Below the pieces are notes generated by a model. It saw only the letters and a program-made list of their open reading frames with translations. It was not told where the DNA came from and did no database searches. Made by a program: the position numbers and the translations under genes. DNA of 64,000 nt from Escallonia rubra (lineage: Eukaryota > Streptophyta > Magnoliopsida > Escalloniales > Escalloniaceae), in NCBI GenBank assembly GCA_033065855.1, contig JAVXUO010000204.1, positions 79,091 through 143,090 on the forward strand, in the 5' to 3' direction. Positions 1-64,000 of this stretch are shown here, piece after piece. Numbering within the stretch: the first letter of the stretch is position 1; each line of letters starts with the position of its first letter.

Positions 1-640
1 TAGAATGAACATGACAGTAACAAGAACAAGAAATGAAAATGAAAATCTGACCGTCAACATGTCGAGATGGCTGTGATCATGAAGCCTGCAAGTTTCGCGT
101 GGTTTATTAAGGTTTCGCAGCTTCATATAGAGGAAGAGAGCGAGGTCTTAGGGCGGTTTACATAGGTTAAGTACTCAAGTTATAGGACCCACTCACAGCT
201 ATCATTTAGACTAATTAGTTACGCTAAAAAATGTTGCTAAAAATTTGTCACCGAAGGTGCTACTATCAACATATTACCTTTTAATGTTCGTCGTGAATTT
301 AGGAGTAGAAATTTTCCTCTAATGCATAGGTATAAGAAGACGAGTGTCATCGGTTAGTATAAAAGTATGCATATAAGACTACTGTTTGTTAAAAGTAAGT
401 ATAAATTTTTTACTCTAGGTAAAATAATGAACGTATGGTACATTAAATATTCAAGGCTTTTGTAGCTATAACTGAGTGAAGGTTCTAAAGGAGGATCACC
501 TTGATCAGATTCGTGGCAATGGCGATACCAACCTACCAAACTTCCACCATGTTAATGCATACCTTAGTTAGCGAAACTAGGGATTTCTCTGAATTAAAGA
601 CAAGTCTGATTTAAATAATAATAAGAAAAAAATCGGTCGA
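1..640. other. Intergenic, no gene recognised
   Basis: AT-rich sequence with no long open frame, splice-consistent exon chain or repeat signature that I can identify. It leads into LINE debris at about 690. Confidence 0.5.
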
Positions 641-689
641 GTTTCACCGAATCAAAGTTTCGCAAGTCTCAAAACTCAGTTAATAAATG

Positions 690-960
690 CTAGTTGGTTT
701 ATGATACGATCCTATTACAGGATAATGTCTTCCTCAAAAGGGTTAGACAAGTAAGTACTCCTTCATTGTGTCTTATAAGACCATTCATAAAGTCTTTCAT
801 ATCGGACCATTCCTTAATCGTTCTTGAGAATGGTCAAGTGGCTAGTATTTGGAAAGACTCATGGTTCCCTCCGCCCTTGGTACCCCTTTCCATGGGGGAG
901 TCCCCGTCTTATATTTAGGCTGGTCTGATAGATCAAGATCTCCGTTAGTGTGACCCCCAC
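690..960 (+). mobile_element. L1-type LINE fragment (region between RT and zf-RVT)
   Basis: A frame of about 74 codons contains the stretch NGQVASIWKDSWFPP. This matches the 'IGNG-x-SI-x-W-x-D-x-W-x-P' signature that lies between the reverse transcriptase and the C-terminal zinc-binding domain of plant L1-type ORF2 proteins. It would act in target-primed reverse transcription, but only this short segment survives. It is followed by about 1.1 kb of unrelated sequence and then by a LINE 3' end, so it may belong to the same decayed insertion. Family assignment rests on one motif. Confidence 0.5.
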
Positions 961-2064
961 AAGCTAGCTCAATGTCTTCCCTCTAAGGATGGTAGCTGAA
1001 ATAATCACAAAAACACCCAGGTTGCTTTAGCCTGAATTGAGGCAACTGCATGAAAACTCTCTGAAGTTAGCCTACTCATGTTTGACCGGTGAGAGCCAAC
1101 TTGAAAGTCTTCAATTCTGTGATGAATGACTCTTGCCATCTTTTCTTTGAAACGGCAAGATGATGTCAATCACGATTTCATGGATTACACTATTCCTCGC
1201 TTGATTTGGTGTGCAGTGACGGAGCCGTGAATTCTTATTAGGGAACCAAAACAGTCTCTTGATAACAATGTGTTCACAACCTATTCTGGACCGCACCCCG
1301 GGGTCCACTAAACGATCGTATGAGTATCGTATAAGGAATCCTATACACATGGTCTTATACTTAGAACCAAAATTAAAATTGATCCCGTTTCAATAGACCT
1401 TATCAAACCATCTTCTCCTACACCATACCAGCTCAGGAACTAATTGAATAACAAAATCCAAATTTCAATTACCATGACAGTAACAACCTTTAAAATTCGT
1501 ACAAAGAAAAACAGAGAGGAGGACTCACGTTGCTAAATTGGGAGAATCCACAGATGTTGCTTGACTGGACCTTTGCCCTAATTGCGCAATGACTGAACTT
1601 TTGCCCTAAATTGCTTGACTGAACTTTTGCCCTAATCCGAAAATCGGAATACCCAGCTGATGTTAATGGAAGACGCAGAAGCAAAATGGAAGAAAACAGA
1701 AAGAAAGGATAGAGAAGAGAACTCACAGGTGTGGCCCAGCCGTGAGCAAGGGCTGATGAAGGAGGAACAAGGAAGGAAGAATGAGGGAAAAAGAAATGGG
1801 CTCGCAGAAGGTCCGCAGAAGGTAGAGGGAAAAAGAAATGGGCGCGCCTGTTTTTTTAGCCGTTTGTTTTAATTTGTTAAGTTTTGTTAGATTTTCAGAA
1901 ATGAGGCTAAAACGGAAAAAATTTCAATTTGAAAACGTGTTTTCAAAGAACGTTTTCCACTTAGAAGGCGCGGTTTGGAACCACGATTTCCCAAAATGTG
2001 GTATGCGGGTAAATAAGTTTGGAAATGGGGTAAACAGGTTATTAAGTATTTAATTTGTATTATT
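961..2064. other. Non-coding, short internal repeat
   Basis: No gene is recognised. At 1556-1640 the phrase 'tgactgaacttttgcccta' recurs about three times with small changes, giving a degenerate repeat of roughly 27-35 bp. Purine-rich sequence at 1650-1850 yields small open frames of low-complexity Lys/Glu/Arg composition, which I regard as spurious. Confidence 0.45.
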
Positions 2065-2600
2065 TAGGGAAAAAACTCTGTTTAGATCAGTTTGAATACC
2101 AATTGGGGCATATTCTGAGGCTATTTTATCGACTGATGTGTGTTCAGATACATCGACAACTATTTTACGTACAATTTCATGATTACCGAAAATGAAATAG
2201 TTATGTCTTATTATATTGGTCGCTCACTCGGATTTAGTTATGCAGGTAAAATGTAAAGAAGAACCAGGTTCTTTAGTGCCTGTTAGTAATCTTTTGTGCA
2301 ACATATATAACAGTAGTCGTAAGGTGCATACATTGCATTGCACATTGCCCAAGGCACATATTGCGTACTGCAACTTTCTTCAACATTGGCATACTTTGCT
2401 TTAACTTCTGGACTTGGAGTCAAGCAAGAATGGTTTGATGGTGGATAGAGCTTCGGTGTTTTGGTTTTTTCTGAGGCATAGTGGTGTTTTGTCTCGCAGT
2501 TATTATTTTAGTTGTTATTTTCTTACACTTCAGTTGGATCTCTGTAACGACAATATGTACTTGTTATTTTCCATGGTATATATTTCTTGTTCCTCTAAAA
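2065..2600 (+). mobile_element. LINE 3' end (copy 1)
   Basis: This stretch is closely similar to 45430-45957, which lies directly downstream of a recognisable LINE ORF2 remnant. It is therefore most simply the 3' untranslated tail of the same LINE family. It runs into an A-rich tract, as a LINE tail should. No coding function is expected. Confidence 0.6.
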
Positions 2601-2686
2601 AAAATAAAAAAAATATTACACACACAACACAAACTACACACACACACAGCTACAAACACCATACGCACGTGGTCACACATATTATA
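2601..2686. repeat. A-rich tail and CA-rich tract
   Basis: An A-rich stretch is followed by ACAC-rich sequence ending in CATATTATA. The same arrangement, with the same final nonamer, occurs at 45960-46084, so the two places share flanks as well as repeats. Confidence 0.65.
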
Positions 2687-2880
2687 CAGGGTAAATAAAC
2701 TTTGCCCCCTTATACTTTAGTCCGGTTGAATTATGGTCCCCTCTTTTTTAAAAAGTTGTACTAAACTTACTTCTACTCTTCAAAATTGGGTAAATTGGAC
2801 GGTATCTATCCAAGCACTTCTTAGCTGGAGTTGTTTGATAATTTTTAAAGACCAAAATACCCTTTTCATTTAACACTGAG
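2687..2880 (+). mobile_element. Left arm of a MULE-like element (truncated)
   Basis: The arm begins with GGGTAAATAAACTTTGCCCCC-like sequence and continues with a 'ccggttgaattatggtccc' block. It closely matches the left arm of the element at 46085-47487 and, in inverse orientation, that element's right arm. No matching right arm follows here, so this is a truncated or partly duplicated copy. Confidence 0.6.
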
Positions 2881-2883
2881 ACA

Positions 2884-2953
2884 CTATGTGCACACACACA
2901 CTCACACCGCAAAAATATACACAACACACGCCCATACCCACACGCCCCCATAC

Positions 2954-2984
<31 letters not shown>

Positions 2985-3065
2985 ACTCACATAAACCACA
3001 CCTTAAACACACGCTCACACTTGCACGAATTCACACCCCACACACACTACAAAAACAAACACAAA
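2884..3065. repeat. CA microsatellite with a C-tract
   Basis: Dense CACA repeats surround an uninterrupted run of about 20 C (about 2951-2970). The open frames over it, rich in His/Thr/Pro, are products of the repeat and not genes. Confidence 0.9.
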
Positions 3066-3070
3066 CAATC

Positions 3071-3284
3071 ATTTGTTCTTAGGAAATTTGAATTACGAGG
3101 AACCTAAGCTGTAATAGTTTAAGCTAAGCAGTTTGTGATATAGTGTTTTGAGAAGTCTGAGTTGAAATTGAATTAATGATTTGGAATATATGTTAGTGAA
3201 CATGTCTGATAGGTTTGATGTCATCAGGTAGGTTAACGCTCAGATAATTCGGGGCGGCGGAGTTCTGGATTCCGGGATGTTACA
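3071..3284 (+). mobile_element. LTR 3'-end remnant (copy 1)
   Basis: This is the last ~210 bp of an LTR-like sequence ending in '...ggatgttaca', the usual 3' terminus of chromovirus-type LTRs. It matches 9614-9828. No primer-binding site or internal coding region follows, so it is a remnant used as the left edge of the duplicated unit. Confidence 0.4.
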
Positions 3285-3734
3285 CCTTGGCAGGAGAAAA
3301 TCGAATCAAACGGATCACCCTAGCACCAACATTGCTGAGTCTCGTGTCCAACCACCCCTAATCAACACAGCATAAGCTACACCCCACAGTTCAGGAGAAG
3401 GGGGTGAGCACCACCGAACCTGAACGCAAACCCATGAACAAAAGAGACGAGCACCAAAGAGAGATCAAATCATAACGATCACTATTAATCTCCAAACCTT
3501 GAGAGATCAAATCATAACAATCACTATGAAGTATGTGAGTCTTCCAACCTAAAGGAACAACATAGGACGAAATAAAGCCATAACACGGGTATATTAAACT
3601 ACGCCAGTCAAACAAGATCTTAAAGGGCACAATAAATCATAGATCTGAAACACCACACACAGATTCACACATTTACACAAGCACGAACCCACCACTCGTC
3701 GGGTGGTGGTGGTGAAGAAATTCTACCCAAAACA

Positions 3735-6088
3735 ATGCTGATGCGCTCATTTTCTTCTCTTCAACTCAAGCCATCACTTTCCTGTTCCTGTAAGTCCGTC
3801 TCTCTTACTCTCCACAAATTGTTGAAGAAAAGCCACCCACTTCAAGATTCATGGCGTTTGGGCTTTCTGCCTGTATCTGCTTCCTCATTTGTTTTTACAC
3901 CCCATTGCCCCTGAATAGGATACAAACATTAATAGATGCGTTCTACTGATTTGGTAATCATTACTATCTTTGGCTATTACAGTGGGTGTTAATTATGGTT
4001 TTTAATAGATCTTTTTTCAATCTGGTTAATGAATGTGCAGTTGTTTGAATTCATGGTATAAGAACATGAAATACTCACTTATGGTTTGTGAGGTTTCGAT
4101 GAAAGGGCTTGCTCATTCTTGGGTTACCTGTCATACAACCCAACAACTTTGTTATTACAAAACTTAAGTCATCCTCACGGCGCCTTCAATGAAAGAAGAA
4201 TTAAATTAAAGGGACTAATTGTGTTTATGCGACCATTCCAACATATGATCAAAATGAAAAACCCCAGCTAACGTAAAATTTTAGGGCAGAATCTGGAAGG
4301 TTCAAGTGCCTTGATCCAAAGGAGATTCATGGCCTATCTTTTGGTGCATAGCGATTATTGTTGTTCTTATTTTTGGAAGTGATTGAAAAACTTAGCTTCT
4401 GTAAATTCAGTTGTAGACATGTTGAAAGTCCTCTGGATTGCACTGTGCAAATGGCTGTTTAATTCCAGCCATTCGTAGCTTTATTTCTGTTGGAGTGTCT
4501 TTATTGGTTGTAGTCTCTGTTTTGAGACAATAAATGAAAAAAGACAATTGTTTTAGCTGTTCTTTGTTATGTGGGACACATCATTCTATTGGGTTTGATG
4601 CGCAAGATTGATGCCTTGCATTATTCTGTCTAATTGTGATGCTTAACACCCTTTAGCATTTGCTACTTAAGCCTCTAAAATAACAAAAAATTAAACAGAC
4701 CATGGCAAACCAGTTAATCAGAAGGGAGGTTTAAGTTTTTTCTTTGGCAATAACTGGTATCTTGGTGGAAACTGGTAAACCACATTTTGTTTTTAAGATC
4801 CTAGATACGTGATGCCAAATTGCAGAATTGTCTTTGGAATATGGTCTAGTAATAGACCCTTTATCAAGACCGAAAGTTCTCAAGCGTGAAAAGATAAACA
4901 TTACTGGGGTTTGTATCAGAGCAGAACAGCCAGGTTCTTGAAGGAAAAACTGTGTCTCTAAATATGTGCCATCTAGTTGGTGTAACCTGCAGGGAGAGTG
5001 ACATGGTCTCTTTTCTAAAGGCAGGCCTGAGTTGAGTAGAGGAAGTTCCAAACTAGAAAATATTCCTCCAAAACTGTGGGGGTGGGTAGTTCATGGTAAG
5101 CTGGTGGTGTAAGAGATGGACGAATGACTGATCATCTGCTTTCACAAAGAGCACTTAAGTAGGTTTAAATTTGCTGTGAAGTCTGTTACTATGGTGATAG
5201 ATGCTTGGATAGGAAGGAGTTGAATATGCATCTCATTACCTAATGTATGGAGGGAACCATTGCGATGAATTTCTAAGCTGAGAAAATATGATTACTAAAC
5301 TCCTTCCCTCTCTTAGGCCATCTCTCCAATGGATTTTGTATACATACTTACTATTATGTTTTTATGCTTCCTCTGTCTCGAGCCTCGACAAAATAGATCA
5401 TTTTCCTCTCTTCTAGTTCTTATGCAGTATATTGCCTCTTGCAGATAGGACACTCTCAGCCTTCTCCACGGTTGAAGAATTTTCAGAAAAAGCTGGTAGC
5501 CCAATGTTGCCTAAGTCGACAATTGAAAGATGATGGGTAGGGCCGATAATTGTGGCTCCAGTGCTTCAATCAATTTTCCACTTGTTTACTTGCTTAGGAT
5601 TAATATTCTAGGCACTGCTAGAGAACAGAATGGATACGTTTCTCCTTACAACGAAAAGTTGAGGCAGAAACAACTCTTCCTCTTATTGTGCTCGTCAGGC
5701 TTGTTTCCAACTATGCCTACTTCTGGAAAAAACGAAAAGTAAGAACCAATATGACGAGAAGCACCTTCTTGAGCAAAATAAATGGGTCCAGAGGGTAAAT
5801 AATGCCCCTGAAGACTTCCCAAGCTTTGTTCAAGAAGGTCTGCCATGCGTGTAAGGAAATAAGCTAATGGTCCATTCTTGTATTTATAAAAAGTCATAGG
5901 TCCCCTATCCTTCCTTCTCAATCTTTGTCTCAATAGTCTGTGAACTGTCCTGAATTTGTGTTTCGGGATTTCGCTCAGGGATTGAGGTCAAAGTAGTGGC
6001 ATCAGAAAACTTTGTAAAACGTGATTCTGGGCTTATATACCGGGATTTTGAAGTCGGTAATGGTGATAGCCCAAAAGCTGGTCAGCAG
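3735..6088 (+). pseudogene. FKBP20-2-like immunophilin 5' exons, copy 1 (broken)
   Basis: This copy of a chloroplast FKBP-type peptidyl-prolyl isomerase gene holds a possible first exon from 3735 (Ser/Leu/Lys-rich start like a transit peptide, then a GTAAGT donor near 3789), an exon about 5598-5837 and an exon 5979-6088. The second encodes a block like the FKBP20-2 N-terminal part (EQNGYVSPYNEKL, then a degraded lumenal-precursor stretch). The third encodes the start of the FKBP fold (IYRDFEVGNGDSPKAGQQ). Against copy 2 there is a one-base insertion near 5730 in an A-rich run, which brings a stop within a few codons. The remaining FKBP exons are absent downstream of this copy, so it is a partial pseudogene. 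Confidence 0.75.
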
Positions 6089-9083
6089 GTTTTTCTTTTA
6101 CTCACACTTTCCTAATTTTCTTGTGAAGCTATGGTTCCTCTGTCGACTATCAGTGCTTACATTCCTGTTAAAGTCGTGCGGAACTTATATCTGAGACTAT
6201 TTAATTTGTATCCTGCTAAACAGATTCGGTAGTTTACTTAGACGATAAAAAAGAAGCTGAAACAGGCGAGCCTTGGACGTTACATTTTATTAGATTTTTA
6301 GTATTGGTTGAACCGTTATTGTCGCTGCATATAATTGTGAAATTCTGTTGTTTGATGATGAACCAATAATAAAACCATTTTGCGAGGAGAAATTGAGGAA
6401 TAGGCACTCGCTTCTGTCAAGTCATTGCTGATAAGAAGTTTCTGGTGATTTAATTATTGAAAGCCATCACTCATTGTTTTCTTCAACTTCCTTCTGGTTG
6501 CAATGACAGGAACATTTAACAAGTTAGCTAGTAAATATCATCTGTTTTTGTTGCTTTTCTTTGGGAAACTACTAAACATCATTTATATATGTGTGTGTGT
6601 GTATCATGTAATGGGAAAGGGGTAGATATGTCATCTTTGAGAGCGCTCCTGTGTTAGTCAAATTGATATCAACTACTTCTCAAAGCAAAAAATTGCTACA
6701 TTTATGAAATATACTAGAATCCCAATGGCGATTCGTGTTAGTATCGCTCACGCAGATGGAATGGAAACATTGCTATGTGATGGGAAAGATATTGACGAGA
6801 ACTGTAATATAAACACAGGTGCACAAATATCTTGGACACAAGATTTAACGTGGTTCGGCGATAACGTGCCTACCTCAATAGGGTGTGCAAACATCTTCGT
6901 ACTATGAGAATGTCGAGAGAGGTACAAGAGAACTCTCAGCAGTTTCATCTAAAAATCGGAGACCCTTATCCAAGTGGAAACTCCTTGTACACCCCGCTCA
7001 TTGTTATCTCTCAAGAAAGAAGGGCTACTAACTCTATTTCACGTAATATACTGAGAGGAGGAAACCTGGGATGATTTTCTGAGATGGTTGAGTGGCCCTA
7101 TTTATAGGCCTTCTTCACTTCATACTGGTAGGTGGCCTACCAAATGTATTGCAAGAACCACATACAAAATGCAATGGCCGTAAGTACAATGGGTGTAGGT
7201 TATTGAATTTCCATCACCGAACAAACCAAGTCAACGAAGACATGATAAGAACAGTATTCTGCAATAGTGTAGAGCACAAAAGTCACAACCTGACAACTCG
7301 AGTACTAGCTACCCTTGATTCCGTGAAAATCTAATCAAAGAATAAAAAACCAAGTAACCTAAAATAAAACCCATTCTATTAGAAATGCAGTAACAATCCT
7401 CAAGAAAAAAAGTGAAATCCTATATCACATCAAGTCAAATCTACCTATCATTGAAAACGAACAAATAGAATTCCAATCGACTATTAGACAAGTTTCTTCT
7501 TCTAACCTTAATTGCACGAAGCAAGGGCTGGGGCGGAGGAGCATAAGCACCTGAAAGAATCTAAGGTTAGGAGCGGCTTGAATACATAAATGCATGAAGA
7601 GTATTACCATTTGTTTAATACATCACACGCTAAATTATGGTCTAAACATTTTTTTGCTTGAAAATACGATAAGCAACAGTGAATTGTTACTTCGCACTAA
7701 TTGACAAGTTTGTTCTCTCAACGAGGGTATGGAGTTCTCATGTTAGCTTGGGATGTGTTCCCATGGAGCTCCAAACTTGGGATCACAAAAGAGAGTTTTT
7801 CAGAGAGAAGCATCACCGCTACCGAATTTCTAACTACTCTATCTCTATCAATATTACTCTCTAAAAGATTTGGTTGTACTAGTTTTCCTACCAGCTATCG
7901 TGAAAGTTACATTCCATACCACAATCACCAAAAATATACTCCCTTACAGATAGGAAACCTGATTATCATGTTTGTGTTCACTCCCTTGAAATGGTCACAC
8001 AAATACTTGATCCCAAACTGGTTAAACAACACTTGTCATACTCTCTCTCTCTCTCTCTCTCACTCACACGCGCGCGCGCGCGCGCACATACTCAGACCAC
8101 TCACAGACACTTACTCACTCATGTAAGATGAGGAATCTTTTGTCATATGTTGAAAATCTCTTTGAGATAATGTAAAACCGGCTAAGTTCACATTTTGGAT
8201 TGTCAGGCCGGCCATTTAGTTGTGATGCATCATCATATATAGAAGGAAAAAAAAACATTAAAAAGTGGGTTTCATATTCTCTCAACCACCTACGCAAGAT
8301 CTCTAATCTGAAAGCCTTGGAAACTGGGTTCTCCGTTTTCTATGTAATTGTAGTTTTTCGACAAGGTTTTTGTAAGTACTTTTGTGAGATCAACAAGGTA
8401 AATTTGTGGAATAAGATTGGCAAACTTCTCCTTCACACTGTTGCATAGAATTACCTATCGGAAAGAAGAGAAGTAACTTTTTTTAAATAAGCTATATTAA
8501 CATAAAAGTTCATCAAAGAAGGCAGACAAAACAACACAAATTAAAGAGACAGGAAGAAATATCTGTCCTAGTAAGCCTAGTGGCCGCCTAGTCGGCCAAT
8601 TATATCATATGCAGGGAGCTTGGTTCTTATCATTTTGCTCCCAAGTTGATGCTTATAGCCAAAAGAATCATCGGGCAACACGAACAGCAAGTGTAGTCTT
8701 CCGCCGAGAAAAGTTTGTCAATCTTATTCCAGCCAACTTGGTAAACTAGCGCTGAAAAGTTGGACAGAAGAGCCAGAGCACTGAAAGACTTAGCTGTAAA
8801 AGTATCAATCATCCATCTAACTTCCTTTGCCCCAAAATTTGAACATTGCACATTGGACAACCCCCATGAGAATAGCCGAGACCCTGTGGGAAAAGGGAGG
8901 TACAGTTTCCGTCGCAGAATTTCACAGCACAATCCAACACAGTGTCACACCTAACATGCATCCCCTTTTGCATAGCCAACAATAGCACAAATTAATGGTT
9001 TGGATTGACTGAAAACCAGACTGACCAACCAAGGCACCACTGGCGTCCTAAACTTACGAGAGTTGGCCATAAGCCAAATAACC
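6089..9083. other. Intronic/intergenic sequence shared by both duplication copies
   Basis: In copy 2 the matching sequence is the large intron between the third and fourth FKBP exons. It holds short open frames conserved between copies (for example 6704-6907 and 13438-13641), but their differences include non-synonymous changes and I recognise no family. A TG-rich stretch at 6590-6604 corresponds to the MITE-bearing TA tract of copy 2. Confidence 0.5.
8039..8092. repeat. CT/CA/CG compound microsatellite (copy 1)
   Basis: (CT)n passes into CACACG and then a (CG)n run of about 16 bases. The equivalent in copy 2 at 14779-14862 is longer and richer in CA, showing repeat-length change since duplication. 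Confidence 0.9.
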
Positions 9084-9828
9084 TGTTCTGTATATTGCCG
9101 TGACTGCTATGGAAATGACTGTAAAGTATTCTCTGAAATAATTTGTGCTCGTGTTGAAATTCCTAGAGAAATCTTCAGTATATTTTGGAAAGAACTGTCT
9201 CAGATGATCTGTGTACGTTTTGAAATTCTTTGAAAACTCATCATCGTATTTTGGAATGATGGCTTTGATGATGATCTTTTATCAATCGTTTTGGAACCGA
9301 TCATGATTGTATTTGTCTGTTTTGGTATTTATTTCTGATGAATTTTGATCCTATTTGGAAATCATTAAGTTTTTGACCGTTTGAAGTATTCTGAAAATCT
9401 TCGTCAGTTGGATTCTTGGAATCGTTTTGTAATTCTTTTGTTGGTCCTTGTACGACCTTACTGAGCTCTTAAAAGCTCACCCTTTGTTTGATTCCTTTCC
9501 GTAGATTTTGACCAACAATAGATTGCTCGGGAATGGGGTTTAGAGTCTAAGTGAGATTCTGATGAGCCCATCACCACTGTATAGTAAGACCCCTGCGCGG
9601 GTCGGTACTGTTAATTTGTTCTTAGGAAATTTGAATTGGGAGGAACCTAAGCTGTAATAGTTTAAGCTAAGTAGTTGTGATCTAGTGCTTTGAGAAATTT
9701 GAGTTGAAACTGAATTAACGATTTGAAATATATGTTAGTGAACATGTCTGACATGTTTGATGTGATTCGGTAGGTTAACGACCCGGGAGTTCGGGGCCGC
9801 GGAGCTCCAAATTTCCGGGGATGTTACA
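9084..9828 (+). mobile_element. LTR-like sequence between the duplicates
   Basis: It contains 'gagctcttaaaagctcaccctttg', a CCTGCGCGGGTC palindrome and a terminal '...ggggatgttaca', which together resemble a Ty3/gypsy chromovirus LTR. Only its last ~215 bp occur before copy 1. No internal region or TSD pair was found, so solo LTR or truncated element cannot be decided. Confidence 0.4.
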
Positions 9829-12800
9829 CCTTGGCAGTAGAAAATCGAATCAAACGGACCATCCTAGCACCAACATTGCCAAGTCTAGTGTCCAACCACC
9901 CCTAATCAACACAGCATAAGCTACACCCCACAGTTCAGGAGAAGGGGGTGAGCACCACCGAACCTGAACGCAAACCCATGAACAAAAGAGACGAGCACCA
10001 AAGAGAGATCAAATCATAGCAATCACTATTAATCTCCAAACCTTGAGAGCCTACCCAAGCTTAGCAACAACAATACAACATGAATTATGTGAGTCTTCCA
10101 ACCTAAAGGAACAACATAGGACGAAATAAAGCCATAACACGGGTATATTAAACTACGCCAGTCAACCAAGATCTTAAAGGGCACAATAAATCATAGATCT
10201 GAAACACCACACACAGATTCACACATTTACACAAGCACGAACCCACCACTCGTCGGGTGGTGGTGGTGAAGAAATTCTACCCAAAACAATGCTGATGCTC
10301 TCATTTTCTTCTCTTCAACTCAAGCCATCACTTGCCTGTTCCTGTAAGTCCGTCTCTCTTACTCTCCACAAATTGTTGAAGAAAAGCCACCCACTTCAAG
10401 ATTCATGGCCCTGCCTTCTTGTTTGGGCTTTCTGCCTGTATCTGCTTCCTCATTTGTTTATACACCCCATTGCCCCTGAGTAGGATACAAACATTAATAG
10501 ATGCGTTCTACTGATTTGGTAATCGTTACTATCTTTGGCTATTACAGTGGGTGTTAATTATGGTTTTTAATAGATCTTTTTGTGCAGTTGTTTGAATTCA
10601 TGGTATAAGAACACGAAATACTCACTTATGGTTTGTGAGGTTTCGATGAAAGGGCTTGCTCATTCTTGGGTTACCTGTCATACAACCCAACAACTTTGTT
10701 ATTACAAAACTTAAGTCATCCTCACGGCGCCTTCAATAAAAGAAGAATTAAATTAAAGGGACTCATTGTGTTTACGCGACCGTTCCAACTTATGATCAAA
10801 ATGAAAAACCCCAGCTAACGTAAAATTTTAAGGCAGAATCTGGAAGGTTCAAGTGCATTGATCCAAAGGAGATTCATGGCCTATCTTTTGGTGCATATCG
10901 ATTATTGTTGTTCTTATTTTTGGAAGTGATTGAAAAACTTATCTTCTGTAAATTCAGTTGTAGACATGTTGAAAGTCCTGCGGATTGCACTGTGCAAATG
11001 GCAGTTTAATACCAGCCATTCGTAGCTTAATTTCTGTTGGAGTGTCTTTATTGGTTGTAGTCTCTATTTTGAGACAATAAATGAAAAAAAAGACAATGGT
11101 TTTAGCTGTTCTCTGTGATGTGTGACACATCATTCTATTGGGTTTGATGCGCAAGATTGACGCCTTGCATTATTCTGTCTAATTGTGTTGCTTAACACCC
11201 TTTAGCATTCCCTACTTAAGCCTCTAAAATAACAAAAAATTAAACAGACCATGGTAAACCAGTTAATCAGAAGGGAGGTTTAAGTTTTTTTTCTTTGGCA
11301 ATAACTGGTATCTTGGTGGAAACAGGTAAACCACATTTTGTTTTCAAGATCCTAGATATCTCCGTGATGCCAAAAGCAGAATTGTCTTTGGAATATGGTC
11401 TAGTAATAGACCCTTTATCAAGACCGAAAGTTCTCAAGCGTGAAAAGATAAACATTACTGGGGTTGGTATCAGAGCAGAACAGCCAGGTTCTTGAAGGAA
11501 AAACTGTGTCTCTATATATGTGTCATCTAGTTGGTGTAACCAGGGAGAGTGACATGGTCTCTTTTCTAAAGGCAGGCCTGAGTTGAGTAGAGGAAGTTCC
11601 AAACTAGAAAATATTCCTCCAAAACTGTGGGGGTGGGTAGTTCCTGGTAAGCTGGTGGTGTAAGAGATGGACGAATGACTGATCATCTGCTTTCACAAAG
11701 AGCACTTAAGTAGGTTTAAATTTTCTGTGAAAGTCTGTTAGTATGGCGATAGATGCTTGGATAGGAAGGAGTTGAATATGTATCTTATTGCCTAATGTAT
11801 GGAGGGAACCATTACGATGAATTTCTAAGCTGAGAAAATATGATTACTAAACTCCTTCCCTCTCTTAGGCCATCTCTCCAATGGATTTTGTATACAGACT
11901 TACTATTTTTATGCTTCCTCTGTCTCGAGCCTCGACAAAATAGATCATTTTTCCTCTCTACTAGTTCTTATGCAGTATATTGCCTCTTGCAGATAGGACA
12001 CTCTCAGCCTTCTCCACGGTTGAAGAATTTTCAGAAAAAGCTGGTAGCCCAATGTTGCCTAAGTCGACAATTGAAAGATGATGGATAGGGCCGACAGTTG
12101 TGGCTCCAGTGCTTCAATCAAATTTCCACTTGTTTACTTGCTTAGGATTAATATTCTATGCACTGCTAGAGAACAGAATGGATATGTATCTCCTTACGAC
12201 GAAAAGTTGAGGCGGAAACAACTCTTCCTCTTATTGTGCTCTTCGGGCTTGTTTGCAACTCTGCCTTCTTCTGGAAAATCCAAAAGTAAGAACTTATATG
12301 ACGAGAAACGCCTTCTTGAGCAAAATAAACGGGTCCAGAGAGAAAATAATGCCCCTGAAGACTTCCCAAGTTTTGGTCAAGAAGGTCTGTCATGCGCGTA
12401 AGGAAATAAGCTAATGGTCCATTCTTGTATTTATAAAAAGTCATAGTTCCCCTTTCCTTCTTAATCTTTGTCTCAATAGTCTGTGAACTGTCCTGACTTT
12501 GTGTTTCGGGATTTTGCTCAGGGTTTGAGGTCAAAGTAGTGGCATCAGAAAACTATGTAAAACGTGATTCTGGGCTTATATACCGGGATTTTGAAGTCGG
12601 TAATGGTGATAGCCCAAAAGCTGCTCAGCAGGTTTTTCTTTTACCCCCACTTTCCTAATTTTCTTGTGAAGCTATGGTTCCTCTGTCGACTATCAGTGCT
12701 TACATTCCTGTTAAAGTCGCGCGGAACTTATATCTGAGACTATTTAATTTGTATCCTGCTAAACAGATTCAGTAGTTTACTTAGACGCTAAAACAGAAGC

Positions 12801-13148
12801 AGAAACAGGCGAGCCTTGGACGTTACATTTTATTAGGTTTTTTAGTATTGGTTGAAACGTTATTGTCGCTGCATATAATTGTGAAATTCTGTTGTTTGAT
12901 GATGAACCAATAATAAAACCATTTTGTGTAGAGAAAATGAGGAATAGGCACTCGCCTCTGTTAAGTCATTGCTGATAAGAAGTTTCTGGTGATTTAATTA
13001 TTGAAGGCCATCACTCATTGTTTTCTTCAACTTCCTTCTGGTTGCAATGACAGGAACATTTAACAAGTTAGCTAGTAAATATCATCTGTTTTTTTCTTTT
13101 CTTTGGGAAACTACTAAACATCACTTATATATATATATATATATATAT

Positions 13149-13291
13149 GGGAGCTGATCCGTTGCTAGCGCTAGCAGCGCTAGCACCGTCCGCTATATAA
13201 TGTAGCGGACGGTGAATTATCGTCCGCTACATTAAATAGCGGACGGCAAAACAGCGCTAGCAACGTGCTAGCGCTAGCAATGGATCACGAC

Positions 13292-13294
<3 letters not shown>
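13149..13294. mobile_element. 146-bp nested-palindrome MITE in a TA tract
   Basis: The ends are inverted repeats of about 28 bp sharing GATCC-(G/A)-TTGCTAGCGCTAGCA. Inside are two consecutive hairpins built from the same arms: ACCGTCCGCTA/TAGCGGACGGT (13185-13195 with 13203-13213) and CGTCCGCTA/TAGCGGACG (13221-13229 with 13237-13245). It is flanked by TATATA on both sides, and the matching site in copy 1 (about 6576-6605) is empty. It encodes nothing and would have been moved by a transposase supplied elsewhere. Superfamily is undecided; TA flanks would suit Tc1/mariner but also any AT-rich target. Confidence 0.8.

Positions 13295-13341
<47 letters not shown>
13294..13341. repeat. TA microsatellite
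   Basis: About 46 bp of pure TA follows the MITE; a shorter TA run (about 13127-13148) precedes it. Copy 1 has a TG-rich tract at this place. Confidence 0.9.
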
Positions 13342-13343
<2 letters not shown>

Positions 13344-14774
13344 TGTAATGGGAAAGGGGTGGATATGTCATCCTTGAGAGCGTTCCTGTGTTAGTCAAAT
13401 TGATATCAACTACTCAAAGCGAAGGATTACTACATTTATGAAATATACTAGAATCCCAATGGCAACTCGTGTTAGTATTGCTCACGCAGATGCAATGGAA
13501 ACATTGTTATGTAGTGTGAAAGATAATAACGAGAACTGTAATATAAACATGGGTGCACAAATATCTTGGACACAAGATTTAACGTGGTTCGGATATAACG
13601 TGTCTACCTCAATAGGGCGTGCAAACTTCTTCGTACTATGAGAATGTCGAGAGAGGTACAAAAGAACTCTCAACAGTTTCATCCTAAAAACCGGAGACCC
13701 TTATCCAAGTGGATACTCCTTGTATACCCCGCTCATTGTTATCTCTCAAGAAAGAAGGGCTACTAACTCTATCTCACGTGATATACTGAGAGGAGGAAAC
13801 CTGGGATGATTTTCTGAGATGGTTGAGTGGCCCTATTGATAGGCATTCTTTCACTTCATATTTGGTAGGTGGCCTACCAAATGTATAGCAAAAAACCACA
13901 TACAAAATGCAATGGCCGTAAGTACAATGGTGTAGGTTATTGAATTTCCATCACCGAACAAACCAAGTCAACAAAGGCATGATAAGAACAGTATTCTGCA
14001 AATAGTGTAGAGCACAAAAGTCACAACCCAACGACTCGAGTACTAGCTACCTTGATTCCGTGAAAATCTAATCAAAGAATAAAAAACCAAGTTACCTAAA
14101 ATAAAACCCATTCTATTAGAAATGCAGTAACAATCCTTAAGAAAATAACTGAAATCCTATATCACATCAAGTCAAATCTACCTATCATTGAAAACGAAAA
14201 AATAGAACTCCAGTCAACTATTAGACAAGTTTCTTCTTCTAACCTTAATTGCACGGAGCGGGGGCTGGGGCAGAGGAGCATAAGCACCTGAAAGAATCTA
14301 CGGTTAGGAGTGGCTTGAATACATAAATGCGTGAAGAGTACTACCATTTGTTTTATACATCACACACTAAATTATGGTGTAAACACTTTTTTCCTTGAAA
14401 ATACGATAAGCGACAGTAAATTGTTACTTCGCACTGATTGACAAGTTTGTTCTCTCGACGAGGTTATGGAGTTCTCATGTTAGCTTGGGATGTGATCCCA
14501 TGGAGCTCCAAACTTGGGATCACAAAAGAGAGTTTCTGAGAGAGAAGCGTCACCGCTACTGAGTTTCTAACTATTCCATCTCTCAATATTACTCTCTAAA
14601 AGATTTGGTTGTTCTAGTTTTCCTATCCAGCTATCGTGAAAGTTACATTCCATACCACAATCACTAAAAATATACTCCCTTACAGATAGGGAAACCTGAT
14701 TATCATGTTTGTGTTCACTCCCTTGAAATGGTCACACAAATACTTGATCCCAAACTGGTTAAACAATACTTGTC

Positions 14775-14778
<4 letters not shown>

Positions 14779-14819
<41 letters not shown>

Positions 14820-14862
14820 AACACGCACACACCCACACGCACACGCGCGCGCACACACACTC
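14779..14862. repeat. CT/CA compound microsatellite (copy 2)
   Basis: Counterpart of 8039-8092, expanded in CA and interrupted by CG units. Confidence 0.9.
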
Positions 14863-15863
14863 AGACCACTCACAGACATTTACTCACTCACTCATGTAAG
14901 ATGAGGAATCTTTTGTCATATGTTGAAAATCTCTTTGAGATTATGTAAAACCAGCTTACTTCACATTTTTTATTGTCAGACCGGCCATTTAGTTGTGATG
15001 CATCATCATATATAAATAAAACCCATAAAAAGTGGGTTTCATATTCTCTCAACCACCTACGCAAGATCTCTAATCTGAAAGCCTTGGAAACTGGGTTCTC
15101 TGTTTTCTATTTAATTGTAGTTTTTCAACAAGGTTTCTATAAATACTTTTGTAAGATCAACAAGGTAAATTCGTTTAACTTACATTGACAAACTTCTCCT
15201 TCATACAGTTGAGTAGAATTACCTGTCGGAAAGAAGAGAAGTAACTTTTTTTAAATAAGCTATATTAACATAAAAATTCATCAAAGAAGGCAGACAAAAC
15301 AACACAAATTAAAGAGACAGGAAGTAATATCTGCCCTAGTAAGCCTAGCGACCGCCTAGTCTGCCAATTATATCAATGCAGGGAGCTTGATTCTTATTAT
15401 TTTGCTCCCAAGTTGATGCTTATAGCCAAAAGCATCATCTGGCAACACGAACAGCATGTGTAGTCTTCCGCCGAGAAAAGTTCATCAATCTTATTCCAGC
15501 CAACTGTGGTAAACTAGCACTGAAAAGTTGGACGGAAGAGCCAGAGGACTGAAAGACTTACCTGTAAAAGTATCAATCATCCACCTAACTTCTTTTGCCC
15601 CAAAATTTGAACGTTGCACATTGGACAATCCCGATGAGAATAGCCGAGACCCTGTGAGAAAAGGGTACGGAATAGACGAGGTACAGTTTTCGTCGCAGAA
15701 TTTCACAGCACAATCCAACACAGTGTCACACCTAACATGCATCCCCTTTTGCATAGCCAGCAATAGCACGAATGAATGGTTTGGATTGACCGAAAACCAG
15801 ACTGACCAACCAAGGCACCACTGGTGTGCTAAACTTACGAGAGTTGGCCATAAGCCAAATAAC

Positions 15864-16485
15864 CTTGTCCTCCACTCTAGCTTTGGGATTATATTGCATA
15901 TCATCAATCATGTCCTTCAACTCTGTTGCAATTTCCTGACCTTAGTTGCAGGATTCTTCAACCCCAGTCACATTCCCACCCTGGAACCTCGCTCCCAAAA
16001 TCTCGCACTCCCTCCCGCTCCCACCTTAAAACCTACTATAGTAGTGATGCTCTCGCTCCGGAACCTCGCACCAGCTCCTGTTCCCACCCACGCTCCTTGC
16101 AACTAAGTTCCAGACTACTGGCGCCACCTTCGTTGAGAGTGCGGGATAATGATTGAACTCTCATATGCAGGAAACTCTAAGCATCTTGTATCATCACTAA
16201 ATCGAATCTTGAAAAGACAGTGCCAAAGGATGCAATTATGTTTTCACATAAAGTTGAAGCACAAGCCGTACTTAAAAATACTGAGGCACCTCAGACTGAA
16301 GGCCCCAGCCACCATTAGCTATTACAAGTAATTGGAATGTTCCAAAGAAGCAAAAGTTCTTTATTTTCATCACAAAGTAATAGAAATTAAGAGTCGAGAT
16401 AGAAGTTCCAAGGTCTAGAAAGTTCAGTTCTAGAAATATTAGTCTGCAATCATAAGCTTGTACTGAACTTGACATTGCTTTGCAG
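15864..16485. other. Single-copy intron sequence
   Basis: Remainder of the large FKBP intron beyond the duplicated segment. It has a pyrimidine-rich, C-rich stretch (15950-16110) but no exon or repeat that I can name. Confidence 0.45.
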
Positions 16486-16763
16486 GTAACTTTTCACTAT
16501 ATTGGCTAAAACGAGTCAAGTCGCCATATTGACAGTACCTACTTACAGGGAAGACCTGCCAAAATCTGTTTCGGAATCAACGGATTAGTTCCAGGTGGGA
16601 CCCATAAAACCAATTGATAAGAAACTTTCCTTTGTTCCTGTTTTTCTGGTAAATAGAGAAGGTTAGCTAAACGGAGAATGTTGATACAGGGTTTGAAGAA
16701 GGAATTGGAGACATGAGACCTGTGGGGAAAAGGAGAATTATAATACCTCCACTTGGACCACCT

Positions 16764-17287
16764 GTGAGTTATGCTTTTTTTCCTTCTACTGTTTGTTTCC
16801 CTTTGATTTCCCACTTTAGAATGGACATAAGATGCTTTGAACGTGTTCTATTTATGATTTTCTCGATTTGGGTTTGCAAAGTTCCTAGAACTTTATGCCC
16901 GTCTGATCTCCTCTATAGCAAGATTCTGAAAACTAAATACCATGCTCCTCTTCCACCAATGATGTTGCTCCATCCATGGGCGAAGCCACCTTGACGAAAA
17001 TGGTGGCATGACCCCTTGACTTTCTGAAGTAGAAATTGTTGGCAATAAGCAGAAAATCTTTTACACATAATGGGAAAATGATGACAAGAAATGTTTGCAG
17101 GGCAGGAAAAACTCGTAGAGGGGAGAAGAAGGGTGGGTTTGGGTCGTGTTTGGGGGGGGGGGTGTGAAGATGTATAATTATATATATTCATCGGTGGGGG
17201 CTTAGAAGACGGTACTGATACCACAAGGCCGAGATTTTATATACACAAGAATAGACAGTCATAGCATACAAATTATGCTTTTACATA
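16764..17287. other. Downstream of FKBP exons, no terminal exon seen
   Basis: The expected last FKBP exon was sought on the plus strand and not found. A G-run of about 10 lies at 17153-17162. Small open frames here have no recognised motif. Confidence 0.45.
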
Positions 17288-17312
17288 TCTATATCTATAC
17301 TACTTATAAAAG
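17288..17312 (+). mobile_element. Possible Helitron 5' terminus
   Basis: The motif A|TC...CTATACTACTTATAAAAG is followed shortly by 'gggacgaaaatacccttaaa', an arrangement resembling the 5' ends of many plant Helitrons. No partner CTAG/hairpin 3' end was found nearby; the one at 62596-62624 is 45 kb away. This is a sequence-pattern call only. Confidence 0.35.
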
Positions 17313-18924
17313 TCTGAATAGATGTATATCATTTTTGGGACGAAAATACCCTTAAATAATTTTAAATTTCCGTAAATAATCTTCAATCTTGAGCTTTGTG
17401 GTTCGACTTCCACGCTAACCCTTCTCCTTCCTCATGCTCTAATTTCATCCACTTTGAATCTCTGTAAAAGTTTTCTGATACATCCTCCTGAATTTAATTG
17501 GTAGAGTCCTTCAAAAGGATGACTCTCCACCTCCATAGCTTGAAGTCTCACAAACTCTTCCGCTTCAAGATGCGATTCTATCGCAAAAGACTATATGCAT
17601 CTTTCATGAACTAATTGCAGCAATTTCTTTGAACGGACGAAACCCAATCTCCACGGCAACAAGGGCCCAGATAATCAGAGATGCTTTCCACCATGTAATT
17701 GTTCTGCTCCAATGGGGTTGATAATGCCTTGAGGCAAAAGCCTGTAGTTTTGAAACATATGCACACATTTGACAGTTCAATTTTTGAAAATGTTATAGTG
17801 GAATAGTTATCGTACTCTTTGACTTGTTTCCATAATAACCCTGCTGATTCGTTCTTTTAGTTATAGCTGTCCCTTTTAAGTAGTTGAATATTGCCTAATT
17901 GCAATTTTACATTTTCTGTTTATGCACGTCTGATGCTGTACCAACTTCTGATGCTTTAAAGTTGAGTTCCTCCATTCTTATGACTCACTAGGAGCTGTAA
18001 ATTAGCTAAACGCAAAAAATTTCTTATGCAACTCACTAAAATCTCAACTGCATAACTCAGTGACATTTTCTTTTGATTTGTACTGTTCTGGTTGGTTTTA
18101 TAGGTACAAACAACTGAGGTATAAGTAATTTGCGATATAGCTTCATAAAACTTGAATGCCAGGTTGACATGCCTGAATGAACAATATTTTGGTCCCATAT
18201 GACGCAAGGTAGCTTCAGTTTACAAGTCTATATTTATTTCAAGCATATTTGTTTTCAGGGTTATTAAATATACTACGTACATGTGTGTATGTGTGTCGGC
18301 AGAAATTGTACATGTCTGTTGTTAGAACCAAATTGTTAGCTTGCATTTAATGTAATAGCATTATAACTCTATCCTTCTAGAGTGAAACCAGAGTTAAACA
18401 ATACGGTAAATATTAAGAACATGACATGTTACCAGCAAAATCTTCTGGAACATTCCTCTCCTTCAGGATACACTACAACCAATCAATGAGGGGTGTTCTG
18501 TGTGTGGTGGTGGTGGTTTTGAAAGGGGGATGGCTTTATTTCAAAATGTAGCAGTTATTTATTATGTCCTTTTTTTGGATTCGATCCGCAATAGAGGGAA
18601 GAAATTTCTCAGAATTTGTTTCTTGGTCATCTCATTGTAGTGTAATCACCCTTACTGATGCATTTTGTAATCTGTTGCCGCATTGATCCATTTAATCTGT
18701 TGTAGTTTGCAGAAGCTGCCCAACAGTTCTGTAAAAATGTCCATGTCTAAGCAGACGTTCTTCATGTGCATATCCCACATCTACTTTGCTGAGTGTATCC
18801 CTCATATTCCTATGTATTATAGCAGGTTTCTGTAAAGTTATTGTTTTCAAATTTTATTCTGAAATTATATGGCACATTCTGTTTTTTGTGCTTAAAGCAA
18901 TTAATCTTATTGTCTTTAAACACT
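17313..18924. other. Intergenic, no gene recognised
   Basis: AT-rich sequence with short open frames only. A coding-like patch at 17500-17700 has several frame breaks and no motif I can name. Confidence 0.4.
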
Positions 18925-20080
18925 TAACTCGTGGTCTGCCCTTTTGAGTTAATTTTTAAGATCGAATTTGAAGAGCTCAACATTACTCCATCGAGACCTA
19001 TGGCTCAACTATTGTTGCGGTAAAAAAAACAAGAAATGAGAAGAACAAGGACCTTAAATTTTAGAAGTGATGTTAGTGTTTCACTTTTATCATATCAATG
19101 AAATTTTTGTCACTGTAGATTCATAATTGTCGCTACATAGTGAGAAAGCTGAGCTCAAATCAATTAGAATAGAATTTAATGCCGCGAACCATGAAAGCTA
19201 GTTTTGTTTGGCGAAGGAGAAAAGAATAGTAGAGGGAGAGAAGAAAATGTCAGATTAAGGAAGAAGGGTGTCTGGATACCAAGCGTAAATAACTATTTGA
19301 CATGATCCAAAAAAAGAAAAAAAAATGTTTGGAAGTTTCATTTGATGTAACTATCTATGTCATAGTATGTAAGGATTAATACGTGGAGTACACAATGTGG
19401 CTCTTAGATTCGAATCACTTTTAGGATCTAAATGGAAATTAATTTGATAGATTTGAGTAAGAATCTGAAGCACCATTCCAAATAGATGATCTAAACAATG
19501 GAATGGTTCAATCCCAAATGCAACCATGATTCCAAGGCCAATGCTAATATTCAAGCGGACCCTTTAATGCATTTATGAAATATCTCAAACCATTGAAAGA
19601 TGGAGTTCAACTAATTTACTATTTTGCTCTTAGATTCAAACTCTTTTGTCACAAAACATGTCTAACGACAATCAAACTCCTACTATTTACTAGGTATATG
19701 ATGAAACGTTTGTCACTGACTATACTGTAACTTGCTTATCCTCCAATTCAAGTGTTTATTGAGCTCCAAGTTTTAAACCACGAGCAAATTTTCCTCATGA
19801 TGAACCGGTTGCAGTAATGGTCATCAATACAGCACTGTAACGGTCGGTACAAGTTAAAACGATACAAAAAAACATTTTATGTACCACTACGAATAAGGTT
19901 TACACCAGTCATGCTTGTCAAAGCCCCTCACTCAAACGCCTTCCAAATCAAACTTAAACGAAATTTGTTGAAATCAGGTTAGGTAGTAAGATACTTCTTA
20001 GCAATGATTGCAACAACAAGCTTCTCAAACCACATACAGATTGTCACAAACTAAGAAAGGGTGTTGGTGTCTTAACAGTT
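18925..20080. repeat. Old local duplication, unit 1
   Basis: Two blocks here (18925-19040 and 19655-20060) recur in the same order at 20340-20450 and 20545-20960. Shared phrases include 'cttattgagctccaa', 'catgatgaaccggttgca' and 'cttctcaaacca' with many substitutions. Sequence between the blocks is partly missing in the second unit. No coding content is seen. Confidence 0.65.
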
Positions 20081-20329
20081 CCCAAAATCATCGTAATATT
20101 TAATTAAGTACACTCTCTAGCACGGTATTTACCGTTATGGTCAAAAAGTTATTCATAAAATCTTTAATTTGGTTTCAAAGAAAGACCAAGTTGTCTTTAA
20201 CTTTAAGTGGTCTATTATAAATGAATAAGTGGTGTGAACATAAACACGTAGTGTGTACTTAAATTACTGTTTTGAAAATTTGTTCCAGATAATATGTGAC
20301 TCCCGGATTGTTATAATTAAGACTATAAA

Positions 20330-20965
20330 TATCACTGTCTTTGACAACTCGTAGTCTGCCAATTGGAATTAATTTTCAAGATTGAATTTCGAAAGCCCAA
20401 CATTACTTCACCAAAACCTATGGCCCAACTAATGGTGTATAAAAAAGATCAAGCCCTTAATGTGCTTACGATCTAGTAGTTGAAACGATTAAAAGATAGA
20501 TCAGTTCAACTAAATTTACAATTCTTGTAATTAAGTTATTAATGCTATATGTGTCTAATGGCAATCAAAACGGCAATTAAACTCCTTTAACGGGCATATG
20601 GTAAAAAAAAATTTATTGACTCCACCATAATTTGCTTCTCCACTAATTCAACTTTTTATTGAGCTCCATATTTAGACGGGGAGCAGATTTTCTCATGATA
20701 AACTGGTTGCAACGATAATTATCAAATACGACACCTTAACGACGGACACAGGCATAAATGGTACAAAAAACAATCTTTTCCCCTACCACTAGATATAAGG
20801 TTTATACTGGCTGTACTTTTTGAAACCTCTCAACGAACACCTTTATCAAAATTGGTATCAAACTTGCGCAAGTTTTGTCTGAGTCATTTTAGTGAAAAGA
20901 AAGGGTTTTTATAGCAATAGTTGTAACAATAAGCTTTTCGAACCAACCAAAGATGGTATCAAATC
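20330..20965. repeat. Old local duplication, unit 2
   Basis: Diverged and shortened copy of 18925-20060, recognised by shared ordered phrases. Confidence 0.65.
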
Positions 20966-21218
20966 CTGCAAGGGTCTTGCTCTCTCAGTGATAACCGTAT
21001 AATCACGGTTGCCAATGCAGGGAGAAAATCTCCGCGACAGCCATCGTGTTGAACAAGCTTAGCACTCATAGGAACCTGAAATAACATAGTTATATAGCCA
21101 CTCCGACATATCCTCTCACACAATTACTGAAAGTTTACATTGGACTGCTATATTTTAGAGTAGGTATATCATCTCGTGTAAGGATACCAAACATTACTAA
21201 GATTCTCACCGACCCAAA

Positions 21219-21226
21219 CTCACACC
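21219..21226. repeat. 8-bp target-site duplication, left
   Basis: CTCACACC, identical to 22040-22047, immediately outside the inverted ends of a hAT-like element. Confidence 0.65.
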
Positions 21227-22039
21227 CAGGGCTGCAATTTTGGGTTGCCTTTTTATGGGTTTAACCAACTCAACCTAAGAAAATGTGGGCTTTTTGCCCA
21301 ACCCAAACCACTAAATTATAAAAAGGCTTAGGATGGGTTAAGCTCATAGCATTGTGGTTTATCGTGTGTTAGCCTTTTAAATCCCATTTGAAAAAAGCTC
21401 ATATTTTGTACCACCACCTGCCGTCACACCGCCGTCCTCCGCCAGCAGCCTCCACCATGCCAGTGGCAGCCACCTCCTCCGACTGTCATGACAGACGATG
21501 GTCGCTGCCACCAAAGGCAGCCTCCACAACTGTTGGAAGCCGCCACCACACTAGCACCAATGCGGGCGGTAGCTACCAGCCTTCGCCGTCGCCACCCGAC
21601 ACCAACCACCACCATAGTCATCTGCAACACCTTCTACCGTCACCACCAGTGTCGGCCCTTGGCAGCCACCTCTATCGTCGATAACTCCACCTCTACAGAA
21701 AAATACCACCATTGCCATCGTCGTCGCCACCTGTCGCTTATACAACCACTGTCGACAGCCGCCACCACCACCTCCGTAGGCAGCTATCGCCGCTAGCATT
21801 GCCGCTGACAACCACCATCGCCACCACGCCACAACGGCTACTCCGTTTTTCGTTTAATTAAAAAAAGTTTTCTTTATTTTGATCACCCCACTTAAACCCA
21901 CATAGACCCACCCAATCCAGCCCAACTCAATCCAATTAATTCAATTTTTTCTTGGGTTAGTGCTCGTTGGATTTTAAAGCACATAAGATTTCATGGGTTA
22001 GGTAGAAACCCAGCGCAACCCACCCAAGTTGCACCCTTT
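21227..22039. mobile_element. Non-autonomous hAT-like element (813 bp)
   Basis: The left end reads CAGGGCTGCAATTTTGGGT. The right end, reversed, reads AAAGGGTGCAACTTGGGT, so the two form imperfect terminal inverted repeats of the hAT type. Perfect 8-bp direct repeats flank it, the hAT target-site length. Subterminal TGGGTT/AACCCA motifs are dense at both ends. The interior is CCA/CCG trinucleotide-rich and gives Pro/His/Thr-rich or Gly-rich spurious frames; there is no transposase. Confidence 0.65.
21405..21840. repeat. CCA/CCG-rich low-complexity core
   Basis: Degenerate (CCA)n/(CCG)n sequence fills most of the hAT-like element. Overlapping frames on both strands are composition artefacts. 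Reverse-complement composition recurs at 63217-63570. Confidence 0.8.
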
Positions 22040-22047
22040 CTCACACC
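22040..22047. repeat. 8-bp target-site duplication, right
   Basis: CTCACACC, partner of 21219-21226. Confidence 0.65.
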
Positions 22048-22079
22048 CGTCAACAACCAATCATAACCACGGTTATTCT

Positions 22080-22740
22080 TGGAAGTCGAGATGGAGAGAA
22101 TTAAGGAGATGATGTTGGAATCTTGGGATTATGGTATTGAAGTGTCAGCTGACAGTGGTGGAGATGAAGATGGTGGTGAGGAGGAGGAGGAGTGGCCAAA
22201 GTGGTGGACCTTTGAAGTGTTGCCCGGAAATGAAGAAGAAAGCAGAAGAAACAAAAAGTATTTTTATAACCAAAGTACCTAAAAGTTTGTAACAGAACTG
22301 TAAAAGAGGGACCATTTTAGTGACGAAGCATAGTTCAAGGACAAGATAGAAAAATAGTATTTTAAGGACAAAACTGAAAAAATGAGCATAGTTTAAGGGA
22401 TCAAAATGAAATTATCCATTCGTTTATTTTTTTTCTTTTGCTTAAGGAAAGGTTCCTAAACTTGATTCCCTACAGATAAGCACGACCTTACTCGGTTCAA
22501 GGGTAACATATGATGGGTAACTGTGATGAGATGTATTCGAAATTACCTAATTTTCACTTTACAATAGGATATTAATTTTAATTTACAAATTAGAAAATAT
22601 TGGTTGAGCCATTTAGTAGGCATAAGCCAAAAGTGTAACGCACCCATCATACCCTACTTGAAAGTCTCTACTTGTTTTTATTTATTTCGATAATATAGTT
22701 TCTTTTATTGGTCAAAATAACCGTATTCGAAAACACTCTA
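22080..22740. repeat. Diverged tandem duplication, unit 1
   Basis: It shares ordered landmarks with 22862-23465: an acidic, GAGGAGG-rich start, 'gtggcc/gtagccaaa', 'catagttcaaggaca', 'aagggatcaaaat(g/c)(a/g)aattatcc', and a final 'aaagtctcta...tggtc' block. The 67-codon acidic open frame at 22079-22282 is disrupted in unit 2, so coding is doubtful. Confidence 0.6.
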
Positions 22741-22861
22741 ATTTCTATACTTTAATGTTTTTGTACTAAAAAATTGGGGGTGTGGAGCCTAAGCATCCAC
22801 ATGAAAAAATCAGAAGCAAAACATTCTAGACCTAAGAGAATTACATAAGTTCAAGCTCGAA

Positions 22862-23465
22862 GTGTAAGGGATAGAAATGTAGACGACGATGGCGGTGCAG
22901 ACGAGGTGGAGTGGTTTAGTGGCGTAGCCAAAGGGGTGGGCTTTTTAGTGTTGACCGAGATGAAGACGAAAGATGCGAAGAAGGGAAAAGTTTTTTAATA
23001 ACAAAATTACCCCTAAGTTTTAGCCAGAAATTGTAACAAAGGGACCATAGTTCAAGGACAGGGGTAACAAAAAAAGAATTTCAGAGACAAAAATAATCAG
23101 GCATAGTTCAAGGGATCAAAATCGAATTATCCCCTCAATTTTTGTTTTGTTTTGGTGGAAGAAGGGTCAAAATTTGATTAATAATAAGGTAACATACAAA
23201 GAAACATAAATTTACTCAATTCACGGGCAATATAATATGGGTAATTGTGATTACATGCATTAGGATAATCTAATTTTCAAGTCAACTATCAAGTCTTAAA
23301 AGCTAATTTCACTAATTACCCACGCAAATTAGAAAAACTTTGACTGAGCCAATTTAGTATGCATAAGGCAAAAGGTGTTAGGAACCCATCGTACCATAAT
23401 TAAAAGTCTCTAATGGTTTTTGTTTTGTTCGATGATACTGTTTGTTTAATTGGTCGAAGTAACCT
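22862..23465. repeat. Diverged tandem duplication, unit 2
   Basis: Second, more degraded copy of 22080-22740 at an offset of about 730-780 bp. Confidence 0.6.
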
Positions 23466-23879
23466 AAAAATAACCTAAAAATAAACGCAAGTTTATAAGT
23501 TAGTATATGTAGCTCAAACAGTTACACAATGAAAAACCACGTTTGGAAGAAAAAAAAAGGCATGTTACCTTTCAATTAGCTGAACTAGTCCGGTATATGT
23601 GTTTGAGAAATAGATGTATTTTGAACCAACTTTACTTAACCATTACATCCTTCCTTGCAGCTAGCTTTTTTAAGAAGCTACTAAGCGATGCATCAAGCTT
23701 ATATATTTCGGAAAGAGAAAATCTTCATATTCTGTTTCCTTTGAAACTTTGATTGAGTAGATCATAATGTTAAAAGGCTCACTCCCTCTTTCAATTAATT
23801 GTCTAATGATTCAATCCATTCTATCTCCAAAATCTCCCACTTTATACCAAGCATGTCCATCTAGGCAAAATGTTGAAGA

Positions 23880-25000
23880 TCAGTTAATTTTTTATTCTTC
23901 AGAATATAAATACTTGCATAATGTTCCTACCATTTCAAATTTAGCACATGAACAACTAGCCCTAAAGTCTTTCATAATAGTAAACTGTTTGTCATATCTC
24001 CTTGTCAGTTATCAAACCCACCATGTATTTGGTAATCTCAGGTTCCTTACTCGATGTTATGTTCGAACAACTAAAACTAGGATTCCCCTCTTTACTCAAG
24101 GCCTCAAACAAACTATGAGTATAGCAATCGCTACCTCTTGCTTTAATCGGATCAGTGAAGGACAAGACTAACTGTGAATTCATGGTCTTGAATTGTCATC
24201 TTCGTGGTCAAACTTCGATAATAAACTACTTTCTCATAATTTCGAACCAACTCAATTAACATGGTATTAGAAGAGACATACTCGCAAAAAGATGAATGTA
24301 TTGTTTACGTTGTCCACTCATGGTCATGCCAGCGAAAAAGGTACATTTGAGTAATTTTCTTACCCAAATGTGCACGTAGGTTATCAATGTTTTGGATCCA
24401 ACTATTTTCGCTTAGTTCATACTTCTTATTCAAATCCACCCATCCGACCTCAAAATTTACAATAGTTGAGTTGTAACGAAACTACAGGGCTTTTTGATGT
24501 GCAATGCACAAAAGTGACATCCAGCATATGAAAATACTTTGGGAATTGCATTTCCCAGGCTCCATCTTTGTCAATGATGATTCTAGTTGAGGCTCTCTCA
24601 AATATGCACAATAAAACATAGAATAGTCAATAGTCACACAAGATACTGCCTCTTTCTCATCCCTTTACCATGCAGCTCCAAACCATATAAACCGCCTATG
24701 GTGATTCACCCCAAAAAGTGGATCAAATGGCATCCTAAATTTTTTAGTCATGTAAGTCACATCGAACACAGCAACATCACCATAATGTGAATATGATGTC
24801 CATGACCGGCCATCAGCTCAAAAAACACGTAAGAAAAGAACCATCTCTAGCTAAATTCACAACAAAATAAAACTAGCTATCATCAAATGTGGCCTTCTCA
24901 TGGAAATGTTTAAGAACCCCATACTTTATTTTCCCTTTCAATGTGTAGACTACTAGAACATTGTCTTGGAGTTATTTCAAGTTTTGTGCTAGGCTTTATC
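23880..25000 (-). pseudogene. FAR1-related (FRS) / MULE-transposase-like pseudogene
   Basis: Read on the minus strand, about 24700-24960 encodes a frame with FYFVVN..DGS..., ADGRSW..Y..YGDVAVFDVTY, KKFRMPFDPLFGVNHH. This is the start of the MULE transposase domain of FHY3/FAR1-family transcription factors, whose usual forms are WADxRSRxxYxxFGDVVxFDTTY and MPFxPFVGVNHH. Further along are IIIDKDGAW (the IITDQD position), a KKYELSENSW...L stretch near 24380-24450 and a SWIM-like CSCAKFEMVGTLC near 23915-23960, whose final His is replaced by Tyr. At least two stops and several frameshifts break it. FHY3/FAR1 proteins act in phytochrome A signalling; mobile MULE transposases share the domain, so either origin is possible. 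The N-terminal FAR1 zinc finger is not clear. Confidence 0.8.
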
Positions 25001-26485
25001 ACATTCACAACCCTTGTAATCTAAGAAGGATTCAAGCCCTTATAGTTAAGGTCAGACACAAGAGACGTACATACCTTTGTACTTTGGTACTTGCTGTATG
25101 GATGATGCTTGATTACTTTTGATGTGAGTAGTAGTGAGAGGATGGTTGTAAACATCTTTAAATTTGTTGATAAGACATACTCCAAGATTCTTCGACAAAG
25201 TAACTTGGAGCATCGTCTCACAATCGGTTCTCAGATCTTTGCGCCTCTATTCATTCTAATTTAGTCCCTTATCATCTAGTTTTTTGAAGCTCTGCTTATA
25301 CCATACAAGCTGCCCAAAATTTGGACAACCAATGCAAAAAATGGTGTCCAACGCCTTCCAAAGATTGAAAAAGGTGTTATTAAGACACTTTCCCACGTTA
25401 TTGTATATGTTCTATTTAAATTACTAGTGTAACTAGGAAAAAAATTTGGGTTGGAAAACAACAAAGCCTTGCGCGACGAGAATTTAACTAGAAAATATTT
25501 GTACTTGTATCCACAATTAAATTACCTCCATCTTTTGGAACGTCAGATGCCCACAAATCAGGTTGTCCCTAAGAAGTGGGACATGATATGTATATCTTGA
25601 ATATTTGGATCTGATCAATTACTTAATGACGTGAACAACCTCGACTTAATAAACAATTTTTAATATATATCAGAACTTATAATCAATGCAATAACTCAAA
25701 TGCTTTAAAATAATTTGTCATAGATGAAAAGGCCAAATTTAAGTTATCGACATAATGAACTAAACAATGTTTATCCACGCAAAGGTTTAACTAATCAAAA
25801 CAATAAAGGATAATTGTTCACTTAGGCTCTATCCTCAAACAATTTACTGACCATTACTTGCAAAAGAACAAGGGTGAACTTTTGAGAGCTCATTAAAGTA
25901 GTTCAAAGACTTTACGAAGTGATTACAAACGATTCACAAGTTCAATTTGATGAAAAACTTTCCAAAGAGTTTAGAGGTGATCACAATTAGTTCAATAACC
26001 ATATTGAAATGAGCAATAGGAAAACCACGCAGGCAATGCATAGTAACAATGTTAATTACATATGCATATGTATGATAACTAGTCCATCAAGGTACTAGCC
26101 TGTATGCCACGTAGTAAATAGATCATCCTTATAAGGCCTCCAATACAGACCATCCTTATAAGACCTCCAATACAGACCATCCTTATAAGTTATAACGCAT
26201 TAATACACTGTTTCACGTCAATATACAAAAGGACAATAATTGCTAAATCAACATGTAATTCGATGCTCGACGTGCAATAAGAGCATCATCATGAATTTAA
26301 ATAATCGAATCAGGCTCAAAATTTAAGATTTATTTTTTAAAGGCTCTAAATGAATTTAGAAAATATTAACTTGCGAAAATTATTAAAAATACTATTCATT
26401 TTTGGAAAAAACAATTGAAGACTTTTAGAAATTCTTAAATGGCTTAAGGTACCTCATCGCAAAATCTAGTCAGCCAAACAACCAC
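25001..26485. other. Intergenic, mostly featureless
   Basis: Possible upstream remains of the FRS pseudogene extend to about 25220 on the minus strand. Beyond that I see only AT-rich sequence and one short tandem repeat. Confidence 0.45.
26122..26189 (+). repeat. 27-bp tandem repeat, 2.5 copies
   Basis: The unit a(t/c)catccttataag(g/a)cctcc... is repeated at 26122, 26149 and 26176 (partial), with two substitutions. Confidence 0.9.
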
Positions 26486-26489
26486 CGTG

Positions 26490-26803
26490 CGACACCCACA
26501 CAGTCACACACTAACCATTCTTCCAAAATATACACATTGGCATGAGGTACAACTATACTAGTACAAGTTTAACCTGGCGAAGCACATAATACACCTGCTC
26601 AAGAGCGGGGTACAAGTACACATGGTGCCAAATTACTATCTACATACCCCTTGCGTTGGTGCACCATGCACACACGCGATTACACACCCACACACCCCCT
26701 ATACACACACTGTTACACATATTACACACACACACACAAGCACGCACACCCACACAGTTACACAATCTGTTACACATATTACCCCCCCCCCCCCCCCCCC
26801 GCG
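26490..26803. repeat. CA-rich tract ending in a C-run
   Basis: ACAC-rich sequence with TTACACATATTAC motifs ends in about 18 consecutive C (26783-26800). The same style of CA plus C-run occurs at 2884-3065 and 27237-27412, and G-runs sit in the arms of the MULE-like element at 46.1-47.5 kb. Confidence 0.85.
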
Positions 26804-27236
26804 CAGTAGCGGAGGGAAGAGGGTGGCACAGTTGGCACGTGCCCACCTCCAACATTTGGCATTAAGTAGTTTTTGTACTATTTTGCATTAATGGTTTGGC
26901 TACTTTAGGACCCATCCAAAAACCTTATAGATTTTAAGAACTTTTCAAAGCCATTGTTCTTTCTTAATATTACACAAAATTATTCCTACCACAAAACAAT
27001 CAAGAAATTCTAACACTTCAATATAGATTTATAGTAGTACGTCAATTCCTTTTAGAAATATTTTATTGATTTTAATGTCCACAGTAAAGTGTAATTACAA
27101 AAAATGTACTGCGGATTTTATTTCTCAAAGCAACATTGTAAGCTTCATCTTTATTAATTTTTTACTAAACATGTTAAGATACCTTTAAAATATTATGTTG
27201 GTGCCCACCTTATACAAGATCTCTGGCTCCGCCACA
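26804..27236. mobile_element. Possible hAT-like MITE
   Basis: The left end CAGTAGCGGAG and the reversed right end CTGTGGCGGAGCCAG form a short imperfect inverted repeat resembling the CAGTGGCGGA ends common in plant hAT-type MITEs. 'gtgcccacct' motifs sit inside each end. CA-rich sequence lies on both sides, as if the element split it. I could not define a clean target-site duplication. Confidence 0.4.
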
Positions 27237-27412
27237 GCACCCACGACACACACATACACATATACCCAAATAGTTACACACACTATCACTCATATCACAC
27301 ACTCAACACCCCCCCCCCCCCCAAACACACACTACACACCCCTACATCACACAAGCACACATCCATACACACGCGCACGCGCGCATAAGCGCGCGCACAC
27401 ACGCACACACAT
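27237..27412. repeat. CA/CG-rich microsatellite with C-run
   Basis: ACAC repeats, about 15 C near 27308-27322, then alternating GCGCGCAC. It abuts the start of the chromovirus-like LTR. Confidence 0.9.
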
Positions 27413-28055
27413 AGTGTAATACCCCAGATTTTTGGGTACTTGTGTAAAGAACAATTAAAAATTATTATGATTTTGAATTTAGTATTGGACCTTAGATAAT
27501 TTATTTGGAGTCCTTTTAGAGATGAAATTAATATCTAATAGTATTAGTGGCTAATGTGACTGGATTGAAAAAAAAAAGATTTCAACTTGGATTAGGATTT
27601 TAAGTCATATTGTGATTAAATTAGTAATGAGGACTTTAAGTTGTGTTATAATTACACTAGTAATAAGGACTTTTAGTTGTATAATAATTATACTAGGAAT
27701 AAGGATTTTGAGTTGTGTTATAGTTACACTAGAATTTGGGACTTCAAGTTATATTAGAATTAGATTAGTAAACTATATAAGTAGGAAGAAGACATAAGAG
27801 TCACGAGAGTCTTCATATTTTTTTGAGACAAATGAGAGAAAAGAGAAAAGAGCTAGTGCATTCTTTTGGGTATCCAAGCATAAAGGTGGTGATTGATCTA
27901 AGATGAAGATGAGATTTTTTTTACGTTATATTCGTTACTTTCAGGTAAGGGTTCTTACGCCGCTTTTTGTGTTATACACACCTATGTGCTATGCTTTGAT
28001 TCTCAAAAATATATTTGTCTTCGAGCGTATTTTTGATCATCACGTTTTTTGTAAC

Positions 28056-28060
28056 GTTAT
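28056..28060. repeat. 5-bp target-site duplication, left
   Basis: GTTAT, matching 38671-38675 at the other end of the Tat element. Confidence 0.9.
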
Positions 28061-28087
28061 TGATATGGAAAGAAAATAACATCTGAG

Positions 28088-28111
28088 AGATTGTGACACG
28101 TGTCACAATCT
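28088..28111. promoter_or_regulatory. Perfect 24-bp palindrome with G-box core in the LTR
   Basis: The half-site AGATTGTGACAC is followed directly by its exact reverse complement, giving a central ACACGTGT. CACGTG is the G-box bound by plant bZIP and bHLH factors. It lies about 195 bp upstream of the LTR TATA box and is conserved without change in the 3' LTR (38264-38287). Confidence 0.75.
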
Positions 28112-28303
28112 GGTACGCTCAAAACTGCTACTTCCTTAATGAAGAAGTAGAGAGTAGTAACCCCTCACCTTCCCACTTCTTACCCATCATGGCAATAAAC
28201 CCTGCTTAATAGCGGTAACTGCCCATTAAGAGGAATGACCCCTCATTAGACTGGTAACTCCCGAGTTAAAGGGAGGATAACTAACCACTAAGGAGGGTGG
28301 ACT

Positions 28304-28311
28304 TTATAAAA
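28304..28311 (+). promoter_or_regulatory. LTR TATA box
   Basis: TATAAAAG in the context 'gtggactttataaaaggg'. It lies 225 bp upstream of the gag ATG and is the likely core promoter of the element. Confidence 0.75.
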
Positions 28312-28498
28312 GGGAAAGAAAAAGAGCAATGTGAGGTAAGTAACTTAATCTGAGTTTACACTAAATCCATCTTAAGCATTTCCTGACTTAAGCATCGGAG
28401 ATTTCCCGCCGGAAATCTCTCCGGCGAGTAACCGGTGTTGTCTTTTTGTTGCGCAGGTCTATTCACGAATCAGGTTCCGGATTTCATCCACAACATTT

Positions 28499-28516
28499 TG
28501 GCGCCATCCGTGGGAC
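28499..28516 (+). promoter_or_regulatory. Primer-binding site
   Basis: TGGCGCCATCCGTGGGAC begins three bases after the LTR. Its first seven bases pair with a tRNA 3' end GGCGCCA, as in plant tRNA-Asp; the exact tRNA is not settled by eye. Confidence 0.7.
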
Positions 28517-28535
28517 CGAAATTCGTAAATAGACC

Positions 28536-30065
28536 ATGGCTCAAAATCCTCATCCCCAAATTCCGCAAGATGGCGCACTCGCGTCAAGCTCGTCATCAAC
28601 ACTGCTCCGCGACCTTACTCGTGGTGGAGCTACCTCCCGACCGGCAGATCGTGGGAAAGCGGTGATGGAAACCCCTATAGTCACAATGGCAGCACTGGCA
28701 ATTGCCATGGCTGCGCCCCTTCCCACAAACCTTGCCTCAACTCCACAGAACTCGGCTGGTCCATCTGAACCTCCAACTGTCAGAATCACTACGGTTGCTC
28801 CCACCAATATCATTCCACCTGCTGGCGACCACCAAGCTGATCTACTTGCTGTCATTCAAACAATGCAACGATCCATCGAAAAGTTGCAAGCCGCCATTGA
28901 AAACCCACCTTTGCAACTAGAGCCTCCTCGGCCTCTTAAGGCAAAGCCAATAACTGACGCGCAGAGGCAATCTGTCCGTCAGCGATTGACTTTCCATGAG
29001 GGACCAAGTCGCCCTAAAGTGCGAGATGGGGTACATAATAACCAGCAGGTGATACAATTAGAAGATGAATATTCTGATAACGAGCGACGCAACCCAAGAT
29101 CCAAGAGACACGAAGAGAGCTACTGCGAAGCTCAATCCACCAGGAACAATCCTGGTGATCACCGGGCAGAACGCTATTCCAACGCTCCAATCATCATTGG
29201 GCGACCGTTCGTAGAAGAAGTTGATCTCTTCCCGGTTCCCTCCAACTTCAAAATGCCTCCATGTGAATCATATGATGGCATAGGACATCCAATGGAGCAC
29301 CTGGCTCGTTTTACCTCGGGCATGAATTTACATTTGGTCCCTGATCAGATCATGTGCAGAGCATTTCCTGTGACGCTGAAAGGAGTCGCGCATGTGTGGT
29401 TCCAACACCTGACACCTCGCTCCATTTCATGCTGGGCTCAATTAGCTGAATCTTTTCGGAGCAATTTTCTCACAAGCCGTGTGCAAAGGAAGAATTCCTC
29501 GGCTCTCTTTCGAATGGTCCAGGGGCCAAAAGAATCATTAAAGTCATATTCTGCCCGCTTTAACTCTGAGAAACTTCTCATTGACCATTTGGACCCAGGG
29601 GTTACATTCGCGGCAATGGCCAGAGGAGTGAGACCAAGCACACCCTTACGATTCTCATTAAACAAGCGTCCGCCAGAAAACATGACGGACCTCCTTGACA
29701 GGGTGGAAAAGTATCTTCGGGCTGAAGAAGATTCAATAACCTCGCAGCACGAAGAAGTGCACGCTGGACACAAAAGACAAGATCGTCCCGAAGGGGGAAA
29801 TTCAAACGACGCCAAGCGCTCGAGGGCAATACTCCCAATACTCCCCAAGTCGTTTACCCCACTCAATACTCCCCGGGGGCACATCCTCAACCAGATCAAG
29901 AGCCAAAGCATCCTCAAATGGCCGAAACCTATGAGAGGACCGACCGACAAAAGAGACTCCCAGCTATATTGTCATTTCCATAAAGATCACGGGCATACAA
30001 CCGATGAATGCAAGGTGCTTCAGCGTGAGATTGAAAACCTCATAGCCAAAGGACATCTCAAATAG
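28536..30065 (+). CDS. gag: Gag polyprotein of Tat element (509 aa)
   Basis: Structural protein that packages retrotransposon RNA into cytoplasmic particles. The ATG lies in a strong ACCATGG context 40 bp after the 5' LTR. Residues 1-220 are Pro/Ala/Arg-rich and poorly structured. Residues about 225-400 form the retrotransposon gag domain (SYDGIGHPMEHLARF..., AFPVTLKGVAHVWF, SFRSNF, with acidic helix ...RVEKYLRAEEDS). The C-terminus ends in a CX2HX4HX4C knuckle (CHFHKDHGHTTDEC, about 480-493) instead of the common CX2CX4HX4C. The frame stops with TAG at 30063-30065, while protease motifs continue in the same frame, so the stop may be a mutation or a gag-pro boundary. The frame itself is intact. 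Confidence 0.9.
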   Translation: MAQNPHPQIPQDGALASSSSSTLLRDLTRGGATSRPADRGKAVMETPIVTMAALAIAMAAPLPTNLASTPQNSAGPSEPPTVRITTVAPTNIIPPAGDHQADLLAVIQTMQRSIEKLQAAIENPPLQLEPPRPLKAKPITDAQRQSVRQRLTFHEGPSRPKVRDGVHNNQQVIQLEDEYSDNERRNPRSKRHEESYCEAQSTRNNPGDHRAERYSNAPIIIGRPFVEEVDLFPVPSNFKMPPCESYDGIGHPMEHLARFTSGMNLHLVPDQIMCRAFPVTLKGVAHVWFQHLTPRSISCWAQLAESFRSNFLTSRVQRKNSSALFRMVQGPKESLKSYSARFNSEKLLIDHLDPGVTFAAMARGVRPSTPLRFSLNKRPPENMTDLLDRVEKYLRAEEDSITSQHEEVHAGHKRQDRPEGGNSNDAKRSRAILPILPKSFTPLNTPRGHILNQIKSQSILKWPKPMRGPTDKRDSQLYCHFHKDHGHTTDECKVLQREIENLIAKGHLK

Positions 30066-30493
30066 TTCATCAAGGCCAATGATCGACAGCAAAATGGAAT
30101 AAGATATTAGCGGAGAACAGATGAGACATTACCAAAAGATCCCCCGGTGATAAACACCATTTTCGGAGGATCGAGCGCTGGAGGACTATCTGGATCTTCC
30201 TGAAAAGCCTACGCATGGCAAGTTAATCTAACGCAAGGACCAACCAAGCGGCCGAGAGCATCCACTTCTTTGGAGTTCAATGACGCAGATCTTGACGGAA
30301 TAAGTCTGCCGCACGATGATGCCTTAGTCATCACTCTACGCATAGATGCTTTCCAAGTTAAACGCATGTTGGTCGACACAGGGAGTTCAACCGATATTAT
30401 CTTTGAAGATGGTTTTATCAGATAGGGATTTCTGATGATAGGGTAAAGCCAATATCTTCTCCTTTATATGGCTTTACAGGCGCCTCCGCCCCA
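30066..30493 (+). pseudogene. Aspartic protease region (interrupted)
   Basis: Between gag and the RT frame, in the gag frame, lies MLVDTGSSTDIIF (Asp at 30375-30377), the active-site motif of retroviral-type aspartic protease. The segment has another stop before the motif. Shortly after it, near 30415-30423, a stop is met and homology passes to the next reading frame (ISDDRVKPISSPLYGFTGASAPVKG), so a frameshift is present. The protease would cleave Gag-Pol; in this copy it cannot be made as one piece. Confidence 0.8.
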
Positions 30494-32911
30494 GTGAAAG
30501 GAATTGCTTCTCTCACTGTCGTCGTTGGGGAAGCACCTCAACAGGCACTCCATACACTTGATTTCCTCATTGCCAAGGTCAAATCGTCGTATAACGGGAT
30601 TTTGGGCCGCACAGGCCTTAACAAGCTACAAGCAGTAGCTTCGACCTACCACCTTGTCATGAAATTCCCCACCCCAGTAGGAGTTGGTTTCGTAAAAGGC
30701 GATCAGACCCTTGCTCGAAGATGCTACATAGCCTCTTGCAGAGTTGAAGAAACCCTATCGATTGATGATCAGCGTGATGAGAAGGCGCTAAGGCGCGCAG
30801 AGCCTGTGGAAGCTCTTATCTCAATACCACTCGTAGAAGGAGATAATGAACGATACGTAAGGATTGGCTCTATGCTAGAGCCGACAATTCGAGAGCAGTT
30901 GATCTCTTTCCTTCGATCCAACATGGACCTCTTCGCGTGGAGCGTGGCCGACATGCCAGGTATAGACCCATCCGTAATCACACATCGACTTTCAGTCAAT
31001 CCCGTATGCAAGCCCGTTAAGCAAAAGAAGCGACCCTTCGCACCAGAGCGGCAAGTGATAATCAAGAAGGAAGTTGATAAACTCCTAGATGTTGAATTCA
31101 TCCAAGAAATCGACTACCCCGACTGGGTAGCCAACGTTGTCATGGTGCCAAAGGGCGAAACGGGCAAGTGGAGGATTTGTATTGACTACACCAATTTGAA
31201 CAAAGCTTGCCCGAAAGATAGCTATCCGCTGTCGCGCATCGACACACTGATTGATGCCACGTTGGGTCATCAACTCCTCAGCTTCATGGATGTATTCTCC
31301 AGCTACAACCAGATTCGCATGCACGAAGACGACATAGCCAAGACAGTTTTCGTCACAGATCAAGGCCTATTCTGCTATAAAGTCATGCCATTCGGCTTAA
31401 AAAATGCAGGCGGTACTTATCAAAGGTTAGTCGACAAAATCTTCAAACCCCTCATAGGAAAAACCATGGAAGTTTATGTAGACGACATGCTCGTCAAAAG
31501 CCTTCGAGCTGAAGAGCACATAGTCGACCTTCAGCAATGCTTTAATCTCCTTCGAGAATTTCGTATGCGCCTTAATCCCACTAAGTGCGCCTTTGGGGTA
31601 TCATCTGGCAAATTTCTCGGGTTTATGGTCTCAGAAAGGGGAATTGAAGCTAACCCTGAGAAAATCAAAGCCATCCAGGAAATGATGGCACCAAGGCGTG
31701 TCAAGGAAATACAGATCCTAACAGGACGAATCGCTGCCCTTAGCAGATTCCTCTCCAGATCGGCCGAACGCTGTTTGCCATTCTTCAAGGCATTGAAGAA
31801 CATAAAAAAATTTGAATGGACGGTTGAGTGTCAAACATCCTTTGACGCATTGAAGGAATACCTAGCATCGCCACCACTTCTCTCCAAACCTGTCATGGGA
31901 GAAGACCTCTTCCTCTACTTGGCCGTTGCTGAGTCTGCGGTCAGCGCAGTCCTAGTCAGAGAACAAGATCGTCAGCAGCTCCCCGTTTACTATGTGATCA
32001 GCAAGGTCCTTCAGGGAGCCGAACAGAGGTATCCCAATGCAGAAAAGTTGGCATTTGCCCTGCTAAACGCTGCTAGAAAGCTTCGACCATATTTTCAGTC
32101 TCACACAATCATTGTGCTCACCGACAAACCACTTAGGCAGATATTACACAAGCCAGCCCTATCTGGTCGCCTCGTTCCCTGGTCGGTCGAGTTAGACGAG
32201 TTCGACATATGCTATAAACCTCGACCCTCAATCAAAGGGCAGGCCCTGGCCAATTTCATAGTCGAGTGCACACTTCTCATTGAAGTCGAAGAGCCTCTCC
32301 TTGGGGCCGAAAAACCTCTCATCCCCGGCCAAACTGGGCTGTTTACATGGGCGCTTTATGTTGATGGATCGTTAAACGCAAGCGGAAGTGGAGCTAGATT
32401 AATCCTCAACGGACCCGATGGCCTAACCGTAGAATATGCTCTTCGCTTCGATTTCCAGGCTTCCAACAATGAAGCAGAATATGAAGGTTTGGTAGCAGGC
32501 ATGCATCTGGCATGTGTAATGCGCACAGCATCTCTCCATGCTTTCAGTGACTCGGCACTCGTCGTGAAGCAGATGCTAGGAGAATATGAAGCAAGAGACC
32601 CAAAAATGGCCGATTACCTGTGTAAAGCGAAAGAGATTGCGAATACATTCACTCTATTCAGAATTACGCAAATTTGCAGAGAAGACAATACTTCCGCAGA
32701 TGCACTCTCAAGGTTGGCCTCTCTCGATCCCTCGGGTTTCGATCGCACAATCCATCTGGAACTCTTACATGAACCGAGCATCGCTGCAAAGGAAGTTATG
32801 CAGACCGAGCATGAACCACCATGGATTGATCCCATCAAGGCCTACCTTCAGGACGGCACACTACCTGCCGACCAGAAGCAAGCCATGAACATAATCCACC
32901 GCTCGGCTTGA
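30494..32911 (+). CDS. pol: Reverse transcriptase with dual RNase H (Pol part 1)
   Basis: An open frame of 805 codons copies the element RNA into DNA. The end of the protease occupies about residues 1-60. The RT core follows (about 165-400: KWRICIDYTNLNKACPKDSYPLSRID, then SFMDVFSSYNQIRMHEDD, MPFGLKNAG, YVDD at 328-331). The usual gypsy RNase H comes next (about 470-590: LYLAVAESAVSAVLVRE, LTDKPLRQIL). An archaeal-type RNase H lies at about 617-760, with acidic residues in YVDGS, NNEAEYEGL, FSDS and DNTSADALSR. The listed start is only where this frame opens; translation would normally arrive from the protease. TGA at 32909-32911 cuts it from integrase in the same frame. Confidence 0.92.
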   Translation: MKGIASLTVVVGEAPQQALHTLDFLIAKVKSSYNGILGRTGLNKLQAVASTYHLVMKFPTPVGVGFVKGDQTLARRCYIASCRVEETLSIDDQRDEKALRRAEPVEALISIPLVEGDNERYVRIGSMLEPTIREQLISFLRSNMDLFAWSVADMPGIDPSVITHRLSVNPVCKPVKQKKRPFAPERQVIIKKEVDKLLDVEFIQEIDYPDWVANVVMVPKGETGKWRICIDYTNLNKACPKDSYPLSRIDTLIDATLGHQLLSFMDVFSSYNQIRMHEDDIAKTVFVTDQGLFCYKVMPFGLKNAGGTYQRLVDKIFKPLIGKTMEVYVDDMLVKSLRAEEHIVDLQQCFNLLREFRMRLNPTKCAFGVSSGKFLGFMVSERGIEANPEKIKAIQEMMAPRRVKEIQILTGRIAALSRFLSRSAERCLPFFKALKNIKKFEWTVECQTSFDALKEYLASPPLLSKPVMGEDLFLYLAVAESAVSAVLVREQDRQQLPVYYVISKVLQGAEQRYPNAEKLAFALLNAARKLRPYFQSHTIIVLTDKPLRQILHKPALSGRLVPWSVELDEFDICYKPRPSIKGQALANFIVECTLLIEVEEPLLGAEKPLIPGQTGLFTWALYVDGSLNASGSGARLILNGPDGLTVEYALRFDFQASNNEAEYEGLVAGMHLACVMRTASLHAFSDSALVVKQMLGEYEARDPKMADYLCKAKEIANTFTLFRITQICREDNTSADALSRLASLDPSGFDRTIHLELLHEPSIAAKEVMQTEHEPPWIDPIKAYLQDGTLPADQKQAMNIIHRSA

Positions 32912-34057
32912 TACGCCATTGTGGAAGACGTGTTATACAAACGATCTTTCACTTTTCCTTACCTTCGTTGTCTCACCCCGACTGAATCCGACTATGCCAT
33001 ACGGGAAGTCCACGAAGGGATATGCGGACAACACTTGGGAGGACGTGCTCTAGCGCACAAAATTCTCCGCCAAGGGTATTACTGGTCGACCATGCACCGT
33101 GATGCCTTGGACTATACGAAGAAATGCGATGCTTGCCAACGTTTCTCCTCGGTCCCCAGGCAGCCACCAAGTCCCTTATCGTCGATAAGCAGTCCCATAC
33201 CATTTGCAATGTGGGGAATGGACATCATGGGCCCTTTCGCTCCGGCTACGGCTCAACGACGATTTGTAATTGTGGCCGTAGACTACTTCACTAAATGGGT
33301 GGAAGCTGAGGCCCTTGCTACAATCTCTGAAAAGAAATGTGAAGATTCCTTTTGGCGTGCCGTGGTTTGTTGCTTTGGAATCCCGCGCGTGCTCATCACT
33401 GACAATGGGAAACAGTTCGACAGTGCCACCTTTTGAACGTTTTGTGCCAACTTAAGCATTGAGCAACGCTTCACTTCTGTGGCACACCCACAAACGAATG
33501 GGCAAACTGAAGTTACGAATCATACCCTTATTTAAGGAATAAAGAAGAAGCTGGACGGCGCGAAAGGACTATGGGTAGACAAATTACCCAAAATCCTCTG
33601 GGCTTATAATACGACGACGAGGACCTCTACGGGCGAGACCCCCTTCAGTTTATCATTTGGAACAGACGCCATCATCCCCGTTGAGGTAGGGTTGTCGTCC
33701 CTTCGACTAACAACTAACGACCCTATCCAAAATGAAGAAGATCTCCGAGCTAACCTTGACCTCCTTGACGAGCGTCATGAACAAGCGGCAGTGCGCCTTG
33801 CAGCCTACAAGCATCGAGTATCCAAATTTTATGACCAGCGAGTCAGACATCGCGCATTCCGAGTAGGAGACCTCGTCTTGCGCCGTATCGAGGCTTCAGC
33901 TCCGCGTGAAGCAGTTGGCAAGTTAGCACCAAACTGGGAAGGTCCTTATAAAGTGGTCAAGCTAGCAGGCCCAGGCGCCTATCACTTAGAACACATCGAT
34001 GGAAGAGCCATACCACGGACGTGGAATGCAACTAACCTAAGGCGCTATTATGCATGA
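32912..34057 (+). pseudogene. Integrase of Tat element (interrupted by two stops)
   Basis: In the same frame as RT, this region carries an HHCC zinc-binding module (HEGICGQH...CDAC at about 33010-33135). The DDE catalytic core follows, with Asp in MGMDIMGPF-like sequence (33215-33240), Asp in ITDNGKQFDS (about 33395-33425) and HPQTNGQTEVTNH (33485-33520). The C-terminal part is FYDQRVRHRAFRVGDLVLRR...WEGPYKVVKLAGPGAYHLE. TGA at 33434-33436 and TAA near 33532-33534 interrupt it; both are one C-to-T step from Arg or Gln codons. The final 121-codon frame (33692-34057) is intact. Integrase would insert the cDNA into the genome. No chromodomain is seen, as expected for Tat. Confidence 0.88.
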
Positions 34058-34431
34058 GCAAGACCGAGGGGGCCCCTGCACCTCTGATTGTTTTCATTCA
34101 TTCACTAGATCTTGCTCATGCTCGGGATTGTTTCTTTTTATTGCTTAGGACTCTACGGCTTTATACAGCCTAGTAGTCTTTAGTTTATTTTTTCAGAATC
34201 GGCTCTACGACTTCGTGCAGCCTAGCAGCCCAAAGTTTCTTTTCCATTAATGTATCCTCATTCATTAGAAATGGAAAGATATTTTGTTATTATTTACTTT
34301 GCAAAGCAAGAATGCCAAAATAGAACTTCAAAGAGTCAAAGATCTTACACACTAAAAGTCCTGAAGCAGCAAAATAAAAATCAAAAGATGCTACAAGGAC
34401 TAAAATCTAGTAGACAAAGCAAAAGCCTATT
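34058..34431. other. Spacer between pol and the antisense gene
   Basis: A 374-bp junction where the sense pol and the antisense gene converge. Two imperfect copies of 'ctctacg(g/a)ctt...cagcctag(t/c)ag' lie near 34150-34183 and 34203-34236. On the minus strand AATAAA (34184-34189) could serve as a poly(A) signal for the antisense gene. Confidence 0.6.
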
Positions 34432-36543
34432 CTAATCATCCTGCTCCGCAACGTCTCTGGGTACTTCTACCTCTTGGGAGTGACCTCCAGCCTGAGGCAA
34501 TGGCGGCCTTGAAGCAGTCACAGACGCTGACCCCAAAGCACCTACACTGCGACTCGCAGAGGGACTGGTGAGCGCGCGAGAACTGGCAGCTTTCTTGCGT
34601 TCAAGCTCTTCGGCCCGACGCTCGATCTCTGAAGTAACCTCTCGGGCGAACTTGTGCTCGTAAATACTCAGGTCAAGCTCAGGATGATCCTTGCAGACAT
34701 CATCCTTGCATTCATTATAGCCATGCACAAGCGCCCCTTTGGAGTCACGAAGACGCTGATCTAAGAAAACCTTAGACCTCTTAAACAGTTGCACAGCTTG
34801 AAACCCCGCCGTGGACTTCTCGACCTCCAAATCCGCGATTCGAGTAGTCTGCCAGGCATTAGACAGTTCCAGACGCTCAACCTTCTTGCTTAAGTCTTCA
34901 ACTTTCTTCTCTGCCTCCCTGCGGAAGTTGTTCTCAATCATCACATTCTTCTTCTCCTCATCCAAAACCTTATCTGCAGCAATCACCTTCTCGGCGCCGA
35001 TCTGCACTTGCGCCATAGCCTATACAACAAAGAGTTAGAATGAAATAACAAAACTCTCAAAAAAGAAGGAAGAGAATAAGAAGTAAACCTGCGACATTAG
35101 CTGGACCATCCCATTGGCCGTCTCCGTGACGCCATAGCCTGAAAGCGTCTTCCTATCCATGGGAATAATTGCGTGGCTAGACCAATCCCATGCCGTGCGA
35201 GGAGACTTAAACACGGACTCATCAATGGACACTCCCCAGGCAGGACGATGCGGAGTATCAGGACGATGCGGAGTATCAGGACGAACAGAAGATGACGTAG
35301 CTCTGCTCCCAGCCTTACTAGAGACCTTTCGTTTCTTGAAAGTCTCCTTGCCCTTGTCCACTGAACTCAAGCCCAAGACAAAGTATTCGGTTTGAGTATC
35401 CGTCGCCTTCGGCTGACCCCCAGAAACCAAAGCACCAAAGTCCAAGTCTTGCATCTCCTCCTCCTCGACTCCATGAATCGAAGCTAGCTCATCAGGGATT
35501 ATATCCCCCAAAACTCCTTGGGTGTTGAACAATGGTTGATCTCATTGCGCTTGTGACGACATGTTTTCTGCACATAAAACACAAGTAAGATTACCATTCA
35601 TGATTAGACAAACTTAAGGTTTGGTAAGAGCTTTACCAGGATCATTTTCGCCCTCTTCCTCTTCCTCTTCCTCTTCATCTTCCTCGTCAACAAGATCTTG
35701 GGGCTCAAGAGGGTAGATGATACCGCACTCGCGGAGCTGATCATTACTCAAAGGATACCTGGACTCTAAAGGCTCGGCCCCCTTAAGCTTCCCAATGTGT
35801 TCAAGGTCAGTCTCCGTTAGATCCGTTTCTTTTAATTTGTTACAGGCTTTAGTCTCGCACTCAGGGAGCCATACACTATTGACTTCCCTCCTTTGAGACT
35901 TAGGCAATCTAACAAACAAATATCTTTCCTTCCAATGGTGATTTGATGACGGTGGATGCGGAAATAGGTTGGCTTCGGCCTTCGAGCGCCGACTCAAAAA
36001 GTGCCAACCTACCTGCTTAGTTATCGCACAGATAGTAAAAAACCATCTGAACACACGAACCCTAGGGTTTAAACCTAGCTTATGGCACTGATAGATAAAG
36101 AAACTCATGAAGGGCCATGCATGAGGAGAAAATTGGCCGGGTGCAAGGCCGTAGACTTTCAAAACTCTGATGAAGAAAGGATGAAGGGGAACCCTAAAAC
36201 CATTGATGAACATATCCCAATAAACTCCAATCTCGTCTAGTGTAGTCATGTTGGCCGATTCATTCTCATCGGGGAGCCTGAGTTTTATAGTCGGCGGAAT
36301 TTCGCAGCGCTCACGGAGAAGTTTCAAATCGTAACTGCTTAGCCTATTTCTAAAAGTGTGCGCGTCAAAGGGCTTAGGATACTGAGCACTCTCCCTTAAA
36401 ACTTCCCTAGCAGGGATCCCTCTTGACTCTTGAAAAGGAACTAAGGGAACTCCGGTTTCTAAAAATAAAGGATCAAAGGTAGGCTCTATCCTTACGCCTT
36501 GAACATTAGGCTCAGAAACACTTTCTTCATCCAAGTTGGACAT
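34432..36543 (-). CDS. Antisense spliced gene of the Tat element (PF04195-like, 'putative gypsy type transposon' family)
   Basis: A minus-strand gene with three exons: 36543-35637, 35567-35089 and 35019-34432. Both introns are 69 bp with GT...AG ends (GTAAAG...CAG and GTTTAC...TAG), and phases match (1 and 0). Spliced length is 1974 nt, 658 codons. Exon 1 holds a domain with HPFFIRVLKVYGLAPGQFSPHAW, FRWFFTI and GWHFLSRR, typical of plant proteins annotated as putative gypsy-type transposon, and ends in an acidic run. Exon 2 is Ser/Lys-rich with an 18-bp duplication (RPDTPHRPDTPHRP). Exon 3 is a Lys/Glu coiled coil. A TGA at 35544-35542 is the only break, one C-to-T step from CGA. Function is unknown; antisense ORFs here are known in Tat elements. 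Confidence 0.82.
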
Positions 36544-36730
36544 AATTTCAGATCAAAACAAGAGATTTCAAAAGAAAATTTGAAAACAAGTTTAAAGCTT
36601 ACTTGAAAGAGAAGAACCTTTGAACACTTTGGAAAATCTCCTTTGAACAAAGCCTCCAAACAACTTCACCCTCTCTCAATAACACTTGAAGAAATGAGAA
36701 GTTATGAAAGGAGTAAAAGGTTTTCCCCCT
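36544..36730 (-). other. 5' untranslated region of the antisense gene
   Basis: No ATG occurs on the minus strand between the TATA box and the start codon at 36543, so the chosen ATG would be the first one met by ribosomes. Confidence 0.6.
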
Positions 36731-36799
36731 TATATAGAAACGAGTGTGTCATCCAACGGGTGAGATCTCGCGACAGTTGGTTTACCCCAGACACGTGGC
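36727..36799 (-). promoter_or_regulatory. Apparent promoter of the antisense gene (G-box plus TATA)
   Basis: On the minus strand CTATATAAG (about 36729-36737) lies about 190 bp upstream of the antisense ATG, and GCCACGTGT (36791-36799) lies about 55 bp further upstream. The latter is a strong G-box/ABRE-type site. Together they look like a compact plant promoter driving transcription toward the integrase end. Confidence 0.6.
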
Positions 36800-36901
36800 A
36801 AGATCCAGTAAAATAACTGGGGGGAAAAATTACCTAATTACCCCACGATTGTGACTACAACATAGCCGAAAGGACGAGCTACTTTGGTCCTAGCCTCTAC
36901 C

Positions 36902-38165
36902 GAGTAGACGAGCTAGTTGCCACGCCTCTATTCGGCCGCGCCGAGTAGACGAGCAGATTGATACGCCTCTACTCGGCAAGACTGAGTAGACGAGCACCAT
37001 GACACGCCTCTACTCGGCAAGGCCGAGTAGACGAGCTAGTTGCCACGCCTTTATTCGACCACACCGAGTAGACGAGCAGATGGATACACCTCTACTCGGC
37101 AAGACCGAGTAGACGAGCACCATAACACGCCTCTACTCGGCAAGGCCGAGTAGACGAGCTAGTTGCCACGCCTCTATTCGGCCACGCCGAGTAGATGAGC
37201 AGATGGATACGCCTCTACTAGGCAAGACCGAGTAGACGAGCACCATAACACGCCTCTACTCGACAAGGCCGAGTAGACGAGCTAGTTGCCACGCCTCTAT
37301 TCAGCCACGCCGAGTAGACGATCAGATGGATATGCCTCTACTCGGTAAGACCGAGTAGATGAGCACCATGACACGCCTCTACTCGGCAAGGCCGAGTAGA
37401 CGAGCTACTTGCCACGCCTCTATTCGGCCACGCCGAGTAGACGAGCAGATGGATATGCCTCTACTCGGCAAGACCGAGTAGACGAGCACCATGACACGCC
37501 TCTACTCGGCAAGGCCGAGTAGACGAGCTAGTTGCCACGCCGAGTAGACGAGCAAATGGATACGCCTCTACCCGGCAAGACCGAGTAGACGAGCATCATG
37601 AGACGCCTCTACTCGGCAAGGTCGAGTAGACGAGCTAATTGCCACGCCTCTATTCGGCCACGCCGAGTAGACGAGCAGATGGATATGCCTCTACTCGGCA
37701 AGACCGAGTAGACGAGCACCATGACACGCCTCTACTCGGCAAGGCCGAGTAGACGAGCTAGTTGCCACGCCTCTATTCGGCCACGCCGAGTAGACGAACA
37801 GATGGATACGCCTCTACTCGGCAAGACCGAGGAGACGAGCACCATGAGACGCCTCTGCTCGGCAAGGCCGAGTAGACAAGCACCTTGAAAGATCTCCACT
37901 CGGCCAAGCCGAGTAGACGATCTAGTTGATATGTCTCCACTCGGCCAAGCCGAGTAGACGATCTAGTTGATATGTCTCCACTCGGCCAAGCCGAGTAGAC
38001 GATCTAATTGGTATGTATCCACTCGGCCAAGCTGAGTAGACGATCTAGTTGATGTCTCCACTCGGCCATGCTGAGTAGACGAGCTAGATGATATTTCTCT
38101 ATTCGGCCAGGCCGAGTAGACGAGCTAGTTGCCTTTCCCTTACTAGACCAAGCCGAGTAGGCGAA
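36902..38165. repeat. 41-bp tandem array with 123-bp higher-order structure
   Basis: About 31 units start with GAGTAGACGA. From 36902 to 37869 three unit types (A: ctagttgcc..., B: agatggata..., C: accatgaca...) alternate A-B-C, so the array repeats every 123 bp at 36902, 37025, 37148, 37271 and 37394. The A unit at 37517 has lost 16 bp. From 37870 to 38154 seven units are of other types not in ABC order. Each unit junction forms a hairpin CTACTCGGC-AAG-GCCGAGTAG. The array lies between the antisense promoter and the 3' LTR. Confidence 0.95.
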
Positions 38166-38221
38166 TTTCTAATGGAAGGAACTGTAGTGATGCTATAATT
38201 CCATATCCTCCGAAAAGAACA
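38166..38221. other. Link between tandem array and polypurine tract
   Basis: Short unique sequence with no feature beyond its position just before the polypurine tract. Confidence 0.5.
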
Positions 38222-38236
38222 TGGAATGGGGGCAAA
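38222..38236 (+). promoter_or_regulatory. Polypurine tract
   Basis: The sequence TGGAATGGGGGCAAA sits directly before the 3' LTR, the place and composition needed to prime plus-strand DNA synthesis. Confidence 0.8.
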
Positions 38237-38670
38237 TGATATGGAAAGAAAATAACATATGAGAGATTGTGACACGTGTCACAATCTGGTACGCTCAAAA
38301 CTGCTACTTCCTTAATGAAGAAGTAGAGAGTAGTAACCCCCACCTTCCCACTTCTTACCCATCATGGCAATAAACCATGCTTAATAGCGGTAACTACCCA
38401 TTAAGAGGAATGACCCCTCATTAGACTGGTAACTCTCGAGTTAAAGGGAGGATAACTAACCACTAAGGAGGGTGGACTCTATAAAAGGGAAAGAAGAAGA
38501 GCAATGTGAGGTAAGTAACTTAATCTGAGTTTACACTAAATCCATCTTAAGCATTTCCTGACTTAAGCATCGGAGATTTCCCGCCGGAAATCTCTCCGGC
38601 GAGTAACCGGTGTTGTCTTTTTGTTGCGCATGTCTATTCATGAATCAGGTTCCGGATTTCATCCACAACA
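38237..38670 (+). mobile_element. 3' LTR of Tat-lineage element (434 bp)
   Basis: Same termini as the 5' LTR, with the 24-bp palindrome at 38264-38287 and TATA at about 38480. By eye it has 8 substitutions plus one indel against the 5' LTR (about 1.8%). It is followed by the GTTAT duplication. Confidence 0.93.
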
Positions 38671-38675
38671 GTTAT
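38671..38675. repeat. 5-bp target-site duplication, right
   Basis: GTTAT, partner of 28056-28060. Confidence 0.9.
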
Positions 38676-40190
38676 CAATGATCTTATTTTACTGTCTTTT
38701 AATTTGCGTAAAAGACAGTTCTCATGGGATTTATAAAAATCTGTGTTCGTTTTATCATATAAAGTCGTTCGCGATTACTTTGTACTCTCAGCCGTTCTTT
38801 GTTCGCGGTCAAAAAGTTACTTTCAAAGATTTTAGTCTCACGTGTCCCTTTTCTATTGGTAAAGTTTTTTTCTAAAAACTTTACGAACCGTACCCTATTC
38901 AGATTTGGGTTCAAATGTGTACCCTCTGACTTCTCTTCGCAAAGCTAACAGCAAATCTCTGTTCACGTTTTTCTATTTACTGTTTCCTTCTTTAACGCAA
39001 TATTGCACATTGGTTTCCAAATATTCTGTACGATCTTTCTTCATCAAAGACCAAGTCTCAGCATTTAATGCATTGTGCACAAGTTTACAGAATATGAGTT
39101 GCCACGTGTCTCTTCGAGTTTGTTTTGATTTTCGTGCCTTTAGTTTTCACCCAAAAACTTCTTTCGATAATATCTCATTCATCCGATCTCCGATTTAGTT
39201 GATTTTTGTTCCGTTGAATTCGTATTTTCGTTCTCTTCAGTTTGAATCTACAATGACTATTTTTGAATTTCGAATGAATATTCGCTATATTTATCATACT
39301 ACTTTGTGGGGGATATTTGTGTTTGAAAGTCACTTTTAATTATCGTGACTTATGTGTGACACGCCGGCTGCGATATTCGACATGGTATGACCATGATTGG
39401 TGATGCTTAATAATAAGCAATTGTGTATGTGACACCTACAAGATTTGGTAAAAATATTTTGATATTCGACTTATTGGTTATGTAACCCCTTTTTAGGTTG
39501 ATTTGTTATTCGTGTTTGAATCGATATTCGACTTATTGGTTATTTAACCTCCTTTTCGGTCGCTTCTGTTATTCGCTTGTAAAATTCGATTGAGTTATCT
39601 GAATTCCTAGTTATTGGTTCTATTTGATAACTCGTATTTGTTATTCGTTTTTGGTAACTCTCTTTTGGTCACCTTAATCATTCGTTTGTGAAATTTGATT
39701 GAGTTATCTAAATTCCTATTTATTGGCTTTATTTGATAACTCTAGTTTCGTATTCGTTCTATGTGTGTAAGATCTTTTACTCGGCAATTCGTGATCACCC
39801 CTTTGTTTTTCATTTCCTTCCCTTTCCAGGCCAAAAGTAGCACGAAGGGAGAGATATTAGTGCAGCGGTGGGAATTGCTCTGGTTTCTGATATTGAGAAT
39901 AGAGCTTATGATTTCTTTAGACGAAATATTGGTTAGTTGATTTATACTCTTTTGGATTCAAATATTTAGTCTAAGAGACTTGTAATAAAGTTTTGAAGTA
40001 TTTTGGAATTAATTTTTTGAAGGGATTGTATATAAGTGTTGGATTATTTTTTTGAGTTAAATATTTGAAATTTAGATAATCATGTTTGCGGTATCCTAGA
40101 TGCTCTGCTCTGCCTTTATAATAGTTATGACATTGATGTGTGGATTTTGGTTTAAGAACGTGTTCGGACCCTCGGGTTCGGGGCGTTACA
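38676..40190 (+). mobile_element. Second part of the interrupted chromovirus-like 5' LTR
   Basis: Continuation of 27415-28060 beyond the nested element. It contains internal direct repeats: 'gatattcgacttattggttat' at about 39461 and 39521, and a block of about 70 bp at about 39585-39650 recurring at 39690-39755. It ends ...CGGGGCGTTACA. Confidence 0.7.
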
Positions 40191-42490
40191 GAATGGTATC
40201 AGAGCTTAGGTTTGAGATTCTGTAGACTCCTAGGCCTAAGATATATGTGATTGGGATTAGACCTTGAAAAGGTGGATTAAGTTTTGAGAATTTATTTCAT
40301 ATTGGAGCATAAGATTGAGTTTTGGGCATATGCTCGGGATTTGGGTCGAGTACGCAATTGTAGAACGCATGTTACTTGCCTTTGGGATTCAAATATTTTT
40401 AAGTGTTAATCAAATAGGATGATTGAAGGACATGACTATGATCTTTTGATGTTTATGAGTTGATTTATCAAGTAGGGTACGGAAAATGTTGTGATTTTAA
40501 GATACAAGTGATATGGCGACAAATATTTTTGTAGTGAATTTGAAAGAAGGTGTTGGCATTACTAGATCTTGATGCCACTTTATTCATTTGTTTCGATATC
40601 ACTTTGTAAGTATCTAAGTGTTAGACCTAGAAACTCGAAACCACAACAATATGTAGTTACCCTTATAGAAAACGTTGTGGTGGCCCCTATGGTTTATAAT
40701 TATTGCCCCATCAGTATCGATGATAGAGATTTGACAGTTGACTTAGTTTTCTGGATATGAAACAGTTCGATATAATTTTGGGTATGGACCGATTTGTTTT
40801 CCAATCATTCCAAGATGGATTGCTTTAGAAAATAGAATGGTTAAAAGATAAGATTATGATCTTATGGTGAGTAGCTCTAACAACTAGTAGCCATAGGTTG
40901 TAAGTGATTGAGAGATACAAGTGATGTGGTAGATTAGAGAATTAAACTTTGGTGGATGCGTGATATATATGTGTGTAATTTTATTTTGGGTACTTTAAGG
41001 TAATACTTTTCTCTGTGATGGATTTGGTAATAGTTTTGAGCTGGTTTGCTTTGAGGCATCAAAGTGTGCAGCGAAAGCATGGTAGTCTTTTGGTGTGATG
41101 CGTAAGTATTTATAGAAATTGGTTATTCATACTGGCTAAGTCAAAGTGGTATACTCCAAAGGTTGTTCGATGTACTTGGTTTTGATTTTGGTATCAAACT
41201 AAAAATAGAGGGGGGAAATATTGATCATTAGGTGATCTCATGGTTTGGTTAGTGAATTGCATAGACATTATGTCGTTGTAATTTTAGTTAAGCCTTAGAT
41301 TTTGAGTTTGTGGCCTTTTGTAGTTGACAAACATGGGTAAGAAGTTTGAGTTTGATGTTGTCTTAAGTAACCGTGTATTTGAATTACTAAGATATTTGTG
41401 GGTTTAGAATTCTGGAATTCATATTTACGGTTTGATTAAGTATTATCATTATTTGAAAGGCTAATGCGTGGCCGGTGCATTGGACGGAAAGCATGCCAAT
41501 ATCTTAGCAACTTTAGTAACAAGCTAATCTCAGTTGTCAGCAAAATGTCATTTAGGGAGCATTGAAATGACTTCATTTGTGGCTTTTTATGAGCGTAGAT
41601 TTGATCAACTAGATACTAGTATATAGTTAAGGTGGTGATGAGAACAGAAGTTAGAACTCAAGGTTTGGATCTCGCAGAGTACAAGTCATATGTGACAATT
41701 ACTCAGTACTTTGGTATACTTAGGCTTGAAGTTAAGCACGTTAATTATTGTTAGGTGGATTGTGCAAAAGCATGGTTTGGTGTATTATCAGAGTAGCGCA
41801 GTAAAAGCGTGATGGGATAGAGACTTATTTCAGTTGTTTTACATGCGTTGAACTTGAGTAGAGTAATTTAGTTCACTACGTTTCATATACTAGATAAGTC
41901 ATAAATACTTCGAGGTTAAAATTTCATTCAAAAGCAGAGGAATGTAATGACTTGTGTTGGAAAGCAGGAAATTATTTTTTATGATAAGGAGCAAGGATTC
42001 GATTGAGATGCTTGTTAACTTGTACATTCGAGAGATTCTTAGATTGCATGGAGTGTCCTTGTCCATTGTGTCAGGCAGAGATCCGAGATTTACTTCACGT
42101 CTTTGGAATAGTTTGCAAGAGGGCATGGGTACAAGATTGAATCTTAGCACAACTTTCTATCCACAGACAGGCGGACAATCTGAACGAACTATTTAGACAT
42201 TAAAGGATATGCTTCGGGCGTGTGTTTTGGATTTTTGAGGTAATTGGGACAGTCATCTATCATTGATTGAATTTGCTTATAATAATAGTTATCATGCTAG
42301 AATTCAGATGGCACCATTCGAGGCTCTCTATGGAAGAAGGTGTCGATCACCTATATGTTGGAGCGAGATTGAGGAAAGGAAATTGATAGGCCCAAAACTT
42401 GTCTGCTTTGGAGTAACTATTACATGTCTCGGCGCTTTGAAGCCATGTTGTTATCATCCCCGTAGATTTTTATGCTAATCAGAGATGTCG
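40191..42490 (+). pseudogene. Degenerate gag-pol of the chromovirus-like element
   Basis: The primer site is at 40194-40205. Scraps of pol follow in order: a protease/RT-linker segment (CPISIDDRDLTVDLVF then QFDIILGMD, about 40700-40785), an RNase H end resembling VADALSRK-HANILATL (about 41465-41515), and integrase core at 41975-42400 with LHGVSLSIVSGRDPRF, TRLNLSTTFYPQTGGQSERT and [12 protein letters not shown]...[15 protein letters not shown]. Stops at about 42194 and 42236 and frameshifts break it. Most of RT is missing or unrecognisable. The integrase signature is that of Ty3/gypsy chromoviruses. Confidence 0.75.
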
Positions 42491-42895
42491 AGTTGTTGCC
42501 TTCTATTGGGTCCCCTCTCTTTCAAATAATGAGTAAGAGTAAATTGTTGTTGGGAGTTTCAAAAGATTAGAGCTTGCTAGTTTTGGAAAATTAGAAGCTC
42601 AGATAAAAAAATGTGCAGCAGTGCTTGTTGTTTTATTAGGGTATTTGTTCATTATCATTAGATTCTTGTTAGGAGGAGTTCTTGCTACGTCGTAAACTTT
42701 CTTGCTGAAATGTGAAGAGGTCGTAAACTTTCCTGCTGAAATGTGAAGAGGTTTTCTGGGCTCAGAAGGCCAAAATAAATTGGTTAGATCAGCGTGATTA
42801 GAATGCAAAACTTTTTTACACTTCTACAATCATTTGATGTAGGTCAAATCAAATCAGCTCTTTGAAGGATAGGACTAGGTCACTGATTTCTAATG
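42491..42895. other. Boundary region between gypsy remnant and LINE
   Basis: A short duplicated phrase, 'cgtaaactttc(t/c)tgctgaaatgtgaagaggt', occurs twice near 42690-42755 with a spacing of about 31 bp. No gene or LTR end is visible. Confidence 0.5.
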
Positions 42896-42899
42896 AAGA

Positions 42900-45430
42900 C
42901 TCCATTTGTCCATAATTGTGCACTATTTCAAGAATATATCTTCTTCATGTGCTTTGACTCGTTCTAATGTGAATGTCGTTGGTTCCTACCTACAACGGTT
43001 TTCCTTTCATTCACTCTCATCCTCATATGTCTCACTCCTCAGACTTGCATTTACACCTAAGGAAGTTAACAAGGTGGTTTTTGAGCTAGGAGGCATGAAA
43101 ACACCAGGACCTAATCGTATTCCAACAATAGTCTATCAGAGCTGTTGGGGAATTATGGGAGCTTTAGTAACTATTGCAGTCCTCTCCTTTCTTAATCCTA
43201 GACAAATGCTTCCCATGATCGGTCACTCTTTTTGTTACCTTAATTCCTAAGCAGCCGATCCCGGAATCACCTGCGGATTTTAGGCCCATTAGTCTCTCTA
43301 ATGTCATTTATAAATTCATCTCTAAGGTCCTGGTTACATCAGTGACATTATTTTCCCTTTTCAGAATGCATTTATCTCTAGGCGTAGTCTTTTCGATAGC
43401 GTCTTGCTTGCTCAAGAACTCGCTGATTGTGTTCGGACTAGGAAAAAAGGTTGTGTAGTTTTGATTTTGCTCAAATTGAATATGAGCAAGGATTTTGACA
43501 AGGGTGAGTTGGGAATTTCTTCAAGACGTGCTTTTTAGATTTGGTTTTCCTCACTTCTGGGTGAATTTGCTTTTGCAATGTGTAAGTACGGTATCTTACT
43601 CAGTTATGGTCAATGGAGCATCAACAACTCCTTTCAAGCCTCGTTGGGAATACGGCAGGGTGAACCTTTTTTCACTTTCTTATTCATTCTCAATTATGAA
43701 ATCTTATCCATGGCTCTACCGGAAGCTGAACATCAAAAGAAAATCTTTAGAATTAAAGTTGAAAAGTTATAACTCACTTAATGTATGTTGACGACATTTA
43801 CCTTTTCTTGCGTTTGCATAAAAAGTCGCCTAGAGTATCACTATAGTTTGATGAGTTCTAAGTGAATACTTTGATGTCGGGTTAATGTATCAATTGGAAT
43901 AACTCGAGTTTAACGATTAGTTGTAATGTTAAAGTAGAGTTGAGAATTTTAATTTAGCAAGAATTTGATTTTAACGTGAAGGAGGATTCCGACAAATATC
44001 TAGGAATTAATTTGGATATTGGTGTAAAAAAAAGAGAGATATTTATTGGCATTGTTCAGAGAGTACAAGATAGGTTTGCACATTGGTTAGGGCTTTTTTA
44101 ATAAAGAGGGTCGTGCTACACTTATCCATCCGGTGCTTTCTTCTCTCCTTATTCACTATATGTCAGTATATAAATTCCCAGTGGCGGTCTGTAAACAACT
44201 AGATCAGATATTGGAGTGATTTTGGTGGTCAAGAGATGCGCATCATCGATCTATTCATTGGGTGGCCTGGCCTACCATGTGTTTACCCAAAACTCAGAGG
44301 TGAACTAGGTTTTCGGGATTTCAAACTCTTTAATCAGGCTTTACTAGTAAAACAAGCATCGAAAATTTGGGCCAATTCGGATAGTAGCACGTGTGCTTAA
44401 AGACTGTTCTCTCAATTGTATTTTCTATCTGTTAGAAATCCTAGGCAAGCCTCTTGGATCTGACGTAGTATTTTGGTTGTTCAAAGAACTCTTATGTAGG
44501 GCATAGAGTGGAATATTAGGAATGGGTTCACTATGTCCAGATGGATTGGTGGTTACCATCAATGCCCCTTGATCAATTGCTACCGTTATGTACCGATAAT
44601 AATAAGCACGGGCATAATTCATACTAGTATTTCCAAGTTCGCATTGCTGGAACCTGCAGATCCTGTTGCGTACTTTTCCTTCAACATTTGTTTCACTCAT
44701 TTTAAAGATTTTTCCCTCAGGAGGTGAGGACGTGCGTTTCTAGCCAGCTGTTAATGAGATTTGCTGGACTTATATACTTTCCTTGTGCTTTCCAATATTT
44801 GGTGTAGGGCCTGGAAGTTGCCAGCACTAGAAAAGCTTAAAATCTTTGTGTGGCAATTCCTACATCTTCGATTGGCAGTGTCTACAGAATTACAGAAAAG
44901 ACACTATCAGATCTATGAAATGTGTTCGCTTTGTCTACAATATCTTGAAACTCATGATGATCTTTTTCTTCAGCGTAGTTACGCTAATCATATTTGGACT
45001 CAAGCATTTGGAGTACATGCAAGTCCTCAAACTAGCTCAGCCAGAGATTGGATTTTACTTTGCCTTACTAAGCCTATCTATCGTAATCAGGGTGATTTAT
45101 TCTTCCTCGTGAGAGTTTTGGTTAATTTGGATTATCTGGTGTGCTCAAAATCCTAAAAAAATGAGAATTTCATTGTGGATCGCGTTTTAAGACTTGGTCA
45201 TAATTTGTTTTTCAATGTCAGTTGTACTCCTAGGTTCCAGAGTCTAGTCCAGAAAATAGCTCATAGAAGTCGTGATATTCATGTGCCAACTACTGTGCGT
45301 TTTGAACACTTTTACCATCCCCTTATCCCTGTGCAATTTTCAGATACATGTGTATGTCCGTTTCCACCATCCACTATTTTTGTGCTATCTCAATTGCAAG
45401 GCCAGCCCCGAGCCAAAATGGTGATGATTT
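42900..45430 (+). pseudogene. L1-type LINE ORF2 remnant
   Basis: Broken frames in order encode the LINE reverse transcriptase start (FTPKEVNKVVFELGGMKTPGP, about 43045-43115), ADFRPISLSNVIYKFISKVLV (about 43270-43330), QNAFISRRSLFDSVLLAQEL (about 43360-43420), the WEFLQDVLFRFGFP...IRQGEPF segment (43500-43670), the catalytic block HLMYVDDIYLF (43775-43805), KYLGINLDIGVKKREIF (about 43998-44048), LGFRDFKLFNQALLVKQ (about 44305-44360), and a C-terminal zf-RVT domain (KLKIFVWQFLHLR...C-x2-C, 44835-44990). Target-primed reverse transcription is the family function. Numerous stops and frameshifts make it inactive. The 5' part (ORF1, endonuclease) is absent. Confidence 0.85.
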
Positions 45431-45957
45431 AGTCGGTCTTGGAGTGATAATGTTTAGATCAGTTTGGATACTGATTGGGCATAATCTAAGGCTATTTTAT
45501 CGGCTAATGCGGGTTCTGATACAACGAAAGCTATGTTACTTACAATTTCATGGTCACGAAAATGAAATGTCATATCTTATTATATTGGTCGCTCACTCAA
45601 ATTTACTTATGCAGATAAAATGTAGAGAAGAACCATGTTCTTGAGTGCCTGTTAGTAATCTTTTATGCAACATATGTAAGAACAGCCAGAAGTTGCATAC
45701 ATTGCACATTGCCCAAGGCACATATTGCGTATTGTAGCTCTCTTTAGCATTGGCGTACTTTGCTTTAACTTTTGGACTTGGAGTCAGGCAAGAATCGTTC
45801 GATGGTGGATAGAGCTTTGGTGTTTTGTTTTCTCTACGCATTAGTGGTGTTTTGTCTGGTAGCTATTGTTTGAGTTGTTATTTTCTTACATTTCAGTTTG
45901 GATCGCAGTAATGACAATATGTACATGTTATTTTCCATGGTATATATTTCTTATTCC
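45430..45957 (+). mobile_element. LINE 3' end (copy 2)
   Basis: 3' tail of the LINE above, closely similar to 2065-2600. It is followed by a T-run and CA-rich DNA. Confidence 0.65.
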
Positions 45958-45959
45958 TC

Positions 45960-46075
45960 TCAAAGATTTTTTTTTTTACACATACCCGATACACACTACA
46001 CACACACACCCACATCACACAGCACACATGCATGCACACCAACACAGTTACAAACACCATACACACACGGTCACA
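45960..46075. repeat. T-run and CA-rich tract
   Basis: Matches the CA-rich flank at 2615-2677 and leads into the left flank of the MULE-like element. Confidence 0.7.
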
Positions 46076-46084
46076 CATATTATA
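46076..46084. repeat. Candidate 9-bp target-site duplication, left
   Basis: CATATTATA, differing by one base from CATATTACA at 47488-47496. Nine bases is the usual Mutator-like duplication length. Confidence 0.55.
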
Positions 46085-46228
46085 CCGGTAAATATACTTT
46101 GCCCCCTTGTACTTTAGGCCGGTTGAGTTATGGTCCCCCCTCTTTTTTTAAAAGTTGACCTAAACCTATTTCTACTCATCAAAATTGTGTAAATTGGACG
46201 TTTTCATCCAAGTTAACACACTTCTTTT

Positions 46229-46258
46229 ATAGGGGGGTTGGGGGGGGGGGGGGGGGGG
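46229..46258. repeat. G-run in the MULE-like element
   Basis: A G-rich stretch ends in about 19 consecutive G, with possible G-quadruplex potential. A second G-rich run lies at about 47190-47211. Confidence 0.85.
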
Positions 46259-46544
46259 GTAGTTGTTCAATAATTTTTAAAGACCAACGTACCCTTTTTC
46301 ATTTAACATATAGACAATACACGCATACACACGATCATACTGCAAAAAAAACACACAAACACACCCCTATACCCACAAACACACTGACACGAACCCACAC
46401 CCCACTCACACAACAAAAATCAACATAAACACACACCCATACCCACGTACACACAAGCTAGCGAACCCACACCCCACTCACACTGAACGCATTATTACAT
46501 ATGTGTATTCATCATATCTGATGATTTTTCTGTTTGTTTGGTTT

Positions 46545-46990
46545 GTAGATCATTAACGATCTGGATATTAGGAGATCAAGGAGGTTCAGATTCGTGACTT
46601 CAAAGACGAGTAGTCGATGGAGGATGCATTCGAAGCGATGAACGGGCATGATCTTGACGGATGCAAGATCTCAGTCAATCAGGCCCAGTCTCGTGGCAGC
46701 GGCAGTGGCGGTAAAGGTGGTTTTTGCAGTGGTGGAGTGGCGGTGGCCGTCGTGAATAAGGAGGTGGTGGTCATCGCGATGCTAACGGCGTTTCGTATAG
46801 TAGGGGTGGGCACAGAGGTAGCTGTGATTGTGGTGACGGTGAATACGGTAGAGGCGGTCGTTATTCGAGAGATTACGTTCAGCCAAAATCTTGGGGTTTG
46901 TTTTGTGTCAAACTATGAGGGCCTGGGTTTGTGGCTTTTGATTTTATGTCCTTTTTTCAACCTATCCTTGGATTGGCTTCGTCGTGTGTG
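46545..46990 (+). pseudogene. Captured fragment of a glycine-rich RRM RNA-binding protein gene (GRP7/8-type)
   Basis: GRP7-type proteins bind RNA in circadian and cold responses. The fragment begins just after an intron-like acceptor (T-rich stretch then TTTGTAG at 46542-46548). Its first codons resemble IINDRE-T-x-RSRGFGFVTF, with Arg in place of two of the RNP1 glycines and one base missing near 46596-46602. SMEDAFEAMNGHDLDGCKISVNQAQSRGSGSGG follows at about 46615-46710, then a GGT/GGC-rich glycine domain with frame breaks. A TAG (46611-46613) precedes SMEDA. The first RRM half and upstream exon are missing. Retention of the intron edge points to DNA-level capture. Confidence 0.75.
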
Positions 46991-47487
46991 ATAAAAAACT
47001 GAATCATAAACTTGTTTGTTAATCATTATAACTAACCATCCTCTCGTCTGACTTTGTGTGTGTATGTGTGTCTGCGCGCGTGTGTTCGTGTGTGTGAACT
47101 TGTAAGTATCTTGTGCTTGTGAGACTATTTTGTAAATTCCCCTGTGTGTTTGTGTGTGAGGGTGGCGTTCTTGTCCGTGGGGTGTGTGATTGGGGGGCGG
47201 GGGGGGGGGGGCAGGTCGCTGGGTTGGAACTGTGTGTATGCGGGTGTGGGTGGGTAGTTGGAATGTGGGGGAGAGGTGGCTGGTGAAGAAAGTTTTGAAA
47301 ATGGGAGGAGTTTGAAAATTTTGGGAATAAAAGTGAGCACTTTTGACATTTCAAATGCATTTATTACGCCCATTCGAGTTTACCCAATTTTGATGAGTAG
47401 AAGTAGGTTTAGTGCAACATTTTAAAAAAAAAGGTTACCATAATTCAACCGGCCTAAAGTACAATGGGGGCAAAGTGTATTTACCCC

Positions 47488-47496
47488 CATATTACA
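47488..47496. repeat. Candidate 9-bp target-site duplication, right
   Basis: CATATTACA, partner of 46076-46084. Confidence 0.55.
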
Positions 47497-48880
47497 CACA
47501 CACACACACAAAGCACACCCACTACCTTTTACAGCTGCCAAGCAGTCTGTCCCTTCCACAGGACCACAGCCCATAAACACACAGCGCACACACAGTAAAA
47601 CACAAAAAAAAAAATTAAAGTTAAATTGAGGGAAGAAGAGTGGAGGCTTACCGGTAGTTCGCGCTCCCCCTCACCGGATTTCACAATTCGATCACCGGTT
47701 GCCTCATTTCTTCTCTTTTCTTCTCTATCTGCTTTCATACTTTACATCTTCTCTTCTCTTCTCTTCTCCGTCTGTCTACACCATAAGGAATGTCACCACC
47801 ACCTCACTTTGCTTAGCCTTCTCTTTGCCATTTTATACAGTGGTATATCCATCCAAGATTTGGCTTGTTGTTTTCAAACTTCAATTGAACATAATTTTTG
47901 TTTGACAAAATGTCTTAAAGAAGTTTGTTTAGACTTGGGATTTCTTGAGACTCATCTTAATGAATTGGGATGATGTAGTCCATGAACTGTAAAAATCCAC
48001 TTTGTAACCGCAGCTCTATGTATAAAATTAGTCTTTTGATCACAATGAAGCTGGAAAAAAAAATCAAAGAACTTCGTAGGCATCAAGGAGAAGGAGTGGA
48101 CTACTTATCCATGGACCAGTTAACCTTAATCTTCAACCTTATAATAATAAAAATAAATTGCTGTAGATGATCATTGGGATTTGTGTGTGAACCAATCTCT
48201 CTATCTTAAAATAGTGATATGTTTAAACATGTTTCTAAACATTTTTATCACCAAAATACCCTCGAAAATGTTCCATTTTACCAACTACCCGCCCTTTTCA
48301 AAAAGAAAAGGGACTACGAAGCGGCACAAGCGTTTAAACTGTTCCTCCTTACAGACTCTGCCTTTGCCTCAACAAAGATATCTTGCCTTTGCCTCCCAGA
48401 CACTTTGCCTTCAAAGAACCATCTTCTCAGAAGAAATAGGACTGCGTTAAGCGGCGAATCGAACGACAAATAATTCCTGATTTCTGTAATACGAAGTTCT
48501 TACTGCAAGGCTTCATCTGAAGGTCAGTTTTCACATTCCCATTATCGCATTTCATGAGGCAATGAATGGAAATGCTCTATTCTCTGGTTTGATTCTTCTG
48601 CAAATACATTCAGCCATTCGGTGTCATGTTTAGCTACGACGCATTCCATCACTCTACGCACATGAGATTGCATCCTTCACCACCACAGTCAGTCCCTCGA
48701 ACAGCAAAGCATATGATCGTGATTTACATGTAGGCATACGTGCGGCACACTTTAAATTCGCTAATTTCATGTGTACGAACAGAAATTCTGGTTTTAATTA
48801 CCATCTCCAATTCTCTCTACATGTCTTCTTTCCATTAATCTTAATCAAGGGCTTCATTTTGTCTTATCCTTTCACCATTG
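47497..48880. other. Unassigned; possible repeat related to 52.06-52.7 kb
   Basis: The 115-codon frame at 47626-47973 is Ser/Leu-rich and has no motif that I recognise. A block at 48185-48300 (tgtttaaacatg...accaaaataccctc) resembles 52070-52150 in wording and position relative to a downstream repeat, suggesting a diverged duplication. Confidence 0.4.
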
Positions 48881-48887
48881 CATGCAA

Positions 48888-49135
48888 GGTGTTTGAAGAT
48901 ATGCAATAGCACACTATGTTACTTTGCACATTCTAAGCACGTCACATGTTTCTCGATTTTGTTCCAAATTGCCATTTTGTCTTACCCTGTCTTACTAGAG
49001 GAATTGCTGATTGTTTTTGGTTCTTAGGATTGACATAGGAGAAAACAGAGTTAAGAATCATTAAGAAAAGTAAAAGAGCTTAAAAAAGAGTGTTGCAAAC
49101 ATATCCTAATCGTATTGAGATGAAAATATCAGTAA
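48888..49135. repeat. ~250-bp dispersed direct repeat, copy 1
   Basis: Nearly identical to 50227-50475, starting 'ggtgtttgaagatatgcaat' and ending 'gagatgaaaatatcagtaat'. By eye about a dozen differences. Confidence 0.9.
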
Positions 49136-50226
49136 TCCAAGTTGCCATTTTCTGCAGGATTTTTTTTGCAGAAATAGAGCAGGTAAAGGAATTGAGCGAG
49201 TAAGTTAGGTATAGAAAGTAACCAGCTAATCGTACCGTACATAAAGCCTTAGAGCTTAGGTTAGAAGAGCAAAAGGTCCGTTGGCAAGGTGCCTGGCAGG
49301 AGATAAACCAAAAAAATAGGCTACAAGGGGGAAATAATTTATCATTTTTAGGTTCAGATTAGTAATCCATGTGTAGTACTCTAGTGGGAAGATGAGTACC
49401 CTTAATTTCTACATAGCATATGCAGGCCAGAGTGCTCAGTTTCACTAAAATCCAAGAAGATTGAAACCACTTTGCATATCATAAAGAAACTGCTAACTTA
49501 AAGGTCCAAATCATCCATTAGAGAGAATTTCCCTTCTTTTCACACTATATGGTTGTTCAGAGCAAACTTTGCAGTGGCTATGTATCTCCCAGCAATGTTG
49601 CTGTAATTAAAAGAACGACACAAATAAAGGTATGGACAAAAGATCCCCAACTGCATGTATTTTATTATGGAAGGGAAAAAATGACCCTTTTTCCTGGTTG
49701 TTTGGACCAAAATTTGTAAAAAAACTATCTATATGCCAATAATTGCTTCAACACATAAAATAACAGAAATAAGATTATGAACAAAAAAGTTGTAAGGAAG
49801 AACACCATTAATCTATGGCTCTATATTTCAACATTCCAACTTCATAAGAATGCTGTCCAGAATATTCAAATTACTAAATTTTTGCACATCTTATATGTAA
49901 AATTGATTGTGGGTTGGGAATTGATTTGTGTGGGCACAAACTTGGGTCCGCATAAAAATTAAAAAGAAATAAAAAAGTACAATGCAATTTTGGGAAGGCT
50001 GAGTTGTCAACAGTCTAAAAACAGTTGTAGTTTCATAAATTGGAAGATAAAGGAAAAGATTATATTTAGACTTTCTTAGGACTAACCTCTACTGCTAAAA
50101 GGTCACTTGTAATGGCGCAGACAGAAATATGCTTCTGAGAAACTCTACTTAATTGTACTTATAGCTATTGGTTTGAGGTTGAACTTCACTTTGGATTGAA
50201 CAATAAGGTGTGCATTAATCAAGGGC
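49136..50226. other. Intergenic, no gene recognised
   Basis: AT-rich spacer between two direct repeats, without recognisable coding motifs. The 61-codon frame at 49777-49962 shows nothing familiar. Confidence 0.45.
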
Positions 50227-50475
50227 GGTGTTTGAAGATATGCAATAGCACACTATGTTACTTTGCACATTCTAAGCACGTCACATGTTTCTCGATTTTG
50301 TTCCAAATTGCCATTTTGTCTTACCCAGTGCTACCAGAGGAATTGCTGATTGCTTTTGGTTCTTAGGATTGACATAGGAGAAAACAGATTTAAGAATCAT
50401 TATGAAAAGTAAAAGAGCTTAAAAAAGGGTGTTGCAAGCATATCCTAATCATATTGAGATGAAAATATCAGTAAT
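50227..50475. repeat. ~250-bp dispersed direct repeat, copy 2
   Basis: See 48888-49135. A shorter, more diverged relative starts at 52665 ('ggtgtttaaatatatgcactaatgcaca'). Confidence 0.9.
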
Positions 50476-50743
50476 ATTAGTTAAAAAGAAGGCAAGAACC
50501 GGAGTGAAGAGAAGAAAATGTATGGTGGAAAGGCACTTTTGTTCCCTTAGGATAAATGTTTTACTTGTAATTCCGGTTCCCTCAAAAAGTATTCATCTCT
50601 GGAACTCATTTTGGACTAATTGAGAATAAATACAAGTGTTCAACAGGTAAATCCAAGCAAGGGAAGATGGAATGGTAGGGGAATAGTAACAATCAGGATA
50701 AGATGTAAATGTAAACCCACTACAAGCTGAGAACATAAATTAC

Positions 50744-52049
50744 CTGTGGCCAAAAACTCAGTGCTGCATAACCATAGGTACCCATGACCCTGGTAGATAC
50801 ATGGCTTTTCCCATCTGCTGGCTCATCCTTGGCCAAACCCAAAATCAGAAAGCTGTGCATTATAGTCCTGGTAGTAAAAGGGTGAAAGTTGTAAGGAAAC
50901 TACTCCTGCAAAAAATATTTCTGGGGAGCCATAACTTTATGTGTTTTACATATAGATGTTCGACATACAGAATCAATCAAGATGTTAGAGACCTTGGAGT
51001 CAAGATATATCACTTTTGCTTCTGGACTGTGAAGATATGCAAGTCCCTTTGCAGCACCCAGAAAAACTTTTATCCTTAGGTTCCAAGAGAGTGGTTGGAA
51101 GTCTGAACTCCCTGCACCAAGCATTCTGGTAATTAAAAGAAGACACAACAAGTAAAGAAAACCAGAGGCCAATGTAATTGCCCCTCATTTAAGAAAGATT
51201 TGACTCAAAGTGCCAAAGACACTACATGAACACACTCCTGAATAGATGATTTTCCAAGCTGCCTCGGGGCATAAACTCATACACCAGAAGCCGGTGCTCA
51301 TCTTCCAAGCAGTATCCAACCAATTTTACAAGATTGGGATGAGAAAGTGCCCTTGATAATTAATTTCTGTCTGCAATTCAAGAGGCTCCCCATTACTACC
51401 CAATCCGTTTAAACTTAAAACTACTAACATTAATGCCACCAAATAGCAGGAATGACTAGGGATAGTGCAAATATAGGTGATTGGCAAGGTTTTAGAATAA
51501 AACCTTTGTTAGCAATGCCACATGCCATCGGCAGTCTGTTTCATTGGGGAAACAGGCGGTGGCAATGCTATGGGACAATGAGAAGATTTTGTCCAACAGT
51601 AGTGCACGATGATATCACCTACGTATATTGCAATGAAGTTTTTTGCTTTGACTAGGCTCATGTGATCTAGAAGTATCTTTCACGATGTAAGATCAGCTTA
51701 TGGAAGATTATGCATGATACTATTAATTTTTAAAACTGTAGAAAATCCTTCCTAAAAGGGAAAAAGTCTTACTTACCAACCATTCCTTGTGACCCTGGTA
51801 ACCTTCTTGCCTTAGTCTCTTCACGGAAATAACCATGCCAGTGCCAGGCCTGGCCACTGTGGATGTATTCTCATCGATCCAGCCCTTAAAAACACAATTA
51901 AAACCACTTTCTCTCAACAAACTATCAGGTCGAAAATTCCTGTTGGCTACTCTGAGCTCATTGAAACCAAAGCTCTTCAAGTTACAGGATTGTAGAATTT
52001 CATCCGGGCTCTTTGGCGTAGGAGGAACTGAGGCAGATGAAACCGTGCC
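50744..52049 (-). pseudogene. RLCK-VII (APK1/NAK/PBL-type) kinase pseudogene with introns
   Basis: Cytoplasmic receptor-like kinases of subfamily VII relay immune and growth receptor signals. Four minus-strand exons keep plausible GT-AG borders: 52049-51777 (SSASVPPTPKSPDEILQS, LKSFGFNELRVANRNF, VFKGWIDE..., VKRLRQEGYQGHKEWL), 51370-51236 ([35 protein letters not shown]), 51111-50969 ([11 protein letters not shown]..., [28 protein letters not shown]) and 50867-50744 (YNAQLSDFG, DGKSHVSTRVMGTYGYAA). The glycine-rich loop is ruined (RESGFN), the usual YRD arginine is Leu, and exons 51370-51236 and 50867-50744 have frameshifts, one just after DFG. The N-terminal exon and the C-lobe are missing. 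Not functional. Confidence 0.85.
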
Positions 52050-52929
52050 TGCACACACATCAGTCCCCCATCTCTACCTTACAACTGTAACATGTTTAAC
52101 CATTTTTCTACATATTTTCATGACCAAAATGCCCTTTCAGATACTCCATGAAACTCTTTCAAACCGATGCAATCACAGAGTCACTTGCTCACGAGTCACT
52201 TGCTCACAACTCTCCAAATTATCACAGTAGTGCGGAAACAATACTAGCAGCACCTTCCCTCCACCAACCGTCCCTCATCCTCCGATATCTTCCTTTTGCA
52301 GTTGCAAGAACTTGATGGAGCTTGAACTCCTCACAAAAACATCAAGACAAACTCAGCCGCATAAGAATGCCTCACGAAGAACATGCCTCTTATGCTATGC
52401 AAGAACTTGCGCCAAATGACGAATTCGACATCAACCTTCCATTTGCTACCAGAATCGCATCTCAAATCTTGCAGAAAGTTAGCATTTCGGCTTTCAAGCG
52501 AAGAGAAACTTATGCTTATACATAATGTCGGTATTCCAATTCTGAATTTAATTAGACCAGATACACCTAATTTGCTTGTATCTATTGTCCACGAATTTGC
52601 TCATCTTCTCTTACTCCATGGATGCGCTCCTTCATGCTATCGTTGGCTTTACCACTTCATGTGAGGTGTTTAAATATATGCACTAATGCACACCGTTACT
52701 TTGCAATTTTGCACATAAGATGTTTGCTGAATTGTTTCCATTCTCCTCTTTTGTTAGATGCTTTCAAACCAAATAATAAACTAACACAATATCAACTTCG
52801 TTTCTGAGTCAAGGCAACAATATAGTAATAATATACCATAGGATTATGTTTACAATTTTTGTTCATGCATCAAAAACAAGTACACAATGCTCTGTCAACA
52901 GCTTCTTAGAAATATCAACTTCGTTTCTA
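52050..52929. other. Mixed repeat-like and unassigned sequence
   Basis: It contains a block resembling 48185-48300 and a diverged relative of the 250-bp repeat at 52665-52720. Open frames at 52322-52525 and 52383-52664 could contain exon sequence of the gene that follows but show no known motif. Confidence 0.4.
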
Positions 52930-54938
52930 GACTATCCCAGCCATTGATATCTCGAAACGACATTATGCTGATATGGTATGTTGAGCAGGAATATTGCCAT
53001 CTATTTCATTTTCTTATGAAACTTTTTCTCTGGCTCCAATTTTCTTTTTCTGTAGTAACAAACAGTTTCATTGCAACAGGTTGTTGGTGTAGAAGAAGAT
53101 AACCTGATTCTCTCTCATGAGAAGATGAGGTAACGTTGGCTACTTTATTTATTGATGGTTGAAGGAAAATAGTCAAGGGAATCTGGACTTAGGAGCATCC
53201 AACTCCAAGGACTACCCTACTTTAAGGTTAAACAAAGTGGTGTTGTCTTGAATTTTTTTTTTTATAAAGATATGGTCAAAAGCATTTTTCAAACCCATAC
53301 TTACCTCCTGGAGGGGATATTCTATTAGTTTCGCTGAGTTCATTGCTTCAGCTATTAGGGAAGCTTTATAGGTGGCGATCTGCAAAAGTTTAGACCTGTT
53401 ATCCTTTTATGTTTTGCCTCGTAGACAATTACTTGACAAGTACATTTAACTCTTTTAATTGTGTAAGGCATTTCACTCCCTTGGTCCTCATTTGTTTTCA
53501 CTCCTTAAGGTTTGGCATCCTTATGGCTGAGCAACCCTCACGGAAATGATAATCTTCTGAAGCATCCTTTCTTAATGGATCCCAAGTGTAACTTTGTTTT
53601 GCTATATGGGGCTCAGCGCTGATCTCGTTTCTTTTCTTTGCAGTCCTTATAGTGCAACAATTTTACTGTCAAGCCCTCAGCAAGGGAAGCTGACTGTTAA
53701 GGCAGATCTCATTTTTGAAGACTTGAGTAAGCTTCAATTGTGATATTATCGATTTATCGAAGTTTATAAAGTGATTCCGGGCTTTAAACTCATTAGAATT
53801 TTTCAACTCTCATGTCTATCCAGTTGGAATTGATATCCACCAAGAAATTACAATATGGGAAATTGTTTGAAATCTGATTCATAAACCTGGAATGAAGTAG
53901 GTTTCCTCCTTCCGTCGGTCCAAGGATGTGTTTCTCGTAGAAGATGATGCTTATTGTGCATCTCGGGCTCCCACTGAAGAGCCTCACAAGTTAAATGAGT
54001 CTCCAAGGGAAGTAGATTCCATGTGAGCACAATTTTTTATTTTCTGAGCTAAATGTATAATCTGTGTTCCATATGTTACTGTTAGTTTCAGATCTGGAAT
54101 TTAGTTACATTGTCTTATAAGAACTGAATGCATGATTTTCCATCGGCAGGCCCACTTTCAAGCTCATGGATGAAGAGTCAGAAGATGGTAAAAGTTTGCA
54201 AGACTTGCCTTTGTGCATCACTTGATATCATTTGTCTGTTGTACTCTTTGTTGCTACATTTGACTGTTCCAAATTTCCATATTGTCTAACCCAATCGTAA
54301 AATAAATTAACATTAAGAGCCTGACCACCGAAGCATTTTCATTACTTTCTACAAAAGAGAAAATCAACAAAGTTCAATACATAAACAAAAAGGCAGGCAA
54401 ATAACAATGCATAGAAACGAAATAGATAGACACACTACATACCCGCTTTTGAGAAGCATAAGTTACTGAATTCAAGACAAGCTCCTCAATGCTACAATAC
54501 CGGCAACTTCCAATCTTAAATGATTATGAAAGAAGAGCTCTTGCCTCAGCACTACCATGTTTGAGCAATAACCACTAACTTTGAGAAAATATGAGATATC
54601 AGAGGCCAGAAATTTGAAACCGTAGTTATTGGATTGTAAATTAACAAGTTATTATCTTGAAAAAGGATAAGAAAGCAACAAAAAACTTGCTAACGTGGGA
54701 AATTTTGTTAACTATGCATCAGAAGAGATAAATGCCCTTCTTGAGTAAGCCATTTAGGCACTTGCAGGAGGTAACCTGGCTATTTGTCATGTTTCTCGAT
54801 CCTCCTGATCTCATCATTTCCTCTACCCAGTTTTCATTGTGGAGAGATCTTCCCAGAATGATATTGAAATTCCATAGTTGCAGCTGAAAATGAAGCCCAA
54901 TTCCAGAAGCACATCAATAAAATGGAATTTCATTGCAG
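52930..54938 (+). CDS. Exons of an unidentified spliced plant gene (partial model)
   Basis: I do not recognise the family. Exons with good AG/GT borders and open frames are 52930-52974 (TIPAIDISKRHYADM), 53080-53129 (VVGVEEDNLILSHEKM), 53644-53726 (PYSATILLSSPQQGKLTV..., FEDL), 53901-54022 (SSFRRSKDVFLVEDDAYCAS..., EEPHKLNESPREVDS), 54150-54187 (PTFKLMDEESED) and 54884-54938 (AENEAQFQKHINKMEFHC). Phases agree across the first three exons and across the last three. The join between 53726 and 53901 does not, so an exon is missing or damaged there. A possible last exon is 56608-56659, ending TAA. The product would be soluble and acidic toward its C-terminus. It could be a gene, a captured fragment or a pseudogene. 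The start codon is not identified. Confidence 0.45.
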
Positions 54939-57545
54939 GTAACACTTTTGTTACCATTAGCCTTTTTCTTTTGAATTCCATAAAACTAATAGCAGGTGAG
55001 AAGAAACAAAAGAACAGAGAAGATTCTTATAGCATTCAAAGATTCTCATTTTGTCATTCGGTAAACATGAAGTGAATTAAGTAAGATGAAATAGATTGGT
55101 CATAAAAGAGGTGAATCACTTGAACTGAAATTATAAGCTGTTGTATCATTTTTTGAGCTCATGCCTAACCTGGTGAGGAAATAAGGGAGGTGTTGGAGGA
55201 TATTGAGAGGCAGATATTTTAGAGTTTCTACCTTTTTTCTATCTATAATTTCATGAAAATCTGAATGAGAAAGCCGTAGAAAATGGAATGGAGTTGCTCA
55301 AGAAGATGAGTATTTATAAAGTAAACAATGACCCTTTATCCATGAAATTAACAAACACTTGATTTTAATCTTTTGTCTTTTTACCCGGATTACTTTAGTT
55401 ATTTCATGTCACTCAAATGCTTGCGATTGTATAAATGTGTATATAAATAGGTATTTCTCTTAGTTGGTGGTTTATGTTGAAGAAGAAGCAAAACAAAAGG
55501 CTAATTAGGGAAATTCCAGATCAAGTTTCAGACCATTCATTTGCCATTCATATTGATTTTCATTTTAAGCTTTCATGTGACAAATGAAAATGTTTGACAG
55601 AGATAGAGGAGAGGGGGAAAAAGACCTCTGAAAGTGAATTTTAATGAGGTGAATGGAACGTTGGACTAAATTGCACTCAAGCTCTAAGCTTCTTCGTGCT
55701 TTTTTACCTTCTTTTCCGGACTTGTCCTGGATGTATCCAACCAGAAACGAAGTAGTTCATGCAATGGGTCATTAATCAGGGTAGTTATGAGGCAACTTAT
55801 TACAGCTGTAATGCAATTATCGTCCTAACTGATAGTTGAACACTCTTTCTGACTAGAAGATTACATTGCAAACTTAGCTTTAAGGACTGGTTATGAAACT
55901 TTCTTTTCGAACTGCAAAAAGAAATCAAATTATGAGGGTTTATGGTTATAGTGATTGACTACATTTACCATCATTTATATCGATAAGTGGCCAAGGCCTA
56001 GAGCTAGAGCTGATAATGCTTGACCTCAATTTTTCAGTTTCTATGACCATCACCCAGAGTACTTTAGATTTTTTCTTTATTTCATAGATCCAAAGATATT
56101 TTAGTTCAGTTTCCTACATTTGTTGGCGAAGGTTAGAGACAATTTTTGTTTCCATACTCAGCTTCAATAAAAAGGAACCTGCTTACACTAAAATATAGCA
56201 GATTATCTTGACTTCTTTAATAGGTAATGCTAATGATTTGTTACTATGCCCTTGAGAGTCTGCAGCGTTTACATTCCCCACCAAGTTAGGCCTATACCAT
56301 GGTATGCGTATGTGCAATATTCCAAGGCAGTGCCAGACTTGGTTATTGTTGGATACTGTGCCACTGACATCTATTGCCTAACATTTCACAGATTATATGT
56401 TTGACTTGCAGGTGTGTGTTAGTATCTGGTTATATGTGACACTCAGCTGCAACCTGGAAACCAACCAGAAGAGGTTAGCACGTAGTACTAGATGGAAACA
56501 AAAGGTTTTGCTGTCTTATATCTCTCTATACTTTTGAAAAGCTAATAATCCAATCGGCTTTAATCACATAGGCTGTAACAAAATAGAACCCATCGTATTA
56601 CATGCAGAGAAGGAGGAAGCGTAATCGCACTTACCGAAAGAATCGATGTGCATGACTAACTACCGAAGAAAAAGCACAGTATGTTGAGAAGGTTTCCAAA
56701 AATAGGAAACGGAGAAACAGTGATACAAAGTCACTTGCCATTGCAAGCCTTGGAACTAAAGAAAGCCAAAGATGGCACGAGGTATGTTGTGCATTTTTTA
56801 TTTTTTTTGGATTGTTGGATGGATAACTGAATTGGCTTTCTACACCTATATTTTAGATAGTGGTCGGCTGATTCAACATCTTTAGCATATGAAGAATAGG
56901 CATTAGGACCATATACTTTGAGATATTGGAGGTTATATGATTTAGCTCGCAAACTGTAGATATTGATTGGCTAATTCAGTGTCTTTAGCGTGTGGGGAAA
57001 AGTCACTAGGGCCATTTTGAGACATGGGAGGCGAATTTGATCTGATTGTTCTACAACTCCTCTTTGGGTTACAATGTTATGCTATTGTTTAGCCCTTAAG
57101 ACTTAACACACTGCTGAGGCCCCCACACAGTTCTTCTGAATTTCAATAGTATTCAAGATCCTCTGTTTTCGATTATCTAATAAATCACTTAATGAAAGTA
57201 GATTCTCTTTCCATTCATTTCAAAACTTCCATGATCCCTTCCCGAACCAAACATGAATCTTGGGCATCATCAAACCGCAGAAACAGAGAAAGTAAAAAAA
57301 CCACAACTCTTGGGCATAGGCTTTTTCTTTTAGGTTCTGAGGATGAAAATTCTAAGTTATTCTGTTATCTTTTTTGGACAGGGAAACAACAGCTAAATGA
57401 CAGCACAAGTTATGATTTCTTCCAACAATATAAGTACCAATTTCCCTTCTCTACGAACAAAATTTGGTAAGGTTTTTCACAATTGAAAACTATATAGCTT
57501 CGCGTTAAATAGACCAGCCATAGTTCTAAAACCAACACACATAGC
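54939..57545. other. Intergenic or intronic, no confident gene
   Basis: AT-rich. Apart from the tentative terminal exon at 56608-56659 I see only isolated short open frames. Confidence 0.4.
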
Positions 57546-57549
57546 GCAC

Positions 57550-57612
57550 GTGCGCACACACAGAGAGAGAGAGATATATATATATAGAGAGAGAGAGAAG
57601 AGAGAGAGATCA
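57550..57612. repeat. GA/TA microsatellite
   Basis: (GA)n, (TA)n and again (GA)n after a short CACA run. Confidence 0.9.
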
Positions 57613-60600
57613 TGCAAGAAAAATATGAAGTACAAATTTCATCTACAACGGAAAAACAAAAAAGGTCAGATTTGTATAGTCAACTGTAAGAGTTCACAAA
57701 TACAGAGCTACTGAAGCAGGGGAGTAGTCTTTCCCAATTAAGAGGCAGGTAGAGAAAGAGTTGAACCTTTTTTCACTTCACCTCCTGAATAGGAGGTTTG
57801 CTCTTAATTGTCAGCTATGCCTTGCTCCTTCCACTGGTATGTATGTATGCATGCAAGCAAAACTTTGTAACAGGGTATCAGGATTATGATCCTTCCACTC
57901 TGTTAATATGCAAAAAAATGCAAGTCTTTGCAAACTAAAAACCCCTCAGTTAAGAAGAAACAATATGCCTTGTGTAAATCTGCACAACCACGTAAGCCTC
58001 AGATATTGTTACGTCTAAACTTTCCATTACGTTGATCCCAAACATTTTATGTTGCTTTTCTGCTTTGTATCAAGATTGTTGATTTGACAAAAAGAGATAA
58101 GACGAATATGTGATTTCTATGCAGAGAGCTTTAGTTGCAAAAAAAATGCTTGGATTGAATCCTTTATGAGGAAAACAGTGTCATTTTGGATTGAAAATGT
58201 TCACAGCCAATGTGTAGCCACTGTGTGAGCATGTATGCATGTTAGATAATAGCCATTCTCAGCAACTTTGGAAAACCAAAAACACTTGCCAGTGGCCACC
58301 ACTGGTTCCGCAGTTTGCTTTGAATATCCAAGCACTTGACCAAAGGCATCCCTCCATTCTAACACCAACATACATTTTTTTACTTTCTTCTACCATTGCT
58401 TTGAACCACTGCCAACAAACAAGAGATGCAAGGTATGTCATGTCTTGACTGGGATTGTATACAAATTTTCTCATTTACTGTAACTTATATCTCACTTGAC
58501 ACTGTATCTGGGTTATAAGTGAAGATACTTTGCATTCATGATGTTCTTTTTCACCTTAGCTAATAAAATTTGAAAGTTGCAAATTTGACTCTAAATTTTT
58601 GCCGTCCTTTAACAAAAGAATCAAGTTAAAGAGCACGAGTTTCCAATGTTTGTGTATTTTTGTAAATTTTGCAAGCTAACCATCAGAAGATGAGCGATAA
58701 GAGATAAAGTAATTTAAGATGCAAGCATATTAAAATAAGTTATGAAATTCATGGAGGCAGAAAGGCAAAAGCTCCAGTCAGATTTGCTCCCCAAGTTTCA
58801 AACTTTGATAGGTTCTCATGAAATAAGATAGTGTAACTGAACATAAGTCACTTGTTGGATTGAAGAAGCTCTCTGTATCTGTACTAGCAAACTCATATCC
58901 TGTGAATGGATTGGAAAGTTTGCTCAGAAGTAGTTAACCTATGGCCACACATCCTCCTTCATTTTCAATCTCTTCACCTGAAAATAATTAACAAAGATGT
59001 GGGACATGCACATGTAAATGTCTTCACTGTCAGGTTACTACTGGTAGCCTTTGGAAAGTGCAATTTACTGTGTCTATAACACTGTCTGTTTGTTTCTTGT
59101 CCACTGGTTGCTCCTTCGTAAATGTAGCCAACTGAAATTTTTCTAAGGACCTTTTATGACTTAATATTTATATTGTAAGTAGTTTTAAATGTATTTTTGT
59201 TCACTTCTTAGATCTGAAATTATGTCACCATATGCTATGTTAAAGATGTTGCTTCTTTTTCAGCGACGATATAATGTAACTGTTTTCCTGCATTTTGTAC
59301 AGCTTTCATACTCTTTTCCCAATAGATTCACTCCGTATCACTTTGGTTATTCATGTTAGAGATGATATGACAACCTACAACTGTTGCTAATAAGGATGTG
59401 AAAAACACAGAAAAAGATAATCACTGTCTGTGTATAGAAGAGAGTATTGGTTGCTGAAAGTGGTACCAGACTTCTCTGGTTCATTCATCTAATAAAAGTG
59501 ATCTCTTACATTCTGTATTTCCCCTCTTTTGCATTTGAAACTTTTTTAATTTAATAATTTGTTGCTACTTTTTTTTATCATGTAATTCATCTAAAGGTAA
59601 TGTTTTCATTCTTTACGACGTAATAAAACCAACGTTAATATGATCGAACTTATCATAGTTCCAGCCTATTACAGACAAGCAATTGAGCGCATCTATTGTG
59701 TTATACAATAACTACATATCTTTTATTCCTTTGGAACTTTGACTCGGCAATTTCTTGATAGGCTCTTAAAAGCTAATACCTTGTTGCATGTTTGAACACG
59801 GCTGCGCAGAGGAAGGCAATGGTATGTATGGCATCCCAGACTTTCTTCTACTATAGCATCTTTGTTTGACTTATTTAAAAAAATCTGAGAAATCACTTTA
59901 AATGATTATATGCAGCTGCGGAAGAGTTAGAAAAAACCGTGACCTGGTGTATACTTTAAGGTTGGTACATATAATGCTATGATTTCTGATTTTAATTGTT
60001 AACCTTCATTATAATCTTCACTCTACTTGCTTAAAGCATCTATTTGCCTTGAAAGACTGACAACTGGCGATTCATAATTATTGTTGTCCTTAACAGGTTT
60101 TGCTTCCTTAATTATATTAGTTTTACAAGGTTACCTCCCTGAGCCAATGTAGGCTGTGAGAGACTAAATTTGAAAGGAATGGAAGATAGCTTATACGTAC
60201 GTAGAAGCATTTAATGCAGATTTTATGGAGCACGGCTTTACGTAATTTTTCTTCCATAAGCTTGCACCTGCTTGCGAAGGGGGAGGGAGGAGTAAACAAG
60301 ATAGATGGCATTGGTTGCTGGTTTTGGATTACACCCTGAAACTAACAACACATGGAGTGAACAAGACAGATGGTATTGGCTGCTGGTTTTGGAGAAAATC
60401 ATGAAACTAACAACACTACATAAAGTTACCTTTGTCAAGTCGAACAAGTTTTAAGAATCGTTTACTCCTGAATGAATAGATAGCTTGAAGAGAATTCTCA
60501 CTTGACATGTTAGAGAGAACAAAATGTCAACCCACTTAGTTCCCATTGTCATTGTCTGTTCTAACGGGTACTACGTGATTTGAAATTCTGGAGTATAATA

Positions 60601-62595
60601 GGATGTTGGCCCACTAATTGTATGTTGTCAAGTGCAAATTACATGTAGGTGAGAAGTTTAAGGAACTTATTAGAATATCATACTGGCTTCTAAGAGTAAA
60701 TATTTCTACATATAACAAGATTTTGAAAAGTTACACAATTCATAGACATAAAAGGCAAAAGAAGTTAAATCATTTAAGTTTTTTGGGTGCCTTAATATCA
60801 CGATGAACATGGATCTCTGATATTGCAAATGCTCATAAGTCGCCTAACTGTGGCCTGAATCTGGTTTCTTGGTATGAAATAGATCTTACTTAGTGCATAT
60901 TCAAACTGCATTCTCGATAATTGTTCACTATCTGTTTTGGCCATCTACAACTTCTATCGAAAAACGTTTTTCAGAATCCAAAAGTGGATGAGATAAATCT
61001 TTTAAAAAGCCATCTTACCAGTAATGCACAATCTTTGAGAAATGTGATTGCAATAACAGGCAACACCCTTTATTTTATTCTGTTGTTCTTTTGTTTCGGG
61101 CTCAATTTGTTGTATTTTAATGTTTTCTCCATCTTCATCATGGCTATTCATGCAGTCAAGAATAGCAAAATGATGTGCAAACGACAGGATACAGCTCTAG
61201 AACATGCCTAACATGTTATGTGGAATCTAACCGAAAAGTTTTGTTGGACCAAAGCAAAGAGAAACTATGTTGAACTAGAGAAGAGAGGCACATACAGGTG
61301 GAGAGAAGCGTTGTATCCGGCTTTTCTAATGAAGCAGAATAACGTTTAAATTGTTTCGGAGAAACCACCTATCTTGTGAGACTTACTTAACTATCCAAAT
61401 CTTCGTGAAGATGTTCATGAAAAGGCAACACATTTAATCTGGAAGTCTCGAACTCATGTATTCTGGGCAGTTTCCAAAACAGAAGTGAATATCTTAAGAA
61501 AATTATAATGTTCGATCAACAAATGAGCATAGATATTCGCATCATTCAGTTTAAAACTATTCGACTTACATGCATTCATTAAGGTTTTGAACAAGATGTA
61601 CTTACCAGTGACAAGATAAGAAGCAAAGGTAACAAAGACTTCTTTTTCCTATCACATGATTGTTTAAATTTACTATAACCTTCTTAGATCTGACATTATT
61701 GTTCGCATGAATTGGGGGTTGTCAAGAGCGTGGTACCACTCTAACAACCAAGGCATCTTTTCAAAGTCTTGAAGCAATTCTAAACTTACCTCTCAAATAT
61801 GGAATACAAGGTTTATGCATTTCATAAAGATCTTACATTGACGTGTTCCTTTTACTTATTTCAGGCATAATTTTGGAATAGCAAGACAGTCTTTGACTAC
61901 AGTTGCTCTACATTCTTATGGTGCATTTATTTTGCCTTGATAGTTCTTGTACTGTTATATAGTTGTTTTTGCTCTAATAAAATAAATGAACATCATTTTT
62001 GACATTGCTCATCAAATAAATGAAAGTAGCTCATAGTTGGTTTCTTATTTTTATGCGCCTTGTTGGTATCAAATGGCATTGTTCTCATTTCTGATCATCA
62101 TAGATTGGAATTTGCTGGAAATCTTGTTTCTTTTCCTTTCCTTTTTGTAACTTTTGGTACTTCTGATTCTGATATATGATTGAAAAACATACATGTATAA
62201 CGACTTTTGACATTTGATTCAATCGTGTTTGTGCATGCTTGTATTAGAGAGTTTGTCAATGGTGATACTTGTACATTTTATTGGATCTAAATGAGGTTGG
62301 GCAACTGGACTAAGTGGCCAGTTTGCTTGTGTAATTTAAATTGATAAAGGAAAATGTCATATGTTTGATAAGAAAATATTTCTATCATTAAGGTGAAGGA
62401 ACATGATAACATAGTTTCCCTGTTGAAATTTGGATATAGATCTTTTTACTATAATTGACGCGAATTAGTTATTTCTATGCTACTATTGATCCAAATCAAG
62501 TGTTCACCTTCTAAACAAACAGTAAACCTAAAATTGGATGTAAATGAATCTTTACCTTCTTAAAAAAATATAGATCACTATATAGACAAACTATC
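57613..62595. other. Intergenic, no confident gene
   Basis: About 5 kb of AT-rich sequence. A possible isolated exon at about 60975-61059 (NPKVDEINLLKSHLTSNAQS..., preceded by TTTTTCAG) shows no known motif. Partial internal repetition occurs at 60285-60420, where 'agatggcattggttgctggttttgga' recurs with changes about 70 bp later. Confidence 0.4.
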
Positions 62596-62624
62596 CACGT
62601 GCATCGCACGTGCTCCACAACTAG
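62596..62624 (+). mobile_element. Helitron 3' terminus
   Basis: A 7-bp hairpin CACGTGC-atc-GCACGTG (62596-62612) lies 8 bases before CTAG (62621-62624), which is followed by T. This is the standard 3' end of plant Helitrons: a GC-rich hairpin near the end, CTRR terminus, insertion into A|T. A 5' TC end belonging to it was not established, nor any Rep/helicase coding sequence, so the element would be non-autonomous. Confidence 0.7.
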
Positions 62625-63216
62625 TTAACCAAAAAGGAGGTACTACACATAAGTTGAACCAAACGGTTACAACCAAGTTCTTCTCAAGAACATAAACATT
62701 GGATAACAAAGTACCATGAAGTTTATATTGTAGTCTCTAGTCATAATCTGATCAAAGTGCCCATAACATGATCCAAACATGACGTTTTACATTAAATTCC
62801 TTAGTTTATGATTTAATCAAAATGTCCATAACATGAGTCAATTATATACTCTTCATCAGCTTCTATAAAATGAGAATTGCACACTTCAACAACCATATTG
62901 TACTCCTTGAAGTTCTACAGAAGACAAGTTCATCATAAGCCAACAAATCCTGTAAAAAAACATACTAACATCCGTTTAAATGTGAAAAAAAGTTCACAGA
63001 TGAAAAATCGAGATTTATAAACAAACACTAAGACATAGAAACTGATTGAACAGTCAGGACAATGAATTCATTGCATTTGAGAAAAGACATGAAGAGTTAA
63101 AAAACAATAGATTTGTACCCCTAATGAAATCAAAATTATCCAATCTTCTTTAAATTGAGGAGATTGGCTATCTGTGATTGTAGAAGAAAATATTTTAGAG
63201 AGAGAAAGAGACCATT
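62625..63216. other. Intergenic, no gene recognised
   Basis: AT-rich sequence with the phrase 'aa(a/g)tg(c/t)ccataacatga' repeated near 62756 and 62821. No coding signal. Confidence 0.45.
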
Positions 63217-63570
63217 AAATAGATGGGGGGGGGGGGGTAGCGGTGACGGTGGCGGCGACGACGGTGGTAGTGCTGGCGATGGTGGTGGTGGTGGCAATAT
63301 TGGTAGCGGCGGCGGTGGTGGGAGCGACAATGGTGGTGGTACAATAGCGGTGGCGACGGAAGTGTTGGTGATGGTGACAGTAATAGTGGCGGTGGTGGTA
63401 GTGATAATTGTGGTAGTAACAATGGCGATGGTGGTGGCAGTAGCGGTGACGGCGGCGGCGGTGGCGGTAGTAGTGGTGACGGTAGTGGTGGTAATGGTGG
63501 CGGAAGTGGTGGTGCCAGTGGTGGTAGTATATATGGTGTGGCGGTAGCGGTAGTGAAGACGGTGGTGGTG
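63217..63570. repeat. GGT/GGC trinucleotide low-complexity block
   Basis: About 350 bp of degenerate (GGT)n/(GGC)n after a run of about 12 G. The Gly/Val-rich frame of 130 codons, and the Pro-rich frames opposite, are products of the repeat. There is no RRM or signal peptide. Confidence 0.85.
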
Positions 63571-64000
63571 AGTTAATTGTTGAAGAGATCCAAAAAAAGG
63601 TAAGATAGCTAAATAATTATTTTTAATTTAAGTAAATCTAAATCTCATGAAATCCGACTATTTTTCATCGAATTTCACACTATAGAAACAAATCCAGTCA
63701 AATCCCATTAAATCCAATTCCAATTCCTTTTTTAATGTTTCAAACAACAAAATTTAAGTATTTGAGATGAAATTCCATCAATTTCATGGTTCCAAACACA
63801 CTCTAAAACGACAGCGTTTTTCCATTATACAATGAGTCCGTGACATACGCGACGTGTGTAAAAATAAAATTAATAATATAAAATCTTCATTATGTATAAA
63901 TAGTTATTATTACATTCAGTAGACTGAATTGTACATTATAAAAATTAAAAGTAGTTATTCACTATTTAAACTTCTGTTTTGTGAATTTTTAAAGAAAAAA
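63571..64000. other. Intergenic, no gene recognised
   Basis: AT-rich. 'aaatcc(g/c)a(c/t)t'-type phrases recur at 63650-63720. Nothing further. Confidence 0.4.

Follow-up and report, generated by a model that had tools for sequence, protein, structure and literature searches.

The DNA analysed here, referred to as the window, is a stretch of 64,000 nucleotides from Escallonia rubra. It contains an LTR retrotransposon at positions 28061-38670, flanked by a 5-bp target-site duplication, GTTAT. The 5' LTR (28061-28495, plus strand) follows one copy of this duplication (28056-28060) and the 3' LTR (38237-38670, plus strand) precedes the other (38671-38675). The LTR pair is 97.9% identical, differing by 8 mismatches and a single gap over 435 columns, and the distance of 0.019 corresponds to about 0.7-1.3 million years under two assumed rates. 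The plus strand carries a gag open frame (Retrotrans_gag; 28533-30065), an open frame for RT, RNase H and a second RNase H, RVT_3 (30407-32911), and an integrase (32912-34057) that is interrupted by stops in the window copy. Within the pol frame, RVT_3 covers residues 657-770 and lies between RH and integrase, and a second RNase H in this location is the Retand criterion given in PMC6317226. The region between pol and the 3' LTR is about 4.18 kb and the LTR is 435 bp, both inside the ranges for Retand elements in PMC11963269 (2.9-6.6 kb and 315-1194 bp, respectively), and an antisense TRP28 ORF sits between pol and the 3' LTR, as in the Retand lineage. We assign the element to the Retand lineage of Tat, Ty3/gypsy, from its second RNase H together with its antisense TRP28 domain. 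The sense frames of the window copy are broken in several places, as a first-pass annotation of this DNA had noted: there are 3 stops and a frame change in the interval between gag and RT and 3 stops in the integrase frame. Elsewhere in the window, an open frame at 46614-46991 resembles by eye the terminal part of a glycine-rich RNA-binding protein and is surrounded by an inverted repeat (46138-46198/47374-47434).

The antisense gene occupies 36543-34432 on the minus strand and consists of three exons, with its ATG at 36543. Exon 1 (35637-36543, minus strand) contains the start codon and a TRP28 domain (Transposase_28, PF04195; 36028-36222, minus strand; E 3.7e-17). It is followed on the same strand by intron 1 (35568-35636; 69 nt, GTAAAG...TGCAG, phase 1), by exon 2 (35089-35567), which encodes a linker predicted to be disordered, by intron 2 (35020-35088; 69 nt, GTTTAC...TATAG, phase 0), and by exon 3 (34432-35019), for which long, coiled-coil-like helices are predicted. 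Both introns have GT-AG ends. An AATAAA on the minus strand at 34184-34189, 3' to the antisense stop, was noted by eye as a possible poly(A) signal, and the antisense and sense units converge near 34.1 kb. The spliced length is 1974 nt, or 658 codons counting the final stop, with one internal stop at codon 311 (35542-35544, minus strand) that is found in 1 of 37 copies. The first-pass annotation, which had proposed a three-exon minus-strand gene with two phase-consistent introns of 69 nt and 658 codons with a single stop, was thus exact. Identical junctions are used by NCBI gene models, which are themselves predictions. Long open antisense frames were also found in other families; among the 150 of 941 PF04195 candidates that were scored, a dozen have 653-658 residues and are free of stops. 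Five gene models from E. herrerae that resemble the antisense gene (P0010, P0058, P0062, P0065 and P0067) carry host or integrase domains according to Pfam; these are probably annotation fusions.

A structural model of the exon 1 product (302 residues; mean pLDDT 71.3, pTM 0.70, both ends low) gave no useful match for the TRP28 region in the PDB or among viral models. The model of a full-length relative, P0034, is of low confidence (mean pLDDT 49.7); it has a disordered linker, and residues 439-601 form long helices, which may be read as a coiled coil. Exon 2 of the window copy encodes a basic cluster, KKRKV (35323-35337, minus strand), which we take to resemble a nuclear signal, and 38 of 39 relatives, including those of grasses, have at least three consecutive K/R residues in the middle of the protein. 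From these models, the product would be a protein of approximately 650 residues with a TRP28 domain, an acidic disordered linker bearing the basic cluster, and coiled-coil-like helices. We infer that such a protein would enter the nucleus and associate with itself.

A putative antisense promoter was identified 5' to the start codon. Its TATA box, TATATAA, begins at 36736 (36730-36736, minus strand), and a G-box, CACGTG (36792-36797, minus strand), is kept in 33 of 37 copies. In the region examined, up to 36950, the only upstream ATGs are at 36863 and 36752 and both lie 5' to the TATA box, which agrees with the earlier description of a TATA box and G-box followed by no ATG before the start codon. 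Seven upstream regions were compared: those of the window, one relative of its own family and five other families. The distance from G-box to TATA box is 61-63 bp in five of the seven, and one (L086) has the G-box only. In the most distant family, L087 (C1673:18000-19910), the core of the repeat array described below is present and the G-box and TATA box are absent at the usual place. There is also a donor-like sequence, TTTCAA/GTAAGC, in the 5' leader at about 36612 on the minus strand; no clear acceptor was seen by eye between it and the start codon.

Upstream of the promoter, on the side of the 3' LTR, lie about 30 tandem units of 41 bp (36900-38133, no strand assigned). The palindrome TCTACTCGGC-NNN-GCCGAGTAGA matched 28 times within this array and nowhere else in the window when up to 3 mismatches were allowed, and it had no matches in 100 shuffles. 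Arrays are present in all seven upstream regions; their main spacings range from 34 to 47 bp and their linkers differ. Per region, 5 to 31 places matched the left half, GCTCGTCTACTCGG, with up to 2 mismatches, whereas shuffled sequences averaged 0 to 0.04. The motif had served as the seed of that search; an independent, unseeded check was provided by Tandem Repeats Finder, whose units share the core in every one of the seven upstream regions. Among 112 palindromes, with up to 3 mismatches allowed in each arm, there were 95 one-sided changes and 3 two-sided changes that kept the pairing. A function of the repeats as an RNA hairpin is disfavoured by the absence of a compensatory pattern; one-sided changes would be more in keeping with a protein site in double-stranded DNA than with a hairpin, as a preference between the two rather than proof of either. 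Binding of the TRP28 protein to the array beside its own promoter is a hypothesis that we hold with considerable doubt.

The conservation of the introns was examined in 40 aligned copies from the same 566-Mb genome, the 40 that were scored among 234 search candidates. The introns were readable in 38 of these, L036 and L040 being broken there. GT-AG ends are kept at intron 1 in 35 of the 38 copies and at intron 2 in 37. With the other-family loci counted too, broken splice sites occur in single copies (L013, L014, L023, L073 and L075 for intron 1, L030 for intron 2). Of the 38, 36 have an intron 1 of 69 nt; within the family, intron 1 has 10 shared variants per 100 sites, compared with 17-22 in the exons. 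Intron 2 varies from 55 to 70 nt, often not by multiples of three, whereas shared indels in the exons are in frame. Sequence identity drops to 40-79% for the two introns in distant relatives, but their positions are unchanged. All eight loci of other families in which intron 2 is present (L070-L077) have GT-AG ends there.

In a related lineage, intron 2 is missing precisely from splice site to splice site, and the spliced frame stays open. With up to 3 mismatches allowed, the junction without intron 2 was found at 45 places in the genome and the intron-containing form at 110 (backward-pattern controls, 0). The spliced form of junction 1 was found at 0 places in the genome, compared with 179 for the unspliced donor (backward control, 6). 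The junction patterns behaved as intended on 55 loci. Seven sequences without intron 2 form one clade with a support of 100; among these, L078 is missing most of exon 1. Since another member, L084, retains the antisense promoter and the repeat array, this lineage is an element family, and its interpretation as a processed pseudogene was ruled out. In the same lineage, intron 1 is in frame and free of stops (around 1075-1145 in L069), and some of the E. herrerae gene models run through intron 1. In light of these two observations intron 1 may be optional; if retained, it would add 23 residues. This lineage, that of L069 and L082, includes at least eight copies that share one TRP28 score and have an open frame of 653 residues, and in the tree L069 is almost identical to L082. 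Given such alike copies, the lineage looks recently active.

Selection on the spliced frame was assessed in 37 of the 40 copies, after removal of two that are truncated (L036 and L040) and of L029, a near copy of L028. L029 (C1389) and L028 (C1390) are near-identical copies by contig ends and are perhaps one locus assembled twice. Badly aligned stretches, in L016 and others, were masked before counting. Variants were called private when present in one copy, most of these having arisen after insertion, and shared when present in at least three copies, most of these coming from the transmitted lineage. The ratio of nonsynonymous to synonymous changes was 373/164 (2.27) for private and 138/227 (0.61) for shared variants (OR 0.27, p 5.3e-21; here and below, selection p-values assume independence of sites). 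Private variants therefore look neutral in the antisense frame and shared ones constrained. Private variants are nearly even over the three codon positions (184, 155, 198), in contrast to shared variants (69, 71, 225). Each exon gave the signal when taken alone: exon 1, OR 0.22, p 3e-12; exon 2, OR 0.27, p 1e-5; exon 3, OR 0.34, p 5e-6. Frames shifted relative to the antisense frame were without it (OR 1.72 and 1.36). With transversions only, in unmasked alignments, the signal was weaker yet still there (OR 0.41, p 9.5e-4). One of the sense frames over the exons also shows a drop, with OR 0.33, which we attribute to third positions that it shares with the antisense frame. Shared stops number 10-21 in the sense frames across the exons, compared with 2 in the antisense frame. 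For indels with the rarer state in at least three copies, the length is a multiple of three in all 4 cases within exons and in 1 of 19 outside (p 5.6e-4); among exon indels found in fewer copies, 36 of 55 are frameshifts. One 18-nt difference is private to the window copy.

Similar results were obtained from more distant comparisons. dN/dS between the window copy and its relatives was 0.07-0.18 in 10 of 13 comparisons, dS being saturated in the other three, and shifted frames gave values greater than 1. Alignments A2 and A3 were made without L070, L073, L075 and L077; L073 and L077 had stops in the chosen stretch, and L070 and L075 were left out along with them. A dN/dS comparison had been proposed by the first-pass annotation, and the values obtained here are well below 1. 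In an identical set of 19 copies, the ratio test gave OR 0.23 for the antisense gene and 0.22 for pol, and gag, for which 17 copies were used, gave 0.36 (the L068 copy was dropped from the gag and pol sets). The antisense gene is conserved about as strictly as RT.

The first-pass annotation had further suggested that the antisense gene is better preserved than pol and that this hints at selection acting apart from retrotransposition. That suggestion did not hold. Stops per kb are alike, at 0.70 for the antisense gene (19 copies), 0.81 for gag (17 copies) and 0.63 for pol (19 copies), and unmasked frameshifts per kb are 1.31, 0.19 and 0.78, respectively. Intact copies number 0 of 19 for the antisense gene, 5 of 17 for gag and 1 of 19 for pol. 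The window copy itself has 1 antisense break compared with about 7 in approximately 5.5 kb of sense coding sequence, a difference within chance (Poisson P 0.28), and better preservation than pol was accordingly rejected. Since the constraint lies in shared variants, which come from the transmitted lineage, and has about the strength of that seen in RT, it is most simply explained by selection through retrotransposition. There is no pointer here to any role beyond the element's own spread.

Selection in the spliced frame, the behaviour of the introns, a lineage from which intron 2 is exactly missing and the conserved promoter spacing together argue for a spliced gene with its own promoter. As far as can be judged from sequence, it is probable that this accessory gene of a Retand-type retrotransposon is genuine, that it has its own promoter and two introns predicted to be removed by the host, and that it encodes a nuclear, self-associating regulator. 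The antisense transcript would start at its own promoter, on the strand opposite to gag-pol, and the host would splice both introns. Because these introns face antisense, copying of the sense genomic RNA would not reveal them as introns, and they would survive transposition. The predicted dimer or oligomer would enter the nucleus and regulate the element's own transcription or nuclear steps, possibly by binding the palindromic array beside the promoter. The fullest version of this proposal, which we offer tentatively and consider unlikely to be right in every part, is that the TRP28 protein and the array are a regulator/operator pair: a coiled-coil dimer on about 30 palindromes would adjust how much antisense transcription there is relative to sense, or would hold element DNA in the nucleus, the introns would persist because splicing affects the antisense transcript only, and one would have been lost when an antisense transcript was copied back.

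That last step competes with a narrower explanation for intron 2, which is a rival to this one step and otherwise overlaps with the main reading of a genuine spliced gene. There is AG/G at each end of the intron, so an exact DNA deletion between AGG repeats is possible, and the absence of the intron would then say little about RNA-mediated loss. The same applies to a gain elsewhere: with the tree rooted on the most distant lineage, L070 and L077, which has the intron and is a chosen root, the absence is one loss, but a root on the intron-less branch makes it one gain, which is equally simple. Deletion or gain is a serious possibility, although we lean against it. Either way, the segment concerned is exactly GT...AG, and the spliced frame has spread to at least 45 places. 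In addition, loss through cDNA is expected to take the intron nearest the 3' end, and intron 2 is that intron.

Other alternatives concern the gene as a whole. The antisense frame could be a by-product of chance or of constraint on a sense function, its good state reflecting youth; the window copy is indeed young, and few breaks would be expected in any of its frames. We regard this as highly improbable in view of the excess of shared stops in the sense frames, an indel pattern that switches at the exon borders and the low dN/dS with distant relatives. A main function of the antisense RNA, with convergent transcription producing double-stranded RNA by which the element is tuned or silenced, and with a secondary part for the protein, is raised as a possibility in PMC7264820 and would suit the meeting of the two units near 34.1 kb, but amino-acid constraint of about RT strength in all three exons asks for a protein function, and this alternative appears quite unlikely. 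Rather less unlikely, but still doubtful, is that a nuclear protein acts on cDNA, the integration complex or chromatin targeting instead of transcription, and that the arrays are unbound by-products of slippage or RNA hairpins. Roles in retrotransposition and nuclear entry are suggested in PMC7264820, and the period and copy number of the arrays differ between families. However, families with no more than 40-79% identity in their introns still share the palindromic core despite altered linkers and spacings, and the arms of the core change on one side at a time, which does not favour RNA pairing.

Antisense ORFs in Tat elements had been taken as known by the first-pass annotation, and rightly so: antisense TRP28 ORFs occur in 97% of Retand clusters and are predicted to bind DNA (Vicient 2025, PMC11963269). 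As here, those ORFs lie between pol and the 3' LTR, together with tandem repeats and a long internal part; the tandem arrays are described there as highly variable in sequence. That survey lists ORFs of at least 600 bp, or shorter if TRP28 is present, and the word "intron" has no match in its main text. By comparison, in our case separate ORFs are exons of one gene, and we add a selection test, the exact absence of an intron in one lineage and a repeat core across diverged families. The antisense gene23 of maize Grande is transcribed from a promoter of its own, and its product is nuclear (PMC7264820, reviewing Gomez-Orte 2013). According to its description in PMC7264820 and PMC11963269, it resembles the present gene in its antisense location before the 3' LTR and in having its own promoter; the Grande product is nuclear, whereas here nuclear entry is predicted. 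PMC7264820 also calls for a search for antisense and spliced transcripts. In PMC6317226, extra ORFs are counted from at least 250 codons, and the introns treated are those of the Ogre sense transcript, located between gag-prot and RT (Neumann 2003 and Steinbauerova 2008, as cited there). Ogre is likewise a Tat-clade element with an intron, which is removed by the host, as is predicted here, but the Ogre intron is on the sense strand and those described here are antisense, in an accessory gene (PMC6317226). Introns of the antisense gene, a comparable selection test and a palindromic core are absent from the available text of PMC11963269, PMC7264820 and PMC6317226, and a search of the literature other than Gomez-Orte 2013, Kejnovsky 2006 and Steinbauerova 2011 found no paper on Retand antisense introns or a palindromic repeat core. 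Surveys catalogue the antisense ORFs of plant retrotransposons by length; here, genomic data join the pieces as exons of one gene, and the palindromic array is a concrete candidate target for the TRP28 protein. If this is more widely true, Retand antisense ORFs would have to be re-annotated as spliced genes.

Two viral systems offer parallels. The family of repeats in EBV oriP consists of tandem palindromic sites served by a self-associating nuclear protein, EBNA1. The likeness is by analogy only, the proteins being unrelated, and array binding in the present case is hypothetical. The HBZ gene of HTLV-1 is spliced and encodes a bZIP protein. It is, like the gene described here, an antisense gene of a retroelement with a nuclear regulatory product, predicted in our case; the analogy is in the way of working, and homology is not implied. 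HBZ is named in PMC11963269. In contrast to HBZ, the promoter of the present gene is internal to the element and not in the LTR.
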